Origin: Thiofilum flexile DSM 14609
GTDB taxonomy: Bacteria; Pseudomonadota; Gammaproteobacteria; Thiotrichales; Thiotrichaceae
Direction of reading: 5' to 3'
Assembly: GCF_000380185.1 (NCBI RefSeq)
Contig: NZ_KB904756.1
Coordinates: forward strand, 1-61,450
Length of the DNA stretch: 61,450 bases
The translations under genes were made by a program, and so were the position numbers. Under the pieces are notes generated by a model that was not told the DNA's origin, ran no database searches, and was given only the letters and a program-made list of their open reading frames with translations. Positions 1 to 61,450 of this stretch are shown here, one piece after another (the stretch's first letter is position 1; each line of letters starts with the position of its first letter).

Positions 1-23
1 GGTCATGATTTAAAGGAGTTGAA
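1..23 (+). repeat. IS1 left terminal inverted repeat
   Basis: The first 23 bases pair with the reverse complement of 783-805 with two mismatches. The window begins exactly on the IS tip. Confidence 0.85.
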
Positions 24-82
24 TCATACACCTACATCTCTTATAGTGATCGGTTTCCCCGCAAGTTCAGAAAGGTAAGTTC

Positions 83-394
83 ATGGCTACGATAGAGGTA
101 CCCTGCCGTTATTGTAACAGTCTATTAGTGTATAAACATGGATATGCCCGCAGTGGCGAACCGCGCTATCGATGCCGTGAGTGTCTGCGTAGTTTTCAGC
201 ACACCTATCGTTACGAAGGCAACAAGCCAGAGACGCCTGAAAAGATAGTAGAGATGGCCATGAATGGCAGTGGTGTCCGCGACACCAGCCGGGTGTTGAA
301 AGTGAGTATCACGACCGTGATTGCTCACTTAAAAAAAATTAGAACCGGTAAAAGTCAATCCATTACCGATACAAGAGGTGATGGAGCACCATAA
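83..394 (+). CDS. IS1-family InsA-type protein (zinc ribbon plus HTH)
   Basis: This 103-residue frame is the upstream half of an IS1 transposase. It has a zinc ribbon with two Cys-x-x-Cys pairs (CRYC near residue 8 and CREC near residue 32), then a helix-turn-helix with the IS1 signature MAMNGSGVRDTSRVL near residues 58-72. In IS1 this part binds the inverted repeats; alone it represses transposition, and joined to InsB it forms the active transposase. The homologous stretch ends at HLKK, encoded at an eight-A run (331-338); residues after that look like out-of-frame read-through. The catalytic frame restarts one base later, so joining needs a +1 (or -2) shift, not the -1 shift of classical IS1. 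Confidence 0.88.
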   Translation: MATIEVPCRYCNSLLVYKHGYARSGEPRYRCRECLRSFQHTYRYEGNKPETPEKIVEMAMNGSGVRDTSRVLKVSITTVIAHLKKIRTGKSQSITDTRGDGAP

Positions 395-803
395 GGTGGA
401 ACTTATCTGTGAAATGGACGAGCAATGGTCTTATGTGGGTCACAAGAAACAAAAGCGGTGGCTATGGTATGCGTGGCAACCGCATTTAAAGACGGTGTTG
501 GCCTATGAGCTGGGAAGCCGCGCGGATAAGACCCTAAAGCGTTTATTAGCTTCCTTACAGCGCTTCAAGATTCGGCTGTTTTGCACAGATGGCTGGGAGG
601 GGTATCAACGTCTCTTACCGAAGGATAAGCACCTGATCACTAAGCGTTATACCCAGTCTATTGAGCGCCAGAATCTTAATTTTCGCACCCGTATCAAGCG
701 GTTGGCACGCAAGACGATTTGCTTTTCTAAGTCGGTGGAGATTCATGATAAGGTGATCGGGGCGTTTATTAACAGAATGTTTTTCAACTCTTCTAAATCA
801 TGA
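378..803 (+). CDS. IS1-family InsB-type transposase (catalytic half)
   Basis: This 141-residue frame holds the catalytic core of an IS1 transposase: CEMDEQWSYVG near residue 12, the DGWEGY motif near residue 71, and the C-terminal SKRYTQ-like and SKSVEIHDKVIG blocks typical of InsB. It is open from 333, directly after a TAA at 330-332, so the domain really starts at the A8 run (331-338) in this frame (KKLEPVKV...). The listed start is the first GTG; ATG 381 is also possible. With one A fewer, InsA and InsB would be one continuous frame, so this is either a single-base indel or a polymerase-slippage switch. Confidence 0.88.
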   Translation: MMEHHKVELICEMDEQWSYVGHKKQKRWLWYAWQPHLKTVLAYELGSRADKTLKRLLASLQRFKIRLFCTDGWEGYQRLLPKDKHLITKRYTQSIERQNLNFRTRIKRLARKTICFSKSVEIHDKVIGAFINRMFFNSSKS

Positions 804-805
804 CC
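783..805 (-). repeat. IS1 right terminal inverted repeat
   Basis: This is the reverse-complement partner of bases 1-23. An ATG inside it (800-802) is in frame with the truncated regulator fragment downstream, so the IS tip supplies an accidental start codon. Confidence 0.85.
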
Positions 806-1003
806 ACCTTGCCTAGGATATTTGAGTCGCTCATTCAGCAACATCATAGCTTGATGGACGCGATCCTTGCAGGTAATTCCGAGGCTGCTCTTCAAGCCGC
901 TCAACACCATCTCACCTTTGTAGAAGACTCGATTAAGGACCTAGACGCTGAAGAGGCACGCAAGATTCGTTCCTTGCGGCGTTTGACTATCACAGGAGTT
1001 TAA
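806..1003 (+). pseudogene. GntR/FadR-type regulator, C-terminal fragment (LldR/PdhR-like), cut by IS1
   Basis: About 66 residues remain in frame. They resemble the last helices of the ligand-binding FCD domain of FadR-subfamily GntR regulators (a QHHSLMDAILAGN-type helix with a nearby small-residue-rich AALQAAQHHL helix). The N-terminal winged helix is missing because the IS1 ends at 805. In relatives such as LldR or PdhR these proteins repress lactate or pyruvate genes. The position directly before lutA, 11 bp away, suggests it was the local lactate-responsive regulator. The subfamily assignment is based on a short fragment. Confidence 0.7.
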
Positions 1004-1014
1004 TAATTACCGCT

Positions 1015-1782
1015 ATGAGCCAAGTGACTAGACAAAAACCTGACACGGTATACTTTTTTGGTACCTGTCTGATTGACTTAATGTTCCCCCAAGCGGGCGT
1101 TTCGGCTGTACAGCTCTTGCAACGGGCAGGCATTAAAGTCATTTACCCCCCCGCGCAAACCTGTTGCGGACAACCTGCGTGGAACTCAGGCTATCGCGAC
1201 GAAGCCCGCAAAGTAGCCCGCGCCCAAATAGCCCTGTTTACCAAACCTATCCCCATCATCATCCCTTCTGGTTCGTGTGCGGGTATGATGAAAACGCATT
1301 ACCCCGAATTATTCAGTGGTGAAGCAGATGAGGCCCAAGCCTTAGACGTAGCCAGTCGCGTCTATGAACTCACCGAATTTTTGGTCGACGTCTTAAACAT
1401 TAGCCTCACTGACTTAGGCGCACCGATTGAAATTGCCGTGCATACCTCCTGCTCAGCCCGACGCGAAATGGGCGTAGCAGATAAGATCGAGCAATTACTG
1501 GGTCAACTACAAAACGTTAAAGTATTAGAGCAAGCCTATAAGCCCGAATGCTGTGGTTTCGGTGGCACCTTTGCCGTGAAGCAACCCGAAATATCCGCTG
1601 CTATGGTCGCCGATAAAACTATGCACCTACGCAATACCGGAGCCACCCAAGTCATCAGTCAGGATTGTGGTTGTCTGATGAATATCGGTGGTGCCTTTGA
1701 CTATCAGGCTAAGCACGAAAACAAAAAACCGCTGAACACGCAACATATCGCTGAATTTCTCTGGGAGCGTACTCATGGCTAA
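1015..1782 (+). CDS. lutA: L-lactate dehydrogenase complex protein LutA, Fe-S oxidoreductase
   Basis: Cytoplasmic (Fe-S)-binding subunit (255 aa) of the LutABC complex, which oxidises L-lactate to pyruvate. It has the two cysteine-rich (CCG) repeats of this family: CCG at 50-52 with SC at 87-88, and ECCGFGG at 178-184 with DCGC at 217-220. A HTSC motif (C146) sits before the second repeat. An AGGAG-like site lies before the ATG. It heads a tight lutABC operon; its 3' end overlaps lutB by 8 bp. Its regulator was probably destroyed by the upstream IS1, so expression may now be constitutive or read through from the IS. Confidence 0.92.
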   Translation: MSQVTRQKPDTVYFFGTCLIDLMFPQAGVSAVQLLQRAGIKVIYPPAQTCCGQPAWNSGYRDEARKVARAQIALFTKPIPIIIPSGSCAGMMKTHYPELFSGEADEAQALDVASRVYELTEFLVDVLNISLTDLGAPIEIAVHTSCSARREMGVADKIEQLLGQLQNVKVLEQAYKPECCGFGGTFAVKQPEISAAMVADKTMHLRNTGATQVISQDCGCLMNIGGAFDYQAKHENKKPLNTQHIAEFLWERTHG

Positions 1783-3190
1783 ACCATCAGAATTTCGTAT
1801 CCAAGTGGATCAAGCCTTAGGTAAAACCGAGGTTCGCGCTCATTTCCGTAAGGCCATGGATACCCTCATGACCAATCGGCGCAATCAATTCCCGGATAAT
1901 GCCGAGCTACAGCGTCTACGTGATCAAGCCCAAGTCATCCGTGCCAATGCCTTAAGCAAATTACCCGAATTACTAGAGCAGCTAGAGTCCAATCTGACCC
2001 GTAATGGTATTCATGTACACTGGGCTGAAACCACCGATGAAGCCAATGACATCGTGCTTAAGATTATGCAAAAACATAATGCGACGTGGATGATTAAGGG
2101 TAAGTCGATGGTCTCTGAGGAAATGGGGTTAAATCATTTTCTCGAATCCAAGGGGATTGAGGCACTCGAATCGGATTTAGGTGAATTCATTATTCAACTC
2201 GATGGTGAAACCCCTTCGCATATCATTATGCCCGCCATCCATAAGAGCAAAGAGCAGATAGCCCAACTCTTTAATGAGAAATTCCCTGATATCCCCTATA
2301 CCGAAGATGTGGATACCCTGACCCGTACCGCCCGCGATATTTTGCGCGAGAAGTTTTATAACGCGCCTGTTGGTTTATCCGGGGTGAACTTTGCGGTGGC
2401 GGAAACGGGTACACTGTGTCTAGTCGAGAATGAAGGCAATGGACGGATGTCGACTACCATTCCCCCCGTACATATTGCAGTCACAGGCATTGAAAAGGTG
2501 GTGGAAAAACTCAGCGATATTCCCCCACTCTTAAGTATTTTGCCACGCTCAGCTACAGGGCAACCGATTACAACCTATTTCAATATGATTTCCAGCCCCC
2601 GCAAAAAGGGCGAGAAAGATGGCCCCGAAGAGGTACATTTAGTCCTCCTCGATAATGGGCGCTCGCGTATTTATTCTGATCCTGAACTATTAGCTACCTT
2701 GCGTTGTATCCGTTGTGGTGCCTGCATTAATCATTGTCCGGTGTATGTGCGGATTGGTGGGCATAGCTATGGCACGGTATACCCCGGCCCCATTGGGACT
2801 ATTCTAGAGCCACAAAAATCGGGCTTAAAAGTGCATGGTGAATTAGTACAAGCCTCCTCCCTTTGTGGTGCCTGTGGTGAGGTGTGCCCAGTACGTATTC
2901 CGATTCCTAGTATTATTAATCGACTCCGCTATGAAGGGGTGCGTCAAGACGGTGGAAGTGCTTTAGATGCAGGCTCTAAACGTAAACCATTGGAGGCTAT
3001 CACATGGAAAGCCTGGTCATGGGCGGCATCCCATCCGAGTGTCTATAACCTAGGCAGTACAGTAGCCACACAAGTACGTAACTTAGTACCCCATAACCTA
3101 GGTGCATGGACGAGTGTACGCACGGCCCCTGCTGTGGCGGATAAAACCCTACATCAACAATTGAAAGCCCTAGGAGTCGATCATGAGTGA
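1775..3190 (+). CDS. lutB: L-lactate dehydrogenase complex protein LutB, 4Fe-4S
   Basis: Large Fe-S subunit (471 aa) of lactate oxidation. An N-terminal LUD domain (about residues 70-290, with AETGT near 209-213) is followed by a ferredoxin-type pair of cysteine clusters: CIRCGACINHCP (C311, C314, C317, C321) and CGACGEVCP (C364, C367, C371). Length and order match LutB/YkgF proteins. It overlaps lutA by 8 bp and lutC by 8 bp, indicating translational coupling. Confidence 0.93.
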   Translation: MAKPSEFRIQVDQALGKTEVRAHFRKAMDTLMTNRRNQFPDNAELQRLRDQAQVIRANALSKLPELLEQLESNLTRNGIHVHWAETTDEANDIVLKIMQKHNATWMIKGKSMVSEEMGLNHFLESKGIEALESDLGEFIIQLDGETPSHIIMPAIHKSKEQIAQLFNEKFPDIPYTEDVDTLTRTARDILREKFYNAPVGLSGVNFAVAETGTLCLVENEGNGRMSTTIPPVHIAVTGIEKVVEKLSDIPPLLSILPRSATGQPITTYFNMISSPRKKGEKDGPEEVHLVLLDNGRSRIYSDPELLATLRCIRCGACINHCPVYVRIGGHSYGTVYPGPIGTILEPQKSGLKVHGELVQASSLCGACGEVCPVRIPIPSIINRLRYEGVRQDGGSALDAGSKRKPLEAITWKAWSWAASHPSVYNLGSTVATQVRNLVPHNLGAWTSVRTAPAVADKTLHQQLKALGVDHE

Positions 3191-3830
3191 AGCTCGTACC
3201 CATATTTTTCAACGCCTACGCGCTGTTCCACGCCCAGAGGTGGATACCACCGGACGCGATTATGTACCGATCTATGACTGGGATAGAGCCGAACGAATTA
3301 AACGCTTTACCGAGCGCATGCAGGCGGTACGGGCTGAAGTACATCACAGTGACCGTGACTCATGGCTAAACCTCTTGGCTGACTTATGTAAAGCTAAAGG
3401 GTTAACTAATTTATTAGTCTCTCCTCATACCGAATGGGGGCAGGCAATCTATCAACAAGTAGGGGAATTCCCCACTCTACAAGACTATGACCGCGCTATT
3501 GAGGCATGGAAGCATGAGATGTTTTATAACATTGATGCCAGTCTGACGAGTACGGTAGGAGGTATTGCCGAAACCGGCTCCTTGATCTTATGGCCTACCG
3601 AACAAGAGCCGCGCATTATGTCGCTGGTTCCTCCAGTGCATTTTGCCATTCTAGATACCCAACACTTATACACCACGTTTGCCGAAGCGATGCAGGAGCA
3701 AGACTGGTTAAACCAAGGTATGCCTACGAATGCTTTATTGATTTCGGGGCCTTCTAAATCCGCCGATATTGCTCAGGTATTAGCGTATGGGGTGCATGGC
3801 CCAAAGGAATTAGTAGTCATCTTAATCTAG
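3183..3830 (+). CDS. lutC: L-lactate dehydrogenase complex protein LutC (LUD domain)
   Basis: Third subunit (215 aa) of the lactate utilisation complex. It is a single LUD domain with the family motif GGIAETGSL near residue 126 and SLVPPVHFAIL near residue 147; no cysteine cluster is present, as usual for LutC/YkgG. The start overlaps lutB by 8 bp. No obvious intrinsic terminator follows within the next 160 bp. Pyruvate made here would feed the pyruvate dehydrogenase encoded about 1 kb downstream. Confidence 0.92.
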   Translation: MSEARTHIFQRLRAVPRPEVDTTGRDYVPIYDWDRAERIKRFTERMQAVRAEVHHSDRDSWLNLLADLCKAKGLTNLLVSPHTEWGQAIYQQVGEFPTLQDYDRAIEAWKHEMFYNIDASLTSTVGGIAETGSLILWPTEQEPRIMSLVPPVHFAILDTQHLYTTFAEAMQEQDWLNQGMPTNALLISGPSKSADIAQVLAYGVHGPKELVVILI

Positions 3831-3994
3831 ACTGAGGGTTTATGCGCTATATCAATCTTGCCGTAAAATTTTAAATTATTTACTTATTATTCCTTGAGTT
3901 TTTGGCTAACTAAACTATGTTTATGATGGCTCTATAAAGGCCAATCTTATTTTATAGTGTGTTTTGTATCTAGATGACTCAGGAGTATTAAAAG

Positions 3995-4420
3995 ATGATT
4001 AGCAAACCAACTAAAAAACTTGGTTTTGGACTATTAGCGGGTATCAGTGTAGTGCTACTAAGTAGTTGCGCTGCTCCAGCACCTGCTCCTACTCATGACC
4101 AAGTAAAAGAGGCGGTGGTTGCCGATACTATTCGTGCAACGACCCCGATGGAGCGAGCTACCGCTTTAACCGATGTTATGACTAATAAACTACGTTTAAA
4201 TGAGTCCCAACAAGCAAAAGTAGCTAAACTAAATCTAGACTATTCTAGTCGGTTTAATATTTTAATGAACAGCACCAATCCTAAAATCTCTAAAAAAGAT
4301 GAGTTCCTAAGATTATCAGCTGAAAAAGAAACGAAGTTACTGGGTATTTTAAGCGCCTCACAAAAGCAAACCTATGAAGCGAGTAAACAAGAGTTCTTAG
4401 ACACCTATCGTATTATGTAA
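3995..4420 (+). CDS. Lipoprotein with LTxxQ/Spy-like periplasmic domain
   Basis: 141 aa. A lipoprotein signal with lipobox LSSC (lipidated Cys25) follows a hydrophobic stretch at residues 11-24, and an Ala-Pro rich spacer follows the Cys. The rest is predicted helical. LRLNESQQAKVAKLNLDY (about 67-84) and LGILSASQKQTYEASKQEF (about 115-133) resemble the paired helices of Spy/CpxP-type envelope chaperones (LTxxQ), where an L-x-x-x-Q pattern begins each helix. An AGGAG ribosome site lies about 10 bases before the ATG. The gene stands alone. Assignment to the Spy-like group is inference from pattern, not strong similarity. Confidence 0.6.
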   Translation: MISKPTKKLGFGLLAGISVVLLSSCAAPAPAPTHDQVKEAVVADTIRATTPMERATALTDVMTNKLRLNESQQAKVAKLNLDYSSRFNILMNSTNPKISKKDEFLRLSAEKETKLLGILSASQKQTYEASKQEFLDTYRIM

Positions 4421-4505
4421 CTTACCTATTTATCTTTAATAATTCTTATTATAATTTATTAGTTCGTGTCTAAAAAACTTAATAAAGCGTAATTTTATAT
4501 TTTAA

Positions 4506-4576
4506 GGAGCATGCTTACAGGGTCGCAGTCTAGGCGTAGTAAAATAGGCTTAGCCCCCGTAAATTGCTCCTTTTTT
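4506..4576 (+). terminator. Closed hairpin with U tract: intrinsic terminator or end of a small RNA
   Basis: GGAGCA (4506-4511) pairs with TGCTCC (4565-4570), followed at once by six T. An inner pairing CTAGGC (4530-4535) with GCTTAG (4548-4553) lies inside. The loop is long for a simple terminator, so this could be a structured RNA of about 70 nt rather than just the end of the lipoprotein transcript. The rest of 4421-4857 shows no convincing gene. Confidence 0.5.
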
Positions 4577-4857
4577 CTCTCCTAGCTCTACCTCCTGCGC
4601 TTAAAATCTACTACAATTTAGCTTTTCTTAATCGTGATACAGAAAATATCAGGTAAGTTGTTGCGAGTTTTTATTTCTTCGTGCATTTTTATGTAATACA
4701 GTTTGAGCCGCTGCATTGCTAGGTGGTCTACAGTCGAGCGTATTGCCGCGCCTTTCAAATCATCTAGTCTAAGCACCTGTCACAACTCTCAATAAATGCT
4801 ATTCTGTCTACCCACCATACAGGTAGCCTTTCTAAACCGCTAAGGAGACAATACCAG

Positions 4858-7557
4858 ATGAGTACTCATCCCCATGATATTGACCCGCAAGAAACTCTCG
4901 AATGGCAAGAGGCCATTGATGTAGTTGCTGAACGGTCAGGTGTTGAACGCGCCCAATATTTATTAGAGAAAACTATCGATGCCGCTTATGAAGCTGGCGT
5001 TGAACCTCCCGATACTCATACCCCCTATATCAATACTATCCCTGTTGATAAACAGCCTGCCTACCCCGGCGATATAGAAGTTGAACGTAATATTCTGCGT
5101 GCTTTGCGTTGGAATGCGACCGCGATGGTGGTACGTGCCAATCGTAAACCAGCCGAACCTGGTGGACATATTGCGTCCTTCCAGTCTTCAGCGATTATGT
5201 ATGAAGTCGGTTATAACCATTTCTGGAAAGGTCATAACCACCCTAATGGCAGTGATATGCTCTTTATTCAAGGACATACCGCCCCCGGCACCTATGCGCG
5301 TGCATTCCTTGAAAACCGTATTACTCAGGATCAATTAGAGAATTTCCGGGTTGAATCCAAAGGTAAAGGGTTATCTTCTTATCCACACCCTTACTTAATG
5401 CCTGATTTCTGGCAATTCTCTACCGTATCCATGGGCTTAGGCCCCATTATGGCGATTTACCAAGCGCGTTTCTTAAAGTACCTCGAACATCGCGGTCTTG
5501 CTCCTGTCGCGTCTAATCATGCTGAAGGACGTAAAGTTTGGGCATTCTTAGGCGATGGTGAGATGGATGAGCCAGAATCCCAAGGTGCGATTTCATTAGG
5601 CTCACGCGAGCGCTTAGATAATCTGATTTTCGTGGTGAACTGTAACCTGCAACGCCTCGATGGTCCGGTGCGTGGTAATGGTAAAATTGTACAGGAATTA
5701 GAAGGCAACTTCCGTGGTGCTGGCTGGCATGTGATTAAAGTGCTGTGGGGTTCTGGTTGGGATCGTTTATTAGCAAAAGATACCACTGGTTTATTACGCA
5801 AACGCATGATGGAAGCGGTCGATGGTGAGTATCAAAACTTTAAAAATAAAGGTGGTGCTTATACTCGCGAACATTTCTTTGGTAAATATCCTGAGCTAAA
5901 AGAAATGGTTGCGGATATGACCGACGACCAAATTTATTATGATCTCTTACGCGGTGGACACGATCAAGAAAAGGTATTTGCGGCTTATAACGAAGCAGTG
6001 AATACCGTCGGACGTCCTACTGTCATCCTCATGCATACCGTTAAAGGTTATGGTATGGGCGAGGCGGGCGAGGGGATGAATATCAGCCATCAACAAAAGA
6101 AACTCAGCTCCGATCAACTGCGTAAACTACGCGATCGTTTCCGTATTCCGGTTACGGATGAGCAAGTAGAAGATGCCTCTTTCTATAAGCCTGCACCTGA
6201 ATCGGTAGAGATGCGTTATCTACACGAGCGTCGTCAAGCATTAGGGGGCTACCTACCTAACCGTCCACAAAACTTTGAAACCTTAAGCGTTCCTAGCCTC
6301 ACCGAGTTATTTGATGCCCTATTAAAAGATACCGGCGAACGTACTATGTCTACTACCATGGCTACAGTGCGTGTCATGGTCGCCGTTGCGCGTCATAAAG
6401 AACTAGGTCCACGTTTAGTTCCGATTGTACCGGATGAGTCACGTACCTTTGGTATGGAAGGGATGTTCCGTCAAGTGGGTATCTATGCCCCGGATGGACA
6501 GCTCTATGAGCCAATGGATGCCACCGATATTATGCCGTATCGTGAATCCTCCAAAGGGCAATTGCTGCAAGAAGGTATCAATGAAGCGGGCGCTATGTCC
6601 TCTTGGGTCGCTGCGTCAACCTCTTATGCCAATAATCATGTGATGATGATTCCGGTCTATATCTTCTACTCTATGTTTGGTTTCCAACGTATTGGTGACT
6701 TAGCATGGGCAGCCGGTGATATGTTGGCACGTGGTTTCTTAGTCGGCGGTACTTCAGGTCGTACCACACTCAATGGTGAAGGCTTACAACATCAAGATGG
6801 TCATAGCCAATTATTCGCAGGCTTTATCCCTAACTGTATGTCGTATGACCCTACCTTCGCTTATGAAGTCGCGGTAATTTTCCACGATGGTATGAAGCGT
6901 ATGTATGAACAAAATCAAAACGTGTTCTACTACATCACTACCCTCAATGAAAATTACTCCATGCCAGCCATGCCAGAAGGTGCCGAAGAAGGCATTATCA
7001 AAGGTATGTATGCCTTTAGAAAAGCCGATGGTAAGGGTAAACATCAGGTTCAACTCATGGGTTGCGGTTCTATCCTACGTGAAGTGATTGCGGCGGCTGA
7101 GTTACTCAAAAACGATTGGGATGTCGATGCTGACATTTGGGCAACACCTAGCCTGAATGAAGTCGCACGTGATGGTATCGCTTGTGAACGCTGGAACTTA
7201 TTACACCCTGATCAAGAGCCACGCTTACCTTGGATTACTCAGTGCCTACAAGGAACTGCAGGCCCTGTGATTGCTTCAACCGACTATATTCGTCAGTTTG
7301 CTGAGCAAGTACGTGCCTATGTACCTAACCCTTATTATGTATTAGGTACGGATGGTTTTGGTCGCTCAGATAGCCGTCAAGCGTTGCGTCATCACTTTGA
7401 AGTTGATCGTTACTATGTCACCGTGACCGCTCTCAAAGCCTTAGCTGATCAACAAAAATCATCTAAAGCGGATGGCAAAATCACGGCTAAAACCGTATTA
7501 GACGCGATGGCTAAATATGGCATTGATCCTGAAAAGCCTAACCCACTTTACGCTTAA
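4858..7557 (+). CDS. aceE: Pyruvate dehydrogenase E1 component, homodimeric type
   Basis: 899 aa, full length for the AceE type. It decarboxylates pyruvate with thiamine diphosphate and passes the acetyl group to E2. The ThDP motif begins at GDGEMDEPE near residue 231 and continues through NCNLQRLDGPVRGN near 261. The transketolase-like central and C-terminal domains follow. A good ribosome site (TAAGGAG) lies 9 bases before the ATG. It heads aceE-aceF-lpd; the E2 start lies 11 bp after its stop. The 437-bp upstream gap likely contains the promoter, but no clear PdhR operator was seen. Confidence 0.97.
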   Translation: MSTHPHDIDPQETLEWQEAIDVVAERSGVERAQYLLEKTIDAAYEAGVEPPDTHTPYINTIPVDKQPAYPGDIEVERNILRALRWNATAMVVRANRKPAEPGGHIASFQSSAIMYEVGYNHFWKGHNHPNGSDMLFIQGHTAPGTYARAFLENRITQDQLENFRVESKGKGLSSYPHPYLMPDFWQFSTVSMGLGPIMAIYQARFLKYLEHRGLAPVASNHAEGRKVWAFLGDGEMDEPESQGAISLGSRERLDNLIFVVNCNLQRLDGPVRGNGKIVQELEGNFRGAGWHVIKVLWGSGWDRLLAKDTTGLLRKRMMEAVDGEYQNFKNKGGAYTREHFFGKYPELKEMVADMTDDQIYYDLLRGGHDQEKVFAAYNEAVNTVGRPTVILMHTVKGYGMGEAGEGMNISHQQKKLSSDQLRKLRDRFRIPVTDEQVEDASFYKPAPESVEMRYLHERRQALGGYLPNRPQNFETLSVPSLTELFDALLKDTGERTMSTTMATVRVMVAVARHKELGPRLVPIVPDESRTFGMEGMFRQVGIYAPDGQLYEPMDATDIMPYRESSKGQLLQEGINEAGAMSSWVAASTSYANNHVMMIPVYIFYSMFGFQRIGDLAWAAGDMLARGFLVGGTSGRTTLNGEGLQHQDGHSQLFAGFIPNCMSYDPTFAYEVAVIFHDGMKRMYEQNQNVFYYITTLNENYSMPAMPEGAEEGIIKGMYAFRKADGKGKHQVQLMGCGSILREVIAAAELLKNDWDVDADIWATPSLNEVARDGIACERWNLLHPDQEPRLPWITQCLQGTAGPVIASTDYIRQFAEQVRAYVPNPYYVLGTDGFGRSDSRQALRHHFEVDRYYVTVTALKALADQQKSSKADGKITAKTVLDAMAKYGIDPEKPNPLYA

Positions 7558-7568
7558 GGAGCGAGTTC

Positions 7569-9167
7569 ATGAAAGAAATTAAAGTACCCGATATTGGTAA
7601 TTTCTCCGACGTTAGCGTCATTGAAGTCCTCGTGAACGTGGGCGATACCATTAAAATCGATGATCCCATGGTAACACTGGAATCCGACAAGGCTTCGATG
7701 GATATCCCCGCCCCACAAGGCGGAGTCGTCGAGGCGATTAAAATCAAAGTAGGCGACAAAGTATCTGAGGGCAGTCTGATTCTCGTGCTCAAAGAGGCCA
7801 ATGAGCCTAGCCTCAATGTGGCTGCTTCAGGCTCTCAGCCTAAAGTAGCCGGTGCTGCCGCTGCGGTATCCCCTGCCGGTGGTACTGAAGAAGTTAAAGT
7901 CCCTGATATTGGTGACTTTAAAAGCGTCAGTGTCATTGAGGTACTCGTACACGTAGGCGATGTGATTAAAGCCGAGGATTCGCTGATTACGTTAGAGTCT
8001 GATAAAGCCTCGATGGAAATCCCAGCGCCTAAAGGTGGCAAGGTTAAAGAAATCAAAGTAGCAGTCGGTGACAAAGTGTCTGAGGGCAGTTTGATTCTGC
8101 TCCTAGAGACCGCCGATGCCGCAAGTGCTGCTCCGGCTGCGAGCGCTCCAGCACCTAGTGCGAGTGCTGCTCCGGTTGCTGCTGCACCGACTAGTAATGT
8201 GAATGCAGATGATTTCCGTCGTGCTCATGCTAGCCCCTCTGTACGTCGTATTGCCCGTGAAATCGGTGTTGACCTCGCTAAAGTGGCTGGTTCTGGCCCG
8301 AATGGTCGGATTACTGAACAAGACGTGCGTGCCTTCCAAGCCGGTGGGGGTATTGCTGCTAGTGCTCCGGCTCCAGTTGCAGCCCCTGCTCCAACACCGA
8401 GTGCTGCAGCCCCTGCTGCCAATAATATGGGTGGTATTCAATTCATTACTCAACCGGATTGGAGTAAGTTTGGTGCTGTTGAAACCATACCGATGTCACG
8501 TATTGGTAAAATTTCGGCGAAACACCTGCATCGCGCTTGGCTCACTGTCCCACAAGTCACCCACTTTGATGAAGCGGATATTACTGAGCTAGAAGCCTAT
8601 CGTTCTGGCATGAAGGATAAAGCCAAAGCCATGGGCTTTAACCTGACTCCGCTAGTATTCATGATGAAAGCCGTGACTGCGGGCTTAAAAGAATTCCCTA
8701 AATTCAATTCAGCCCTAGCAGATGATGGTGAAAACCTGATTCAACGTAAGTTCTATAATATCGGTATTGCAGTTGATACACCGGATGGTCTAGTCGTTCC
8801 TGTGATTAAAGACGTTGATCGTAAAGGTTTGTTTGAACTCGCACGTGAACTCGGTGAAATCTCCAAAAAGGCGCGTGACGGCAAACTCAAGGCGGGCGAT
8901 ATGCAGGGTGGTTGCTTCTCCATTTCTAGCCTTGGCGGTATTGGTGGAACTAACTTCACTCCTCTGGTTAATGCACCTGAAGTCGGTATTTTAGGTCTCA
9001 CTCGTGCTCAAGAGCGTTTGGTACGTAAAAACGGTGAAATCGTTGATCGTCTGATTCAGCCTTTAGCAGTGTCTTATGATCATCGCGTCATTGATGGAGC
9101 CTATGCCGCTCGCTTTACGGCGCATTTAGCCTTTGTACTGTCTGATGTACGCAATTTAATCCTGTAA
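7569..9167 (+). CDS. aceF: Pyruvate dehydrogenase E2, dihydrolipoyl acetyltransferase with two lipoyl domains
   Basis: 532 aa. Lipoyl domain 1 covers residues 1-75 (lipoylated Lys41 in ESDKASMDIP) and lipoyl domain 2 about 107-181 (Lys146 in ESDKASMEIP). They are joined and followed by Ala/Pro-rich swinging linkers. A peripheral subunit-binding domain lies at about 218-255, a second Ala/Pro linker at 260-290, and the catalytic acetyltransferase domain fills the rest, with the active-site motif DHRVIDG near residue 503. It forms the core of the PDH complex and transfers acetyl to CoA. It has the three-gene operon position between E1 and E3. Confidence 0.96.
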   Translation: MKEIKVPDIGNFSDVSVIEVLVNVGDTIKIDDPMVTLESDKASMDIPAPQGGVVEAIKIKVGDKVSEGSLILVLKEANEPSLNVAASGSQPKVAGAAAAVSPAGGTEEVKVPDIGDFKSVSVIEVLVHVGDVIKAEDSLITLESDKASMEIPAPKGGKVKEIKVAVGDKVSEGSLILLLETADAASAAPAASAPAPSASAAPVAAAPTSNVNADDFRRAHASPSVRRIAREIGVDLAKVAGSGPNGRITEQDVRAFQAGGGIAASAPAPVAAPAPTPSAAAPAANNMGGIQFITQPDWSKFGAVETIPMSRIGKISAKHLHRAWLTVPQVTHFDEADITELEAYRSGMKDKAKAMGFNLTPLVFMMKAVTAGLKEFPKFNSALADDGENLIQRKFYNIGIAVDTPDGLVVPVIKDVDRKGLFELARELGEISKKARDGKLKAGDMQGGCFSISSLGGIGGTNFTPLVNAPEVGILGLTRAQERLVRKNGEIVDRLIQPLAVSYDHRVIDGAYAARFTAHLAFVLSDVRNLIL

Positions 9168-9182
9168 TAGAGGGAGCTGATA

Positions 9183-10952
9183 ATGAGTCAAATAGTTGAA
9201 GTTAAAGTACCCGATATTGGGGATTTTAAAAGCGTCGATGTCATCGAAGTCTTAGTTAAAGCAGGCGACACCGTTAAAAAGGAAGACCCTCTAGTCACAT
9301 TGGAATCAGATAAAGCGTCGATGGATATTCCCTCGCCTTATGATGGTGTGGTGAAAGAAGTCGTGATTAAGGTCAGCGATAAAGCCTCTGAAGGCAGCTT
9401 GATCTGTAAAATGGAAGTAGCAGGCGCAGGCGCGGCAGCAGCTCCGAGCAAACCCGCTCCGGCTCCAGCAGCTAGTGCTCCAGCACCGGCTCCGGTTGCA
9501 GCCCCGAATGCGGCAAAACACAGTGGTTCGGCGGATATTAGCTGTCAAATGCTTGTGCTAGGTGCAGGCCCTGGTGGTTATACAGCGGCGTTCCGTGCAG
9601 CGGACTTAGGTATGCAAACGGTCTTAGTAGAGCGTTGGAGTACCCTAGGTGGGGTGTGCCTGAACGTGGGTTGTATCCCCTCTAAAGCCTTACTCCATGC
9701 GGCTAAGGTATTGGATGAGGCGCATGAAGTCAGTGAGTATGGGATTAACTTTAGTAAACCTACCATTGACATTGACAAGCTACGGTCTTGGAAAGAAAAG
9801 GTCGTCAATCGTTTAACCGGCGGCCTCTCTGGTTTAGCTAAACAACGTAAAGTCCAAGTGGTCAGCGGTGTCGGTACTTTCCTTGATCCTAATCATGTGG
9901 AAGTTGTAGGCAATGATGGCAAGAAAACTGTGGTTCGCTTTGAAAAAGCGGTGATTGCAGCCGGTTCTGAAGCGGTGAAACTACCCTTTATTCCAGACGA
10001 TCCGCGTGTGATTGACTCAACAGGTGCTTTAGAATTAAACGGTATTCCTAAGCATATGTTAGTCATTGGCGGCGGGATTATCGGTCTAGAGATGGCAACG
10101 GTTTATCATTCTCTAGGCTCTAAAATCACCGTCGTGGAAATGCTCCCGAACATTGTTGCAGGTGCCGATAAGGATGTGGTGAAACCCTACTTTAACCGTA
10201 TCAGCAAACGTTATGACCATATTTGGTTAGAAACACGCGTGACTAAAGTAGAAGCTACTCCTGCGGGTATGAAAGTGACCTTCGAGGGTAAAAATGCCCC
10301 AGCGGAGCCACAAGTCTATGACCGTGTATTAGTTGCTGTGGGTCGTGTGCCGAATGGTAAACGCATTGGTGCTGAGAAAGCCGGTGTTGCGGTAGATGAG
10401 CGCGGCTTTGTGAAAGTGGTGGATACTCAAATGCGCACTACTCAACCGCATATTTTCGCCATTGGTGACATTATTGGTCAGCCTATGCTGGCTCATAAAG
10501 CGGTACACGAGGGCAAAACAGCGGCAGAAGCAGCGTTTGGCATGGCTAGTCACTTTGATGCTCGCGTGATTCCATCGGTTGCCTACACTGATCCTGAAAT
10601 TGCGTGGGTCGGCGTGACTGAAGAAGAAGCGAAAGCTAAGGGTATTAAATACGGTAAAGGCGTATTCCCTTGGGCAGCAAGTGGTCGTGCTCTGTCCTTA
10701 GGACGTGATGAGGGTATGACTAAGCTCCTATTTGATGAGGAAACCGATCGCGTCATTGGTGCTGGCATTGTCGGTACGAATGCAGGGGATCTGATTGCTG
10801 AGGTGGCGTTAGCGATTGAAATGGGTGCAAATGCTCATGATATCGGCCTCACAGTACACCCACATCCTACCTTGTCTGAAACTGTCGCGATGGCGGCTGA
10901 AATGTTTGATGGATCAATTACTGATTTAATTGCTCCTAAGAAAAAACACTAA
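9183..10952 (+). CDS. lpdA: Dihydrolipoyl dehydrogenase (E3) with N-terminal lipoyl domain
   Basis: 589 aa, about 115 longer than ordinary E3 because of an N-terminal lipoyl domain (residues 1-80, Lys44 in ESDKASMDIP) and an Ala/Pro linker (82-112). The flavoenzyme part has the FAD motif GAGPGG at 127-132, the redox disulfide GGVCLNVGCIP (C159, C164), an NAD-binding GGGIIGLE motif near 297, and the C-terminal HPHPTLSE active-site base motif near 558. It reoxidises dihydrolipoamide using NAD+. Its lipoyl domain closely resembles the second one of AceF, suggesting domain duplication within the operon. Fused E3 of this kind is known from Neisseria-like and other proteobacterial PDH operons. Confidence 0.96.
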   Translation: MSQIVEVKVPDIGDFKSVDVIEVLVKAGDTVKKEDPLVTLESDKASMDIPSPYDGVVKEVVIKVSDKASEGSLICKMEVAGAGAAAAPSKPAPAPAASAPAPAPVAAPNAAKHSGSADISCQMLVLGAGPGGYTAAFRAADLGMQTVLVERWSTLGGVCLNVGCIPSKALLHAAKVLDEAHEVSEYGINFSKPTIDIDKLRSWKEKVVNRLTGGLSGLAKQRKVQVVSGVGTFLDPNHVEVVGNDGKKTVVRFEKAVIAAGSEAVKLPFIPDDPRVIDSTGALELNGIPKHMLVIGGGIIGLEMATVYHSLGSKITVVEMLPNIVAGADKDVVKPYFNRISKRYDHIWLETRVTKVEATPAGMKVTFEGKNAPAEPQVYDRVLVAVGRVPNGKRIGAEKAGVAVDERGFVKVVDTQMRTTQPHIFAIGDIIGQPMLAHKAVHEGKTAAEAAFGMASHFDARVIPSVAYTDPEIAWVGVTEEEAKAKGIKYGKGVFPWAASGRALSLGRDEGMTKLLFDEETDRVIGAGIVGTNAGDLIAEVALAIEMGANAHDIGLTVHPHPTLSETVAMAAEMFDGSITDLIAPKKKH

Positions 10953-10967
10953 GCTAAGCCTTCTGAT

Positions 10968-10994
10968 AACCCTCCTTCATCTGGAAGGGGGGTT
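10968..10994 (+). terminator. Intrinsic terminator after the PDH operon
   Basis: An 11-bp stem (10968-10978 with 10984-10994, one G-T pair) and a 5-base loop are followed by TTATCTTTT. It closes aceE-aceF-lpdA 15 bp after the lpdA stop. Confidence 0.85.
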
Positions 10995-11017
10995 TTATCT
11001 TTTAAGAAATAAAGAAA

Positions 11018-11158
11018 CTAGATTAATGCCTGTACTGCCTCCAGCGGCAAATCCACAGCCTCTGCCACTATGTCGGCACTCATACCCTTAGCTAATAGGC
11101 ATAAAGCGGTTTCTTTTGGTAGTGCAATTAAAGAGTTGAAGTAGCTACATATGACCTT
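11018..11158 (-). pseudogene. C-terminal remnant resembling Rpn/PD-(D/E)XK transposase-like proteins
   Basis: Reading the minus strand, a stop-free frame of about 46 codons with no plausible start ends at TAG (11018-11020). Its tail (ETALCLLAKGMSADIVAEA then VDLPLEAVQAL) has the short helical repeat, small-residue GMS then E/D-I-V-A, seen at the ends of Rpn-family recombination-promoting nucleases. A stop codon lies just upstream in frame. This is a relic at best; the family assignment is tentative. Confidence 0.35.
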
Positions 11159-11204
11159 CTATAAAGTAAAACCTAGCAAAGATCTAACTTAGCCTTATCA
11201 GGAC

Positions 11205-11228
11205 TTTCAACATATCTAATGCACTAAC
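11205..11228 (-). repeat. Left copy of an imperfect 24-bp inverted repeat
   Basis: Its reverse complement (core TAGTGCATTAGATATGTTG) matches 12181-12204 at 21 of 24 positions. The two copies face each other around the pilin-like/toxin-fragment/immunity genes. Confidence 0.6.
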
Positions 11229-11234
11229 GTTGAA

Positions 11235-11504
11235 TTACTCATCATCCTCTAAATCCTCAACATTAGGTATCAGTACAAGATCTTTTACCGTGCTATCTAA
11301 TACATCTAGGAAGTCACTTAATAGGAATTTCATCTTTGGATTATCATCTCTAATATACCAGTCATGAAATAGCTCTATCTCGACTTTATCAGGCCCTTTA
11401 TCTTTATTAATTTGACAAAGAATCTGGGTTTTAAAGTATATCTCAGCTGTCATAAACTGGTAGTTAGAGTCACTAAAGAAACTCACTGAAAAATCTTTTC
11501 TCAA
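11235..11504 (-). CDS. Small acidic protein, probable immunity protein of a lost toxin
   Basis: 89 aa with no signal peptide and an acidic C-terminus (VEDLEDDE). It starts with TTG, supported by a perfect AGGAGG eight bases upstream. I do not recognise a named family. The composition (FSVSFFSDSNYQFMTAEIYF start, Asp/Glu rich) and its place 26 bp after a start-less fragment that resembles a polymorphic-toxin C-terminus (11531-11692) suggest an immunity protein. Retention of immunity after decay of the toxin is common. The function is inference from context. Confidence 0.5.
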   Translation of the reverse strand: MRKDFSVSFFSDSNYQFMTAEIYFKTQILCQINKDKGPDKVEIELFHDWYIRDDNPKMKFLLSDFLDVLDSTVKDLVLIPNVEDLEDDE

Positions 11505-11530
11505 TTTATTTCCCTCCTAGATTTTGGGAT

Positions 11531-11692
11531 CTAAAAATCCACTAAACGAACCCCTTGGCCATTTGGTACGCGTATCTCAACCCCTGCTCTGCTTAGACTC
11601 TCTCTTACTGCCTGAGGGTGCTCTAAAATTTCTCTTAAAATACGATTAGCAACCCCCCTTTTTCCATTACGATTTAATTTATAAGTTATTGT
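11531..11692 (-). pseudogene. C-terminal fragment of a probable polymorphic (secreted) toxin
   Basis: About 53 codons are open on the minus strand with no ATG, GTG or TTG start, ending at TAG (11531-11533). The encoded stretch begins TYKLNRNGKRGVANRIL and ends VPNGQGVRLVDF. This resembles the closing part of nuclease-like C-terminal domains found in CDI, Rhs and related polymorphic toxins; that resemblance is my judgement and no named family is claimed. It is in the -1 frame relative to the pilin-like gene upstream, and the two frames join at an A7 run, so it could instead be reached by frameshifting. Confidence 0.45.
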
Positions 11693-12144
11693 TTTTTTCT
11701 AATGCTTGCCCCATCAGTTAAAATTTTACATGATGCAGATAGAGGCCGTGAGTCATCGCCAACATCGACAAGGCATTCCCAAGTAATTTTATCGGAAATA
11801 ATGGGCCGAAGCACTGCCACAACGTCATATTCAAAGTCAATTCCAATTAGTTCCCCGCCATTTGAAACAAAGAAAATTCGATTATTATCAACGGGTAGCT
11901 TAGCGATATAATCGTTAACACTTGGACACTGAGAAATCACAGTTTCCCGATCCAGCAGGCAATTTTCAACAAGATCTTTAGCTGGAAAAAGAGCATTTTT
12001 GATTGTTATAAGTGTCGCTTTTTTTGCTTGAATAACTCTGTGATTTTTCGACGACAAAAAAGCCAGCCCAAAAATGAATAAAAATAAAGCGCATACTATT
12101 ACTGAGATGCGTGACCAGCTTGTTTTCCATTGGCCATTTCCCAC
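11686..12144 (-). CDS. Pilin-like small membrane-anchored protein lacking a prepilin motif
   Basis: 152 aa with a GTG start and a GAGGGG site upstream. One N-terminal membrane segment (about residues 11-31) is followed by a helix rich in Ala/Lys and a globular part with four cysteines. The end (WECLVDVGDDSRPLSASC) recalls the disulfide-closed C-terminus of type IV pilins, but the G-F-T-L-I-E prepilin peptidase motif is absent. The frame ends ...RKKQ-stop on an A7 run; a -1 slip there would append the toxin-like stretch encoded at 11531-11692. I do not assign a function. Low-GC composition differs from the neighbouring PDH genes. Confidence 0.5.
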   Translation of the reverse strand: MGNGQWKTSWSRISVIVCALFLFIFGLAFLSSKNHRVIQAKKATLITIKNALFPAKDLVENCLLDRETVISQCPSVNDYIAKLPVDNNRIFFVSNGGELIGIDFEYDVVAVLRPIISDKITWECLVDVGDDSRPLSASCKILTDGASIRKKQ

Positions 12145-12180
12145 ACTTATAACCCCTCAAAAAATATAGAAACGGACTTA

Positions 12181-12204
12181 GGTAGTGCGTTAGATACGTT
12201 GAAA
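12181..12204 (+). repeat. Right copy of an imperfect 24-bp inverted repeat
   Basis: GGTAGTGCGTTAGATACGTT and four following bases match the reverse complement of 11205-11228 with three mismatches. Between this repeat and 12420 I see only AT-rich DNA without a gene. Confidence 0.6.
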
Positions 12205-12420
12205 ATTCATCTAAGATATTTGTTAGATTGCAGCATATAGATCACTATAGCCGAACTTGACCATGTTGTTACACCAACCTCATAACTACACCCTTAAAAA
12301 TCCATTATTTAAAATTTCAAAAGTGTAACATATGCTCAAACGGCAGCTATATATGAAACTATTCCAACTCTTTAATTGTATCACCCTATATTTTAGGGCT
12401 TTACCTAATTTACAGTATAA

Positions 12421-13068
12421 ACCTTCCCTAAAGAAACAATATGGGCCACTATTTATGCAGTGAATTTCACTACGGGTATCGTCACAAAAGGCCCAGAATA
12501 TTCTATTTATGCGGGTACCTTAGCCAAACTTCATCCTAATGGAACCAGTATGTATGGTCCATCCGATATTGAGAAATATGATATTAAAGCCGGTACTGTT
12601 ACTAAACTCTATGACTCACCCTATCATGGTGACTATGAGATGTGTGGTAATCTATGGTTCTCTGAGGACGGTAGGCGTATTTTCACCGCATGCGGCAATG
12701 TCTTTCGTGCCTCTGATATTCAATCTCAAGATATGACTTATAACGGCTCGCTCACCGGCCTACCCCGTGTACAAAATGTCATGCACTCCGCGCTAATCAA
12801 TAAGGTGGCTGCTATCCCAGCTTATCGGCAATATGTCACGAAAGAAGATGTCGATACGGAAGTTTATCTCTATGACTACGAGTTCTTGATGCCCAGCGAT
12901 ATTCTCAAGCTCCCCTATTTTGTCGTGGGTGATAAAGGTTATGCCGGACATGGACGCTTTGTGTTTTTTAACAATGCTGCGGATACCTTAACAGTATTAT
13001 TAAAAGCCGATAGCAACTCAGGTATGTTAAATGATCAGGCGCTATTTAATATTACTTTAGCCAAATAG
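12421..13068 (+). pseudogene. 5'-truncated gene of unknown function (beta-propeller-like repeats)
   Basis: A frame of about 215 codons is open from 12421, after TAA 12418-12420, to the stop at 13068. The first GTG (12460) has no ribosome site, and coding-like sequence (TIWATIYAVNF) continues upstream of it, so the N-terminus has been lost. Residues such as the Y-x-x-D-I-K-A-G-T-V blade, LWFSEDGRRIFTACGN and FNNAADTLTVL suggest blades of a WD40/YVTN-type propeller, often in secreted proteins. No family name can be given. It ends the degraded pocket between the PDH operon and carbonic anhydrase. Confidence 0.5.
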
Positions 13069-13219
13069 TGTACTTACTCCGTACCTAATAATGGGGGCAA
13101 TATGAATTTCTTCATACTGCCCGCTGGAAATTTTGCCTGATGGGTAGCTAAGTCTTGGGTTTCTTGGCAATATCTCCTAGAGAGTAGTCAGAAAAGTTAA
13201 TTCGTTAGGAAGCCAAGAT

Positions 13220-13897
13220 ATGTCAGATCAACCGAAAAATTTAACGGGTTTAGAAGCCTTAAAGCATCTAAAAGAAGGCAACGAACGTTTTGCTAGCAAT
13301 GTACGTAGTCTTGATGTGCTCCTAAGCCAATCCCAGCGCGGCGAACTAGCCAAAGGACAAAACCCTTCCGCCATTGTATTAGGCTGCTCCGATTCACGCG
13401 TGCCTGCCGAAATGGTCTTTGATCAAGGATTTGGGTCTTTGTTTGTCATTCGGGTCGCGGGTAATGTGGTCGCGCCTTCGCAAATTGGTAGTATTGAGTA
13501 TGCAGCCACCCGCTATAATACCCGCTTAGTGATAGTGATGGGACATACTCACTGCGGTGCGGTCAATGCCACCATTGAAGAACTGCGTAATAAGAAAAGT
13601 TCGCCCTCTAGTAATCTCATGTCTATTGTGCAGCGTATCGCACCTGCAATAGCGACTTTAATGGACACCCCCTTGAAAGATGATCCCGATGCACTCATGA
13701 GGCATGCAGTACGCGCCAATATTCGGGCAGCGACTAGCCATGTGCGCCACGGCTCGGCGATTTTAGAGCATTTAATTGCGAATGAAGACTTATTAGTGGT
13801 AAGTGCGGAATATTCACTGGAAACCGGAAAAGTGGATTTCTTTGATTTAGATCTGAATTTAGTCGAAGCCACCGCTAATGTGGAACGCCTGCTTTAA
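13220..13897 (+). CDS. Beta-class carbonic anhydrase
   Basis: 225 aa. It interconverts CO2 and bicarbonate in the cytoplasm. Zinc ligands C56 (in GCSDSRVP), H109 and C112 (in GHTHCGAV) and the D58-R60 dyad are all present. Length and motifs fit the prokaryotic beta-CA clade (Can/CynT). It stands alone, with no cyn genes nearby, so a general housekeeping role in bicarbonate supply for purine, pyrimidine and fatty-acid synthesis is likely. It is convergent with the small membrane protein that follows. Confidence 0.94.
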   Translation: MSDQPKNLTGLEALKHLKEGNERFASNVRSLDVLLSQSQRGELAKGQNPSAIVLGCSDSRVPAEMVFDQGFGSLFVIRVAGNVVAPSQIGSIEYAATRYNTRLVIVMGHTHCGAVNATIEELRNKKSSPSSNLMSIVQRIAPAIATLMDTPLKDDPDALMRHAVRANIRAATSHVRHGSAILEHLIANEDLLVVSAEYSLETGKVDFFDLDLNLVEATANVERLL

Positions 13898-13913
13898 TAT
13901 TATGATTGATTAA

Positions 13914-13936
13914 GTTAGGTATGTTAAATACCTAAC
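13914..13936. terminator. Hairpin between convergent genes
   Basis: A perfect 9-bp stem (GTTAGGTAT with ATACCTAAC) and a GTTAA loop lie between the carbonic anhydrase and the convergent small membrane protein. There is no clear U tract, so terminator function is uncertain. Confidence 0.4.
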
Positions 13937-13966
13937 CTAATACAATCATTTACTGAAAAGCTTTTA

Positions 13967-14290
13967 TTAAGAAATTAGTTCGTAGGTTAATGTAGCTACA
14001 ATCAAAATAACCAATGAGCCTAACATCATCTGAAAGCTAATCATTGCTAGTCTTGCTTTTTTATTTAACACAGCATCATTAAGCTTTTTATACTCATGCT
14101 TTAAAATAAAAGAGCCACGCTTAGAGAAAAACGCTGAATACTGTGTTGCTGTGGTTGGCGTATTCATTGACTTCCATAGCTCTGGGTAGTTTTTCTCGAC
14201 ATAACGATAAACTTGGCTAGCCGCTATTCTAGATAGTACTACACTAGGGATTAATACCATTAGACTAATCAGCACTAACCAAGCCAACAT
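13967..14290 (-). CDS. Small two-TM membrane protein of unknown function
   Basis: 107 aa. A membrane segment at residues 1-20 and another at about 83-105 bracket a cytosolic or periplasmic loop containing YRYVEKNYPELWKSM. This architecture and size recall UspB-type universal stress proteins, but motif-level support is weak and I would not name it so. It lies 2 bp downstream of the methyltransferase gene and is probably cotranscribed with it and purE-purK. Confidence 0.6.
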   Translation of the reverse strand: MLAWLVLISLMVLIPSVVLSRIAASQVYRYVEKNYPELWKSMNTPTTATQYSAFFSKRGSFILKHEYKKLNDAVLNKKARLAMISFQMMLGSLVILIVATLTYELIS

Positions 14291-14292
14291 AA

Positions 14293-14889
14293 CTACCTCA
14301 CCTTTTCGGCATAAGATACTGTATAATCCTTGCCTTGCTTAATTTTATCATAGTTACCAAACACCTCTTGCAAATTACGTTTCATATAATCACGCAAGCC
14401 ATTAATAGTCACCAGATAAATACGCCCTCCCGGTTTCATAAAGCGTAGCGCATCATAGAGCATAATAGTCATCATTTCCTTGCCTACCTTAGCAGGCACA
14501 TTAGAAACGACTACATCAAACTTTGAATCAGACGGAATATGTTGGAAACCATTACTTAAAATCGCTTTAGCATTAGTAATATTATTTAATTTAATATTTT
14601 GATTACTATACTCTACTGCCATAAAATCCTTATCGACCATCAGTACTTGACCTTGCGGAGCCATTTTAGCCATCGCCAAACCAATAGGACCATAACCACA
14701 GCCTAAATCAAAGCAAGAATCGGTTGGATTTACTTCTAAATACTTTAATAATAAATCCGTACCTGAATCAATTTCACGCGGCGAAAAGATACCCCAAGTA
14801 CTTAAAAACTTAAACGGATACCCACATAACTCAGCCTCAAAACGAATATCTTGTCGAATCTCAGTTAAATACTCTTTAGTCGTCGCCAT
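14293..14889 (-). CDS. SAM-dependent methyltransferase, MTS/RsmC-like
   Basis: 198 aa. A class I methyltransferase with the SAM-binding motif DLGCGYGPIGLAMAK near residues 58-72, an acidic residue at the end of strand 2 (MVDKD), and a motif IV written SNVPAKVGKE near 128-137. Known small-domain rRNA guanine-N2 methyltransferases (RsmC, YbxB) have NPP at motif IV; here it is NVP, so substrate and activity are uncertain. Its start codon abuts the purK stop codon (14890-14892), implying cotranscription with purE-purK. Confidence 0.75.
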   Translation of the reverse strand: MATTKEYLTEIRQDIRFEAELCGYPFKFLSTWGIFSPREIDSGTDLLLKYLEVNPTDSCFDLGCGYGPIGLAMAKMAPQGQVLMVDKDFMAVEYSNQNIKLNNITNAKAILSNGFQHIPSDSKFDVVVSNVPAKVGKEMMTIMLYDALRFMKPGGRIYLVTINGLRDYMKRNLQEVFGNYDKIKQGKDYTVSYAEKVR

Positions 14890-16029
14890 TTATTCAGATA
14901 CTCGCTCTAATTGTTGGAAAATCGCATTGGCTTTATGGCTTGCCTCCTCGGCATTAGCTGCTAAGGTACAATAATGTCCCATTTTACGCCCTTTACGTGC
15001 CAACGCTTTACCGTATAAATGCAGCTTAGTTTCGGGATCACTCAGAACTTTCAACCAGTCCGGCTGACCACCTTTAGGCCATAAATCGCCTAATAAATTA
15101 ATCATGGCTACAGGCGATACTAAGCGGGTAGAGCCAAAGGGTAGATCACAAACCATGCGTACTTGCTGCTCAAATTGCGATGTCACACAGGCATCTAAAG
15201 TGTAATGCCCACTATTATGCGTGCGAGGTGCCATTTCATTGACCAATAATTCACCCGACTTCGTGACAAAAAACTCTACCGCCATAACTCCCACAAAGTT
15301 GAGCTGACTAGCAAGCGTCATCGCGGCTTGTTGGGCTTGCTGCTCCAACTCGACGCTAATACGGGCTGGCACACTGGTTTGATGCAAAATACCCTGACGA
15401 TGTTCGTTTTCTGCTACTGGAAAACACTGTACATCCCCATGTTGATTACGTCCGAGTATCACCGAAACCTCTCGCTCTAACTCAACACGTTGCTCTAAGA
15501 CACAATCGACTTGATTGAATTGTTTAAAAGCCAGCTCCGCCTCAGCAATGGATTTAACCGTCATTTGGCCTTTACCGTCATAGCCTAAACGCGCTGTTTT
15601 TAAAATAGCGGGAAATTGGATGTATTTTTCTGCCTCTGATAAATCAGCTAAAGCGCGTACCGGCATAAAAGGCACTGGTGACAAACCACAAGCACGCACA
15701 AAGGTTTTTTCTACAATACGATCTTGTGCCACTTGCACCGCCTCTGCACTCGGATGTACGGGGCAATACTCACTCAATTTTTTCAGCGTTTGCGCGGGGA
15801 TATTTTCAAATTCGGTGGTAATCACCTCGCAGGATCGACCTAATTGTTCAAGGGCTTGAGTATCATCATAGGCGGCTTGAATATGTTGATCTGCGAGTAA
15901 TCCGGCGGGGCTGTGTGGATCTGGCTCTAGCACAATGACGCGATAGCCTAATGTGCGTGCCGCCACAATAAACATACGGCCCAGTTGACCGCCACCTAGC
16001 ATACCGATGGTTGCACCCGGTTGGAGCAT
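14890..16029 (-). CDS. purK: 5-(carboxyamino)imidazole ribonucleotide synthase
   Basis: 379 aa ATP-grasp enzyme of purine synthesis. It makes N5-CAIR from AIR, bicarbonate and ATP. The N-terminal GMLGGGQLGRM nucleotide-binding motif and the central KTARLGYDGKGQ and VNEMAPRTHNSGH motifs are characteristic of PurK. It lies 21 bp after purE in the usual purE-purK order, on the minus strand. Confidence 0.95.
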   Translation of the reverse strand: MLQPGATIGMLGGGQLGRMFIVAARTLGYRVIVLEPDPHSPAGLLADQHIQAAYDDTQALEQLGRSCEVITTEFENIPAQTLKKLSEYCPVHPSAEAVQVAQDRIVEKTFVRACGLSPVPFMPVRALADLSEAEKYIQFPAILKTARLGYDGKGQMTVKSIAEAELAFKQFNQVDCVLEQRVELEREVSVILGRNQHGDVQCFPVAENEHRQGILHQTSVPARISVELEQQAQQAAMTLASQLNFVGVMAVEFFVTKSGELLVNEMAPRTHNSGHYTLDACVTSQFEQQVRMVCDLPFGSTRLVSPVAMINLLGDLWPKGGQPDWLKVLSDPETKLHLYGKALARKGRKMGHYCTLAANAEEASHKANAIFQQLERVSE

Positions 16030-16050
16030 GTCTTAAACCTTTACAATACG

Positions 16051-16542
16051 TTAAGTAGAGGGTGGAAGTGTCATATTTAATGCAGCTTGCCGTTGCGTTT
16101 CCCGAAACACTTTTAGTTTCTCAGCTAAGACCGCATCATGATTAGCTAATATTGCCACTGCAAATAAGCCCGCATTCGCCGCTCCTGCCTCACCGATGGC
16201 AAAGGTGGCAACCGGAATCCCTTTAGGCATTTGCACTATAGAATAGAGCGAGTCTATTCCTTGTAAATGCTTAGTCGGTACCGGTACACCTAAAACGGGG
16301 ATAGTGGTTTTAGAGGCTAACATACCGGGTAAATGGGCAGCTCCGCCTGCTCCGGCAATAATACATTGTAAACCACGCTCAGCAGCAGAGCTGGCATATT
16401 CAAATAATAAATCAGGGGTGCGATGGGCAGACACCACTCGATACTCATGTGGCACACCAAAAGCGGCTAATTGCTCTACCGCTTTAGACATAATATTCCA
16501 GTCGCTGTTGCTACCCATGACGACTCCAACTAACGGTTGCAT
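16051..16542 (-). CDS. purE: N5-carboxyaminoimidazole ribonucleotide mutase
   Basis: 163 aa from the ATG at 16542. That start ([15 protein letters not shown]) fits the family N-terminus, whereas a longer frame back to 16605 would overlap the purC promoter. PurE rearranges N5-CAIR to 4-carboxy-AIR. The motif GSNSDW, then SAHRTPD and [11 protein letters not shown], are the active-site segments of class I PurE. It is first gene of purE-purK-methyltransferase and is divergent from purC. Confidence 0.94.
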
Positions 16543-16556
16543 GGCGGCAATTATCC

Positions 16557-16583
16557 TTGTTAAGCCTAAAAATCTGATATTAT
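16557..16583 (+). promoter_or_regulatory. Candidate purC promoter
   Basis: An extended -10 (TGATATTAT, hexamer 16578-16583) has TTGTTA 15 bp upstream as a possible -35. A start near 16590 would leave a leader of about 40 nt before the purC ATG. The spacing is shorter than ideal. Confidence 0.45.
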
Positions 16584-16628
16584 ACCCTGATCCTGTGCGA
16601 CGCACTATTTACCAGGTATTATCCCACT

Positions 16629-17516
16629 ATGTCATCTGTTGTGTTTGAAACCCACTTAAATCATTTAGAACTGCTTGCACGTGGTAAAGTACGTGATATT
16701 TATGCCATTGATGCTGACAATATCTTGATTGTTACCACAGACCGCCTCTCAGCCTTTGACGTAGTGCTCCCTACTCCAATTCCGCAGAAAGGAATTATTC
16801 TGACTCAGGTCGCTAATTTTTGGTTTGATTACTTAAAAGAGGTGATCCCGAATCATTTCAGCACACTTACTTTAGACGATTTACCCCTAACTAGCACCGA
16901 GCGTCAGCTCCTAGACGGGCGCAGTATGTTAGTAAAGCGTCTTAAACCATTACCGGTTGAGGCTATTGTGCGGGGTTATTTAATTGGATCGGGCTGGAAA
17001 GACTATCAGGCGACCGGACAAGTCTGTGGGATTAAACTCCCTCAAGGCTTGCAATTAGCCGAGCAGCTACCCGAACCGATTTTCACCCCGTCGACTAAAG
17101 CGGAAGTGGGTGATCATGACATTAATATTAGTTTTGCACAGATGCAGCAACACATTGGGAGCGAGCTAGCCGAGCAAGTACGAGCGGTCAGTTTGCAACT
17201 TTATCAGCAAGCTGCTAGCTATGCGTTAAAGCGCGGTATTATTATAGCGGATACCAAATTTGAATTTGGCCTCGACCAACAGGGTAAGCTGGTGTTGATT
17301 GATGAAATTCTCACGCCTGACTCCTCCCGGTTTTGGCCTGTGGATCAGTATCAAGTAGGGATGAGTCCACCCTCCTTTGATAAGCAATATGTACGGGACT
17401 ATTTAGAAACATTAACGTGGGGAAAAACAGCGCCAGGGCCTGAATTACCTGCTGATATCGCGCAAAAAACTGCCGAAAAATATCAGGAGGTGGCTACACG
17501 CCTAATACGCTCATAA
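16629..17516 (+). CDS. purC: Phosphoribosylaminoimidazole-succinocarboxamide synthase
   Basis: 295 aa. It couples CAIR with aspartate to give SAICAR. RGKVRDIYAI at the N-terminus, VEAIVRGYLIGSGW near 115 and VLIDEILTPDSSRFW near 221 are the ATP and substrate loops. At about 295 aa this is the longer form of PurC (as in yeast Ade1 and many proteobacteria), not the roughly 240-aa E. coli type. It is divergent from purE, so the two may share regulation. Confidence 0.95.
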   Translation: MSSVVFETHLNHLELLARGKVRDIYAIDADNILIVTTDRLSAFDVVLPTPIPQKGIILTQVANFWFDYLKEVIPNHFSTLTLDDLPLTSTERQLLDGRSMLVKRLKPLPVEAIVRGYLIGSGWKDYQATGQVCGIKLPQGLQLAEQLPEPIFTPSTKAEVGDHDINISFAQMQQHIGSELAEQVRAVSLQLYQQAASYALKRGIIIADTKFEFGLDQQGKLVLIDEILTPDSSRFWPVDQYQVGMSPPSFDKQYVRDYLETLTWGKTAPGPELPADIAQKTAEKYQEVATRLIRS

Positions 17517-17538
17517 TAATTATATAGATGATAAAGGA

Positions 17539-18561
17539 ATGGGTATGCACGTCCTAGTTACAGGAGCAGCGGGCTTTATTGGCATGCACGTCACCTTAGC
17601 ATTGTTAAAACGCGGTGATAGTGTAGTGGGTTTGGATAATTTCAATGCCTACTATGAGGTAACACTTAAAGAAGCACGGCTTAAGGAAATTAATACTCAC
17701 GATACTAAGCAACAGTTTCATTTGGTTAAACTGGACTTAGCAGATCGTCAGGGTATGGCTGAATTATTTAAGACTCATGCTTTTGATGCGGTAGTCCATT
17801 TAGCTGCTCAAGCGGGGGTACGTTATTCACTCGATAACCCTCTTGCTTATATTGATAGCAATATCACGGGCTTTGCTCATGTACTCGAAGGTTGTCGGCA
17901 TAGCGGTGTTAAACATTTGGTTTATGCGTCTTCCAGCTCGGTCTATGGTCTTAATGAAAGCATGCCGTTTTCCGTCAGTGATAATGTAGACCATCCTATT
18001 TCACTCTATGCCGCCTCTAAAAAATCCAATGAACTCATGGCGCATAGCTACTCTCATCTATTTGGCTTGCCCACTACCGGACTACGCTTTTTTACCGTGT
18101 ATGGCCCATGGGGGCGACCGGATATGTCACCGTTTAAATTTACGAAAGCGATTTTAGCGGGGCAGCCTATTGATGTGTATAACTATGGTAAACATAAACG
18201 CGATTTTACTTATATTGACGATATAGTGACCGGGATCATCCGTACTTTAGATCGTCCAGCCCAGTCTAATCCAAATTGGCAAGCAATAAACCCTGATCCA
18301 AGCAGTAGTCCTGCTCCTTGGAGGGTCTATAATATAGGGAATCAACAACCTGTAGAGTTGATGGATTATATTAGCGCCATTGAAACCCAACTAGGACACA
18401 AAGCGACTATTAATCTATTACCCCTACAACCGGGTGATGTACCCGATACCTATGCTGATGTTGAAGCACTGGTGGCTGATGTGGGTTATAGACCCGCTAC
18501 TCATTTACAAACCGGTATTGCTCATTTTATTGAGTGGTATCGCCATTACTATCAAGTATAA
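17539..18561 (+). CDS. NAD-dependent sugar-nucleotide epimerase, UDP-glucuronate 4-epimerase type
   Basis: 340 aa extended SDR. The GAAGFIGMH Rossmann motif is near residue 9, the catalytic Ser-Ser-Ser-Val-Tyr and Y-A-A-S-K-K-S-N-E pair near 135 and 157, and substrate-loop motifs TGLRFFTVYGPWGRPDM and YNYGKHKRDFTYIDD follow. The whole is the pattern of UDP-glucuronate 4-epimerases that make UDP-galacturonate for surface polysaccharide. No polysaccharide genes adjoin it; it lies between purC and gspC. Confidence 0.88.
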   Translation: MGMHVLVTGAAGFIGMHVTLALLKRGDSVVGLDNFNAYYEVTLKEARLKEINTHDTKQQFHLVKLDLADRQGMAELFKTHAFDAVVHLAAQAGVRYSLDNPLAYIDSNITGFAHVLEGCRHSGVKHLVYASSSSVYGLNESMPFSVSDNVDHPISLYAASKKSNELMAHSYSHLFGLPTTGLRFFTVYGPWGRPDMSPFKFTKAILAGQPIDVYNYGKHKRDFTYIDDIVTGIIRTLDRPAQSNPNWQAINPDPSSSPAPWRVYNIGNQQPVELMDYISAIETQLGHKATINLLPLQPGDVPDTYADVEALVADVGYRPATHLQTGIAHFIEWYRHYYQV

Positions 18562-18588
18562 CCCCTGCTTGTTGTTGAGGTTTGCACT

Positions 18589-19656
18589 ATGCAGAGCTTA
18601 AATCAAAGAACCTGGGTAGGTCGCCTATTAGACCGCATGCCCGATTATTTAACCCTCACCCTGATTGTGGTGTGTGGTTCCTTATTAGCCCGTTTAACAT
18701 GGCTAATGTTTCCGGCAGACGCTGATCTTATAGCGTATAACCAAGCACAACAAGAGCTGGCTGATACCCCTAACCTACAAGTCATTCCCGCTAAAGCGCC
18801 TCAAGTGAATGAAGGTGATGAAATAGCACGCCAGAATTTATTTGGTCAGGTACAAGTAGCAACCTTGAAAACACCTGAACCTATGGCAGTTGCCGCTCCT
18901 ATACCCGCAAAGCCACGAGAGCCGGTTGAACTGACCGGGGTATATGCTTTGCCTGGCAAAGAAGGTTTAGCCATTTTGCGTATCCGTGGGCAGCAAAAGG
19001 TGTTTAAGATTGATGAACCATTGGTCATTAAGATTAACAATCAAAATGTAGATATTGGAGCAGTATTACACAGTGTGTCCGATAAAGCCGCCGTGTTAGA
19101 TTGGGGTGATAATAAAAAACAAACCTTAAGCTTAGAAACGAAAGACCAGCCTAGTAATGGGGCAGTCATTATGCCTGCTAGTGATCCAATGCCAGAGCCT
19201 GATCCCGCCTTTAGTAATGAGGCACCTATGTTTAATGATCCAATGCCTCAATCGCTGCCTGATCCCATTGATATGCCGCAACCTGAGGCACCTAAACAAG
19301 GGGATATTATTCCCCCCTCACCGGAAGATTTGCCTCCAGAACAACAACCGCTAAGTTTGGGGCAATTCAGAGAACAAGCATTAGCCGACAATAGTCGGCT
19401 TTTTGATTTAGTTACGGCCTCTCCTGCTAAAGTCAATGGGCAAATGCAAGGATTTCGCGTGAATCCCGGTAAAAATATGCAATTATTTCAAACGACCGGG
19501 CTAATAGCTGGCGATATCGTCACTGAAATTAACGGTATTCCCCTTAATAACATGAGTAGTGGTATAAAAGCGCTCAATACTATAACCAAAGCATCTAATG
19601 TAAGTCTCAAAGTTCTACGGGCTGGTACGGTGATCACCGTTGATCGTCAACTCTAA
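18589..19656 (+). CDS. Type II secretion system protein C (GspC-like) with PDZ domain
   Basis: 355 aa. A short cytosolic start and one membrane segment (about residues 20-42) are followed by a homology-region domain (IARQNLFG at about 85, then VELTGVYALPGKEGLAIL at 120-137). A long Pro/Met/Asp-rich linker (about 195-250) leads to a C-terminal PDZ domain (about 278-355, GLIAGDIVTEINGIPL). This is the GspC layout. No other gsp gene is in the window, so it is either split from the main locus or an orphan that anchors the secretin by the inner-membrane platform. Confidence 0.8.
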   Translation: MQSLNQRTWVGRLLDRMPDYLTLTLIVVCGSLLARLTWLMFPADADLIAYNQAQQELADTPNLQVIPAKAPQVNEGDEIARQNLFGQVQVATLKTPEPMAVAAPIPAKPREPVELTGVYALPGKEGLAILRIRGQQKVFKIDEPLVIKINNQNVDIGAVLHSVSDKAAVLDWGDNKKQTLSLETKDQPSNGAVIMPASDPMPEPDPAFSNEAPMFNDPMPQSLPDPIDMPQPEAPKQGDIIPPSPEDLPPEQQPLSLGQFREQALADNSRLFDLVTASPAKVNGQMQGFRVNPGKNMQLFQTTGLIAGDIVTEINGIPLNNMSSGIKALNTITKASNVSLKVLRAGTVITVDRQL

Positions 19657-19731
19657 TCATTTCCGCCTCTTACGCATTGCTTCGGTATAGTGCAGATTAA
19701 AATTTATCATGTTAGGAACAAAAGGTGAGGG

Positions 19732-20298
19732 ATGGATCTCATTAAAATCAACCGCTATTGCAAGCAATTCTGTGATTTGACCTTAGAAAAGGAACAGTTA
19801 ATTCAAACGATTGGCCCCGACTTACTACCCTATTTGCCTGCTATTACAGAGGCTTTCTATACACATTTACTCGCAATAGACGATGCCGTCGTTTTTCTAG
19901 AAGGGCGAGTCGACTCATTAAAGAAAACACATTTAGACTGGTTAAGTAGTTTATTTACTAAAAACCTTGATGATGACTTTGCTGCCCACCTATACCATGT
20001 TGGCGCGGTACATGTGCGGGTCGAGCTACCTGCCGACTTTGTGACTGGGGCTATTACCTTTTTACATCAAAAGCTTATTCATGTGGTTGTTTATTTATAT
20101 GGTAATGATTCAGTTAAATTACTGAATGTATTACAAGCCATAAATAGTCTATTTGGCTATAACTTACAGCTTATGCAACTCTCCTATCAACAATCCATGG
20201 TCACTGCTGAGTTGGCACGTTTTTTAGACATTACTGGCATTAGCCATAAATTATTTTCCAATATGGTAGCCGCCTACGATAAACAAGCGACCACCTAA
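19732..20298 (+). CDS. Single-domain protoglobin / globin-sensor domain protein
   Basis: 188 aa, all helical, without a signalling output domain. It matches the protoglobin family: the proximal-histidine helix reads VGAVHVRVELPADFVTGA, with His94 as the likely haem ligand, and the N-terminus has the extra pre-A helix. In other bacteria the same domain sits at the front of GGDEF or chemotaxis proteins and senses O2; alone it may bind O2, NO or CO. It ends 4 bp inside the convergent relA 3' end. Confidence 0.82.
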   Translation: MDLIKINRYCKQFCDLTLEKEQLIQTIGPDLLPYLPAITEAFYTHLLAIDDAVVFLEGRVDSLKKTHLDWLSSLFTKNLDDDFAAHLYHVGAVHVRVELPADFVTGAITFLHQKLIHVVVYLYGNDSVKLLNVLQAINSLFGYNLQLMQLSYQQSMVTAELARFLDITGISHKLFSNMVAAYDKQATT

Positions 20299-22508
20299 AG
20301 GTTACTTTTACGTTGTGCATCGGTTACCGCAGGGATTTGAATAAGTCGCTCCAGTACATCCGCCAATTGAGACGCATCATCGATTTGCACCGTTAAATCA
20401 ATAATGACTAAATCATCCGGTATGGGTAAGGAGCGAGAATTGAGGCTTAATATCACAATATGTGCTCTAAATAATGCACTGGTGATATCACGTAGCAAAC
20501 CATGCTCGTTATAACCTGACACCACAATATCAGCCACATACACACTGGCCTCGCCAACCCAGCTTACCTCAATCAAGCGAGCCTGCTGCTCAGTACCTAG
20601 ACTGGTAATATTCGAGCAGCGGGTGCGATGCACTGAAATGCCTTTACCTTGGGTAATAAAACCAATAATCGTATCGCCATAGACCGGCTTACAACAGCGG
20701 GCAATTTGGGTAAACAGATCCTTCACCCCCGCCACCTCAATACCGCCGGGCACTCTAACGCTATCTTTAGGCGGGCGCACTTTGCGTAGTGTCATATCCC
20801 TTTCAGGAGAGCGGACTAAATGCTCGACTAACTGCTGAGTGCTAATCTCCCCCCGCCCTAAGGCAATTAAAAAATCACGCTCACTTTGCCGCCCAAAACT
20901 ACGGTATAACTCTGCGGACTTAACCAGCGGTAGATTGAGAATATGTTTTTCATGCTCTAAAATCTCGATACCGGTAGTGCGATTTTTCTCATGATCTTGT
21001 TGGCGAAACCAATGATTAATTTTTTGACGAGTACGCGCTGATTTAGCATAACCTAAAGCAATATTAGTCCAATTCATCTTCGGACGGGCTTCTTTGCCGG
21101 TCAGAATCTCGACTTGTTGCCCGGTGGTTAGCTCATAATTCAGCGGGACAATATCACCATTAACTTTCGCCCCTAAACAGCGATGACCAATATCAGTGTG
21201 AATCGCATAAGCAAAATCTAACGGTGTCGCCCCTTTGGATAGCTCAATCACCTTACTTTTAGGGGTCATGACAAAGATGCTATTCGAGTAAACTTGATTA
21301 TGAAAATCTTCTAATAGGTACTCATCATCCCCGCGATTGCGCTCTAATAATTCCTCTAAGGATTGGCGTAAACTATCCATCACCTGATGTTGTTTATTCT
21401 TGCCCCCCTCTTTGTAATTCCAATGCGACGCCACCCCCGACTCGGCGAAGTGGTGCATATCATAGGTACGGATCTGGATTTCAATATAATGATCTTTAGG
21501 CCCTAATACCACGGTATGAATAGACTGATAACCATTCGCTTTCCGATTGCTAATATAGTCATCATATTCTTCTTCTAAATAATTCCAAGTATCATGAATC
21601 AGGGATACCACTCGATAACAGGTATCCACAGTATCCACCATAATGCGAATCGCTCTGAGATCAAATAATTGATCCATATCGATTTTTTTACGCGTCATTT
21701 TGCGCCAAATACTATAGATATGCTTAGGGCGCCCATAGACGCTGGCCTCAATCTCCTCTTTATCCAACAACTCACGAATACATTGAATCACACTTTCAAT
21801 ATAATGCTCCCGCTCTAAACGTCTAAAAGCGAGCGCTTTGGCTATCCTTTTATAAATATCGGGCTGCTGAAAACGAAAGGCTAAATCTTCTAACTCCCAT
21901 TTGATTTGGCTAATACCCAAACGGCTTGCTAGGGGTGCATACACTTCTAAGGTCTGACGAGCCACATTCATTTGCAGCTCACGCTCAGAAGAACATTGGG
22001 ATAATAGGCGTAGATATTGTAATTGCCACGCTAGCTTAATCAGTACCACTCGTAGGTCTTTGACAATGGCTAAAATCATGCGCCGTAATTGCTCGCCATT
22101 ACTATGTGGGGCATGTTTAGTTTTAGATTTCGCCGCAGGTTCGGGGTCAGGCGGGGTAAACTCGGTGATACGGGTGAAGTGCTGTAGGGTGCGAATATTG
22201 TCCACCATAATGGCAATTTGCACCCCAAACTGCTCATTAATCTCATGATGCTTTAGAAAGTTAAAATAATTATCCGCACATAAGGCAGCGATTAGAGTGG
22301 ATTGATCAACCTCTAAATGGAGCAAGATTTCAGCCATTTCTAAGCCACTCGGCTCCAAAGGTGAGCTTAAATCCAGCGGTTTAGTCAGGAGCTGATCCAC
22401 TAAGTGACGAATTCGCAGCTCATCTTGATCACGCCCCGAAGTCCAAAATAACTGTACCCATGAATCTAGAGTATGTGCACTAGGATCAGTCAGCCGACTA
22501 TGCTGCAT
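20295..22508 (-). CDS. relA: GTP pyrophosphokinase (ppGpp synthetase)
   Basis: 737 aa. The N-terminal pseudo-hydrolase region lacks the HD motif: where SpoT has HDxxED, the sequence is ALCADNYFNF (about 79-88), so it is a synthetase-only RelA. The synthetase domain contains FDLRAIRIMVD and the GYQSIH and EIQIRT motifs. A TGS domain (VMTPKSKVIELSKGATPLDFAY), a conserved-Cys zinc-finger region near RCCKPVYGD and a C-terminal ACT domain (about 655-737) follow. It answers uncharged tRNA on the ribosome. Confidence 0.93.
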   Translation of the reverse strand: MQHSRLTDPSAHTLDSWVQLFWTSGRDQDELRIRHLVDQLLTKPLDLSSPLEPSGLEMAEILLHLEVDQSTLIAALCADNYFNFLKHHEINEQFGVQIAIMVDNIRTLQHFTRITEFTPPDPEPAAKSKTKHAPHSNGEQLRRMILAIVKDLRVVLIKLAWQLQYLRLLSQCSSERELQMNVARQTLEVYAPLASRLGISQIKWELEDLAFRFQQPDIYKRIAKALAFRRLEREHYIESVIQCIRELLDKEEIEASVYGRPKHIYSIWRKMTRKKIDMDQLFDLRAIRIMVDTVDTCYRVVSLIHDTWNYLEEEYDDYISNRKANGYQSIHTVVLGPKDHYIEIQIRTYDMHHFAESGVASHWNYKEGGKNKQHQVMDSLRQSLEELLERNRGDDEYLLEDFHNQVYSNSIFVMTPKSKVIELSKGATPLDFAYAIHTDIGHRCLGAKVNGDIVPLNYELTTGQQVEILTGKEARPKMNWTNIALGYAKSARTRQKINHWFRQQDHEKNRTTGIEILEHEKHILNLPLVKSAELYRSFGRQSERDFLIALGRGEISTQQLVEHLVRSPERDMTLRKVRPPKDSVRVPGGIEVAGVKDLFTQIARCCKPVYGDTIIGFITQGKGISVHRTRCSNITSLGTEQQARLIEVSWVGEASVYVADIVVSGYNEHGLLRDITSALFRAHIVILSLNSRSLPIPDDLVIIDLTVQIDDASQLADVLERLIQIPAVTDAQRKSNL

Positions 22509-22601
22509 AGATAAACCCTCCTAGAAAATAGTGATGTCGAATAGTAGCCTAGCTTGTTCAAATTGTTGTGATTAAAGCAGCTAAAGCGGGTTATTATTAA
22601 T

Positions 22602-23285
22602 TTATAAGGTTTTAAGCGCTGATACCAATTCAGCAAAGTGGCGTATGGTAATATCCGGTTGAATCGTTGTTGGGGTTTGCTGTTGAGCCTGTTGTAGCCA
22701 AATGGCTCGCATCCCCACCGCTTGTGCTCCCGCAATATCATTTTTTAAATCATCCCCCACATAAACCACCTGATCTGCTGTTAGCCTAGCACTCTGTAAA
22801 GCCTGCTGAAAAATGGCTGGATGAGGTTTAGCTACCCCTATCGTGCTAGCACTGTGTACAAAAGAAAATAGCCCACCGACGCCAAGATAATGTACATCAG
22901 CATTGCCATTACTAATAACACCAAGCTGATACTCTTGAGCGAGTAGTCTTAAAGTACTCAATACTCCCTCAAACCACTGCACCTGATGGCGTGCTAACCA
23001 AAACACCATAAAAGCCATATCCACTAAAGCCCTCGAATATCCAGCCTCATCTGCTAAGTAGGCTAGCCAATGCTTACGCAAGACGGTGAGATTATAGTGT
23101 AATTCGGGATATTGGCTCATGAAATTAATTCGGTGCTGAATCAAGTCTGCCAATGTATAGCGCTCGGTAATATGGGGGTAATGTACACTAAGCCAATTGT
23201 ATGTGGCGATTTCTGCATTACGAATCAAGGACTCACCTTCCCACAAGGTATCATCCAGATCAAATACCACACATTGAATCGGCAT
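22602..23285 (-). CDS. HAD-family phosphatase, YjjG/phosphoglycolate-phosphatase-like
   Basis: 227 aa. HAD motif I is VFDLDDTLW (nucleophile D9, acid D11), motif II VISNGN near 119, and motif III/IV VYVGDDLKNDIAGAQAVG near 176, with a helical C1 cap between. This is the subfamily I haloacid dehalogenase-like layout; YjjG-type nucleotidases and phosphoglycolate phosphatases look alike. The substrate cannot be told from sequence. Monocistronic on the minus strand. Confidence 0.82.
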   Translation of the reverse strand: MPIQCVVFDLDDTLWEGESLIRNAEIATYNWLSVHYPHITERYTLADLIQHRINFMSQYPELHYNLTVLRKHWLAYLADEAGYSRALVDMAFMVFWLARHQVQWFEGVLSTLRLLAQEYQLGVISNGNADVHYLGVGGLFSFVHSASTIGVAKPHPAIFQQALQSARLTADQVVYVGDDLKNDIAGAQAVGMRAIWLQQAQQQTPTTIQPDITIRHFAELVSALKTL

Positions 23286-23390
23286 ACTCTATCCTTGAGA
23301 TTAGTCTGATTGCTATTTTTTAGCACCGCTCTGTTAAGATTATGAATAGATTATAACGGAGAAATATTTCAATACTAAGACAAGCTAAGC

Positions 23391-23963
23391 TTAAAGTAGC
23401 TCTTTATTTTTTCTTAGAAAGTTCACAGTAAGCGGTAATTGCTGAGCTAGTAAAGTATCCAAATAGTCATCCACTAGCTTTGGTGGGTTTTTGAGCCTAG
23501 CTCGACAGCGATGAGCAGCCAACAGTACCGTTTCAGGTGTTAAATCAATTAAATCACGTATAAATTCATCAGGATGCTGTGCCCATAGATCAAACTCACT
23601 CAGGTAATCCTGCGGAAAATCTTTAAGGTTAAAGGTTACAATTACCTCAGCTTGCCCCTTAATTGCAGCAGCTACTACATGCCTATCATCAGCATCCGGT
23701 AAAGTTAAACCGTCTATCAGTGACTCATAACCTGTTACTAAAGCATCCATAACAGCTCTATTCATCATAGAAGCTGTTTTCTCTAATAGCTCTTGGTTTA
23801 AGTCTGGGCGATTTTTAATTAAGTTTCTAATCCATTCATCCTGAATCTGTGCCGACCAACGGGCACGAAAAGTATTTGTTAAAGCAAGCTGCATCAGCAA
23901 ATCACGCAATGGGGCGGGATAAAGCACACAAGCGTCATAGATAACCGTAAAATTTGCTGACAT
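23391..23963 (-). CDS. PIN-domain ribonuclease, toxin of a TA pair
   Basis: 190 aa. The PIN fold starts with IYDACVLYP (D10). A mid acidic run DADDRHVVAAAI (near 90-101) and TFNLKDFP (near 110) supply the remaining metal-binding acids. The C-terminal 60 residues are helical and extra to the minimal VapC. It is 4 bp downstream of an HTH protein gene, so this is a two-gene toxin-antitoxin operon with the antitoxin first. Probable activity is RNA cleavage; target unknown. Confidence 0.8.
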   Translation of the reverse strand: MSANFTVIYDACVLYPAPLRDLLMQLALTNTFRARWSAQIQDEWIRNLIKNRPDLNQELLEKTASMMNRAVMDALVTGYESLIDGLTLPDADDRHVVAAAIKGQAEVIVTFNLKDFPQDYLSEFDLWAQHPDEFIRDLIDLTPETVLLAAHRCRARLKNPPKLVDDYLDTLLAQQLPLTVNFLRKNKELL

Positions 23964-23967
23964 TGAG

Positions 23968-24414
23968 TTAATACCCCATATCCAAATTTTGTGCCTCAGC
24001 CGCTAACTCATCTAGTAATTGTTTACTCTCCTCATCACGCTTTTTCTTATAGTCCATTAAATCTTTTAGTAAGACTTTACGCCTTACACCCACCTTGTGA
24101 TAGGGTAGCTGGCCTTGCTCTAGCAGTTGTACCAGATAAGGGCGTGATACATTGAGTAAGTTTGCAGCCTCTTGGGTCGTTAGCTCCTTGTTAATGGGAA
24201 CAATAGAGATAGCCTCACCCTGCGACATGGCATCTAAGATTTCCACTAAGAAATGAATAGCCCTAATAGGTACTTGTAACTCTTTATCACCATCATACAG
24301 GCGCAGCTCTGCGTCCTCACCTTTACCTAGTAAAGCAACTAACTGCCGACGACTTTGAGCTGCTTTTTCGGCTTCCTCTTTTGTAGGTACTTGATAATTA
24401 AAAGCTAAAGACAT
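23968..24414 (-). CDS. Excisionase-type HTH protein, antitoxin of the PIN pair
   Basis: 148 aa. An N-terminal helical part is followed by a MerR/excisionase-like helix-turn-helix (about residues 77-122: LTTQEAANLLNVSRPYL, then VGVRRKVLLKDLMDY) and an acidic helix. It precedes the PIN toxin gene by 4 bp. Such HTH-PIN pairs are known type II TA systems where the antitoxin binds the promoter; autoregulation here is inferred. The upstream 24415-24592 region is AT-rich with no gene. Confidence 0.78.
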   Translation of the reverse strand: MSLAFNYQVPTKEEAEKAAQSRRQLVALLGKGEDAELRLYDGDKELQVPIRAIHFLVEILDAMSQGEAISIVPINKELTTQEAANLLNVSRPYLVQLLEQGQLPYHKVGVRRKVLLKDLMDYKKKRDEESKQLLDELAAEAQNLDMGY

Positions 24415-24628
24415 AATAGATATCTCCTTTGAATTGAAGAAACTCCTTTTCTTATTAATGTTATGTTCATGTTGAATAGATCTAAGTGTAGTACAGTTTA
24501 CATCTAAACGAAATAAACGAAACCAACACTCAAAGTATTAAGTGATATACCTGACAAACGGTTGAAGATGACAAAAATTTGCTTCTTGATCTATGCTTTT
24601 TTACTGGAGGATTATTCAAAGGTTAATC

Positions 24629-25435
24629 ATGAAACTATTTCAATTATTATTAATAATGTTCTGCCTGCTGTGGGGTATTGAGGCTAATGCTAAAACTATC
24701 GTACTGATTCACGGTTTTCAAGCCAAAGGCATGGACTGGCGCACTAATCGTGTGGCTCAAGGCTTACAAGCAACGGGCTGGATCGATGGGGGACATTGGC
24801 AACCCACTCCGCGTGGCTTATGGAATCCCACCCAGCTCCCCAAGCGCCCGAAGGATGTATTTTATACCATTGACTTACCCTCTACCGCGTTGATTGAGGT
24901 TCAAGCCCAATGGCTAGATAAATACTTGGCTACTATCTATCAACAGCGCGGGGAACCCTTAGAGCTAGTCGCCCACTCAGCCGGAGGGGTGGTCGCCCGT
25001 TATTGGCTCTTAGCTAAACGTCCTATTCCTATTAATACCTTAATGACTATTGCTAGCCCACACGTCGGAACCCCAGTCTCTAATCTTATTACCGATATAA
25101 TGGCAACCCCATGGGGGCGTCTAGCGGATGATTTAGGATTGCGGCCTTTATATGACGCGTCTAGTACCCTATTGCAACAGCTCAGAGAAGAGCGTCCGGG
25201 CAATTTTATGTATTGGCTAAATCATCAAGCCCATCCTAGAATACGCTATATTTCGGTAGTACGTGATAATGAGCGCCCTAGTCAATTTGATTTTATCGTG
25301 CCCTTTTTCAGTCAAAATATGAATAATGTCTATGCGCTGCATGGACGATCTGAGGTATGGGCGAGCAAAGGTAATCACTTTTTGCGTCAAAATGACGGCT
25401 TTGTGATTAATCAAGTGCTCCGTACACCGTTCTAG
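24629..25435 (+). CDS. Secreted alpha/beta-hydrolase, lipase-like
   Basis: 268 aa from ATG 24629, chosen because an AAAGG site lies before it and the signal peptide (MKLFQLLLIMFCLLW, ending near ANA) then begins cleanly. The mature part opens with TIVLIHGFQAKGMDW (oxyanion HG) and has the nucleophile elbow AHSAGG (Ser in VAHSAGGVVAR); a late His in GNHFL may complete the triad. This resembles bacterial lipases and PGAP1-type hydrolases. Substrate unknown. Monocistronic. Confidence 0.78.
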   Translation: MKLFQLLLIMFCLLWGIEANAKTIVLIHGFQAKGMDWRTNRVAQGLQATGWIDGGHWQPTPRGLWNPTQLPKRPKDVFYTIDLPSTALIEVQAQWLDKYLATIYQQRGEPLELVAHSAGGVVARYWLLAKRPIPINTLMTIASPHVGTPVSNLITDIMATPWGRLADDLGLRPLYDASSTLLQQLREERPGNFMYWLNHQAHPRIRYISVVRDNERPSQFDFIVPFFSQNMNNVYALHGRSEVWASKGNHFLRQNDGFVINQVLRTPF

Positions 25436-25478
25436 CAACCTTATTTTTATGGCTCTATCTAGCCCCATTCAGGGAGCT

Positions 25479-25487
25479 TGCTATAAT
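25479..25487 (+). promoter_or_regulatory. Extended -10 element
   Basis: TTGCTATAAT gives an extended -10 (TGC before TATAAT at 25482-25487). It stands 41 bp before the ATG of the next membrane protein. The -35 is weak. Confidence 0.5.
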
Positions 25488-25527
25488 CCGTTGGTATTAA
25501 AACAAATGACTTTAGGGGTTCAACAAT

Positions 25528-26175
25528 ATGTTTGAAAAATGGCCTGTAGCAGTAATCATAGCCGTAGTACTGGCCTTTGCATTTCTATTTTGGTTAGTAG
25601 AATACAAAGGTATTGTGCCATCTGAGGTTGGTTTTGGTAGTGCTAAAGTCAAATTCACAGAAACCCAAACCAAAGAACCTGAGCCGTCGGCTCCCGCTAA
25701 TACCAATACGGCAAATACGACTACACCAGAAACCTCTGCCACTAAACCCAGCCAACCAGCCGCACAAAGCGCCCTTCATAAACCCGAAGCGACACCGGAT
25801 CACCCCACCGCTACGACTCAGAATACGCCACCAAAACCTGCGGGTCTCAGCGCACGCCAAGCCATGACCAAATATTTTCAGTATCTTCAAGATGGTCAAT
25901 ACCCTGCTGCTCATACCCTATTTAAAGTGCAAGAAAATGGTACTAAACAAACCCTTGAAGAGTTTGAAACCTTTTGGAAAGCGATACCCGATTTTAAGTG
26001 GACTATTACCAAAGACTACGAAAGTGGTAATTTTGCGTGGGTCGATTTAACCCTCCATCACTCCAGTTTTCCCAAACCACAGCTATGGAAATACTCCTTT
26101 AGACGCAGCACGCAAGTCCCGGAGCTTAAACCTTTTGGGTATTGGGGGGTCAGTAATATTGAGAGCATTAAGTGA
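25528..26175 (+). CDS. Single-TM protein with Pro/Thr-rich linker and NTF2-like domain
   Basis: 215 aa. A membrane anchor (residues 6-24) is followed by a long low-complexity Pro/Thr/Ala linker (about 48-108) and a C-terminal domain (about 112-215) rich in Trp and Tyr. The tail (AMTKYFQYLQDGQYPAAHTLF start) has the pattern of NTF2-like/DUF4878 domains. No function is known. The linker suggests the domain reaches into the periplasm. Confidence 0.62.
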   Translation: MFEKWPVAVIIAVVLAFAFLFWLVEYKGIVPSEVGFGSAKVKFTETQTKEPEPSAPANTNTANTTTPETSATKPSQPAAQSALHKPEATPDHPTATTQNTPPKPAGLSARQAMTKYFQYLQDGQYPAAHTLFKVQENGTKQTLEEFETFWKAIPDFKWTITKDYESGNFAWVDLTLHHSSFPKPQLWKYSFRRSTQVPELKPFGYWGVSNIESIK

Positions 26176-26232
26176 CACTGTCCCTAGGGTGGTGTTAAGA
26201 TGGATGCACAGGGTCGGCACGCTATAACGTGA

Positions 26233-26238
26233 TATAAT
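26233..26238 (+). promoter_or_regulatory. -10 box before tonB
   Basis: A TATAAT lies 28 bp upstream of the tonB ATG (26267). No convincing -35 partner is seen, so this is a weak call. Confidence 0.35.
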
Positions 26239-26266
26239 AATTTTAAGCCAGCAGTTGATTAGCACT

Positions 26267-27145
26267 ATGGATACTACGTTTGGATATTCTTCACCATTAC
26301 ACTCACCACTCATTAAGACTTTACCGGTAGCTATATTGCTACATGTATTAGTGTTATTTGGAGTTACCTTTGTACCGGACTATATCCCTAATGTGCGTTC
26401 AGCACCTACGTTAGATATTACCTTAGTACAAACTCATAGCGAGCAAGCCCCCGATCAAGTAAAGTTCTTAGCTCAAGCCAATCAAGAAGCCAGCGGTTCA
26501 ACCGATCAGGATCATCGTCCTACCAGCCCACTCGCGGCGCTACAAGTAGAACCTACCGAGGGGATTGCCCCCTTAAAATCTACGGCGAGTGCGCCCGATG
26601 TATTTCCTAAATTACAGCCCCAAATTTTGACCACTAAAGGTGAAACCTATGAACATGTGGACAAATCCCCTGAGCTGCAAGAGGATGAGTTAGAAAAACC
26701 CATTGATGAAGAGCGGGCAGATCAAACCGCTGAAATCGCGCAATTACTCGCTGAAATGGACGAAGAAGAGGCGCGTTATGCTCGCCGTCCACGGGTACAT
26801 TTTATTGATGCGGTCAGTGCTAAAAGTGTGATCGAAGCACAATATATTGATGAGTGGGTTCAAAAAATCGAACGGGTAGGTAATATTAACTTTCCAGAAG
26901 AGGCGATTAAGCGCCACTTAAATGGTAAATTGATTTTAAATACCACTTTAGACCATAACGGCAATGTAGTGAGTGTGCATGTTGATGTATCATCAGGGTT
27001 TGATGTGTTGGATAGAGCAGCAGTGCGTATTGTGGAATTAGCCTCCCCCTATCCCCCTTTGCCAATGCCCATTCGCGAAAAGTGGGATCAGCTCAATATT
27101 ACTCGTACTTGGTTATTTAAAAGTGGGACAATTAATACTGAATAA
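26267..27145 (+). CDS. TonB-family energy transducer, TonB3-like position
   Basis: 292 aa from ATG 26267 (a TTG at 26255 has no better site). One membrane segment (about residues 16-37), a long acidic spacer (about 45-180) with no classical Pro-Lys repeat, and a C-terminal TonB fold (about 185-290, with GKLILNTTLDHNGNVVSVHV and SSGFDVLDRAAVRIVE). No exbBD adjoins. The order tonB-yqgE-yqgF-pyrR-pyrB-pyrC' equals the Pseudomonas tonB3 locus, where TonB3 is needed for twitching; that role here is inference. Confidence 0.82.
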   Translation: MDTTFGYSSPLHSPLIKTLPVAILLHVLVLFGVTFVPDYIPNVRSAPTLDITLVQTHSEQAPDQVKFLAQANQEASGSTDQDHRPTSPLAALQVEPTEGIAPLKSTASAPDVFPKLQPQILTTKGETYEHVDKSPELQEDELEKPIDEERADQTAEIAQLLAEMDEEEARYARRPRVHFIDAVSAKSVIEAQYIDEWVQKIERVGNINFPEEAIKRHLNGKLILNTTLDHNGNVVSVHVDVSSGFDVLDRAAVRIVELASPYPPLPMPIREKWDQLNITRTWLFKSGTINTE

Positions 27146-27146
27146 T

Positions 27147-27710
27147 ATGGATTCAATACCAACCTTCCGTAATCAATTACTTATCGCTATGCCTGCGATG
27201 CGTGATCCCCAGTTTACGCATACCGTGACACTCGTTTGTCAGCATGACGAAGAGGGTGCCTTTGGCTTAACTATTAATCGCCCCACGGACTTAAAACTGC
27301 AGGCCTTAATGCAGCAATTAGATATTGAGCTAGAGGATGAACAGCTACAAAAACAATTAGTGCTCAGTGGAGGACCTGTGCAAACCGAACAAGGTTTTGT
27401 CTTGCATGACTCCCATCATCCTTGGGAAAGTACTATGCGGGTTGCAGATGATCTCTTTATCACCTCCTCCAAAGATATTTTAGTGGATATTGCCAAAGGC
27501 CAAGGCCCTGAGTACTTTTTATTAGTATTAGGCTGCTCTGGTTGGGAAGCCGGTCAATTAGAACAAGAAATCAAAGATAATGTGTGGCTCACCTGTCCGG
27601 CTACCCATGAATTGATTTTCACTATGCCCTATCCGCATCGTTGGCGCGGTGCAGCGGCGACTTTAGGGGTAGATGTTAATTTACTGGGTGTCACCGCAGG
27701 TCACGCCTAA
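27147..27710 (+). CDS. yqgE: YqgE/AlgH family protein
   Basis: 187 aa from ATG 27147, one base after the tonB stop; a longer frame would overlap tonB. It is the conserved UPF0301 family with FRNQLLIAMPAMRDPQF at the start and GGPVQTEQGFVLH in the middle, ending in the aromatic PYPHRWRGAAATLGV block. Called algH in Pseudomonas, where it was first linked to alginate regulation; biochemical function is unresolved. It overlaps yqgF by one base. Confidence 0.9.
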   Translation: MDSIPTFRNQLLIAMPAMRDPQFTHTVTLVCQHDEEGAFGLTINRPTDLKLQALMQQLDIELEDEQLQKQLVLSGGPVQTEQGFVLHDSHHPWESTMRVADDLFITSSKDILVDIAKGQGPEYFLLVLGCSGWEAGQLEQEIKDNVWLTCPATHELIFTMPYPHRWRGAAATLGVDVNLLGVTAGHA

Positions 27711-28147
27711 TGATGATCGTATTAGGCTTTGATTATGGTAAAAATCGCACCGGTGTTGCGCTAGCCAATACTCTGACTGGTCTTGCTACCCCATTAGGCA
27801 TACTCTATGCCCAAAAAGGGGAGCCTGATTGGATAGGCATTCAAAACCATATTGAAACATGGAAACCTAGCCTATTAGTGGTGGGTATGCCACAGAAATT
27901 GGATGGCTCGGACAGTGCCATGAAAGAGGCTATCCTCTTATTTGCTAAGCGCTTGGAGCGTAAAACTCAGTTACCGGTGCAGCTCGCCAATGAGCAACTC
28001 ACCTCCCAAGAAGCGAATCAGCGCCTGATTTCAGCCCGTCAAGCCGGGCGTAAGCGCAAAATTCGTAAAGAGGAAATCGATCAGTTAGCGGCTGCGATTA
28101 TTTTAGAGAATTGGATGCTGGAGACTTCCTATGGTCAAAACGTATGA
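27710..28147 (+). CDS. ruvX: Holliday junction resolvase-like protein YqgF/RuvX
   Basis: 145 aa, RNase H-fold protein. GFDYGKNRTGVA near residue 5 (catalytic Asp), VVGMPQKLDGS near 57 and the late KEEIDQLAAAIILE are the YqgF signature. It processes 16S rRNA 5' ends and/or resolves junctions in other bacteria. It overlaps yqgE by one base and pyrR by 17 bases, so the unit is translationally coupled. Confidence 0.9.
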   Translation: MMIVLGFDYGKNRTGVALANTLTGLATPLGILYAQKGEPDWIGIQNHIETWKPSLLVVGMPQKLDGSDSAMKEAILLFAKRLERKTQLPVQLANEQLTSQEANQRLISARQAGRKRKIRKEEIDQLAAAIILENWMLETSYGQNV

Positions 28148-28640
28148 TCTACAGGCTTTATTAGCTCAACTAGAACAACAGCTAAGAAGCTATATTCAAG
28201 AGCATCAATTAGATAATCCCGTACTAGTGGGTATTCATACCTCTGGAGTGTGGTTGGCTCAGGAGTTATACCAGCGCCTCGGCTTGCCAGAAATACCCGG
28301 ACAATTAGATGTGAGTTTTTACCGTGATGATTTACAGCTCTCTGGTTTACCAAAAATCAAACAACCCTCACGCATGCCAATTCAGATCGATGATCGCAAT
28401 ATATTGTTAGTAGATGATATTTTATATAGCGGACGTACTGTGCGGGCGGCGATGAATGAATTATTTGATTATGGACGTCCGAAAACGATTACCCTAGTCG
28501 TATTAGTCTCACGTGGCGGGCGTGAGCTGCCTATTGAGGCGCAGGTGTGTGCCCTACACGAAGAACCGGGGCTGGATAAGGTCTATGTGATTGAAGGGCC
28601 GGAGCCTTTACATATGACCCTAGTAGATCGTACTGCCTAA
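28131..28640 (+). CDS. pyrR: PyrR-type uracil phosphoribosyltransferase / pyrimidine regulator
   Basis: 169 aa. The PRPP-binding loop reads ILLVDDILYSGRTVRAA (near 87-103). PyrR binds UMP/UTP-sensitive RNA or acts as a UPRTase. In Pseudomonas-like gammaproteobacteria the pyrR-pyrB-pyrC' order is fixed. It overlaps ruvX by 17 bp. No anti-antiterminator stem was recognised between pyrR and pyrB, so an RNA-binding role in this organism is unproven. Confidence 0.9.
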   Translation: MVKTYDLQALLAQLEQQLRSYIQEHQLDNPVLVGIHTSGVWLAQELYQRLGLPEIPGQLDVSFYRDDLQLSGLPKIKQPSRMPIQIDDRNILLVDDILYSGRTVRAAMNELFDYGRPKTITLVVLVSRGGRELPIEAQVCALHEEPGLDKVYVIEGPEPLHMTLVDRTA

Positions 28641-28720
28641 ACTATATTCAGCGCGGTAATTCCACCGTTTTCAAGGGTTATTTAGGGAAAATTCGCCTTA
28701 GATACTGATTAAGTATTTAT

Positions 28721-28729
28721 CCCCCCCCC
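28721..28729 (+). promoter_or_regulatory. C9 homopolymer in the pyrB leader
   Basis: Nine consecutive C lie 7 to 15 bp downstream of a TATTTA -10-like hexamer (28714-28719). A start within the run is possible. C-tract initiation with CTP/GTP-sensitive start choice or reiterative synthesis is established for enteric pyrC/pyrD and Bacillus pyrG; here it is a candidate only. Confidence 0.35.
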
Positions 28730-28777
28730 GCAAAAGAGTAACATGGCGCGAATTTAACTAGATTGCTCTGATTGCTG

Positions 28778-29767
28778 ATGTATAAGCATCTTACTCCCGG
28801 TGCGCTACCGTCCTCTATGCAACTATCAAACGATGGTCGCTTACGCCATTTTCTCACTATTGAAGGATTGTCTCCCTTATTATTAGAGGAAATCCTTGAT
28901 CGTGCGGAACAATTCCTCTCCTTACCTGAAAAGCAGCAGAAAAAAGCCCCCTTACTGCGCGGTAAGACGGTGATGAATCTGTTTTTTGAAAATTCTACCC
29001 GTACCCGTGTGACCTTTGAGATTGCGGCTCAACGCCTTGGTGCTGATGTGACGAGTTTAGATATTCGTACTTCATCGGCCTCTAAAGGCGAGACCTTACT
29101 CGATACCATACGCAACCTTGAGGCCATGAATGCCGATATGTTTGTGGTCAGACACGAGCATGCGGGTGCCGCGCACTTTATTGCCCGTTATGCCGCTCCT
29201 CATGTCAGCGTCTTAAATGCGGGGGATGGACGTCATGCCCACCCTACTCAGGCGATGCTAGATATGTTTACCATCCGCAAGCATAAGGGCGAATTTCCTC
29301 CCTTAAAGGTCGCGATAGTGGGTGATATTCTCCACTCGCGAGTGGCTCGCTCGAATATTCATGCCTTAAATACGCTGAGCACAGGTGAAGTGCGGGTCAT
29401 TGCGCCTAAAACACTCTTACCCTTTGATGTAGAAAAAATGGGCGTTAAGGTTTATACCGATATGGATGAAGGGTTGCGGGATGTGGATGTTGTTATTATG
29501 CTCCGCCTGCAACGTGAGCGCATGGGAAGTGCTTTATTACCGTCTGAACGTGAGTTTTTTAGGCTTTATGGTTTAACTGAAAAGCGTTTAGAACTTACCA
29601 AACTGGATGCCATTGTCATGCACCCAGGGCCGATTAATCGTGGGATAGAAATTGCTAGCAGTGTTGCCGATGGGCCTCGTTCGGTGATTCTACAGCAGGT
29701 TACTAATGGTATTGCAGTACGTATGGCGGTGATGGCAATGATTATGGGTTCGGGAGGTATGGCATGA
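28778..29767 (+). CDS. pyrB: Aspartate carbamoyltransferase catalytic chain
   Basis: 329 aa from ATG 28778. It makes carbamoyl-aspartate, the first committed step of pyrimidine synthesis. [13 protein letters not shown] (about 71-83) is the carbamoyl-phosphate loop; HPTQAMLD and LRLQRERM are the second and aspartate loops. The length and the adjoining pyrC' mark the class A ATCase of Pseudomonas, in which the inactive dihydroorotase chain is needed for assembly. It overlaps pyrC' by 4 bp (ATGA). Confidence 0.95.
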
Positions 29768-31032
29768 AAACCGTCATTCATAATGCACGCTTATTAGGAT
29801 GTACTACTAAAGCCGCTGGTTATATCAATAGCTTAGGTATCATTGAGGATAAGATTGCCTTTATAGGTGAAGAGCCACAGGGATTTAATGCCGAGCAGTC
29901 TATTGATGCAAAGGGTTTAATGCTAATGCCCGGTTGCGTGGATTTAGCGGCTTGGCTACGTGAACCCAGTTTGGACTCACTGACTAGTGAAACCTATGCA
30001 GCACTTGCCAGCGGCATTACTACCCTCACCTATCAACCTGAGCAGGCAGCGATGGTGGGGAATTCGGCGCAATTTAATCTGATTCAAGATATTAATCAGG
30101 CTCTAGGTCATGCCCATATTCGCGTATTGGGTAATCTCACACTTGATCTACAGGGCGAACGCCTTAGTAATATGGGCAGCCTCAAGCGTGCGGGTTGTGT
30201 TGGTGTCACTAATGGCTGGCAACCGCTCCAAAGTTTGCGGGTACAACGCTTAGCAATGGAATATGCCTCTACCCATAATATTACCGTCTTTATCTATCCT
30301 CTAGAGCTAGCTTTAGCCGCAGGAGGCGTAGTCCACGAGGGTGCTGTAGCGAGTCGTTTAGGTTTTGCCGCGATTCCTTCTGCCGCTGAAACGGTTGCTA
30401 TTGCCCAAACGCTGGCTTTGATTGAAATGACGGGCACCCGTGTACATTTTTGCCGCCTCTCGACAGAGGGCAGTGTACGCCTGATTCGCCAAGCCAAAGC
30501 ACAGGGTTTGCCCGTGACTGCTGATGTGGCAGCTCATCAATTATTTCTCACCGAAATGGATATTGCAGACTTTAATCCCCTTTGCCATGTGCGCCCGCCC
30601 CTACGCGCGGAACGGGATCGTGAAGCACTGATTCAAGGCTTGGCTGATAATACCATTGATGCCATTTGCTCGGATCACCAACCACATGAAATTGATGCTA
30701 AGTTAGCCCCCTTCCAACAGACTGAACCCGGTATTTCTGCCTTAGAAACCTTATTACCCTTAACCCTACGTTTGGTCGAACAAGGGTATTTATCCTTAGA
30801 GCAAGCGATTGCTAAAGTCACCTCTGCACCGGCTAGGATCATTAATGACCCAGCAGGTAAATTGCAGGTGGGTGCTCCAGCCGATCTAGTCATCTTAGAT
30901 CCAGATTATTTATGGACTTTAGAACTAGACTCTATGCTCAGCCAAGGTAAAAACACGCCCTTTGCGGGTTGGAGCTTTAATGGCAAAGTGACTCAGGCGT
31001 GGCTAAGTGGACGCCCTATTTATCGTATGTAA
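29764..31032 (+). CDS. pyrX: Dihydroorotase-like subunit PyrC' (non-catalytic)
   Basis: 422 aa of the dihydroorotase fold. The metal-binding HxH of active enzymes is gone: where the family has D-x-H-x-H-x-R-E-P, this reads DLAAWLREP (near residue 60). SDHQPHE, carrying the late Asp, is kept (near 300). This is the pattern of the structural PyrC'/PyrX chain that associates with PyrB in class A ATCase. The ATGA overlap with pyrB supports co-production. A separate active pyrC must exist elsewhere. Confidence 0.9.
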
Positions 31033-31048
31033 CAGAATTTAAAATAAT

Positions 31049-31510
31049 ATGTTTGAAGTAGCCCTTTACGAGCCAGAAATTCCACCTAATACTGGCAATA
31101 TTATGCGTTTATGTGCCAATACAGGTTGTGTGCTCCACCTTATTCATCCCTTAGGTTTTCAATTAGATGAAAAGCGTTTGCGACGAGCAGGGATGGATTA
31201 TCGTGATTTAGCGGTAGTAAAAGAGCATGAAAGTTTTGCCGCCTTTGCTCAGCATGTGGCTAATAAACGTCTCTTTGCACTGACCACTAAAGCACAGCGC
31301 TCTTACACGGAAGTGACCTTTGAACCAGAGGATATTTTTCTCTTTGGGCCGGAAACACGGGGGTTGCCTGAACCCATTTTAGCCGCCTTGGGAGAGCAGT
31401 GTATACGCTTGCCTATGTTGCCAGAAAGTCGGAGTTTGAACCTATCCAATACCGCTGCCATTGTGGTATATGAGGCGCTACGCCAACAACAGTTTCAAGG
31501 TTTAAGCTAA
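31049..31510 (+). CDS. trmL: tRNA (cytidine/uridine-34-2'-O)-methyltransferase TrmL
   Basis: 153 aa SPOUT-class RNA methyltransferase. EPEIPPNTGNIMRLCANTG (N-terminal RNA-binding loop), LFGPETRGLPE (near 98) and LPMLPESRSLNLSNTAAIVVYE (near 122; knot motifs) are the TrmL signature. It methylates the wobble ribose of tRNA-Leu. It ends one base inside ribF's start (31510). Confidence 0.93.
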   Translation: MFEVALYEPEIPPNTGNIMRLCANTGCVLHLIHPLGFQLDEKRLRRAGMDYRDLAVVKEHESFAAFAQHVANKRLFALTTKAQRSYTEVTFEPEDIFLFGPETRGLPEPILAALGEQCIRLPMLPESRSLNLSNTAAIVVYEALRQQQFQGLS

Positions 31511-32439
31511 TGCGATTAGTGCGCCATCTGACAGATTTCAACGTTGCTAGCCCTAGTGCTGCAACCATTGGCAATTTTGATGGCGTACACCTTGGGCATC
31601 AGCAAGTCATTCAACATGTGATTCAACAAGCTAAGCAACGTGGACTAGTCTCGACCGTGATTAGTTTTGAACCACTCCCTGCTGAGTATTTTCGCAAACC
31701 GCCGCCTAATCGTATTTATCCCTTACGCGATAAAGTGCGCTGTCTACGCCGTGAGCAGTTTGAATACTTTGTATGCCTACGCTTTAATGAGGCACTAGCT
31801 ACTATGCCTGCTGAGGCTTTTGTAGAGCAAATTCTAATCAATCAGTTGCAAGTGCAGTATTTAGTCGTGGGTGATGATTTTCGCTTTGGTGCTGGGCGCA
31901 AGGGTGATTATCAATTATTACAGGACATGGGGCAGCATCATGGTATGCAAGTCCTCGATACGCCTACTGTATTAACGGGTACGCAACGCATTAGCAGCTC
32001 GCTAATTCGTGAATACCTGGCGCAAGCACAGTTGACTGCGGCTAATACTTTATTAGGTAGACCCTATCAACTGTCAGGACGAGTATCCGGCGGACGACGC
32101 TTAGGACGCACCCTTGGCTTTCCGACCCTCAATTTAACTATGCCTGATAATCTCGCCTTACGGCGGGGTGTCTATGTGGTGAAAGTTCATGGGTTAGGTA
32201 CTAAGCCTTATTATGGAGTCGCTAACTTAGGACAACGTCCGACAGTGGGTGGTGAAAATTTGCGTTTTGAGGTACACGTCTTTGACTTTGATCAGACTGT
32301 TTATGGGCAACTGATTCAAGTAGAACCTTTATATTTCCTACGCGATGAACAGAAATTTGCTTCCCTTGATGCACTCAAGGCTCAAATTCAACAGGATAGC
32401 CATCAGGCGCGACACTTATTACAAGAGCAGTCACATTAA
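31510..32439 (+). CDS. ribF: Bifunctional riboflavin kinase / FAD synthetase
   Basis: 309 aa. The N-terminal FAD synthetase (adenylyltransferase) domain has NFDGVHLGHQ (near 20) and a late ISSSLIRE motif. The C-terminal riboflavin kinase domain starts at RVSGGRRLGRTLGFPTLNL. It makes FMN then FAD. It is coupled to trmL by a one-base overlap and convergent with fbp. No FMN riboswitch was seen. Confidence 0.94.
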   Translation: MRLVRHLTDFNVASPSAATIGNFDGVHLGHQQVIQHVIQQAKQRGLVSTVISFEPLPAEYFRKPPPNRIYPLRDKVRCLRREQFEYFVCLRFNEALATMPAEAFVEQILINQLQVQYLVVGDDFRFGAGRKGDYQLLQDMGQHHGMQVLDTPTVLTGTQRISSSLIREYLAQAQLTAANTLLGRPYQLSGRVSGGRRLGRTLGFPTLNLTMPDNLALRRGVYVVKVHGLGTKPYYGVANLGQRPTVGGENLRFEVHVFDFDQTVYGQLIQVEPLYFLRDEQKFASLDALKAQIQQDSHQARHLLQEQSH

Positions 32440-32475
32440 AAATAATGCCACCACTCTAGCTGAACCCATCAATAC

Positions 32476-33489
32476 TTAGCTCTTGTGATAACTATTAACC
32501 CGCTCTACTTCATTTTTCGAGCCTAGAATCACCGGCACCCGTTGATGTAGTGACTTAGGGATAATATCTAGAATGCGCTCATACCCTGTTACTGCAAGGC
32601 CACCGGCTTGCTCTACAATCATACTCATGGGATTAGCCTCATAGAGTAGACGTAGTTTGCCCTCTGTACCTGCTTTCTTCATTCTCGCATCGATGGGATA
32701 CATAAAAATTCCTCCGCGTGTCAGAATTCTATGTACATCCGCCACCATTGACCCCACCCAACGCATATTAAAATCCACACCGCGCACGCCTTCTTTACCC
32801 GCTATGCATTCGTCAATATAGCGCTGTATGGGAGCCTCCCAAAAGCGTTGGTTAGACATATTAATAGCAAACTCGCAAGTATCAACGGGGATCTGCACAT
32901 TTTCTTGCGTGAGAATAAAAGAGCCAGATTCACGATCTAGGGTAAACATGGTCACGCCATACCCGGTCGTCAACACTAATATGGTGGACGGGCCATAGAT
33001 GCAGTATCCCGCCGCAATTTGCTTCACACCCGCTTTACAAAAATCCTCCGCCGCTGGATTCTTTACCCCTTCAGGTGCTCTTAAGATGGAGAAAATCGTG
33101 CCAATAGACACATTCACATCCATATTAGAAGAGCCATCTAGGGGGTCAAAGGTAACTAAGTAACTCCCGCGAATTTTATTGTCGGGTAGATGATAAACCT
33201 CATCCATCTCCTCAGAAGCGAGCGCTGCCACATGACCATTGTTTTGTAGTGCTTCAATAAAGACGTTGTTTGTAATCACGTCCATCTTTTTTTGCTCTTC
33301 GCCTTGGACATTGGCAGAGCCAGCAGAGCCTAAAATACCCACTAAATTACCTTTGCGGGTCAGGCTAGAAATCTTTTTACAGGCAACGGCGATATCATTT
33401 AATAAGGCGGTAAACTCGCCACTCGCTTGATCTGTCTTGCGTTGTTCTTCAATAATATACTGGGTGAGCGTAATACCAATTTCATACAT
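32476..33489 (-). CDS. fbp: Fructose-1,6-bisphosphatase, class 1
   Basis: 337 aa. It removes the 1-phosphate from fructose 1,6-bisphosphate in gluconeogenesis or the Calvin cycle. The metal-binding motif [20 protein letters not shown] (near 109-128) and the [16 protein letters not shown] helix are typical. Its 3' end lies 36 bp from ribF, convergent. A 556-bp gene-poor stretch is upstream. Confidence 0.95.
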
Positions 33490-33607
33490 AGCAATCTTCC
33501 AAAAAAGGACTTAAACACTAGGATTGTGCTATACCATACGATAATTGGTTGTATCGGACTAGTTTGCTGGTAATAATAGAGGCTAAGTTATTAAGATGAT
33601 ATAGACC

Positions 33608-33642
33608 AAAAAAAACGGGTTGCACCTTGATGCAGACCCGTT
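33608..33642 (-). terminator. Intrinsic terminator, minus strand, without an obvious gene
   Basis: Minus-strand reading gives an 11-bp stem with one bulge (33642-33631 with 33624-33614) followed by eight T (33615-33608). It is upstream of fbp, so it would end a minus-strand transcript beginning in 33646-34045. No real gene is recognised there. Confidence 0.6.
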
Positions 33643-33973
33643 AGACTTGCGAGGGAGTATTATAATTTTCTTAATAACTAGTTTGAGTGTGTAGTGTCAG
33701 TTTAAAGTTGGCGACGAAGGCCGCCTATCGAATTGAGCCACTAAACTAGAATTCATTAACTAAACTAGTTTGGTTAACCCCATTCGATGACTGTAGGTCG
33801 TAGCCATTTTTAACTTGGTTCAAACAGATTAGAAATTTTCCAAAAAATTTTGCATCTATCAGTAAAGTCAGCGTGCTGGGGTAGGTAAGTGCTGTATTAA
33901 CGCTATATTTGTTTAATATGTGCCACGAAAGAGAAGGGAATGATCCATTGTGGTTCACAGTAAAGCTACCTAG

Positions 33974-33990
33974 ACATTTTATAAAAATGT
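33974..33990 (+). promoter_or_regulatory. Palindrome upstream of the ECF sigma operon
   Basis: ACATTTT-ATA-AAAATGT is a perfect inverted repeat 56 bp before the sigma-factor ATG (34046). It may be an operator or a transcript hairpin. The rest of 33490-34045 has no gene I can support apart from the terminator at 33608-33642. Confidence 0.4.
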
Positions 33991-34045
33991 TTATAAATGG
34001 TATCAAAATATTCAAACCTATCGATAGTTTGAGGCGACATATCCT

Positions 34046-34654
34046 ATGACTGGTTTCTCAAAATATGGGGTGGACGTTACTGAGGTAACTAAACCGGCAG
34101 ATGACGACATACTATTAGCACAGGTTGCCCTAGGTGACCGAGATGCTTTTAGTAAATTATACCTTAAGTATCAACCCCGCCTGGTGAGTTATTGCGCACG
34201 GTTATTAAATGATGATCTAGCACAAGCTGCTGATATTGTGGATGAGGCCATGTTTGATGTATGGCGCTCTGCTGGCAGGTTTGAAGGGAAATCGAAGCCC
34301 TCTACATGGATTTATTCGATTACTCGTAATAAGTTAATTTCGTGGTTGCGGAAAACGTCTGAAGTGACATTAGGGGATGATGAATCACTTTTGGCGATGA
34401 TTGATCCGGCTGACTCTCTCGAGGATGAGCTAGAGATGTCGGATATGAAGCAACAGCTAGTCCGTTTAATGTCACAACTGACTACTGAACACCGTGAGGT
34501 GCTGCGTTTAACTTATTTTGAAGATAAATCTGTCAAAGAAGTAGCCTTGTTACTGGGGATTTCTGAAAACACAGTCAAAACTCGTATGTTTTATGCCCGT
34601 AAACGCTTGGCACAATTGCTTGAAAAAGCGGGGATTGTCGAGTTTGACTTTTAA
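34046..34654 (+). CDS. ECF-family RNA polymerase sigma factor
   Basis: 202 aa. It has region 2 (about 30-100: AFSKLYLKYQPRLVSYC, then DIVDEAMFDVWRSAGRF and WIYSITRNKLISWLR) and region 4 (about 140-192: LTTEHREVLRLTYFEDKS then VALLLGISENTVKTRMFYARKRL). There is no region 1 or 3, as expected for group 4 sigma factors. It directs polymerase to stress or envelope genes. A 22-bp gap leads to its likely anti-sigma partner, and then an S8 protease. Confidence 0.92.
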   Translation: MTGFSKYGVDVTEVTKPADDDILLAQVALGDRDAFSKLYLKYQPRLVSYCARLLNDDLAQAADIVDEAMFDVWRSAGRFEGKSKPSTWIYSITRNKLISWLRKTSEVTLGDDESLLAMIDPADSLEDELEMSDMKQQLVRLMSQLTTEHREVLRLTYFEDKSVKEVALLLGISENTVKTRMFYARKRLAQLLEKAGIVEFDF

Positions 34655-34676
34655 TCTAAAGAGCGATTGATGAGCT

Positions 34677-35489
34677 ATGAGTCGAAACAATGAAGCCTTG
34701 CTTGAAGAGGCACGCCTCTTGTTACCATGGTATTTGACAGGTCAGTTATCAACAGCAGAACAAGAACTGGTTGAGAACGCATTAGGTCAATACCCTAATT
34801 TACAAGACGAATTACGTCACGAGGAACAAATTAAAAAGTTAGTTTGTCAGGACGCACAGTTATTGGAGTTATCCGCTTTGGATACTACTCCACAACGCCT
34901 TGATAACTTACTACGACTGATTGAGCGCGAGGAAGAGCAAAAGGAGTCATTATCTAATGCTGCTAATGTTCATCTAGCTCGCCCTGTTGCTGCTCCTGCA
35001 AAACCTAAAGCTAGCCAACCAAGCCGTTGGAAAGCATGGCTGCAAGATTTATTGGATGCCGAGTGGTTAACACCTGCGAATGCAGTATTGGCTGGGTTAT
35101 TGATTTGTCAGGTAGGGGTGGGACTTGCCTATGTAAGTTATACGGCATCACCAAAACCAGGCGAGGGTATATATGTGCCAGCTAGCTTTTGCGAGATGGA
35201 AAATGTCTCTATTAAGCTCGCTCCGAATGAACAGCTCGCCTTTGCCCAATTTAATGAGTCAGCAACAGTAGGAGAAGTGACACGCTTCCTAGAAAAGAAC
35301 AAGATGAGTCTATTACATGATTCACCTGCTAATGTTCCGAATATGTTTGTCCTTAGATTTCAAACCAATCTAACTGACTATGAGCAAATAGCCAATTATC
35401 TCACGCAAACTCAACATAACTCTGCTAAGGTTATTAGTATATTAGCTAGAACAACCCCAGAAGAAGTGTGTGATAAACAGCCATTATGA
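34677..35489 (+). CDS. Membrane anti-sigma factor, no zinc motif
   Basis: 270 aa. The N-terminal part (residues 8-50: LLLPWYLTGQLSTAEQELVENAL) resembles the helical anti-sigma domain (ASD) that binds sigma region 2, but lacks the H-x-x-x-C-x-x-C of ZAS-type anti-sigmas. A single membrane segment (about 140-158) follows. The C-terminal 95 residues would be periplasmic and are of unknown fold; two hydrophobic stretches with a repeated TxxxITRFL-like pattern are visible. Its position directly after the sigma factor supports an anti-sigma role. It overlaps the protease gene by 4 bp. Confidence 0.72.
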   Translation: MSRNNEALLEEARLLLPWYLTGQLSTAEQELVENALGQYPNLQDELRHEEQIKKLVCQDAQLLELSALDTTPQRLDNLLRLIEREEEQKESLSNAANVHLARPVAAPAKPKASQPSRWKAWLQDLLDAEWLTPANAVLAGLLICQVGVGLAYVSYTASPKPGEGIYVPASFCEMENVSIKLAPNEQLAFAQFNESATVGEVTRFLEKNKMSLLHDSPANVPNMFVLRFQTNLTDYEQIANYLTQTQHNSAKVISILARTTPEEVCDKQPL

Positions 35490-36736
35490 AGTATATTCAA
35501 ACAGGTTTGATCTGCTGCCTAGTCCTACTATCCGCTTGTGCTAGTACGGATGGCACTCGTTATGCTGCCGTTAAAACGGTGCAGACTAATCCTGCCTGTC
35601 ATATTAGTTCCGCTTGGTGCGTGGGTAACTATGCTTACCACCCCATTCGTCCTACTCATTATGTCAAAGACGAGGTATTACTCGTTTATGACCGGCGAGT
35701 TGATGGGCGAGCGGCAGAGCATCTATTAAAAACCTATAAACTACGCCCCAAAAACCGCGCTTTATTAGCTTCTGCTGGGTTAAACCTGATCACTGCCAAC
35801 ACAGGGGGACAAGACCCCTTAGAATTGAAAAAGGCTATTAATTACGCACAAAAGAGTATAAAAGCTCAAACTAATAATTATTATTATACAGGGTCGATTC
35901 CTACTCCTTTAGTCACAAGCACCGGTTATCCTTTTTCACTAACTGGTGTTGAAGCGGCTTACCCTTTTACCAAAGGCAAAGGGGTCAAAATTGGTATGGT
36001 CGACACATCCGTCGATATTTTCCATGAGTCGCTGCGGGGTAAAGATATTACTTGGCCAGACTCCATGAAAAATGACCCTAGAGCCTCTCAGCATGGTACT
36101 GAAATTGCCGGAACTATTATCAGTAATAATCCCAAAGTTGGGATTGCACCAGAGGCTTCCTTATATGTCGCCCCTGCCTTTGGTAAATCTGATAATAAAG
36201 GTACTGCAGCCGATATAGCTAAGGCCATTGAAGATTGTATTAGAGAAAAAGTAGACATTCTGAATTTGAGCTTTGCGGGTGAGCGAGATGAGCTAGTAGA
36301 CACGATGGTTGAGCAAGCACTACGCAATAAAATCATTGTAGTAGCCTCAGCAGGTAATAATGGCCCTGAGGCCAAACCTGTTTACCCTGCTGCTTTGCCA
36401 GGTGTGATCGCTGTTACTGCGATTGATAATAAGGAGCAAATCTTTTCCCGCGCCAATCGTGGTAGCTACATTGATTTAGCTGCTCCAGGGGTTGGAATTT
36501 TCACCACAGCTCCCCAAAGCTCCTATAAGCTTGCCACAGGTACTTCGATTGCTACGGCTCACGTATCAGGCCTGATTGCCTTACTGCTCTCTATGAAACG
36601 TGAAGGTCTCCTTAAAAAGGATTTTACCCCTGATATATTAACTAAATCGGCTATCGATTTAGGCCAAAATGGACGAGATAATGACTACGGATACGGCTTG
36701 GTCAATTTAAATAATGCGCTACAAAAGTTAAAATAA
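35486..36736 (+). CDS. S8 subtilisin-like serine protease, lipoprotein
   Basis: 416 aa. Lipoprotein signal with lipobox LSAC (lipidated Cys18), then a roughly 130-residue N-terminal region likely acting as propeptide or sensor, then the subtilase domain. The catalytic triad is Asp173 (MVDTSVDI), His203 (QHGTEIAGT) and Ser354 (GTSIATAHVSG), with the oxyanion Asn in SAGNNGPE. The 4-bp overlap with the anti-sigma gene implies coexpression. A link to cleavage of the anti-sigma's periplasmic part is a plausible hypothesis and not shown by sequence. Confidence 0.85.
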   Translation: MKYIQTGLICCLVLLSACASTDGTRYAAVKTVQTNPACHISSAWCVGNYAYHPIRPTHYVKDEVLLVYDRRVDGRAAEHLLKTYKLRPKNRALLASAGLNLITANTGGQDPLELKKAINYAQKSIKAQTNNYYYTGSIPTPLVTSTGYPFSLTGVEAAYPFTKGKGVKIGMVDTSVDIFHESLRGKDITWPDSMKNDPRASQHGTEIAGTIISNNPKVGIAPEASLYVAPAFGKSDNKGTAADIAKAIEDCIREKVDILNLSFAGERDELVDTMVEQALRNKIIVVASAGNNGPEAKPVYPAALPGVIAVTAIDNKEQIFSRANRGSYIDLAAPGVGIFTTAPQSSYKLATGTSIATAHVSGLIALLLSMKREGLLKKDFTPDILTKSAIDLGQNGRDNDYGYGLVNLNNALQKLK

Positions 36737-36819
36737 CTTGGTTATAGAAAACTTATCATACTGAGCACAAAGTAGTGAGGGCTATACTACTCTCTATGCT
36801 CTTTGAGGAAATTAATCCA

Positions 36820-37317
36820 ATGCGTATTTATTTTTTTGCTGTGTTTGTCTTTTGCCTACTTATGTTAGGTGCGGCTCTTTTCCTGCAGTTAGTGCTGAAT
36901 CTAGCACCTTGTCCGTTGTGTGTATTGCAGCGCATGATATTGAGTGTTATTGCAGCACTCGCACTATTAGCCACTATCTTCACTACGCGTGAAGGTTGGT
37001 TGCCACGGTTTTGGAGCCTATTATTAGCACTAGGTGGGCTAGCTAGTGTAGGGGTCTCTATTTATCAAACATGGTTAGTCAGCCAACCGAAAGACTCAGG
37101 TGCCTCCTGTGGGCCTGGTCTAGAGGTCGCTCTGGATAAAATAGTAGAGTATTTACCTCAAGGCGAGTGGACCGAAATCATCTATCGTAGTACCGCCTCT
37201 TGTACCGATGGACTCAATACACTATTTGGTATTGAGGTAGCCATACTCACCTTACCCGTCTTTATCATCCTCGCGCTATTCTTATTATGGTTATTATTCA
37301 AGCGCTATGATGAGTAA
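36820..37317 (+). CDS. dsbB: Disulfide-bond formation protein B
   Basis: 165 aa from ATG 36820, which has TGAGGAA upstream. Inner-membrane quinone reductase that reoxidises DsbA. Four membrane segments. C31-P-L-C34 (APCPLCVLQR) is the first redox pair; GASCGPG and the later TASCTDG supply the second pair. It follows the protease operon on the same strand and ends in a strong terminator. Confidence 0.93.
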   Translation: MRIYFFAVFVFCLLMLGAALFLQLVLNLAPCPLCVLQRMILSVIAALALLATIFTTREGWLPRFWSLLLALGGLASVGVSIYQTWLVSQPKDSGASCGPGLEVALDKIVEYLPQGEWTEIIYRSTASCTDGLNTLFGIEVAILTLPVFIILALFLLWLLFKRYDE

Positions 37318-37354
37318 CATACTTAAGCGCAAATCCGCTTGAGTGTTAGATAGC

Positions 37355-37384
37355 AAAAGGTAGCCACAGTGCTACCTTTTTTGT
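37355..37384 (+). terminator. Intrinsic terminator after dsbB
   Basis: A perfect 10-bp stem (37355-37364 with 37371-37380), CACAGT loop and further T. A second hairpin (ACTTAAGCG with CGCTTGAGT, 37321-37344) precedes it. Confidence 0.85.
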
Positions 37385-37543
37385 TTTATTCCCTAGTTCT
37401 CATAGAGTTAGATAGGCTCAAAATATCACTCTACCTATCCGAGGTGGTGAGGATTTAAATGCTTAAGGAACTTTCTTCCCTCATCTTAAGACTATAAGAT
37501 CACAGACTTATCCCCATTATCTTTGCTGTTAGGAGTCATAACT

Positions 37544-38290
37544 ATGCTCAATTCCTCTTTATCTACACTGTTACTAGCTGGCTTATTAGTATCTGCAACT
37601 GGATCTATTGCCTATGCGGCTGAAGCAGATAACTGTACCTCCTCTTTTTATTGTTATGGCTCTGATGCAACACCTGCGGGTGCCACTCCAGTACGTATTG
37701 TGGTAGAAGGCTCTGATAATCAGGGTACTTTAATTGAAAATGTACGCCGTGATGTCGTAGCAGCTCCTGCCCGCCCCCTTGCTCCTTTGCCTTCGGTGCT
37801 GACTAACGCGCCTACAGCCACACCGACTCGCGTAGTTGCGAACCCAACTGTGAACCCAACTACACGTCCCTCCGTGCTCACTAGTGTTGCACCAACAACA
37901 CCCACCCGCCCCGTTATTAATCTAGCCACTCGCCCCTCAATTCTCACAAGTAATACCGTAATACCTGCCCGCTCTAACCGTCTTACTCTCCCTGCCGTAT
38001 TAGATGCTAATCCAATACCTGCAGCTCCAGTACCTCGTATTGCGCCCCCTGCTCGTCCACGTGCTCAACTAAGTCCTCGTACTGCTCCTATCGCTACACG
38101 TCCAGCCCGTAGAGCCGAGACCACTATTAGTAGTATTGATAGCTGTGGCGCATTAATTGACAAAGCCAGCAAAGCAGAGAGCCAAGGGGTCGTATTTGCT
38201 AAAAATGGTCAAACGACTCAGTCACGCCAGTCCTTCCAAGCGGCGGCTAATTTCCGCTCACAGGCTAAAAATTTAAATTGCAGCGTATAA
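37544..38290 (+). CDS. Secreted Pro/Thr/Arg-rich protein with tandem imperfect repeats
   Basis: 248 aa from ATG 37544, with AGGAG in front; a longer frame from 37523 lacks a site. Signal peptide with a cleavage near AYAAEA. The middle (about 70-190) is rich in Pro, Thr and Arg and carries repeated (R/L)PS(V/I)LT units (PSVLTNAP, RPSVLTSVAP, RPSILTSN). The end (about 200-248) is a helical domain with two Cys, SCGALIDKA and AKNLNCSV. I recognise no family. The repeats suggest a flexible spacer, perhaps for peptidoglycan or surface binding. Confidence 0.6.
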   Translation: MLNSSLSTLLLAGLLVSATGSIAYAAEADNCTSSFYCYGSDATPAGATPVRIVVEGSDNQGTLIENVRRDVVAAPARPLAPLPSVLTNAPTATPTRVVANPTVNPTTRPSVLTSVAPTTPTRPVINLATRPSILTSNTVIPARSNRLTLPAVLDANPIPAAPVPRIAPPARPRAQLSPRTAPIATRPARRAETTISSIDSCGALIDKASKAESQGVVFAKNGQTTQSRQSFQAAANFRSQAKNLNCSV

Positions 38291-38298
38291 GCGCTTAG

Positions 38299-38332
38299 TT
38301 CACAGTAGTCGCTCTATTAGCACTACTGTGAA
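38299..38332 (+). terminator. Hairpin between the Pro-rich protein and DUF924 gene
   Basis: A perfect 10-bp stem, TTCACAGTAG (38299-38308) with CTACTGTGAA (38323-38332), can extend to AAGCG/CGCTT. A GTG start at 38328 would fall inside it, which favours the ATG at 38340. The U tract is short. Confidence 0.5.
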
Positions 38333-38339
38333 ACGCTTT

Positions 38340-38894
38340 ATGACAATGACAACAACACCTCAGACTATTATTCATTTTTGGTACACACCGCCGCTTTCTG
38401 AGCACTGGTTTAACTCCACACCAGAGATAGATGCCTTAATTCGCGCTCACTATGAGGAGGTTTGGCAACAAGCCGCCGCTGGGCAATTAGATAGTTGGCG
38501 CGATACGCCAGAGGGCTGCTTAGCCTTATGTATTATTCTGGATCAATTTCCATTGAATATGTTTCGTGGACAAGCGAAAAGCTTTGCTACTGAACAGCAG
38601 GCGGTGCAAGTCACTAAACATGCACTAGCACAACAGTTTGATGAGCAACTCACCGCTGAACAGCGCATCTTTCTCTATATGCCTTTGATGCACAGTGAGC
38701 ACCTTGCCGATCAAGCGCTGTCAGTACAATGCTTTGCTCGCACGGGTTTAGATGGCAATCTACACTTTGCTAAACATCATCAAGCGATTGTAGAACGCTT
38801 TGGACGGTTTCCACATCGCAACGCTATTTTAGGTAGAACAAACACCCCCGCAGAACTAGACTACCTAAACTCACCCGAAGCCTTTAAGGGTTAA
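38340..38894 (+). CDS. DUF924 family protein
   Basis: 184 aa from ATG 38340 (another ATG follows at 38346). The DUF924 pattern is clear: IIHFWYTPPLSEHWF at the start, then ALCIILDQFPLNMFRG near 57-72 and YMPLMHSEHLADQ near 119-131. All-helical, TPR-like. The family has no known function. It overlaps the convergent channel gene by 4 bp. Confidence 0.88.
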   Translation: MTMTTTPQTIIHFWYTPPLSEHWFNSTPEIDALIRAHYEEVWQQAAAGQLDSWRDTPEGCLALCIILDQFPLNMFRGQAKSFATEQQAVQVTKHALAQQFDEQLTAEQRIFLYMPLMHSEHLADQALSVQCFARTGLDGNLHFAKHHQAIVERFGRFPHRNAILGRTNTPAELDYLNSPEAFKG

Positions 38895-39895
38895 GGTTCG
38901 TGCTCATAAGCATGGACTTGAGCCTGTCCGGCATGATGTTGTACCCGTAGACTTTTATGACAATGGGGGCATTCGTGCAACGTGGCTAGGCGCATTTCTT
39001 GTTGAATTTCGCGCATTACACTTCGAGCATCGGCATGGCTAACCCCTAACTCATGACGCTGTTGTTCTAAATGGGCTAAAGCCGACGCACTTAAATGCCC
39101 CAAATTATAAGCACTATAGACAGCTAGACGGAAGGCTTCCCGCCGCCGATTGAGTTCATTAATCAAGCCAGAACTCAAAATGGCAGCGGGCAAGGAGGCA
39201 ACGGCTATACCGCCGATAACCAGCAACCCTGCAAATACCTTACCCATATTGGTCATAGGTACAGCATCACCATACCCAATAGTCGTGAGTGTAACGACTG
39301 ACCACCATAAGGCACGCGGAATACTGCCAAATTCTTGAGGTTGAGTATCACCCTCTAACATATACATGCCCGTTGCCGAGATCAGAATCAGCACCACTAG
39401 CACCAATAAGGCTGACAACATGGTTTCAGCCTCTTGGCGAATCAGGGTCGCCAATAAGTTCATCGCGCGTGAATAACGGGTGAGCTTCAGAATCCGCAGC
39501 AGACGAATACTCCGCAACATTCTTAAGTCAACCACACCCACAAATAAACCTATATAGGCCGGTAAAATCGCCACTAGATCAATCAGAGCCATAGGACTTA
39601 ATATATAATGCAAGCGTTTACGCCATGCAGAGCCGCTATAGCGTGAATCTTCGACACTCACCCACACTCGTATCAGATACTCTAAGGTAAATAAACCAAC
39701 TGAGATAATTTCAAATAGAATGAAATAACGCTGATAATGGGCATAAAAGTCTGCTTCTGACTCTAAAATAACCGCAATAACGGTTAACAAAATCATAAAC
39801 CCTAAAAAACTATTGAGCAGCCCACTAGTCCAGCCAGCACGAGGTTGCTCAAGTGCTTGATAAAACCAATGCCGTAACTGTGCAACCTCAACCAT
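38891..39895 (-). CDS. Voltage-gated-type K+ channel with C-terminal Cys/His motif
   Basis: 334 aa. Six membrane segments with the selectivity filter TLTTIGYGD (near 196-204) and an S4-like segment (RMLRSIRLLRILKLTRYSR, near 122-140) with regularly spaced Arg. A cytosolic helical tail ends in HECPHCHKSL (about 302-311) and several His, which could bind a metal. It is in the Kv-type prokaryotic channel family. Regulation of the channel by the tail is unknown. Confidence 0.86.
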   Translation of the reverse strand: MVEVAQLRHWFYQALEQPRAGWTSGLLNSFLGFMILLTVIAVILESEADFYAHYQRYFILFEIISVGLFTLEYLIRVWVSVEDSRYSGSAWRKRLHYILSPMALIDLVAILPAYIGLFVGVVDLRMLRSIRLLRILKLTRYSRAMNLLATLIRQEAETMLSALLVLVVLILISATGMYMLEGDTQPQEFGSIPRALWWSVVTLTTIGYGDAVPMTNMGKVFAGLLVIGGIAVASLPAAILSSGLINELNRRREAFRLAVYSAYNLGHLSASALAHLEQQRHELGVSHADARSVMREIQQEMRLATLHECPHCHKSLRVQHHAGQAQVHAYEHEP

Positions 39896-39909
39896 GCTTG
39901 ATGACTCTC

Positions 39910-40773
39910 CTAAAGCGCTGTTTCTAGAGCCTTCTCAATATAAATCGCTCTTAAACGTTGGGTGATCATACCGGGTTTACCCGTGCCTATGTTATGCCCA
40001 TCGATTGCAATCACAGGCAAGGCAAAGGTAGCGGCACTACTAATAAAAGCCTCTTGTGCTTGATAGGCCTCCTCTGGTGTAAAAGGACGCTCCTCAACCA
40101 CTAAATTCAGCTCATGAGCAATCTGTAATAGGCTCGCGCGGGTAATGCCATGCAAAATTTCATTACTAAGCTGACGAGTAATTAGCTTATTTTCTTTGAC
40201 AATAAAGGCATTATTAGACGTCCCCTCGGTAATAAAACCCTTCTCCACCATCCATGCTTCATCCATGCCCGCATCCAGCGCTTGTTGTTTTGCCAAAGAC
40301 TGCGCGAGTAAGGCGGTAGTTTTAATATCACGACGCTGCCAACGAATATCAGGTACTAAAAGGACTTTCAGCCCGCGCGTTGCTACAGGATTATTAATCA
40401 GCTCCTTTGCCATGCTAAACAGAATCACACTAGGGGCTAGGCCTTGTGGTACGGCAAAATCTCGCTGTGGTGTTACCCCGCGCGTAATTTGGGTATAGAC
40501 CATGCCTTGATCCAATTGATTACGCTGTACAATTTCACGCTGTAACTCTAATAGTGCCGTATGTGTCATAGGCATTGCCATACCCAATTCACGTAAAGAA
40601 CGTTCTAGGCGCTGACCATGCGCGGCTGTTTCTAGCAGCTTACCCTGCAAAACCGCATTGACCTCATACACACTATCGGCGAATAACAAGCCACGATCAA
40701 AAATGGAAATAGTAGCCTGACTTTCTGGTAAAAAATGCCCATTAACATAAACAATACGCTCAGGATTTAACAT
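39910..40773 (-). CDS. dat: D-amino-acid transaminase, class IV aminotransferase
   Basis: 287 aa PLP enzyme. The N-terminus IVYVNGHFLP and SIFDRGLLFADSVYEV are the class IV pattern; the lysine in RRDIKTTALL (near 144) is the PLP anchor, and the TEGTSNNAFIV loop (near 175) follows. It probably transfers amino groups among D-amino acids and keto acids for peptidoglycan D-Glu/D-Ala. Related branched-chain aminotransferases are larger. Monocistronic on the minus strand. Confidence 0.88.
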   Translation of the reverse strand: MLNPERIVYVNGHFLPESQATISIFDRGLLFADSVYEVNAVLQGKLLETAAHGQRLERSLRELGMAMPMTHTALLELQREIVQRNQLDQGMVYTQITRGVTPQRDFAVPQGLAPSVILFSMAKELINNPVATRGLKVLLVPDIRWQRRDIKTTALLAQSLAKQQALDAGMDEAWMVEKGFITEGTSNNAFIVKENKLITRQLSNEILHGITRASLLQIAHELNLVVEERPFTPEEAYQAQEAFISSAATFALPVIAIDGHNIGTGKPGMITQRLRAIYIEKALETAL

Positions 40774-40866
40774 AGTTTTAGTTCCTTAATAGTTATAAAT
40801 TGCCTGCGAATATGGCTCCCCCTTCTTGGATCACACTATCAATCTAACAGTTAAGAGGAGTTGATT

Positions 40867-40944
40867 ATGCAGTATCAGCATAACATACCCTCACCTGCTC
40901 AAAATATGGCTACCTGTGTTCTTACCTATAGAGAAGGTTTATGA
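40867..40944 (+). CDS. Candidate 25-codon small ORF
   Basis: ATG-initiated, 25 codons, starting seven bases after an AAGAGGAG site (40853-40860). The product would be soluble, without a signal. Nothing in known families can be named. It overlaps a second, 12-codon ORF by the ATGA at 40941-40944, and fimV follows about 60 bp later. It could be a leader peptide. Confidence 0.3.
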   Translation: MQYQHNIPSPAQNMATCVLTYREGL

Positions 40945-40979
40945 AGAAATTCTTAGTTAGATTGCTACAAAGAGCTTAG
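40941..40979 (+). CDS. Candidate 12-codon leader-like ORF
   Basis: ATG AAG AAA TTC... gives MKKFLVRLLQRA and a TAG stop. The start overlaps the previous ORF's TGA. The sequence resembles the front of a signal peptide. No further support. Confidence 0.2.
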   Translation: MKKFLVRLLQRA

Positions 40980-41039
40980 GTGGTGATAGGTTTTATGCGC
41001 TATATAAGGTAGATTATCCTATCTTGATTAATCTTTGAC

Positions 41040-42599
41040 ATGGCCTATATGAACCGAACTCTAACCACTGTAGCTCTTTTAACTAGCCTGGCGCTAACGG
41101 CGCTACCTGTGACAGCAGCCACGACCTATGGACCAATCCATGACCAAGAAACGTTATGGAGTATTGCCACCCGTCTGCGACCGGCTCAGAGCATTAGTGT
41201 ACAACAAGTAGCACTCGCTCTTTATCGTAAGAATCCGCAGTCGTTTGAAAGCGCTAATATTAATTCCCTAAAGCATAATGCCATATTGCAAACACCAACT
41301 TTAGCTGAAATGCGGGCAACTTCTTATGTGCAAGCGGTGCGTACTACTCGGCAGCATAATTTAGCTTGGCAAAATGACAGCAATAGCAATACACGCAGCG
41401 TACCTGTGGCTAGAACGACCTCTAGCCGCTCATCTGAAGTGGCTAAACCCCGTGTACGCACTATAGTGAAAGTAGTTGAAAAACCTGTCGTTGTGGTTAA
41501 TAACACGGTACGCCGCCAACAAGAGGCTGAAATTAAGCAATTAAAGCAACAAGTCAGTACTCTAAACCGCGAATTAGCCAGTGCTAAAACCCAAACCTCA
41601 CGCTTGCGCCAACAACTAGCGGTAGCCAAACAAACCACTAGTGCAACTACCCAAACAGCTATGGCTACCGTAGCGGCATCAAATCCTGTATCCGGCTCAC
41701 AGCCGACCCAAAGAGAGATTGAAATTGCACGCCAAGTTCAAAAACTGACGGCCGAAGTGACAACCTTAGAGTCGATATTAGAAGAAAAAAATAACCATAT
41801 TAGTAACCTAAATATGACGCTAAAAAATGCGAGCGAGACTATTAAGCGCCAGCATGTAGAAAATCAAGCCTTAGCCGATCAATTAAGTACAAAAACGACC
41901 GCACAAAATTCCGCTGCTACGGCGACTAACTCCTCTACAGCACAAAATACTCCTAGTGCCCCCGCCTTAAAACTAGCAGAAGTACAAGCCCCAGCTACCA
42001 CCGCTCAAGCTGATACCGATGCATCAACGGCCTTAACCCAGACTAATAATGAAGCCTCAACGGCTGCATCCACACCGCCCGACCTTATAACCGAACCTGA
42101 GTCTGGTTTCACAATTGCACCTAGTGTGGGCAGAGATGTAAACAAGGCTGTTGTAGCGCCTAATACGGCGGAGGTTACAGCCGAACCCACCGAGACTAAG
42201 GCAGCAGATTCAGCCGTATGGTCGGAAGAGCCGAGTGCGAATGCTACGACTCAGGCGAATACCACCCTACAACCTACCAATGATGTAAGGACAGCACCTG
42301 AGCCGAGTTCGGTTACCCAAGACCTCAAGGTTACTACGCCTAGCGCTACGCCAGAGACTAGCGCTAAGTCCCTATTGGGTACTGATGGCAAAATCCCGCC
42401 ACCTTCCGCGATTTCCTATCTGATTATCTTTGCGGTGATTGGATTCATTGCGTGGCTATGGCGGCGCTCACGACGCAGCAAAAATCTCCAAGCCAATGAC
42501 TTCCCAGTACCTGAACAAGAACGGCGGCGTAAAACCTTACGTCAAGATCCGGTAATACCCTTTGATCCCAAACAACGCGAAAAGGCTAAAGCGGAATAG
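41040..42599 (+). CDS. FimV-like inner-membrane protein with peptidoglycan-binding N-terminus
   Basis: 519 aa. Signal peptide (about 1-26) then the FimV N-terminal domain (TYGPIHDQETLWSIATRLRP, near 29-48, then QQVALALYRKNPQSF), which is LysM-like. A coiled coil (about 160-290, with repeated Q/E/L heptads) follows, then a long low-complexity Thr/Ala/Glu region (about 290-455), and one membrane segment (about 458-476), with a basic cytosolic tail. The long TPR tail of full FimV is absent, so this is a short FimV. It fits type IV pilus biogenesis and polar signalling. Its end overlaps waaC by 14 bp. Confidence 0.75.
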   Translation: MAYMNRTLTTVALLTSLALTALPVTAATTYGPIHDQETLWSIATRLRPAQSISVQQVALALYRKNPQSFESANINSLKHNAILQTPTLAEMRATSYVQAVRTTRQHNLAWQNDSNSNTRSVPVARTTSSRSSEVAKPRVRTIVKVVEKPVVVVNNTVRRQQEAEIKQLKQQVSTLNRELASAKTQTSRLRQQLAVAKQTTSATTQTAMATVAASNPVSGSQPTQREIEIARQVQKLTAEVTTLESILEEKNNHISNLNMTLKNASETIKRQHVENQALADQLSTKTTAQNSAATATNSSTAQNTPSAPALKLAEVQAPATTAQADTDASTALTQTNNEASTAASTPPDLITEPESGFTIAPSVGRDVNKAVVAPNTAEVTAEPTETKAADSAVWSEEPSANATTQANTTLQPTNDVRTAPEPSSVTQDLKVTTPSATPETSAKSLLGTDGKIPPPSAISYLIIFAVIGFIAWLWRRSRRSKNLQANDFPVPEQERRRKTLRQDPVIPFDPKQREKAKAE

Positions 42600-43560
42600 C
42601 TAAATTAGTCAGTAAGGCTTGTAAAATCAACGGCGTATTTTGCACCTCAGAACCAGCAAATACGCTCATTTTGCTCTTAGACTCACTGGCACACAGTACG
42701 CCAGTGAGTTCGGGGTAAGTAGTGGGGTATAGTGCTACTCCACTTTTACCCAAAGCCGCCGCTAAGTGCATCAGCCCCGTATCCATACCAATCACCCCCA
42801 CCGCTCCCACCAAATAATGCGCTAACTCGGTTAAAGTGCTTTTAGGTAAGACTCTGACATGCTCAAATTGCTGAGCTAGAGCATTAGCCCGCTCGAATTC
42901 ACGTTGATTACCCCATGGCAAATAAACCTTTAGTCCCTTAGTCGCTAAGGATTGGAATAAGGTCTGCCATTGCGCTAAAGGCCATTCCTTATCAGGGCGG
43001 CTAGTCCCGTGTAAGGCTAATAAGTAATGCTCAGCGGGGGGCGTACTAGCGGGGAGTTGTAGACCATAATCCAGCGGCATATTACTAATCGAATAATCAA
43101 GGCTACCCGCTGTTAATAAACGATTGCGTTTAATCGCATGCTCGTTTTTACTGATCGCGAGGCGCTGTTGATAGGCAAGGCTAGCCAAAGGCTCACGCGC
43201 ATAGGCAAAATCAAACCCTACCCGCTTACCCTTAGCCCAGTAGCTAATCAAAGCGCTCTTGATCAAACCCTGAGCATCCAGAATCACATCATACGGCGTA
43301 CTAGCCAACTCTTGCTTAAAAGTACTGATTTCTTGACGCGTATCCTTATGGAATAGGCTCTTACGCCAGCGCCGAATGGCTACCGGAAAAACCTGATGAA
43401 TCGCAGGATGCCAGCGTGGGATTTCAGCAAAATTCTCTTCGACCACCCAATCAATTTGCCAATCGGGGTGTTGGGTATGGATATCGGTGAGTGCAGGTAG
43501 CATATGCACCACATCACCGAGAGAAGAGGTTTTTACAATTAAGAGTTTGTATTGCGCCAT
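42586..43560 (-). CDS. waaC: LPS heptosyltransferase I
   Basis: 324 aa GT9 glycosyltransferase. It adds the first heptose to Kdo in the LPS inner core. KTSSLGDVVHMLPALTDI at the N-terminus and GVIGMDTGLMHLAAALGKSGVALYPTT (near 252-278) are the family motifs. It overlaps the upstream GT2 gene by 22 bp, so they form a small core-LPS operon. Confidence 0.9.
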   Translation of the reverse strand: MAQYKLLIVKTSSLGDVVHMLPALTDIHTQHPDWQIDWVVEENFAEIPRWHPAIHQVFPVAIRRWRKSLFHKDTRQEISTFKQELASTPYDVILDAQGLIKSALISYWAKGKRVGFDFAYAREPLASLAYQQRLAISKNEHAIKRNRLLTAGSLDYSISNMPLDYGLQLPASTPPAEHYLLALHGTSRPDKEWPLAQWQTLFQSLATKGLKVYLPWGNQREFERANALAQQFEHVRVLPKSTLTELAHYLVGAVGVIGMDTGLMHLAAALGKSGVALYPTTYPELTGVLCASESKSKMSVFAGSEVQNTPLILQALLTNLAIPL

Positions 43561-44300
43561 AGTTCTTGTAATTTGGCATATTTCATAAAAGAAGCCAGTG
43601 CAGTGGTATAAGCAATCGCAGCGCCTTCAATACCATCGCGAAAGCCTTGTTTTAAAATAAACAGGCGGATAAAGGCAGCCATACTATGCCATAAAGGACT
43701 CCAAGTACTGACTCGTTTGCCCGCTTGAAAGAGCTGTTTAGCAGCGAGTGTTGAGTAACGATCAGCCTTGTGGATAAGTTCACTAAAATTCGCATAAGAG
43801 TAATGTTCCAGCGGTGATTTTAGCGCTTGTATCGGCCCTTCGGTTTGCCAGCATTCGTGTACCGGTACGGGTTTCATCTGACCAAGGGTTCGGTTTACCA
43901 GACGCACGACGCGATCCGGCCACCAACTACCATGCTGAATCCATTTCCCCTGAAACCAGTTGCGCCGTGGCAGACTAAAGGCAACATATTCACAGCCTGT
44001 GGATAACTGCGTGGATAAGTTTTGAATTTCTTGTACCGCTTCCGTGCTGAGTATCTCATCAGCATCCAAAAATAAGACCCAATCATAACGAGCGCTATTA
44101 ATAGCGAGCTGTTTCTGAGCGGCAAATCCGAGCCATTCTTGGCGAATGATTTTGGCTTGTGCAGCATAAGCAATAGTGAGGGTTTGATCCGTACTGCCTG
44201 AGTCGATAATCACCAAATCATCGGTCAGTAAACGACTACGCTCAAGGCTTTGAGCTAAATAGCGTTCTGCATTGAAAGTAATATAAACAACCGACAGCAT
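43539..44300 (-). CDS. Family 2 glycosyltransferase, WaaE/KdtX-like
   Basis: 253 aa from ATG 44300, where the GT2 fold begins with SVVYITFNAERYLAQSLE. A longer frame to 44399 is possible but adds 33 residues with no domain. The nucleotide-sugar motif VIDSGSTDQTL and the DADEIL metal motif follow; NWFQGKWIQHGSWWPDRVVRL is the WaaE signature. Together with waaC it decorates the LPS inner core. Its end overlaps waaC. Confidence 0.84.
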   Translation of the reverse strand: MLSVVYITFNAERYLAQSLERSRLLTDDLVIIDSGSTDQTLTIAYAAQAKIIRQEWLGFAAQKQLAINSARYDWVLFLDADEILSTEAVQEIQNLSTQLSTGCEYVAFSLPRRNWFQGKWIQHGSWWPDRVVRLVNRTLGQMKPVPVHECWQTEGPIQALKSPLEHYSYANFSELIHKADRYSTLAAKQLFQAGKRVSTWSPLWHSMAAFIRLFILKQGFRDGIEGAAIAYTTALASFMKYAKLQELWRNTNS

Positions 44301-44425
44301 CCCCAATCCATATTGATAAACCCAATGGGTGAGTAGTTTATCAGATATTGGCTGTGAAAAACTGGAAAACACCGAGTAGTTGCGGTACAAGAGCCGCATT
44401 AACTAATATTTTGGAATGAAATCCC

Positions 44426-45418
44426 ATGAAATACGCCGTCTATGGTTTAGGTAATGCATTAGTCGATCAAGAGTTTGAAGTAACTGATGAGTTTTTAGCA
44501 AAAAATGATATTGAAAAAGGTTTAATGACTTTAATCGATGAAGCGCGTCAGCACGAGTTAGTCGCCAATCTACAGCATAGTTTTGGGCTAAAAAAACGTA
44601 CCGGCGGCGGATCGGGTGCGAATAGCATTGTGGCGATTAGCCAGTTTGGGGGTAAAACCTTTTACGCGTGTAAAGTAGCACAGGATGAGGCGGGCGAATT
44701 TTATGCCTCTGATTTAGCCAAAGCGGGTGTGAAAACACGGGTGAATGAGTTAAATGCTCAGGGTGTCACCGGTAAGTGTTTAGTGATGGTCACAGACGAT
44801 GCCGAGCGCACTATGAATACCTTTTTGGGTATTACCTCCGACTTATCCGAGCATGACTTATTTTTGGATGAATTAAAATCGGCAGAATACCTCTATATTG
44901 AAGGTTATTTAGTGACCTCGGATGTGTCGCGTAATGCAGTGATGAAAGCTCGCCAAGTCGCGCGTGATAATAATATTAAAATCGCGATGACTTTTTCTGA
45001 CCCGTCTATGGCTAAATATTTCCAAGCCGGTTTGCAGGAAATGATCGGTGATGGTTTAGATTTATTATTTTGTAATGAAGAAGAGCTACTGACCTTTACT
45101 AAAGCACCGGATTTAATTACCGCTGTACAAAATTTGCATCCTTTAGTGAAAAAAATGGTGATTACGCGCGGAGAGAAAGGTGCTGTTGTGGTCAATGGTG
45201 ATCATCATTTAGAAATTGCTGCCGTACCTGCTAAAGCGATTGATACGAATGGTGCAGGCGATATTTTTGCGGGGGCGTTTTTATACGGTATTACTCATGG
45301 TTTAAGCGATGAACAAGCCGGACGCTTAGCTAGTTTATCTGCTAGTAAAATGGTATCGATTTACGGGGCGCGTTTGAGTACGGCCGAGCATCAAGAGATT
45401 TTGAAGCGGGTGGTCTAA
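44426..45418 (+). CDS. PfkB-family carbohydrate/adenosine kinase
   Basis: 330 aa ribokinase-fold kinase. GGSGANSIVAISQFGG (near 60-75) and the anion-hole/catalytic DTNGAGDIFAGAF (near 275-287) are the two PfkB signatures, with the Asp in GAGD. A divergent gene on the far side is the GT2. The family ranges over adenosine, ribose and fructose kinases; the substrate is not clear. Confidence 0.82.
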   Translation: MKYAVYGLGNALVDQEFEVTDEFLAKNDIEKGLMTLIDEARQHELVANLQHSFGLKKRTGGGSGANSIVAISQFGGKTFYACKVAQDEAGEFYASDLAKAGVKTRVNELNAQGVTGKCLVMVTDDAERTMNTFLGITSDLSEHDLFLDELKSAEYLYIEGYLVTSDVSRNAVMKARQVARDNNIKIAMTFSDPSMAKYFQAGLQEMIGDGLDLLFCNEEELLTFTKAPDLITAVQNLHPLVKKMVITRGEKGAVVVNGDHHLEIAAVPAKAIDTNGAGDIFAGAFLYGITHGLSDEQAGRLASLSASKMVSIYGARLSTAEHQEILKRVV

Positions 45419-45429
45419 TATAGTTTGAT

Positions 45430-45533
45430 AAAGTAATCGAGCATTTCTTCCGCAGCCGCTGTGAATACATCCCTGTACGTTACAAGGCGGCATCCCTGCC
45501 GCCAAGACTGCTCCAGAAACACCCGATTACTTT
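45430..45533. terminator. REP-like hairpin cluster between convergent genes
   Basis: A perfect 10-bp outer inverted repeat, AAAGTAATCG (45430-45439) with CGATTACTTT (45524-45533), encloses two small hairpins that share a TCCC loop: TACA-TCCC-TGTA (45466-45477) and GGCGGCA-TCCC-TGCCGCC (45486-45503). It can end transcripts from both sides. Confidence 0.55.
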
Positions 45534-45540
45534 TTAGCCC

Positions 45541-47487
45541 TTACGCGCCAATTACGCCGCCATCAGTGCGGGTAATGGCAAGGACAGAAGAGCGTGGTTT
45601 GCTATCACCACCAGCGGGAAAATGAGAAGGTAATAAGTCTTCGCCCGGATGTTGGATGCCCACAAACATCGTGGTGTAATCAGGGGAAAACGTTAATCCA
45701 GTAATTTCACAGGCAATAGGCCCAGTTAAAAAGCGGCGAATTTCTCCCGTATTAGGATCGGCACCGAACATTTGATTATTACCCATACCGGCAAAATCTT
45801 TTTCATTGGAGTAATTGCCATCGGTTAAAATCCATAAACGCCCATCTTTATCAAAGCCTAAACCATCAGGGCTATTAAACATATTCTCTGGATTAATATT
45901 CGCACTACCTGCCATTAAACCTTCCTTATAGACAGTAGGGTTACCGGCTAGGACAAATAAATCCCAATCAAAGGTAGTGGCAGTGTGATCTGCATTAGTC
46001 GGTGCCCAGCGTACAATCTGCCCATAGGGGTTTTCAGCACGAGGATTGACACCATCAAGCGGTTGATTGTCTTTTTTACCGCGATTTTTATTATTAGTGA
46101 GGGTACAAAATACGGTTTTATGATTAGGATGAATCGCTACCCATTCAGGACGATCCATTGTAGTACCGCCCACTTGAGTGGCTGCTTGACGGGTTTTAAT
46201 TAAAACCTCGCCTTGATCGGCAAAACCATTTTCGGGAGTTAGTCCATTTTTGCCATGAGTTAATTCAATCCACTGACCTTGACCTTTTAGTTCATTAGGG
46301 GCAGCGGTGAATTTGGCAACATACAACGTTCCTTCATCCAACAGTTTGCTATTTGCGTGTTTATCTTCAGCCTTATACTGGCCATTAGAAACATATTTAT
46401 AGATATATTCGCCGCGCTCATCATCGCCCATATAGACTACAACACGACCATCACCATTTAGGACTAAAGCTGCATTTTCGTGTTTAATATGACCTAGTGC
46501 CGTATGTTTTTTAGGGGTAGAGCTAGGATCCATAGGGTCAATTTCAACGACCCAACCAAAACGATTCATTTCATTGGGGTTTTTGGCAATATCAAAACGC
46601 TCGTCAAACTTACTCCATTGATAGCGTTTTTCTTTCGCTTCAACACCATAACGTTGCATTTGCTCATTCAGCTCGAATTTGCCGTTTGCTGTGCCAAAAT
46701 AATTATTAAAGTTTTCTTCGCAGGTTAAATAAGTCCCCCAAGGAGTAAAACCATTAGAGCAGTTATTCATAGTACCTAGTGCTTTTGTGCCGGTAGCATC
46801 TGCACTGGTTTTCATTAAGGCGTGACCCGCAGCAGGGCCGGTTATTTCCATCGGTGTGGTGGCGGTAATACGGCGATTTAATTTACCTGTTTTATCCACT
46901 ACCCAATGACCGTCTTTTTTGACAACTTCAAAAATACTGACCCCATGCGCGGCTTGAGATGTTTTTACATCCTCAGCAGTCATGGCTTTGCCTTGATGGG
47001 CAAACATAATTTCAGGATTAATATATTCATTATTAATAGCGAGTACGGCACGATTTTCATCGATGGGGAAGAAAGTCATACCATCATTATTATCTCCCAT
47101 TTGACGCTCTTGAGCGCTAGCAGGCGTTTTGCCACTCGGATCAAAGGCCGGAGCATCAGGGAAAATAGGATCACCCCAAGAGATAAGTATTTGATAGTTA
47201 TAGCCATCTGGTAGCACTACGGTATCAGCGGTACTAGCAGGAATACCTTTAAAGCCTAATAAAGGGCTAGGGACTAACTTCGCAGCATCAGGCGTGGCTG
47301 AGGCCGTACTAACTGCCTCGGCAATGGCCTGTGTCAAAGGAGCCGCCATAAAAAAGGCTCCTAAACCAGCCAATCCTGCGCGACGTAGAAATTGGCGGCG
47401 ACTCAACGCTCGCTCAACTAATTGAGTAAATTCAGAGTCGGCCTGTTGTAATTGGCTAGAATAGTCGTGATCGTCATACTGGCTCAT
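45541..47487 (-). CDS. PhoX-like alkaline phosphatase, Tat-exported
   Basis: 648 aa from ATG 47487; an upstream in-frame start at 47541 would add an unlikely leader. Twin-arginine signal: SRRQFLRRAGLAGLGAFF with R30-R31, then an Ala-x-Ala site. The rest is the DUF839/PhoX fold, a long set of beta-propeller-like blades with the FDPSGKTPASAQERQMGDN front and NNEY, TCEENF and KHENAAL acidic motifs that hold Ca/Fe in known PhoX. It frees phosphate from esters outside the cell. Confidence 0.85.
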   Translation of the reverse strand: MSQYDDHDYSSQLQQADSEFTQLVERALSRRQFLRRAGLAGLGAFFMAAPLTQAIAEAVSTASATPDAAKLVPSPLLGFKGIPASTADTVVLPDGYNYQILISWGDPIFPDAPAFDPSGKTPASAQERQMGDNNDGMTFFPIDENRAVLAINNEYINPEIMFAHQGKAMTAEDVKTSQAAHGVSIFEVVKKDGHWVVDKTGKLNRRITATTPMEITGPAAGHALMKTSADATGTKALGTMNNCSNGFTPWGTYLTCEENFNNYFGTANGKFELNEQMQRYGVEAKEKRYQWSKFDERFDIAKNPNEMNRFGWVVEIDPMDPSSTPKKHTALGHIKHENAALVLNGDGRVVVYMGDDERGEYIYKYVSNGQYKAEDKHANSKLLDEGTLYVAKFTAAPNELKGQGQWIELTHGKNGLTPENGFADQGEVLIKTRQAATQVGGTTMDRPEWVAIHPNHKTVFCTLTNNKNRGKKDNQPLDGVNPRAENPYGQIVRWAPTNADHTATTFDWDLFVLAGNPTVYKEGLMAGSANINPENMFNSPDGLGFDKDGRLWILTDGNYSNEKDFAGMGNNQMFGADPNTGEIRRFLTGPIACEITGLTFSPDYTTMFVGIQHPGEDLLPSHFPAGGDSKPRSSVLAITRTDGGVIGA

Positions 47488-47574
47488 TGTGCTTCCTACT
47501 ATAAGAGTCCTAACAATAGGGCTACGATTAGAACAGGCCAATATGACAGATCTATTACAAGGTAGCGGTTATTT

Positions 47575-48474
47575 TTATTTCTTTCCCAATAAACTCACGC
47601 CCCACATGACTAACCCGATACCAATTAAATGGAACCAGCCAAAAGGCTCCGCTAATAACCACACAGCAATCACTATAGTAAAAATAGGCCCCGCTGCTCC
47701 TACAATACTGGTGCGAGCCGGTCCAATACGCTGAATCGCCTCGGCTATCATATAGGTAGGTAATAAAGTACTAACCACAGCGATGAGAGCGGCATACCAA
47801 AATATTTTGGCACTCACCAGTAAATCAGTGAACGAGTGTGTAATAAAGAAATGAATAACCACAAAAAAAGATGAGGCTAACATAGCTATACTGGTAAATA
47901 TGCGGCTGCCATATTGATTAATAAAGGACTTAGAAAATAAGACATAAAACGAATAGCTAAGTGCAGAACCTACCACTAATAACATCCCTAAGGTAACATT
48001 TGATCCCCCTAGTTTTGCTTCATGTAAGTAGAGTACTAAAACCCCGGTATAGGTCAGTACTAAAGCTAGCCATACTCGTTTGGTGATAGTTTCTTTTAAT
48101 ACTAGCCAGCTTAATAGGGTGGTGAAAATGGGATAGGTATATAGCGTTAAACGCTCTAATTGCGCTGTAATATAAACTAAGCCCTGCATATCTAACCACG
48201 AAGCTAAGTAATACCCCATAAAACCTAGCATTATTATTTTAATCCAATCTGGCCGTGAGGGGTTTTTGGTATTAGGTTGCTTTAGGCACCAAATTAAGAC
48301 ACCTAAATAAAAAGGGGCAGAAATCAGCATACGCAAAGCTAATAAGGTGGTGGCATCAACCCCTTCGGCAAAAGCTAATTTGATAAAAATGGATTTTAAG
48401 GCGAATAAACCGGTGCCTATAATGGCAAGGAGTAAACCGATTTGAAAATAATGGGTGGTATGCCGTTCAGGCAT
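47575..48474 (-). CDS. EamA/DMT-family transporter
   Basis: 299 aa from ATG 48474 (a longer frame starts at 48495). Ten membrane segments in two EamA repeats. SIFIKLAFAEGVDATTLLALRM and SLLGKK at the end are consistent with drug/metabolite exporters. Substrate unknown. It lies between the PhoX-like gene and the NmrA-type gene on the minus strand. Confidence 0.82.
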   Translation of the reverse strand: MPERHTTHYFQIGLLLAIIGTGLFALKSIFIKLAFAEGVDATTLLALRMLISAPFYLGVLIWCLKQPNTKNPSRPDWIKIIMLGFMGYYLASWLDMQGLVYITAQLERLTLYTYPIFTTLLSWLVLKETITKRVWLALVLTYTGVLVLYLHEAKLGGSNVTLGMLLVVGSALSYSFYVLFSKSFINQYGSRIFTSIAMLASSFFVVIHFFITHSFTDLLVSAKIFWYAALIAVVSTLLPTYMIAEAIQRIGPARTSIVGAAGPIFTIVIAVWLLAEPFGWFHLIGIGLVMWGVSLLGKK

Positions 48475-48561
48475 TTTTAGCGCTTCCTGAAACAAAGAGC
48501 GCCATCATAACGTAAGGATAGCTACAGACTTAAACAAAATCTGTAGCTAATAGGCTAAGGT

Positions 48562-49395
48562 TTAATTAAATTTAGCTTTATTATCTTGAATATAGGTTGC
48601 TAGGCTGCGCGGTTCGTGTCCGGTTAAATCCTTTACCGCACTAGAGACACCTGCTGTCCAACCTTCACGTACCGGATAGAAAATACTCGCTAAAAACCTT
48701 GCATAAGCCTCCGGTACACCTGCTCCGGTTAATTGGGTAACAAAGGTCTCATCATTAACGGCTTGATAGCTAATGGTTTTACCTAAACCTGCTGATAATA
48801 AGCGAGCCGCATCTGCATAACTCAGTGCTTGAGCACCCGTGAGATTAAACGCTTTGCCATTGACATCATTGCGCGTTAGAGCTGCAGCAGCAGAATCGGC
48901 AATATCACGCACATCAATAAAACTCGATTGCCCCTGTGCGGCAGGTACGGCAATGACACCGTGCTTAATACCTGCTAGCCAATAGGTATGGAAATTATCA
49001 GAAAACCAATTAGGACGTAAAATCACATAAGGCGTGCCTGAGCGCTCCAACAATAACTCGACTTGGCGATAGGGAATAGAATCATCAGCATCAACTCCTA
49101 ATGCTGTTTGGAGGACAACTTTGATCTTGCGTTGAGCAGCGGCTTGAATAATCGGAGTGAGCAAGTCCACCACATTGAGATAACCCGCTGGAACCATTAC
49201 ATAGGCACTCTCTACACCTGCAAACAAGTTATTGAAATCAGGGGTAGTCGCATAATCAAATACTACGCCTTCTGCACCCGCTGGTGCTTTACCATTACGT
49301 GAGGCGGCTTTGACGGTTGCCCCTTTGGCTAATAAAGCGGGTACTAAATGCTGACCAATCGTGCCATTGGCACCAATAACTAAAATTTTACCCAT
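48562..49395 (-). CDS. NmrA-type NAD(P)-binding oxidoreductase, QorB/YtfG-like
   Basis: 277 aa. The Rossmann motif GANGTIGQHL (near 8-17) is the NmrA/SDR-a pattern; there is no Tyr-x-x-x-Lys catalytic pair in the usual place, as in NmrA. Divergent from the HxlR-type regulator gene, 110 bp away; regulators of this group usually control their neighbouring redox gene. Likely a NAD(P)H quinone or aldehyde reductase or sensor. Confidence 0.82.
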   Translation of the reverse strand: MGKILVIGANGTIGQHLVPALLAKGATVKAASRNGKAPAGAEGVVFDYATTPDFNNLFAGVESAYVMVPAGYLNVVDLLTPIIQAAAQRKIKVVLQTALGVDADDSIPYRQVELLLERSGTPYVILRPNWFSDNFHTYWLAGIKHGVIAVPAAQGQSSFIDVRDIADSAAAALTRNDVNGKAFNLTGAQALSYADAARLLSAGLGKTISYQAVNDETFVTQLTGAGVPEAYARFLASIFYPVREGWTAGVSSAVKDLTGHEPRSLATYIQDNKAKFN

Positions 49396-49410
49396 TTTAA
49401 AAACTCCTAT

Positions 49411-49501
49411 AAGTAACTTTAAGTAACTAACAATCTATAGGAGAGATGATATATAATTGTAATGTAGATAAAAAGAGTGCACCTTAGTGTTACCTAGTTA
49501 C
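49411..49501. promoter_or_regulatory. Candidate HxlR-type operators in the divergent intergenic region
   Basis: Two direct repeats TAAGTAACT (49410-49418 and 49420-49428) sit beside the oxidoreductase start. Their inverted counterpart GTTAC occurs twice in GTTACCTAGTTAC (49489-49501) beside the HxlR gene. This arrangement, in a 110-bp divergent region, is consistent with operator sites. Confidence 0.45.
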
Positions 49502-49505
49502 CCCC

Positions 49506-49904
49506 ATGATACTGGAGCTTGAAAAACGAATGCCTGACTATAATTACAATGTGTATGCCAGCGCCTGCCCCTCGCGCATAATGTTTGACAGCATTTCGAA
49601 TAAGTGGACGATGTTTATTTTAGATCGGTTACGTGATCAGCCGGTGCGCTTTAATCAATTACTACGTGAGATTGAGGGTATCTCGCAAAAGATGCTGTCA
49701 CAAACGTTAAAGACTTTAGAACGTGATGGTTTAATCACGCGCACAGCCTTTCCCACCGTACCCGTTACGGTCGAGTACGCGATAACTCCCTTAGGACAAA
49801 CCTTGTCTAGTACTGTACATGTATTGATTCATTGGGCTGAACATAATGGTGATGAGATTTTAGCTGCCCGCGCTGCCTATGACGCTAAAAATAAACAAGT
49901 ATAG
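49506..49904 (+). CDS. HxlR-family transcriptional regulator
   Basis: 132 aa winged-helix protein; a second ATG at 49530 is equally possible. ACPSRIMFDSISNKWTMFIL is the HxlR signature with the conserved Cys (C21), and LLREIEGISQKMLSQTLKTL is the recognition helix. HxlR proteins sense electrophiles or oxidants through this Cys. Divergent from the NmrA-type gene, which is its probable target. Confidence 0.9.
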   Translation: MILELEKRMPDYNYNVYASACPSRIMFDSISNKWTMFILDRLRDQPVRFNQLLREIEGISQKMLSQTLKTLERDGLITRTAFPTVPVTVEYAITPLGQTLSSTVHVLIHWAEHNGDEILAARAAYDAKNKQV

Positions 49905-49950
49905 CCGCGAGTCAGTGTAGTATTAGCCTACTACAAGACTAGGAGATTAG

Positions 49951-51138
49951 GTGGTGTCTATTCATTCTTCCGAGCGTTTTGCCTTATTAGCGAGTATGGC
50001 GGCTTTATTAACCACGTTTGGCTTGGCACGCTTTATCTATACCCCTCTTTTACCCCTGATGCAGGAAGGAACTGGCTTCGGGGATGACTGGGCGGGTTAT
50101 TTAGCCTCCGCTAATTATGTGGGGTATTTGCTCGGAGCGTTAGCCGTGACGCAAGTGCATAGTTTAGAGCTGAAAAAGACACTATTACGGCTCTCGGTTA
50201 TTGTAGCCGCGTTCACCAATATGATGATGGGCTTCACTCAAAACGAATGGCTGTGGATGCTAATGCGCTTTGTGAGTGGGCTATGTAGTGTGGGGGGGAT
50301 GATTATTGGTACTAGCCTATTAATGCTAGCAACCCCTCCGGCGCAAAGTGTACAACGTATGAGCATACACTTCTCAGCCATTGGTTTAGGACTAGCGTTG
50401 GGGGCATTGTGGGTATTGCTATTTAAAAGTACGCAAACATGGGCGGAGCTTTGGATCAGTAGTGGCATGATTATTCTGCTTTTAGGCGCACCTGCCCTAC
50501 GTTTTAATGAGTGGTCTATTCATCCTCTTAAACAGGAAGCCATTAATCAAGCCAAAGCTATTCCTATTTCTAAACCATTTTTGACTTTATTTGCCGCCGC
50601 TTATTTTTGTGCGGGGGTGGGGTATGTAATTAGTGCTACGTTTTTAGTCGCTATTTTACAAAGACAAACCACCATTCCCCATTTAGGCGATTATGCATGG
50701 TTAGTAGTAGGTTTAGCAATGGCACCCTCATGCTGGATCTGGACACGCTTAGCTAAACGTATTGGTGACTTCCCCGCTTTAATTAGTGCTTATTTGGTAC
50801 AAGCCTTAGGTATTATTTTGCCCGTTATTAGCCATTCGGAACTATTGGCTATTGTCGGGGCGATTTTATTTGGCGGGACGGTGATTGGGATTGTATCGAT
50901 GGTATTGATTTACGGTGGACGACTAGCCGGATCACGCCCGACTACCCTTATGGGGCTATTGACCTCCTGTTTTGGAGTTGCTCAGGTCGTGGCACCTGCC
51001 TTTGCAGGATGGCTAGCAGAGCGTCAGGGGCATTTTGAAACCTCATTAATCCTCGCCGCGAGCATTACCGTGTTAGGTGCCTTATTAATGTGGGCAGCGA
51101 GTATTACAGCGAAAGGACATGCTAAACGTTATGCCTAA
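49951..51138 (+). CDS. MFS transporter, YbfB/YjiJ-like
   Basis: 395 aa with 12 membrane segments. It starts with GTG (49951, or the next codon) after an AGGAG site. FGLARFIYTPLLPLMQEGTG and DDWAGYLASANYVGYLLGAL are the YbfB-type pattern. Substrate unknown. The 3' end overlaps bioD by 20 bp in another frame, suggesting cotranscription. Confidence 0.85.
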   Translation: MVSIHSSERFALLASMAALLTTFGLARFIYTPLLPLMQEGTGFGDDWAGYLASANYVGYLLGALAVTQVHSLELKKTLLRLSVIVAAFTNMMMGFTQNEWLWMLMRFVSGLCSVGGMIIGTSLLMLATPPAQSVQRMSIHFSAIGLGLALGALWVLLFKSTQTWAELWISSGMIILLLGAPALRFNEWSIHPLKQEAINQAKAIPISKPFLTLFAAAYFCAGVGYVISATFLVAILQRQTTIPHLGDYAWLVVGLAMAPSCWIWTRLAKRIGDFPALISAYLVQALGIILPVISHSELLAIVGAILFGGTVIGIVSMVLIYGGRLAGSRPTTLMGLLTSCFGVAQVVAPAFAGWLAERQGHFETSLILAASITVLGALLMWAASITAKGHAKRYA

Positions 51139-51778
51139 TAGAGTTATTGTTGATACTTGGCTAAGAAGCCTAGTGGATCAGCCCGGTATTTTTGTAACAG
51201 GTACGGATACCGGAGTGGGTAAAACCTTTGTAGGCACCTACTTAATTCGAGAGCTTAAAAAGCTCGGCTTAAACATTACCCCGCGTAAACCCGTCGAATC
51301 TGGCTGGCCTGTAGATGAAACCCAAACTGATGCGTGGCAATTATTACAAGCCGCTCAATTGCCAGAATCTGCTTTAGCGCAAGTCTGTCCCTATCGATTT
51401 AAAGCTGCCTTAGCACCGGATCGTGCTGCCCGTTTAGAAGAGAAAGAGCTGACTTTAGAACAATTAGTGACAGCCACTTTAAGCCATACTCCGCAGCAAT
51501 GGCTTTATGTGGAGGGGGCGGGAGGGGTCTATTCGCCTATCGCTCAGGATGGTTTAAATGCCGATTTAGCCCAGAGACTTAAGCTACCTGTAGTGCTCAT
51601 TACTGAGGATAAATTAGGCTGCATCAATCATGTATTGATGGCAGTAGAGGTGTTACAGCGGCGCGGCCTAACCGTGCTGGGAGTGATTTTAAATTGTATT
51701 CACCCCCAACCTAATGAGATGGATAATGTGACCGATTTGCAGCAACGGCTCGATCTACCCATCTTATCATTTGCCTAG
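51119..51778 (+). CDS. bioD: Dethiobiotin synthetase
   Basis: 219 aa. It forms the ureido ring of dethiobiotin from DAPA, CO2 and ATP. The P-loop GTDTGVGKTF (near 28-37), RKPVESGW and VEGAGGVYSP (near 123-132) are its active-site loops. The start is ATG 51119 or 51131. It stands alone with no other bio genes, and its stop overlaps the convergent pilU-like gene by 4 bp. Confidence 0.93.
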   Translation: MLNVMPNRVIVDTWLRSLVDQPGIFVTGTDTGVGKTFVGTYLIRELKKLGLNITPRKPVESGWPVDETQTDAWQLLQAAQLPESALAQVCPYRFKAALAPDRAARLEEKELTLEQLVTATLSHTPQQWLYVEGAGGVYSPIAQDGLNADLAQRLKLPVVLITEDKLGCINHVLMAVEVLQRRGLTVLGVILNCIHPQPNEMDNVTDLQQRLDLPILSFA

Positions 51779-52986
51779 GGGGTGACTGTAACTGGCTCTA
51801 ATACATTAAAGCCGCCAAGATCATCAAGTCCTACATCTAGAATAGGCATAGATTCATCGGATCTAGGGCGGGATGCCGTATTCGTTGGCTCGGTATCACC
51901 AAAATTGAGCTGCCATTCAAGATTATTTTTAGAGCTAGCAAACTCTAGGGCGCGAGTATGGGAGATTTTGCCTTGTTGATAGAGTTGCAGTAGTGAGGCA
52001 TCAAACGATTGCATACCATCGGCACTGCCTTTTTCTACGACTTCACGGAGTTCACTAATTTTACCTTTACGAATCAGCTCGGCTACATAGGGCGTATTAA
52101 TCAATACCTCGGTGGCAAGATAAACCTTATCCTCCTCCAGTCCGGGGACGAGGCGTTGAGCGATAATACAACGTAAATTCAAGGACAAATCCATCAGTAG
52201 GCGGTTTTTTGTATCATTAGGAAACATATACAAAATCCGTTCTAACGCCTGTACTGTATTGGCAGCATGTAAGGTTGACAGCACTAAATGCCCGGTATCG
52301 GCAAAGCCTAATACCGCATCCATAGTTTCTAAGTCCCGCGCTTCTCCGACCATAATCATATCGGGCGCTTCACGCATCGCCTCACGCATGGCATTGCTAT
52401 AACTTAAGGTATCAAACCCGACTTCACGCTGCCCAATAATCGACTGCCCATGGGTAAAGGTATATTCAATCGGATCTTCAATGGTCAGAATATGTCCGGG
52501 ATGGCGTTCATTGCGATACTGAATCAAGGCCGCCATTGAGGTGGATTTACCCGAACCCGTGGTTCCTACAAATAGCACCAAACCATCACGCCCCATTACC
52601 ATTTGCTTAAGTACCGGAGGAAGACCTAAATCATCGGGATTCGCGACTCGATTGCGGATATGGCGAATGACCATCGATACTTCACCGCGTTGAAAATATA
52701 AATTCATCCGAAAGCGCCCAATATCTTTCAAAGTGAGCGCTTTATTTAATTCACGTTGGGTAAAAAACTGTTCGATTTCAGAGCGAGTGAGCACTTCTTC
52801 TGCGAGTTGGCGAATATTACCCGGACGTAAGGGATCACGGGTAATGCGTTGTAATTGCCCACGTACCTTTAAAGAAGCATAGGCTCCGGTGGTTAAATAT
52901 AAATCGGAGGCCTGTAGTTTCACCATCATATGCAGGAGAGGCGTAATACGCATATCGGCGTTCATAATGATCGTTTCGGCAATCAT
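51775..52986 (-). CDS. PilT/PilU-family twitching ATPase, third paralogue
   Basis: 403 aa; internal ATGs at residues 8 and 12 may be the true start. N-terminal PAS-like domain (MVKLQASDLYLTTGA), Walker A GTTGSGKSTS (near 140), Asp box, Walker B DMIMVGEARD, His box HLVLSTLHAAN. It lacks the AIRNLIRE motif of PilT, so it is closer to PilU. The extra C-terminal tail (about 350-403) is Pro/Asp/Thr-rich and unlike both neighbours. Downstream in the three-gene pilT-pilU cluster. Confidence 0.87.
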   Translation of the reverse strand: MIAETIIMNADMRITPLLHMMVKLQASDLYLTTGAYASLKVRGQLQRITRDPLRPGNIRQLAEEVLTRSEIEQFFTQRELNKALTLKDIGRFRMNLYFQRGEVSMVIRHIRNRVANPDDLGLPPVLKQMVMGRDGLVLFVGTTGSGKSTSMAALIQYRNERHPGHILTIEDPIEYTFTHGQSIIGQREVGFDTLSYSNAMREAMREAPDMIMVGEARDLETMDAVLGFADTGHLVLSTLHAANTVQALERILYMFPNDTKNRLLMDLSLNLRCIIAQRLVPGLEEDKVYLATEVLINTPYVAELIRKGKISELREVVEKGSADGMQSFDASLLQLYQQGKISHTRALEFASSKNNLEWQLNFGDTEPTNTASRPRSDESMPILDVGLDDLGGFNVLEPVTVTP

Positions 52987-52996
52987 GGCTTATCCT

Positions 52997-54139
52997 TTAA
53001 ATCGGTTCGATGGCTAGCTCATCCGTACCACGGAAGAAATCATTATCCTTAGCAAAGCGGCTTTTGAGTTTCAGATTAATACGTAACTCATTGACAGAAT
53101 CCGCATGCCTAAAGCCCTCCGCCACCGTAATATGGCGTTGCTCAATCAGATCAAATAACGCTTGATCAAAGGTTTGCATACCCGCTTCACGGGATTTAGA
53201 CACGGCTTCTTTCAGTGCAGCAACCTCACCTTTTTGAATATGATCAGCAATGAGTGGGGTATTAATCAGCACCTCAACGGCTGGCAAACGCCCCTCACCC
53301 TTAGCAACCCGCACCAAACGCTGTGCTACGACCGCGCGTAAATTAAAGGATAAATCCATTAATAATTGCTCACGGCGCTCTTCAGGGAAGAAGTTAATAA
53401 TGCGATCTAGTGCTTGCGTGGCACTATTAGCGTGTAAGGTGGATAAACATAAATGCCCTGTTTCTGCATAGGCAATGGCATAGTCCATGGTTTCGCGGTC
53501 GCGAATTTCACCGAGTAGAATCACATCAGGAGCTTGGCGTAAGGTATTTTTTAAAGCCGTGTGATAGTCTGCCGTATCCACCCCGATTTCCCGTTGTGTA
53601 ATCAGGCATTTTTTATGCTCGTGTACAAACTCAATCGGGTCTTCGATGGTAATAATATGCCCCGTTTGAGTGCGGTTACGGTAATCAATTAAGGAGGCTA
53701 GGGTGGTTGACTTACCTGAGCTAGTCGCACCAACGATTAAGATTAAGCCGCGTTTGGTTAGCCCTAATTCTTTTAAAACGGGCGGTAAGTTCAACTCTTC
53801 TAGATTAGGGATATGGTGGGGAATATGACGAATCACCATCCCTATACAGCCGCGCTGCGTGAAAGCACTAACCCGAAAACGGGCTTTACCGGGCAAGCTT
53901 AGCGAGAAATTCCCCTCTAAGGTTTCCTCAAATTGTTGTAGCTGCCTATCATTCATCACCGAGCGTACTAACATCGCCGCATTGCTATCATTTAAGACTT
54001 GCGAGGTTAAGGCGGCGATTTCATTATTGATTTTAATAGAAGGAGCAGCATCAGCGGTAATATAAAGGTCGGAGCCTTTTTTTTCCAACATAGCATTCAG
54101 CAAACGGTGTACATAAGATAAGGCTGAATCACGATCCAT
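52997..54139 (-). CDS. pilU: PilU-like twitching ATPase
   Basis: 380 aa. N-terminal KKGSDLYITADAAPS, Walker A VGATSSGKSTT (near 130, with SS where PilT has TG), Walker B DVILLGEIRD and His box HLCLSTLHANSA. The AIRNLIRE motif of PilT is missing, as in PilU. It retracts type IV pili together with PilT. It lies 10 bp after pilT in the order known from Pseudomonas. Confidence 0.9.
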   Translation of the reverse strand: MDRDSALSYVHRLLNAMLEKKGSDLYITADAAPSIKINNEIAALTSQVLNDSNAAMLVRSVMNDRQLQQFEETLEGNFSLSLPGKARFRVSAFTQRGCIGMVIRHIPHHIPNLEELNLPPVLKELGLTKRGLILIVGATSSGKSTTLASLIDYRNRTQTGHIITIEDPIEFVHEHKKCLITQREIGVDTADYHTALKNTLRQAPDVILLGEIRDRETMDYAIAYAETGHLCLSTLHANSATQALDRIINFFPEERREQLLMDLSFNLRAVVAQRLVRVAKGEGRLPAVEVLINTPLIADHIQKGEVAALKEAVSKSREAGMQTFDQALFDLIEQRHITVAEGFRHADSVNELRINLKLKSRFAKDNDFFRGTDELAIEPI

Positions 54140-54149
54140 GACTTACTCC

Positions 54150-55184
54150 CTAGAAATTAAGTGGGTTCTCAGCTTTACGCTTAGCGACTTCGCGATCAAC
54201 GATACCGCGTGTTACTAAGTCTTTAAGTGACTGATCAAGGGATTGCATACCGTCATTTTGTCCGGTTTGAATCGCAGAGTTCATTTGGGCAATTTTATTT
54301 TCCCGAATCAGGTTACGAATCGCGCGATTACCAATCAGAATTTCATGTGCCGCAACCCGCCCACCATTTTTCTTTTTTAACAGCGTTTGCGAAATAACCG
54401 CTTGTAACGACTCTGAAAGCATGGTGCGTACCATATCTTTTTCCGCCGCCGGGAATACATCCACAATCCGGTCGATGGTTTTAGCTGCACTAGTGGTGTG
54501 CAAGGTGCCAAAGACTAAGTGTCCAGTCTCAGCAGCGGTGAGGGCTAAACGAATGGTTTCAAGGTCGCGCATCTCCCCCACCATAATAATATCGGGGTCT
54601 TCACGTAGTGCTGAACGCAGTGCGATTTCAAACCCACGGGTGTCACGGTGTACCTCACGCTGATTAATCAGGCATTTTTTACCCACATGGACGAATTCAA
54701 TGGGGTCTTCAATAGTGAGAATATGCCCATGTTCGGTTTCGTTTAAAAAGTCGATCATAGCAGCAAGAGTCGTCGATTTACCCGAACCCGTAGGTCCTGT
54801 GACGAGGACTAAACCCCGCGCGTTACCGGCGATTTTGCGGAAGATAGCTGGAGCACCTAATTGATCTAGTGTCAGCACTTGGCTTGGAATGGTACGAAAT
54901 ACCGCACCTGCCCCACGGTCTTGATTAAAGGTATTCACACGGAAACGCGCCACACCGGGGACGGCAAAAGAGAAATCGCACTCCCAACGCTCCTCGTATA
55001 CCTTGCGCTGAGTATCATTCATAATATCGTAAATGAGGGAATGAACTTGTTTATGATCCAAAATGGGCAAGTTAATACGGCGAATCTCGCCATCTACCCG
55101 TATCATCGGGGGTAAACCGGCAGAAAGATGTAGGTCAGAGGCGTTGTTTTTCACGCCAAAAGCTAAGAGCTGTGTAATATCCAT
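54150..55184 (-). CDS. pilT: Type IV pilus retraction ATPase PilT
   Basis: 344 aa hexameric ATPase at the inner-membrane base of the pilus. NASDLHLSAGLPPMIRVDG at the start, Walker A GPTGSGKSTT (near 130), Walker B DIIMVGEMRD, His box HLVFGTLHTTSA, and the PilT-specific AIRNLIRE helix (near 288) are all present. Its start is 18 bp from the divergent yggS frame (51 bp from the preferred start). It powers twitching and is the first of three pilT/pilU genes. Confidence 0.95.
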   Translation of the reverse strand: MDITQLLAFGVKNNASDLHLSAGLPPMIRVDGEIRRINLPILDHKQVHSLIYDIMNDTQRKVYEERWECDFSFAVPGVARFRVNTFNQDRGAGAVFRTIPSQVLTLDQLGAPAIFRKIAGNARGLVLVTGPTGSGKSTTLAAMIDFLNETEHGHILTIEDPIEFVHVGKKCLINQREVHRDTRGFEIALRSALREDPDIIMVGEMRDLETIRLALTAAETGHLVFGTLHTTSAAKTIDRIVDVFPAAEKDMVRTMLSESLQAVISQTLLKKKNGGRVAAHEILIGNRAIRNLIRENKIAQMNSAIQTGQNDGMQSLDQSLKDLVTRGIVDREVAKRKAENPLNF

Positions 55185-55235
55185 CGTGGCGTAATATTTT
55201 TATTGTTATTCATACCGGAAAATCTACCACATATC

Positions 55236-55934
55236 ATGACCATTCAGGACAATCTCCAGATAATCGGTGAGCGTCTGCATCATGCAGAACAGCGTTTTCA
55301 GCGTCCACTTAATAGTGTGCAATTAGTCGCTGTCAGCAAGTTTCATCCTATTGAGTCGATTCAAGCGGCCTATGATGCGGGGCAGAGAGCCTTTGGCGAA
55401 AATTATGTGCAAGAAATGGTGGCTAAGGCGCAAGCTTTAGCAGAGTACTCAGATCTGGAGTGGCATTTTATTGGCCCCCTACAAGCCAATAAAACTAAAT
55501 TAGTGGCTGAGACTGCCCATTGGATGCATACCCTAGAACGGCTAAAAATTGCTGAACGCCTAAGCCAACAGCGCCCGATGAATTATCCTGATTTAAATGT
55601 ATGTTTACAGGTCAATTTAAGTAGTGAGGCTACTAAGTCAGGACTTCAACCCGATGAAGTATTCAATCTAGCTAAACAGGTACAAGCACTGCCACGTCTA
55701 AAATTACGCGGTTTAATGGCTATCCCTGCCCCAGAACCGGATTTTGAGCGCCAATGTGCGGTCTTTGCTCAATTAAGACGGCTCTTAGAGGAGTTAAATC
55801 AACAAGGTTTTGCACTTGATACCTTATCAATGGGTATGAGCGATGATATGGAAGCTGCTGTTGCAGAAGGGGCGACTATAGTACGGATTGGAACGGCTAT
55901 TTTTGGACAGCGCCCTAAAGCTGTAACGGAGTAA
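55236..55934 (+). CDS. yggS: PLP-homeostasis protein YggS/YBL036C family
   Basis: 232 aa from ATG 55236 (a longer frame from 55203 adds 11 residues without a family match). Single-domain TIM barrel with VAVSKFHP (PLP Lys35), FGENYVQEMVAKA, WHFIGPLQANKTK and the late SMGMSDDMEAAVAEGATIVRIGTAIFG block. It buffers PLP in the cell. Divergent from pilT as in other gammaproteobacteria. Confidence 0.94.
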   Translation: MTIQDNLQIIGERLHHAEQRFQRPLNSVQLVAVSKFHPIESIQAAYDAGQRAFGENYVQEMVAKAQALAEYSDLEWHFIGPLQANKTKLVAETAHWMHTLERLKIAERLSQQRPMNYPDLNVCLQVNLSSEATKSGLQPDEVFNLAKQVQALPRLKLRGLMAIPAPEPDFERQCAVFAQLRRLLEELNQQGFALDTLSMGMSDDMEAAVAEGATIVRIGTAIFGQRPKAVTE

Positions 55935-55983
55935 GCGACTACTTCACTCGCAGTCACTTACTTTTGAAATACTCTTCTAACGC

Positions 55984-56571
55984 CTACTTAGAGGATGTTT
56001 CATCTTCAGTAGTCTTTAACTTACGTTTTTTTTTTGCTCTTAATACATGAAAGGTTGTCACTTCCGTATTAATCAGAATGTCATCCTCACTGTTTTTAAT
56101 CACTGCAAACATGGTATGTGTACCGCGATCTAAATTAGGGATGCTGTAATTTAACTCTGTACCATCAGCAACTTGCTTACCATCTATATAAAGGATAACA
56201 CTGTGCCCCGATTGTAAGTCGGGTTCTAGTTTTAAGCTAATACTGATCGTTCCATCATTAGCTCTTAGAGCTTCGTCTTTTTGGGGAGCAGTCACCTCAA
56301 ATGACTCATACTTGACGTCTTTTTTTTGTTCGGGCTCTGCTGGGGTAGGTGTGGTTTTTTCAGCTTGAGACTGTTGTGCTTCAGGAGCTTTCAATCCATC
56401 AGAAATGGTGAGTGGGGGTAAATCTAAGGGCGCACCTTTAGATCCCTCTGGGGGATTATCGCCATAAATAATTCTGCCACTAGCATCTTTCCAGCGATAC
56501 ACATCAGCCTGTGCTAGGGCACAGCATAAACTTAGGAATAATCCTGATAAGAGCCACCGTCGAACACCCAT
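55984..56571 (-). CDS. Secreted DUF4124-domain protein
   Basis: 195 aa. Signal peptide (about 1-22, ending AQA). The DUF4124 domain VYRWKDASGRIIYGDNPPEG (residues 24-43) follows, then a spacer and a C-terminal beta-rich domain (about 90-180), ending in a Lys-rich tail. Proteins with this domain occur near pilus and cell-wall genes; no function is known. Confidence 0.82.
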   Translation of the reverse strand: MGVRRWLLSGLFLSLCCALAQADVYRWKDASGRIIYGDNPPEGSKGAPLDLPPLTISDGLKAPEAQQSQAEKTTPTPAEPEQKKDVKYESFEVTAPQKDEALRANDGTISISLKLEPDLQSGHSVILYIDGKQVADGTELNYSIPNLDRGTHTMFAVIKNSEDDILINTEVTTFHVLRAKKKRKLKTTEDETSSK

Positions 56572-56658
56572 TTATCTGCCTCATATTAATCATTAGCGCG
56601 GATAAGTTTATTGTAGGGTAGTGACTCACTACCCCTCTAATAACAGCAGACAAACGGG

Positions 56659-56697
56659 AAAAAAGAACCACTTAGCTGAAATAATGCCGCCAAGTGG
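56659..56697 (-). terminator. Terminator overlapping the glnE 3' end
   Basis: On the minus strand, CCACTT (56697-56692) pairs with AAGTGG (56673-56668), followed by TTC and six T (56664-56659). The stem is six bp and the loop is 18 nt, so this is a moderate call. Confidence 0.45.
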
Positions 56698-59470
56698 CTT
56701 GGACAAATTCACGCTCCTGTTTAAACCATTCACTCGGAACTTTGGTGTCTTGAGCTTGAAGATTGCGGGTATGAATACAGCTACGCATAGCGCGGTAAAT
56801 ATCGGCTAACTGTGTTGCCTCTTCTGGGGGTAAAATGCCGCATTGTTGTAATGACTCCAATTGCCGCACATTATCACTCCACTCGACTAGTTTTGGACAA
56901 GTAGCGGCATGCATGAGAATCAAACCTTGCACAATGAACTCAATATCAGTAATTCCACCCGGATCTTTTTTAATATCAAAGGTATTACTATACTTTGAGC
57001 TAAAGTTTTCCCACATTTTTTGGCGCATGGCGGAGACTTCTTGCTTGACTACCTCTGGGTCACGTTTTTGACACAGCACCTCGCGCCGAATCTGTTCAAA
57101 CTGTTCGCAAATCGTATTAGAACCCGTCAAAGCACGAGCGCGTAAGAGCGCCTGATGCTCCCACAACCATGCTTTTTCAAATTGATATTTGCGAAAGGCT
57201 TCTATGCTACTCACCAATAGCCCTGAGGCACCACTAGGGCGTAAACGGGTATCCGTTTCATACAGCCTACCATCGTGAGTAAAGGTCGACAGCAGGTTAA
57301 TGATTTTCTGAGATAGACGGGTATAAAACACCCCATTGTCTAGCGGTTTATCGCCATTAGTAGTTTGCTTTTCACCCTCAGAGTCATGTAGAAAAACAAT
57401 ATCTAAATCAGAACCATAACCTAACTCAATTCCCCCTAGTTTACCGTAGCCAATAATGGCAAAACCGGCTTGCTTGGTTTCATTATTGACCTGATAGGTT
57501 GGGATACCTGATTTAGCACTTAAAGTATTCCACACATTCTGCCAAGTGAACTCTAATATCACCTCAGCAATCCAAGTGAGTTGATCCGATACTTTCATCA
57601 CCGGCAAAGCTTTACTAATATCCGCCGCTGCCACGCGCAAAATCTGGGTATTTTTAAACTGACGCAGTTGCTCCATTACGCGCTCAGTATCCTCTTCGTC
57701 TACCCGCGCCATCATATAGTGCAAAGCTTTATATAATTCCGTGCGATCTAGTGGGCGATAGAGCGTTTGAGCATCGAGTAGCTCATCTAATAAAATGGGA
57801 TATTGAGCTAATTGTGTCGTCAACCAAATGCTATGACTCACTAATTTAACTAATTGCGCTAAGGCTTCAGGATGATCACTCAACATACTCATATAAACCG
57901 AGCGCCGAGCAATGGCCTGAATAATCGTAATGCTACGGCATAAAGCGCTATCGGGGTCGGTTTGTTGGGCAGCAATCACAATTAAATGCGGCATCAGTCG
58001 ATCTAAGCGGGTACGAGCTAATTCGGTTAAGGTTTGATACAACCGTCCTTCGTGTAAATCACTCAGTACCTGCTGGATAATATCAATATCCTTATAACCT
58101 AGATCGCTCAAAAGCTTAGCTGATTTAGTAGTAGACAGTCTGCCCGACCATAACTCCAGAGTATTGTTTGCCCCCTTATCATCCATAGGAGGATTTTTGC
58201 TTTCATCCATGGCAAACACACGCCGGAATAAAGCATGTACAATCTCACGTTTATTATTTAATACGGCGAGAAAACTATCCCAGTCATTAAAACCTAAGGA
58301 TTGAGCCAATAACTCGCATTGGGTTGGATCATTAGGTAACGCGTGAGTTTGTTCGTCTTTCCACATTTGCAGATGATTTTCGACTCGTCGTAGAAAACAA
58401 TAAGCATCCTGTAGCGCTTGCTCATCCTCTTGAGACAGTAGATCTAATTGTTTAAGGCAAGCCAAAGTTGGCAATAAACTGCGCAATTGTAGTTCACGCT
58501 CCCGCCCGCCACGCATGAGTTGAAAGACCTGAGCAATAAATTCGACCTCACGAATACCACCCCGCCCTAGTTTGACATCTTGCGCTTTACCTTTACGCTC
58601 GGCCTCGCGGTTGATCATGGCCTTCATATCTCGCAACTGCTCAACCGCCCCATAATCCAAATAACGCCGATAAATAAAGGGACGCAGGCGCTGCATTAGC
58701 TCCGCCCCCTGTGTTTTATCGCCCGCCATGACCCGTGCTTTAATCATGGCATAGCGCTCCCATTCACGCCCATGCGTTTGATAATAATGCTCCATAGCAT
58801 CAAACGATAAGGCTAAAGCACCGGCATCACCAAAAGGGCGCAAGCGCATATCTACTCGATAGGCAAAGCCATCAGCCGTAATCGCACCAAGGGTATTAAT
58901 AAGCTTTTGCCCTAAGCGTACAAAAAAGGTTTGATTATCCAGCTCACGACGTCCATCCGTCATGCCGGCTTCAGGAAAGGCAAAAATGAGATCAATATCA
59001 GAAGAAAAATTCAGCTCTTGCCCGCCTAACTTGCCCATGCCTAAGACAACTAGGTGTTGAGCCTCACCTTCTTTGCTACGGGGTACACCGTGTTTGGCAC
59101 AAAAATCCTTATACCACCAGGTTAAACTCGCCTCGACCAGCGCATCCGCTAAATCCGAGCAATCGCGCATCGTTTCTGCAAGTGGCGCAAGATTCATTAA
59201 ATCCCGCCAAGCAATGCGCACGGTTTCACAATGACGTATCCAGCGCACTTGTTTTAGTAAGAGTGTTTCATCCGCAATATCCGCCAACTCACTTTGAATC
59301 CGTTGATAAAGCTCGCCGTCTGCATACACCTGACTAGTCACTAGACTCTCAATCCATTCAGGATGACGTGTCAATTGCTCTTGTAAATAAGGGCTTGATT
59401 GCAATACAGCCTGCACTTGCTGGCTATTTAAGGGAGCGAATTGTGGCAATAAAGCTTGATAGTCAAACAT
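56672..59470 (-). CDS. glnE: Bifunctional glutamine synthetase adenylyltransferase/adenylyl-removing enzyme
   Basis: 932 aa. Two nucleotidyltransferase domains: the N-terminal deadenylylase VLGMGKLGGQELNFSSDIDLIF (near 146-167) and the C-terminal adenylylase IGYGKLGGIELGYGSDLDIVF (near 670-690), each with its GLNE helical domain. It tunes glutamine synthetase by nitrogen status through PII. Length is normal for GlnE. Confidence 0.95.
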   Translation of the reverse strand: MFDYQALLPQFAPLNSQQVQAVLQSSPYLQEQLTRHPEWIESLVTSQVYADGELYQRIQSELADIADETLLLKQVRWIRHCETVRIAWRDLMNLAPLAETMRDCSDLADALVEASLTWWYKDFCAKHGVPRSKEGEAQHLVVLGMGKLGGQELNFSSDIDLIFAFPEAGMTDGRRELDNQTFFVRLGQKLINTLGAITADGFAYRVDMRLRPFGDAGALALSFDAMEHYYQTHGREWERYAMIKARVMAGDKTQGAELMQRLRPFIYRRYLDYGAVEQLRDMKAMINREAERKGKAQDVKLGRGGIREVEFIAQVFQLMRGGRERELQLRSLLPTLACLKQLDLLSQEDEQALQDAYCFLRRVENHLQMWKDEQTHALPNDPTQCELLAQSLGFNDWDSFLAVLNNKREIVHALFRRVFAMDESKNPPMDDKGANNTLELWSGRLSTTKSAKLLSDLGYKDIDIIQQVLSDLHEGRLYQTLTELARTRLDRLMPHLIVIAAQQTDPDSALCRSITIIQAIARRSVYMSMLSDHPEALAQLVKLVSHSIWLTTQLAQYPILLDELLDAQTLYRPLDRTELYKALHYMMARVDEEDTERVMEQLRQFKNTQILRVAAADISKALPVMKVSDQLTWIAEVILEFTWQNVWNTLSAKSGIPTYQVNNETKQAGFAIIGYGKLGGIELGYGSDLDIVFLHDSEGEKQTTNGDKPLDNGVFYTRLSQKIINLLSTFTHDGRLYETDTRLRPSGASGLLVSSIEAFRKYQFEKAWLWEHQALLRARALTGSNTICEQFEQIRREVLCQKRDPEVVKQEVSAMRQKMWENFSSKYSNTFDIKKDPGGITDIEFIVQGLILMHAATCPKLVEWSDNVRQLESLQQCGILPPEEATQLADIYRAMRSCIHTRNLQAQDTKVPSEWFKQEREFVQATWRHYFS

Positions 59471-59587
59471 GGCTATGGCTCGCTAGCAGATTAAGATAAG
59501 GGCTATTATAAGGAGATAATAATCCTAAGCGTCTACTATTATGTAGCCTAAAACTTTGTCTTAATTATATTGAGGAGAATAATGGCT

Positions 59588-60277
59588 TTATGTACCTAGC
59601 AATTTTGCCACTTGTTTAGCCGTAGCCTTAGCGGATCCGGGGTTTTGCCCCGTCACAAGTCGCCCATCCGTTACTACATGGGATACAAAGGGCAGCCATG
59701 CTTTATTATACAATGCTCCCCGGCTTTTCATCTGCGCCTCGGCATTATAGGGCATGTATTTAGCTACCCCAGCGAACACCTCTTCGTGCCAAGAAAAGCC
59801 AGTTAAATGTCGCCCAGCCACCAAGAGCGAATCATCTGATAAGCGTGTATTCAATAACCCACAATAGCCATGACATACTGCTGCGACAATTTTCCCACTC
59901 TCCCACATTGTACAAGTAATCTGTTGTAACCCGACACTATCAGGAAAATCCCACATCACCGCATGCCCGCCGGTGAAATAGATCGCATCAAAAGCTTCAG
60001 GGTCGATCTGTTCAGGGCTAGCCGTATTGGTGAGTAGCGCCATTTTCGTTTTGTCACTCATCCATGCTTTGGCTGAAGCATCTAATAAAGGCCATTTCAA
60101 TGCGCGTGGTTCTAGGGGTGATAGCCCACCTTTGGGGCTAACAATGCGCTGGCTATAACCTTTTGCTGCAAATACATCCCACGCATGGGTTAACTCAGAT
60201 AACCACAATCCGGTGGGATGGGAAGGGTCATCATAATGAGCCACGTTGGTAACGACGTGAAGAATACTTTTAGTCAT
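59588..60277 (-). CDS. DJ-1/PfpI family protein, Hsp31-like
   Basis: 229 aa. The nucleophile elbow reads AAVCHGYCGLL (near 131-141; usual AVCHGP), with the conserved Cys and the following His; PEAFDAIYFTGGHAVMWD (near 91-108) supplies the Glu/Asp side. The rest matches type 1 glutamine-amidotransferase-like proteins. Likely a chaperone/glyoxalase-type stress protein. The extra Cys after Tyr is unusual. Confidence 0.82.
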   Translation of the reverse strand: MTKSILHVVTNVAHYDDPSHPTGLWLSELTHAWDVFAAKGYSQRIVSPKGGLSPLEPRALKWPLLDASAKAWMSDKTKMALLTNTASPEQIDPEAFDAIYFTGGHAVMWDFPDSVGLQQITCTMWESGKIVAAVCHGYCGLLNTRLSDDSLLVAGRHLTGFSWHEEVFAGVAKYMPYNAEAQMKSRGALYNKAWLPFVSHVVTDGRLVTGQNPGSAKATAKQVAKLLGT

Positions 60278-60312
60278 ATCATGCGTCCTATCATCATTAA
60301 TGGGGCAGCACG

Positions 60313-60873
60313 CTAGCGTGGCTTACGGTTTTCTTGCAGCATATTGCAAAACAGCGCCCCCTGTTCAATGGCATCATCCAACGCTACATGGGTATGGGGT
60401 AATTTATCAAACCAACGTTTTGGCATATTGCGTTTGGTACTAGCACGATAATCCGTGCCCAGCATTGCCATAGCAAACGACTTAATGTCTAAAGCGGAAT
60501 GACTAAACGGGCTTTCCCCAGCAAAGCGCATCAGATACCAATAGACAAATAGGAAATCAAACCCAGCAGGATAGGCCACAAATACGGGGCGTCCGGGAAG
60601 GGATTTGAGCCAACGCACATAGCGAGGCATGACCTGCTCGGCTGGCTCAGTATTCATCCGACAGGCTGCCCACGCTTCGGGCTGAGTCGCCCACCATGCC
60701 GCCGTTTTCGGATCGGCGGTGGCACCCGGTAGGGTAGTCAGATTCGCACTGAAAATAGCCAATAGTGTCTTATCAGCAGTATAAGCAGCCGAGCCAAAAC
60801 TCAACATAGAGTGTGGGCCAGGAATAGGGCCATCGGTTTCAACGTCGGTACTGATATAGATTTCTTGCATCAT
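60313..60873 (-). CDS. DEDD-type 3'-5' exonuclease
   Basis: 186 aa. The exonuclease motif I, STDVETDG (D10/E12 type pair), the mid motif [20 protein letters not shown] (Asp near 105) and motif [17 protein letters not shown] (near 161-174) are present. It resembles the RNase T/DnaQ superfamily. It may act on RNA or DNA ends; substrate unknown. A 24-bp gap separates it from the truncated SDR gene upstream. Confidence 0.8.
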
Positions 60874-60897
60874 TTACTCGCTCTGTACTGTTATTAT

Positions 60898-61140
60898 TTA
60901 TGACATTTCAGCCCGAATCGATTCTAGCCCAGTTCGCAAAGTCGTAATATTAAAATCGGGAAAACGGGTTTTAAATTTGTCTGAAACAAAAATGGTATCC
61001 ACCGCATAACGTGGCAATAACTCTGCTGCATCTCGTACCTGCCGATTGACTAAACCCGCCAGCCATAGTTGCCAGCGTTGCAATATCTGATAATGACTAC
61101 TTGTCCCAAAAATGGCGGCGGCTAGTTCAATAAAATAAAC
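60898..61140 (-). pseudogene. SDR/NAD-dependent epimerase C-terminal fragment, cut by IS200/IS605
   Basis: The frame is open from 61140 to TGA-type stop at 60898-60900, with no start (VYFIELAAAIFGTSSHYQIL at the front). RWQLWLAGLVNRQVRDAAELL and a YAVDTIFVSDKF block match the ends of SDR/epimerase proteins. Upstream the frame hits TAA (61141-61143) at the edge of an IS200-type element, so the N-terminus was removed by the insertion. Confidence 0.65.
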
Positions 61141-61145
61141 TTAAC

Positions 61146-61213
61146 AACCATCAGCTAAAGCTGAAGGGTTAGTGACAAGGACTAAAGTCCGGATACGGGT
61201 CGAATAGACCCGT
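61146..61213 (+). repeat. Three tandem hairpins at the end of an IS200/IS605 element
   Basis: The stems are AACCATCAGC...GCTGAAGGGTT (61146-61170), GGACTAAAGTCC (61179-61190) and ACGGGTC-GAATA-GACCCGT (61195-61213). Such subterminal palindromes mark the right end of IS200/IS605 elements and are recognised as single-stranded DNA by TnpA. Confidence 0.6.
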
Positions 61214-61450
61214 CTAGTTTTCTGTCTTAAAGTTGTCATCTATCCTTGGCTCAAAATGATGCTCTAAGTACGCCTTGATCATCTCCTCGGTCAGCTCACC
61301 TGAGGTCGCACAAAAATAACCCCGTGCCCAAAAATGCTGTCCCCAATAGCGCTTCCTTAAATCAGGATAACTCTCAAACAGCTTGGTCGCACTACGTCCC
61401 TTTATCCGACGCATGATCTCGCTCGGTGCTAGTTCAGGCGGTGCTGATAA
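61214..61450 (-). CDS. tnpA: IS200/IS605-family transposase TnpA, partial
   Basis: 79 codons of the C-terminal end are visible and the gene runs off the window at 61450. PSEIMRRIKGRSATKLFE then YWGQHFWARGYFCATSGELTEEM are characteristic of the HUH/Y1 transposase; the Tyr in IKAYLEHH is at the catalytic position. The HUH motif is outside the window. Together with the hairpins downstream it forms the right end of the element. Confidence 0.85.
   Translation of the reverse strand, partial: LSAPPELAPSEIMRRIKGRSATKLFESYPDLRKRYWGQHFWARGYFCATSGELTEEMIKAYLEHHFEPRIDDNFKTEN

Follow-up and report, generated by a model that had tools for sequence, protein, structure and literature searches.

Introduction

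The closest described counterparts of the locus analysed here are the sigmaE/RseA-DegS-RseP circuit of E. coli and the AlgU/MucA circuit of Pseudomonas, which, like the locus of Thiofilum flexile, combine an ECF sigma factor, a single-pass anti-sigma factor and a periplasmic serine protease, with a site-2 protease available; passages of PMC7593790 describe the roles of DegS and RseP in the sigmaE/RseA circuit. The site-1 protease of these circuits is the PDZ-containing DegS or AlgW, whereas T. flexile has an S8 subtilase in the operon and a prodomain-like domain on the anti-sigma factor. The algU operon includes the mucD gene. In sigmaV/RsiV of B. subtilis the outer domain of the anti-sigma factor, as is proposed for T. 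flexile, binds one hydrolytic enzyme specifically, RsiV being a lysozyme receptor whose site-1 cut is made by signal peptidase (passages of PMC7593790), but its ligand is a foreign lysozyme, while the ligand proposed for T. flexile is the operon's own protease.

The stand-alone I9 inhibitors (SUB1-ProM, Pleurotus inhibitor 1, yeast proteinase B inhibitor and Arabidopsis propeptide-like inhibitor 1) have a prodomain fold encoded by a gene of its own. They are independent eukaryotic proteins, whereas in T. flexile a membrane helix connects the prodomain-like domain with an anti-sigma domain. According to sections of PMC6993865, SUB1-ProM has a tail of variable length and its gene lies beside subtilase genes; sections of PMC10580911 describe a subtilase propeptide with cognate selectivity, and the same parts of both articles indicate that the tail aids inhibition without being essential in some subtilases. 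ECF54 sigma factors resemble the T. flexile system in that genes for a subtilase and for CHAT, which has a caspase fold, are conserved next to them; excerpts of PMC8999054 list conserved subtilase, carboxypeptidase and CHAT neighbours, no anti-sigma factor and a proposed proteolytic control of the sigma factor, in contrast to T. flexile, where an anti-sigma gene is present. Finally, the fervidolysin and Tk-subtilisin zymogens share the prodomain and catalytic domain arrangement of the operon protease, and the fervidolysin prodomain is of the family (PF22148) matched by the C-terminal periplasmic domains (CTDs) of related anti-sigma factors. We know of no link between these zymogens and a sigma factor. 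No report of a prodomain-like anti-sigma factor or of such an operon was found among open-licence PMC titles and abstracts, a scope that leaves out the main ECF classification (NAR 2021), or in passages of PMC8103513, PMC11557425 and PMC5359297.

Results and discussion

Organisation of the operon

ORF calling in the window, the whole 61,450-nucleotide stretch of T. flexile DNA that was analysed, confirmed the coordinates of the three coupled genes recognised in the initial annotation, with their 22-bp gap and 4-bp overlap (Table 1), and fructose-bisphosphatase and dsbB genes are located next to them. The identities proposed for the three products also hold, by Pfam for the first and third and by gene order and weak models for the second. 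The sigma/anti-sigma/subtilase operon is real and precisely placed, and it is widely conserved. The first protein contains Sigma70_r2 (E 2.9e-17) and Sigma70_r4_2 (E 2.5e-15), both far above the curated Pfam cut-offs, matches the NCBIfam sigma70-ECF model and has no region 3 family within its 202 residues, which places it among ECF sigma factors.

Table 1. Features of the T. flexile operon and their positions in the window.
Feature	Position	Strand	Extent	Basis
ECF-type promoter motif (putative)	34014..34038	+		RAACC-N15/16-CGAC pattern in relatives
Promoter motif parts	AAACC (-35) 34014-34018; CGAC (-10) 34035-34038	+	16-nt spacer; CGAC 7 nt 5' of ATG	
ECF sigma gene	34046..34654	+	202 aa	Pfam and NCBIfam matches
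Membrane-bound anti-sigma gene, without zinc ligands	34677..35489	+	270 aa	Position after sigma, weak anti-sigma model matches
Cytoplasmic helical anti-sigma domain	34683..34952	+	aa 3-92	AlphaFold
Single membrane helix	35073..35147	+	aa 133-157	AlphaFold helix and hydrophobic stretch in sequence
Periplasmic prodomain-like domain (CTD)	35223..35456	+	aa about 183-260	AlphaFold topology; PF22148 in distant relatives
S8 subtilase gene, predicted lipoprotein	35486..36736	+	416 aa	PF00082 E 8.5e-44; invariant triad
Lipobox Cys18 (LLSAC, +2 Ala)	35537..35539	+		Sequence reading
Protease prodomain	35660..35890	+	aa about 59-135	Predicted model, structure superposition
Subtilase catalytic domain	35924..36733	+		Pfam, alignment, structure superposition
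Catalytic codons	Asp173 36002-36004; His203 36092-36094; Ser354 36545-36547	+		
Asn291 codon, presumed oxyanion Asn	36356-36358	+		

The operon subtilase

The third protein is a member of the S8 subtilases (Peptidase_S8 in Pfam) with an Asp/His/Ser triad, and the triad residues and Asn291 are invariant in 24/24 aligned proteases of the family, T. flexile included; a regular expression for the Ser motif was too strict outside the family, where 52/68 passed, and its result was not used. The N-terminal region of 130 residues, to which the initial annotation could assign no fold, includes a subtilase prodomain of the usual kind, predicted with b-a-b-b-a-b topology at a pLDDT of about 90. Residues 61-416 of the model superpose on unprocessed pro-Tk-subtilisin (2zwp_A; Z 30.7, rmsd 3.4, 331 aligned) and residues 55-416 on fervidolysin (1r6v; Z 27.8, rmsd 3.3, 343 aligned), in both cases with the prodomain aligned, and fervidolysin is also the top Foldseek match (E 1.2e-19). 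PF22148 gave weak matches on 3/24 operon proteases.

Lipid anchoring, which the initial annotation treated as a key feature, is predicted for few relatives: a lipobox was found in 18/67 by a rough pattern that errs in both directions, with L031, L050 and L124 doubtful and the lipoprotein-like L042 and L048 missed. The predicted lipid anchor is lineage-specific. Nothing was found in favour of ligand sensing by the protease.

The anti-sigma factor

The second protein has the predicted make-up of a membrane-bound anti-sigma factor, with a helical cytoplasmic domain (AlphaFold helices 3-21, 26-38, 40-69 and 72-92; pLDDT 92-93 over 11-50), one membrane helix and a periplasmic domain, encoded directly after the sigma factor. 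Its only Pfam family at E up to 1 is a sub-threshold zf-HC2 match (E 0.038), and its match to NF010501 (E 4.3e-6) is far below the cut-off of that model. The zinc motif reported missing from it is indeed absent, with HxxxCxxC found in 0/29 family members, and for this reason the protein is left out of the ZAS class; kinship to ZAS proteins is indicated by zf-HC2, matched by 20/25 of the wider anti-sigma set A6. HxxxCxxC is present in 22/50 wider anti-sigma relatives, and its loss, as read from these sequences, is lineage-specific. A FecR type of surface signalling was also considered and rejected, no FecR family being matched by the T. flexile anti-sigma factor in Pfam at E up to 1.

A periplasmic part exists as annotated but is longer than the 95 residues first given, because the membrane helix predicted by AlphaFold leaves about 113, of which the domain takes up about 75. 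The b-a-b-b-a-b topology predicted for this CTD (pLDDT 69-86 over 181-250 and 58 over 251-260) is the same as in subtilase prodomains.

Possible relationship of the CTD to subtilase prodomains

PF22148, the fervidolysin prodomain, was found on the CTD in 10/26 sequences of distant relatives (best E 4.9e-6), and no other Pfam family occurred in more than one of these CTDs. It exceeds the Pfam cut-off (24.8 vs 21 bits) in the distant locus L067/L105, which was itself retrieved by the profile of T. flexile's own anti-sigma family (E 1.5e-8). In searches of genomes, anti-sigma profiles also matched the region preceding the S8 domain in two unlinked subtilases (E 4.5e-5 and E 3.4e-6), both of which are S8 in Pfam. 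The T. flexile anti-sigma factor itself fails the Pfam cut-off for PF22148, with no match at E up to 1, and its CTD is therefore called prodomain-like and is not counted as a member of that family.

Other comparisons weigh against this relationship. No prodomain family was among the best 25 of the 30 families matched by the 29 family anti-sigma factors, T. flexile included, the remainder being single weaker matches. HMM-HMM alignment of the family CTD with the family operon prodomain was unconvincing (P 0.04, local; probability 1.4%), and the CTD profile recovered nearly none of the prodomains of the operon proteases, exceeding 8 bits only in L150 (22.9), a subtilase not encoded in an operon of this type, and L144 (9.9), compared with 0/1360 shuffled sequences. 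The predicted T. flexile CTD superposes on the prodomains 9fid_D (Z 6.9, rmsd 3.5, 71 aligned), 1scj_B (Z 6.0, rmsd 3.7, 68 aligned) and 1spb_P (Z 5.8, rmsd 3.6, 68 aligned), with unrelated ferredoxin-like folds reaching Z 7.0, so that the fold matches of the modelled domain are generic ferredoxin-like. Foldseek returned no match of the T. flexile anti-sigma factor at E < 0.001 and none of the CTD below E 0.01, and PDB sequence searches with the whole protein and with the CTD profile gave no relevant match. The CTD may belong to another fold family; its homology to subtilase prodomains is supported, not proven.

A domain of this kind could mainly serve the protease, by helping it to fold or by restraining it at the inner membrane, with control of the sigma factor as a consequence. 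Stand-alone prodomain-like proteins do inhibit subtilases (sections of PMC6993865), and some subtilases can be inhibited without a full tail (sections of PMC10580911). The operon protease, however, already comes with an entire prodomain and should be able to fold without another, which makes this explanation very improbable.

Tail length, taken as a test for active-site blocking, divides the relatives. In 42/68 measurable anti-sigma factors no more than 10 residues lie between the beginning of the last strand and the C-terminus, and tails of at least 13 residues are found in 15/68, T. flexile among them (79 rows, 11 not measurable, with the gene L121/L154 counted twice). The short tails imply that the CTD may bind the enzyme without being cut by it, and this would agree with a homeostat in which mature subtilase bound to the CTD shields the anti-sigma factor from another protease, and in which scarcity or occupation of the enzyme leaves the CTD empty, the anti-sigma factor is cut and more protease is made. 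Such negative feedback, formally like the protection of RseA by RseB, shares its anatomy with an activating model, agrees equally with the promoter motif described below and has precedents in RseB and MucB, which protect their own anti-sigma factors (passages of PMC7593790). Against it, a membrane-fixed domain that binds an active protease would itself probably be cut, and the longer tails include that of T. flexile; we consider it rather unlikely.

Linkage of the protease to the CTD

In the Thiothrix-type family an S8 gene adjoins 26/29 anti-sigma loci (two only fragments), and elsewhere in the class 14/20, a count without G070 (a fragment at a contig edge) and the second G356 copy (L082, also with S8). 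A caspase-like gene occurs at one class locus, and four class loci have no adjoining protease gene. Among the 37 CTD-matching loci of the phylum-wide search, which leaves out L120 and L122 as duplicates of L100 and of the T. flexile locus, S8 is present in 31 and a caspase-like gene in the other six. The best CTD-bearing loci have S8 in 28/28 cases, in contrast to 1/20 control loci with a match in the cytoplasmic domain only, none of which has a caspase-like gene (Fisher P 1.7e-12 for S8, with rows that are not independent). These controls were the highest-ranking places in which the match did not cover the CTD, none having a CTD at E up to 0.01. The initial annotation had reasoned that a protease missing from the operon in most relatives would count against a functional link; the opposite was found, and S8 adjacency depends on the presence of the CTD.

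The nine weaker CTD-covering places have S8 in three (L227, L228 and L230) and a caspase-like gene in six (L229, L231, L232, L151, L152 and L153), so that every S8-less CTD-covering place of the phylum search has a caspase-like gene (6/6). The CTD of L231 and L232 is unconfirmed by the CTD profile alone, and a sigma match is absent at L230, L151 and L153. To our knowledge, caspase-like proteins neither bind subtilase prodomains nor need such a domain, and these partners imply that the CTD may recognise proteases by some other means. The link to proteases gains from the caspase loci, but docking that is specific to subtilases alone is weakened by them.

This linkage bears on the view that the subtilase is only a target gene, an envelope quality-control enzyme co-transcribed with the sigma factor, and that the CTD, with a ferredoxin-like fold, senses a different signal and makes no contact with the protease. 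The promoter motif upstream of the operon and the generic fold matches of the CTD are consistent with it, as is the lack of CTD-specific coevolution: in 41 operons, CTD and S8 distances were not correlated once those of the sigma factor and cytoplasmic domain were partialled out (partial Mantel r -0.01, P 0.56), and the strongest tracking was between sigma factor and S8 (partial r 0.64). Against it stand the CTD-dependent adjacency of S8, the caspase-like genes at the S8-less places and the subtilase prodomain as the sole recurrent Pfam match of the CTD, and we regard it as unlikely.

Promoter and proposed mechanism

The motif RAACC-N15/16-CGAC precedes the sigma gene in 17/26 family loci, T. 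flexile included, at position -31/-32 in 15 of these 17, compared with a rate of 0.33% in block-shuffled upstream sequences, and the dyad emerged from an unguided motif search. The genome-wide leaderless promoter pattern was rarer than its reversed control in 10/10 genomes, and we propose no regulon wider than the operon. The putative ECF-type promoter motif before sigma is conserved, and because of it the subtilase is probably a target of the sigma factor of its own operon; use of the motif, and with it autoregulation of the operon, is supported by these sequences, not proven.

Together these features suggest that the state of the operon subtilase is sensed by the cell to switch the operon genes on or off. 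The preferred reading, to which we give an even chance, is an autoregulated ECF module in which an anti-sigma factor with a tethered prodomain mimic binds the mature subtilase of the operon and couples the state of the protease to release of the sigma factor. The subtilase would be exported as a zymogen, in the T. flexile lineage probably held at the outer membrane by a lipid attached beyond the prodomain, away from the catalytic domain; removal of the prodomain would then detach the catalytic domain from the membrane as well. The freed enzyme, now without a prodomain, would dock on the mimic carried by the anti-sigma factor. In the favoured outcome docking would bring the protease to the anti-sigma factor. 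Once cut, the anti-sigma factor would be a substrate for an RseP-type site-2 protease, and the released sigma factor would raise expression of the whole operon. We infer the docking, the release on maturation, the cleavage and the activating sign. The site-2 protease family PF02163 (RseP family) is present in the T. flexile genome (E 1.3e-69), a presence that is not specific because it was also found in 14/14 control genomes. The earlier proposal of a protease that releases the sigma factor thus survives in part: a direct link between protease and anti-sigma factor is plausible through the prodomain-like CTD, but sensing of a ligand by the protease is unsupported.

More broadly, and with slightly less than even confidence, we propose that in at least two classes of Pseudomonadota anti-sigma factors captured a subtilase prodomain as a tethered receptor for their own mature protease, so that zymogen activation in the periplasm is read directly as transcription, the 'ligand' is the prodomain-less protease and caspase-like proteases substitute in some lineages. 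If true, receptor function by prodomain mimicry would be a new sensing principle in ECF signalling and would explain the exported subtilase (or, in some, the caspase-like protein) in a set of ECF sigma operons, and it would predict, in testable form, binding of the CTD to the protease, dependence on Ser354 and autoregulation. It would also give a reading for a protein whose present annotation is 'hypothetical protein', with a Methylocapsa plasmid as one named case.

Operon organisation and promoter

The three reading frames lie exactly where the initial annotation had placed them, with a 22-bp gap followed by a 4-bp overlap, on a contig that is part of a 3.79-Mb genome (coordinates are collected in the table). 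Pfam matches bear out its identification of the first as an ECF sigma factor and of the third as an S8 subtilase, in which Asp173, His203, Asn291 and Ser354 are present and are invariant in 24/24 protease sequences from the Thiothrix-type anti-sigma family (29 loci, the window included). The second frame has no full family match and only weak anti-sigma matches in Pfam and NCBIfam. For ECF54, a subtilase beside an ECF sigma gene is described, but no anti-sigma (PMC8999054), whereas the operon studied here has one. Searches of open-licence papers found no description of this arrangement. The absence of the HxxxCxxC zinc motif, noted earlier for the window anti-sigma, extends to the whole family (0/29, versus 22/50 of a wider set), and is a feature of the lineage, not an oddity that defines the system. 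Many family anti-sigmas have no tail beyond the last strand and terminate in Tyr, Phe or Leu (e.g. FAGEAY, FIGREF), unlike the window protein, whose tail is longer and contains a Cys.

An unguided dyad search recovered AACC-N15/16-CGAC upstream of the sigma gene in the family. The form RAACC-N15/16-CGAC is present in 17/26 loci, at -31/-32 from the start codon in 15 of the 17; block-shuffled sequences give 0.33%. The other 9/26 loci lack this exact form. Since CGAC sits 7 nt ahead of the ATG, the sigma transcript should be nearly leaderless. Sigma probably transcribes its own operon, and with it the protease gene. A scan of 10 family genomes for a wider regulon found the leaderless pattern to be rarer than its reversed control, with the sigma site among the matches listed for nine of them; for the tenth, G021, the list covers part of the matches. 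The case for a regulon is thus confined to the operon itself. The stretch that separates the sigma promoter from the divergent fructose-bisphosphatase gene holds a 19-nt element, TTATAATACTCCCTCGCAA, with a hairpin and a T run behind it (fold z-score -3.55). The element recurs in slightly degenerate form in 30/226 loci, and its region gave no Rfam match in three loci; possible identities are a small RNA and a leader/terminator. The window also encodes an exported-looking, Pro/Thr/Arg-rich protein with repeated RPSVLTS-like motifs and no match in Pfam or NCBIfam.

Coordinates of the operon, its surroundings and features of related loci
Feature	Locus	Position	Remark
ECF sigma gene	window	34046-34654	+ strand
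Anti-sigma gene	window	34677-35489	+ strand
S8 subtilase gene	window	35486-36736	+ strand
Promoter motif RAACC-N15/16-CGAC	window	34014-34038	
19-nt element, hairpin, T run	window	33605-33665	- strand
Anti-sigma tail with Cys	window	35432-35489	
Cys38 and Cys45 of protease	window	35597-35620	
dsbB	window	36775-37317	Pfam
Exported-looking protein	window	37523-38290	
Orphan anti-sigma paralogue	L034	4240-5016	
Orphan anti-sigma paralogue	L038	3083-3829	
Two CTD-bearing frames	L151	2411-3701	
Two CTD-bearing frames	L152	2445-4271	
Caspase-like gene	L106	5111-6478	Peptidase_C14 by Pfam
Caspase-like gene	L151	2-883	Peptidase_C14 by Pfam; at least 1.5 kb from anti-sigma
Caspase-like gene	L152	3-944	Peptidase_C14 by Pfam; at least 1.5 kb from anti-sigma
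Caspase-like gene	L153	2927-4945	Peptidase_C14 by Pfam; 4-bp overlap with anti-sigma ORF
Caspase-like gene	L229	2950-3756	Peptidase_C14 by Pfam; 4-bp overlap with anti-sigma ORF
Caspase-like gene	L231	2141-3715	similarity only; 63 bp behind anti-sigma
Caspase-like gene	L232	4590-6092	similarity only; 4-bp overlap with anti-sigma ORF

Association of the protease gene with the periplasmic domain

The anti-sigma was found in 27/57 searched genomes (27/36 of the same family, 0/21 others), and a contig scan gave 11 loci with close relatives at 33-42% identity, nine from Thiothrix or Thiolinea and two under wider titles (Gammaproteobacteria, Proteobacteria). Operon conservation, the comparison proposed in the initial annotation, was followed through family, class and phylum. 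An S8 gene adjoins the anti-sigma in 26/29 family loci, a count that includes contig-end fragments in L051 and L055, the latter beginning 790 bp behind the anti-sigma. S8 is missing at L030, whose contig stops 194 bp past the gene, and at L034 and L038. The L034 and L038 genes are orphan paralogues with neither sigma nor S8 alongside, in genomes that also carry a full operon.

A profile of the 29 family anti-sigmas matched 23/369 genomes of the class, 20 of them outside the family, and S8 is adjacent in 14/20 loci from 19 of those outside it; the remainder comprise L106 with a caspase-like gene, L111, which runs off its contig, and L114, L115, L117 and L119 with no neighbouring protease. A wider profile matched 107/398 genomes of the phylum, many in the cytoplasmic domain only. 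The best 30 phylum loci, minus two duplicates, have S8 in 28/28; in two of them it is upstream, and in one the anti-sigma lies on the other strand. Other classes of the phylum are represented among the loci, for example by a plasmid of the alphaproteobacterium Methylocapsa, on which the S8 peptidase gene is upstream of sigma and the anti-sigma is annotated 'hypothetical protein'. Nine weaker places covering the predicted periplasmic domain (CTD) have S8 in three (L227, L228, L230) and a caspase-like gene in six (L151, L152, L153, L229, L231, L232).

A protease gene accompanies this periplasmic domain and not anti-sigma factors at large. Twenty control places from the same phylum search, matching in the cytoplasmic part only, have a sigma gene in 20/20, a CTD in 0/20, a caspase-like gene in 0/20 and S8 within 4 kb in 1/20 (L218, other strand), against 28/28 above (Fisher P 1.7e-12, with rows that are not independent because several come from one genus). 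With weaker places added (three with S8, four without; L231 and L232 left out) the count is 31/35 (P 5.6e-10).

Prodomain-like character of the periplasmic domain

The N-terminal region of the protease, previously described as of unknown fold, is instead a prodomain according to its structural models. Residues 59-135 are predicted as β-α-β-β-α-β with pLDDT ~90 (whole-chain mean 66; AlphaFold, 12 sequences). Two zymogen structures align with the model: unprocessed pro-Tk-subtilisin from residue 61 on (331 residues, Z 30.7, rmsd 3.4) and fervidolysin, also the best Foldseek match, from residue 55 on (343 residues, Z 27.8, rmsd 3.3).

For the CTD, the sequence case for a prodomain-like domain is stronger than the structural case, yet indirect. 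AlphaFold predicts residues 185-258 as β-α-β-β-α-β (pLDDT 69-86 as far as residue 250, falling to 58 in the final block; whole chain mean 68, pTM 0.33), and the structural matches are generic ferredoxin-like, with subtilisin and PC1/3 prodomains among them without standing out. No prodomain family was among the 25/30 families listed for the 29 family anti-sigmas. The distant anti-sigma L067/L105, found by the family profile at E 1.5e-8, matches the fervidolysin prodomain PF22148 above the Pfam cut-off over residues 128-199 of 202; PF22148 matches 10/26 diverse CTDs (best 4.9e-6), and every other family at most one. A CTD profile run on 200 genomes hit 14 places, 13 anti-sigma genes and one just ahead of a subtilase S8 domain (E 4.5e-5), and a wider search hit residues 154-225 of a protein with an S8 domain at 318-604 (E 3.4e-6). 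A Glu occupies the AEP-motif position in 10/26 aligned CTDs (counted by eye), which would correspond to the helix-capping Glu of subtilisin prodomains. This equivalence agrees with the capping residues reported in PMC6993865. Direct profile comparison of the CTD with the operon prodomain gave no firm link, and the CTD profile detected almost none of the operon prodomains. In a partial Mantel test of 41 operons, CTD-S8 covariation was absent (r -0.01, P 0.56), while sigma-S8 (0.64), sigma with the cytoplasmic anti-sigma domain (0.26) and the remaining pairs (0.14-0.16) kept signal; the test is weak because the CTD is short and fast-evolving, but the result is no support.

Putative receptor function and protease partners

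Prodomains bind their mature enzymes tightly. One was shown to be selective for its cognate enzyme (PMC10580911), and subtilases can be targeted in trans by prodomain-like proteins (PMC6993865). The simplest reading of an anti-sigma that has a prodomain-like domain and a subtilase gene next to it is that it serves as a receptor for the subtilase, much as the anti-sigma RsiV does for lysozyme (PMC7593790). The mature subtilase would dock on the CTD. The prodomain of the enzyme itself would be a competitor for the docking face, so that the receptor would respond to the protease only once it has been activated.

Docking could then lead to cutting of the anti-sigma and a positive loop; an RseP-family (site-2 protease) gene is present in the genome. 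Alternatively, docking may protect the anti-sigma from cutting, giving a negative loop. The activating version is favoured since an active enzyme could be recruited by a tethered mimic that lacks a full tail, as do 42/68 measurable anti-sigmas; the yardstick for a full tail is 13 residues, the BPN' distance.

Subtilase was not found in the seven caspase-bearing loci of related anti-sigma genes. These partners argue for the protease link and against purely subtilase-specific docking, and the class of partner protease may be exchangeable. L151 and L152 each hold two CTD-bearing frames near the caspase-like gene, possibly tandem or divergent anti-sigma paralogues.

The proposed lipoprotein nature of the protease agrees with a lipobox LLSAC (Cys18) read from the window sequence, and is not general among relatives (18/67 proteases by a rough pattern with errors both ways). 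As the anchor is N-terminal to the prodomain, cleavage where the prodomain ends would release the catalytic domain from it. No dsbB match was found among 28 other family loci scanned; in the window dsbB lies 3' of the operon. Ahead of the protease prodomain, Cys38 and Cys45 are invariant in 12 aligned sequences.
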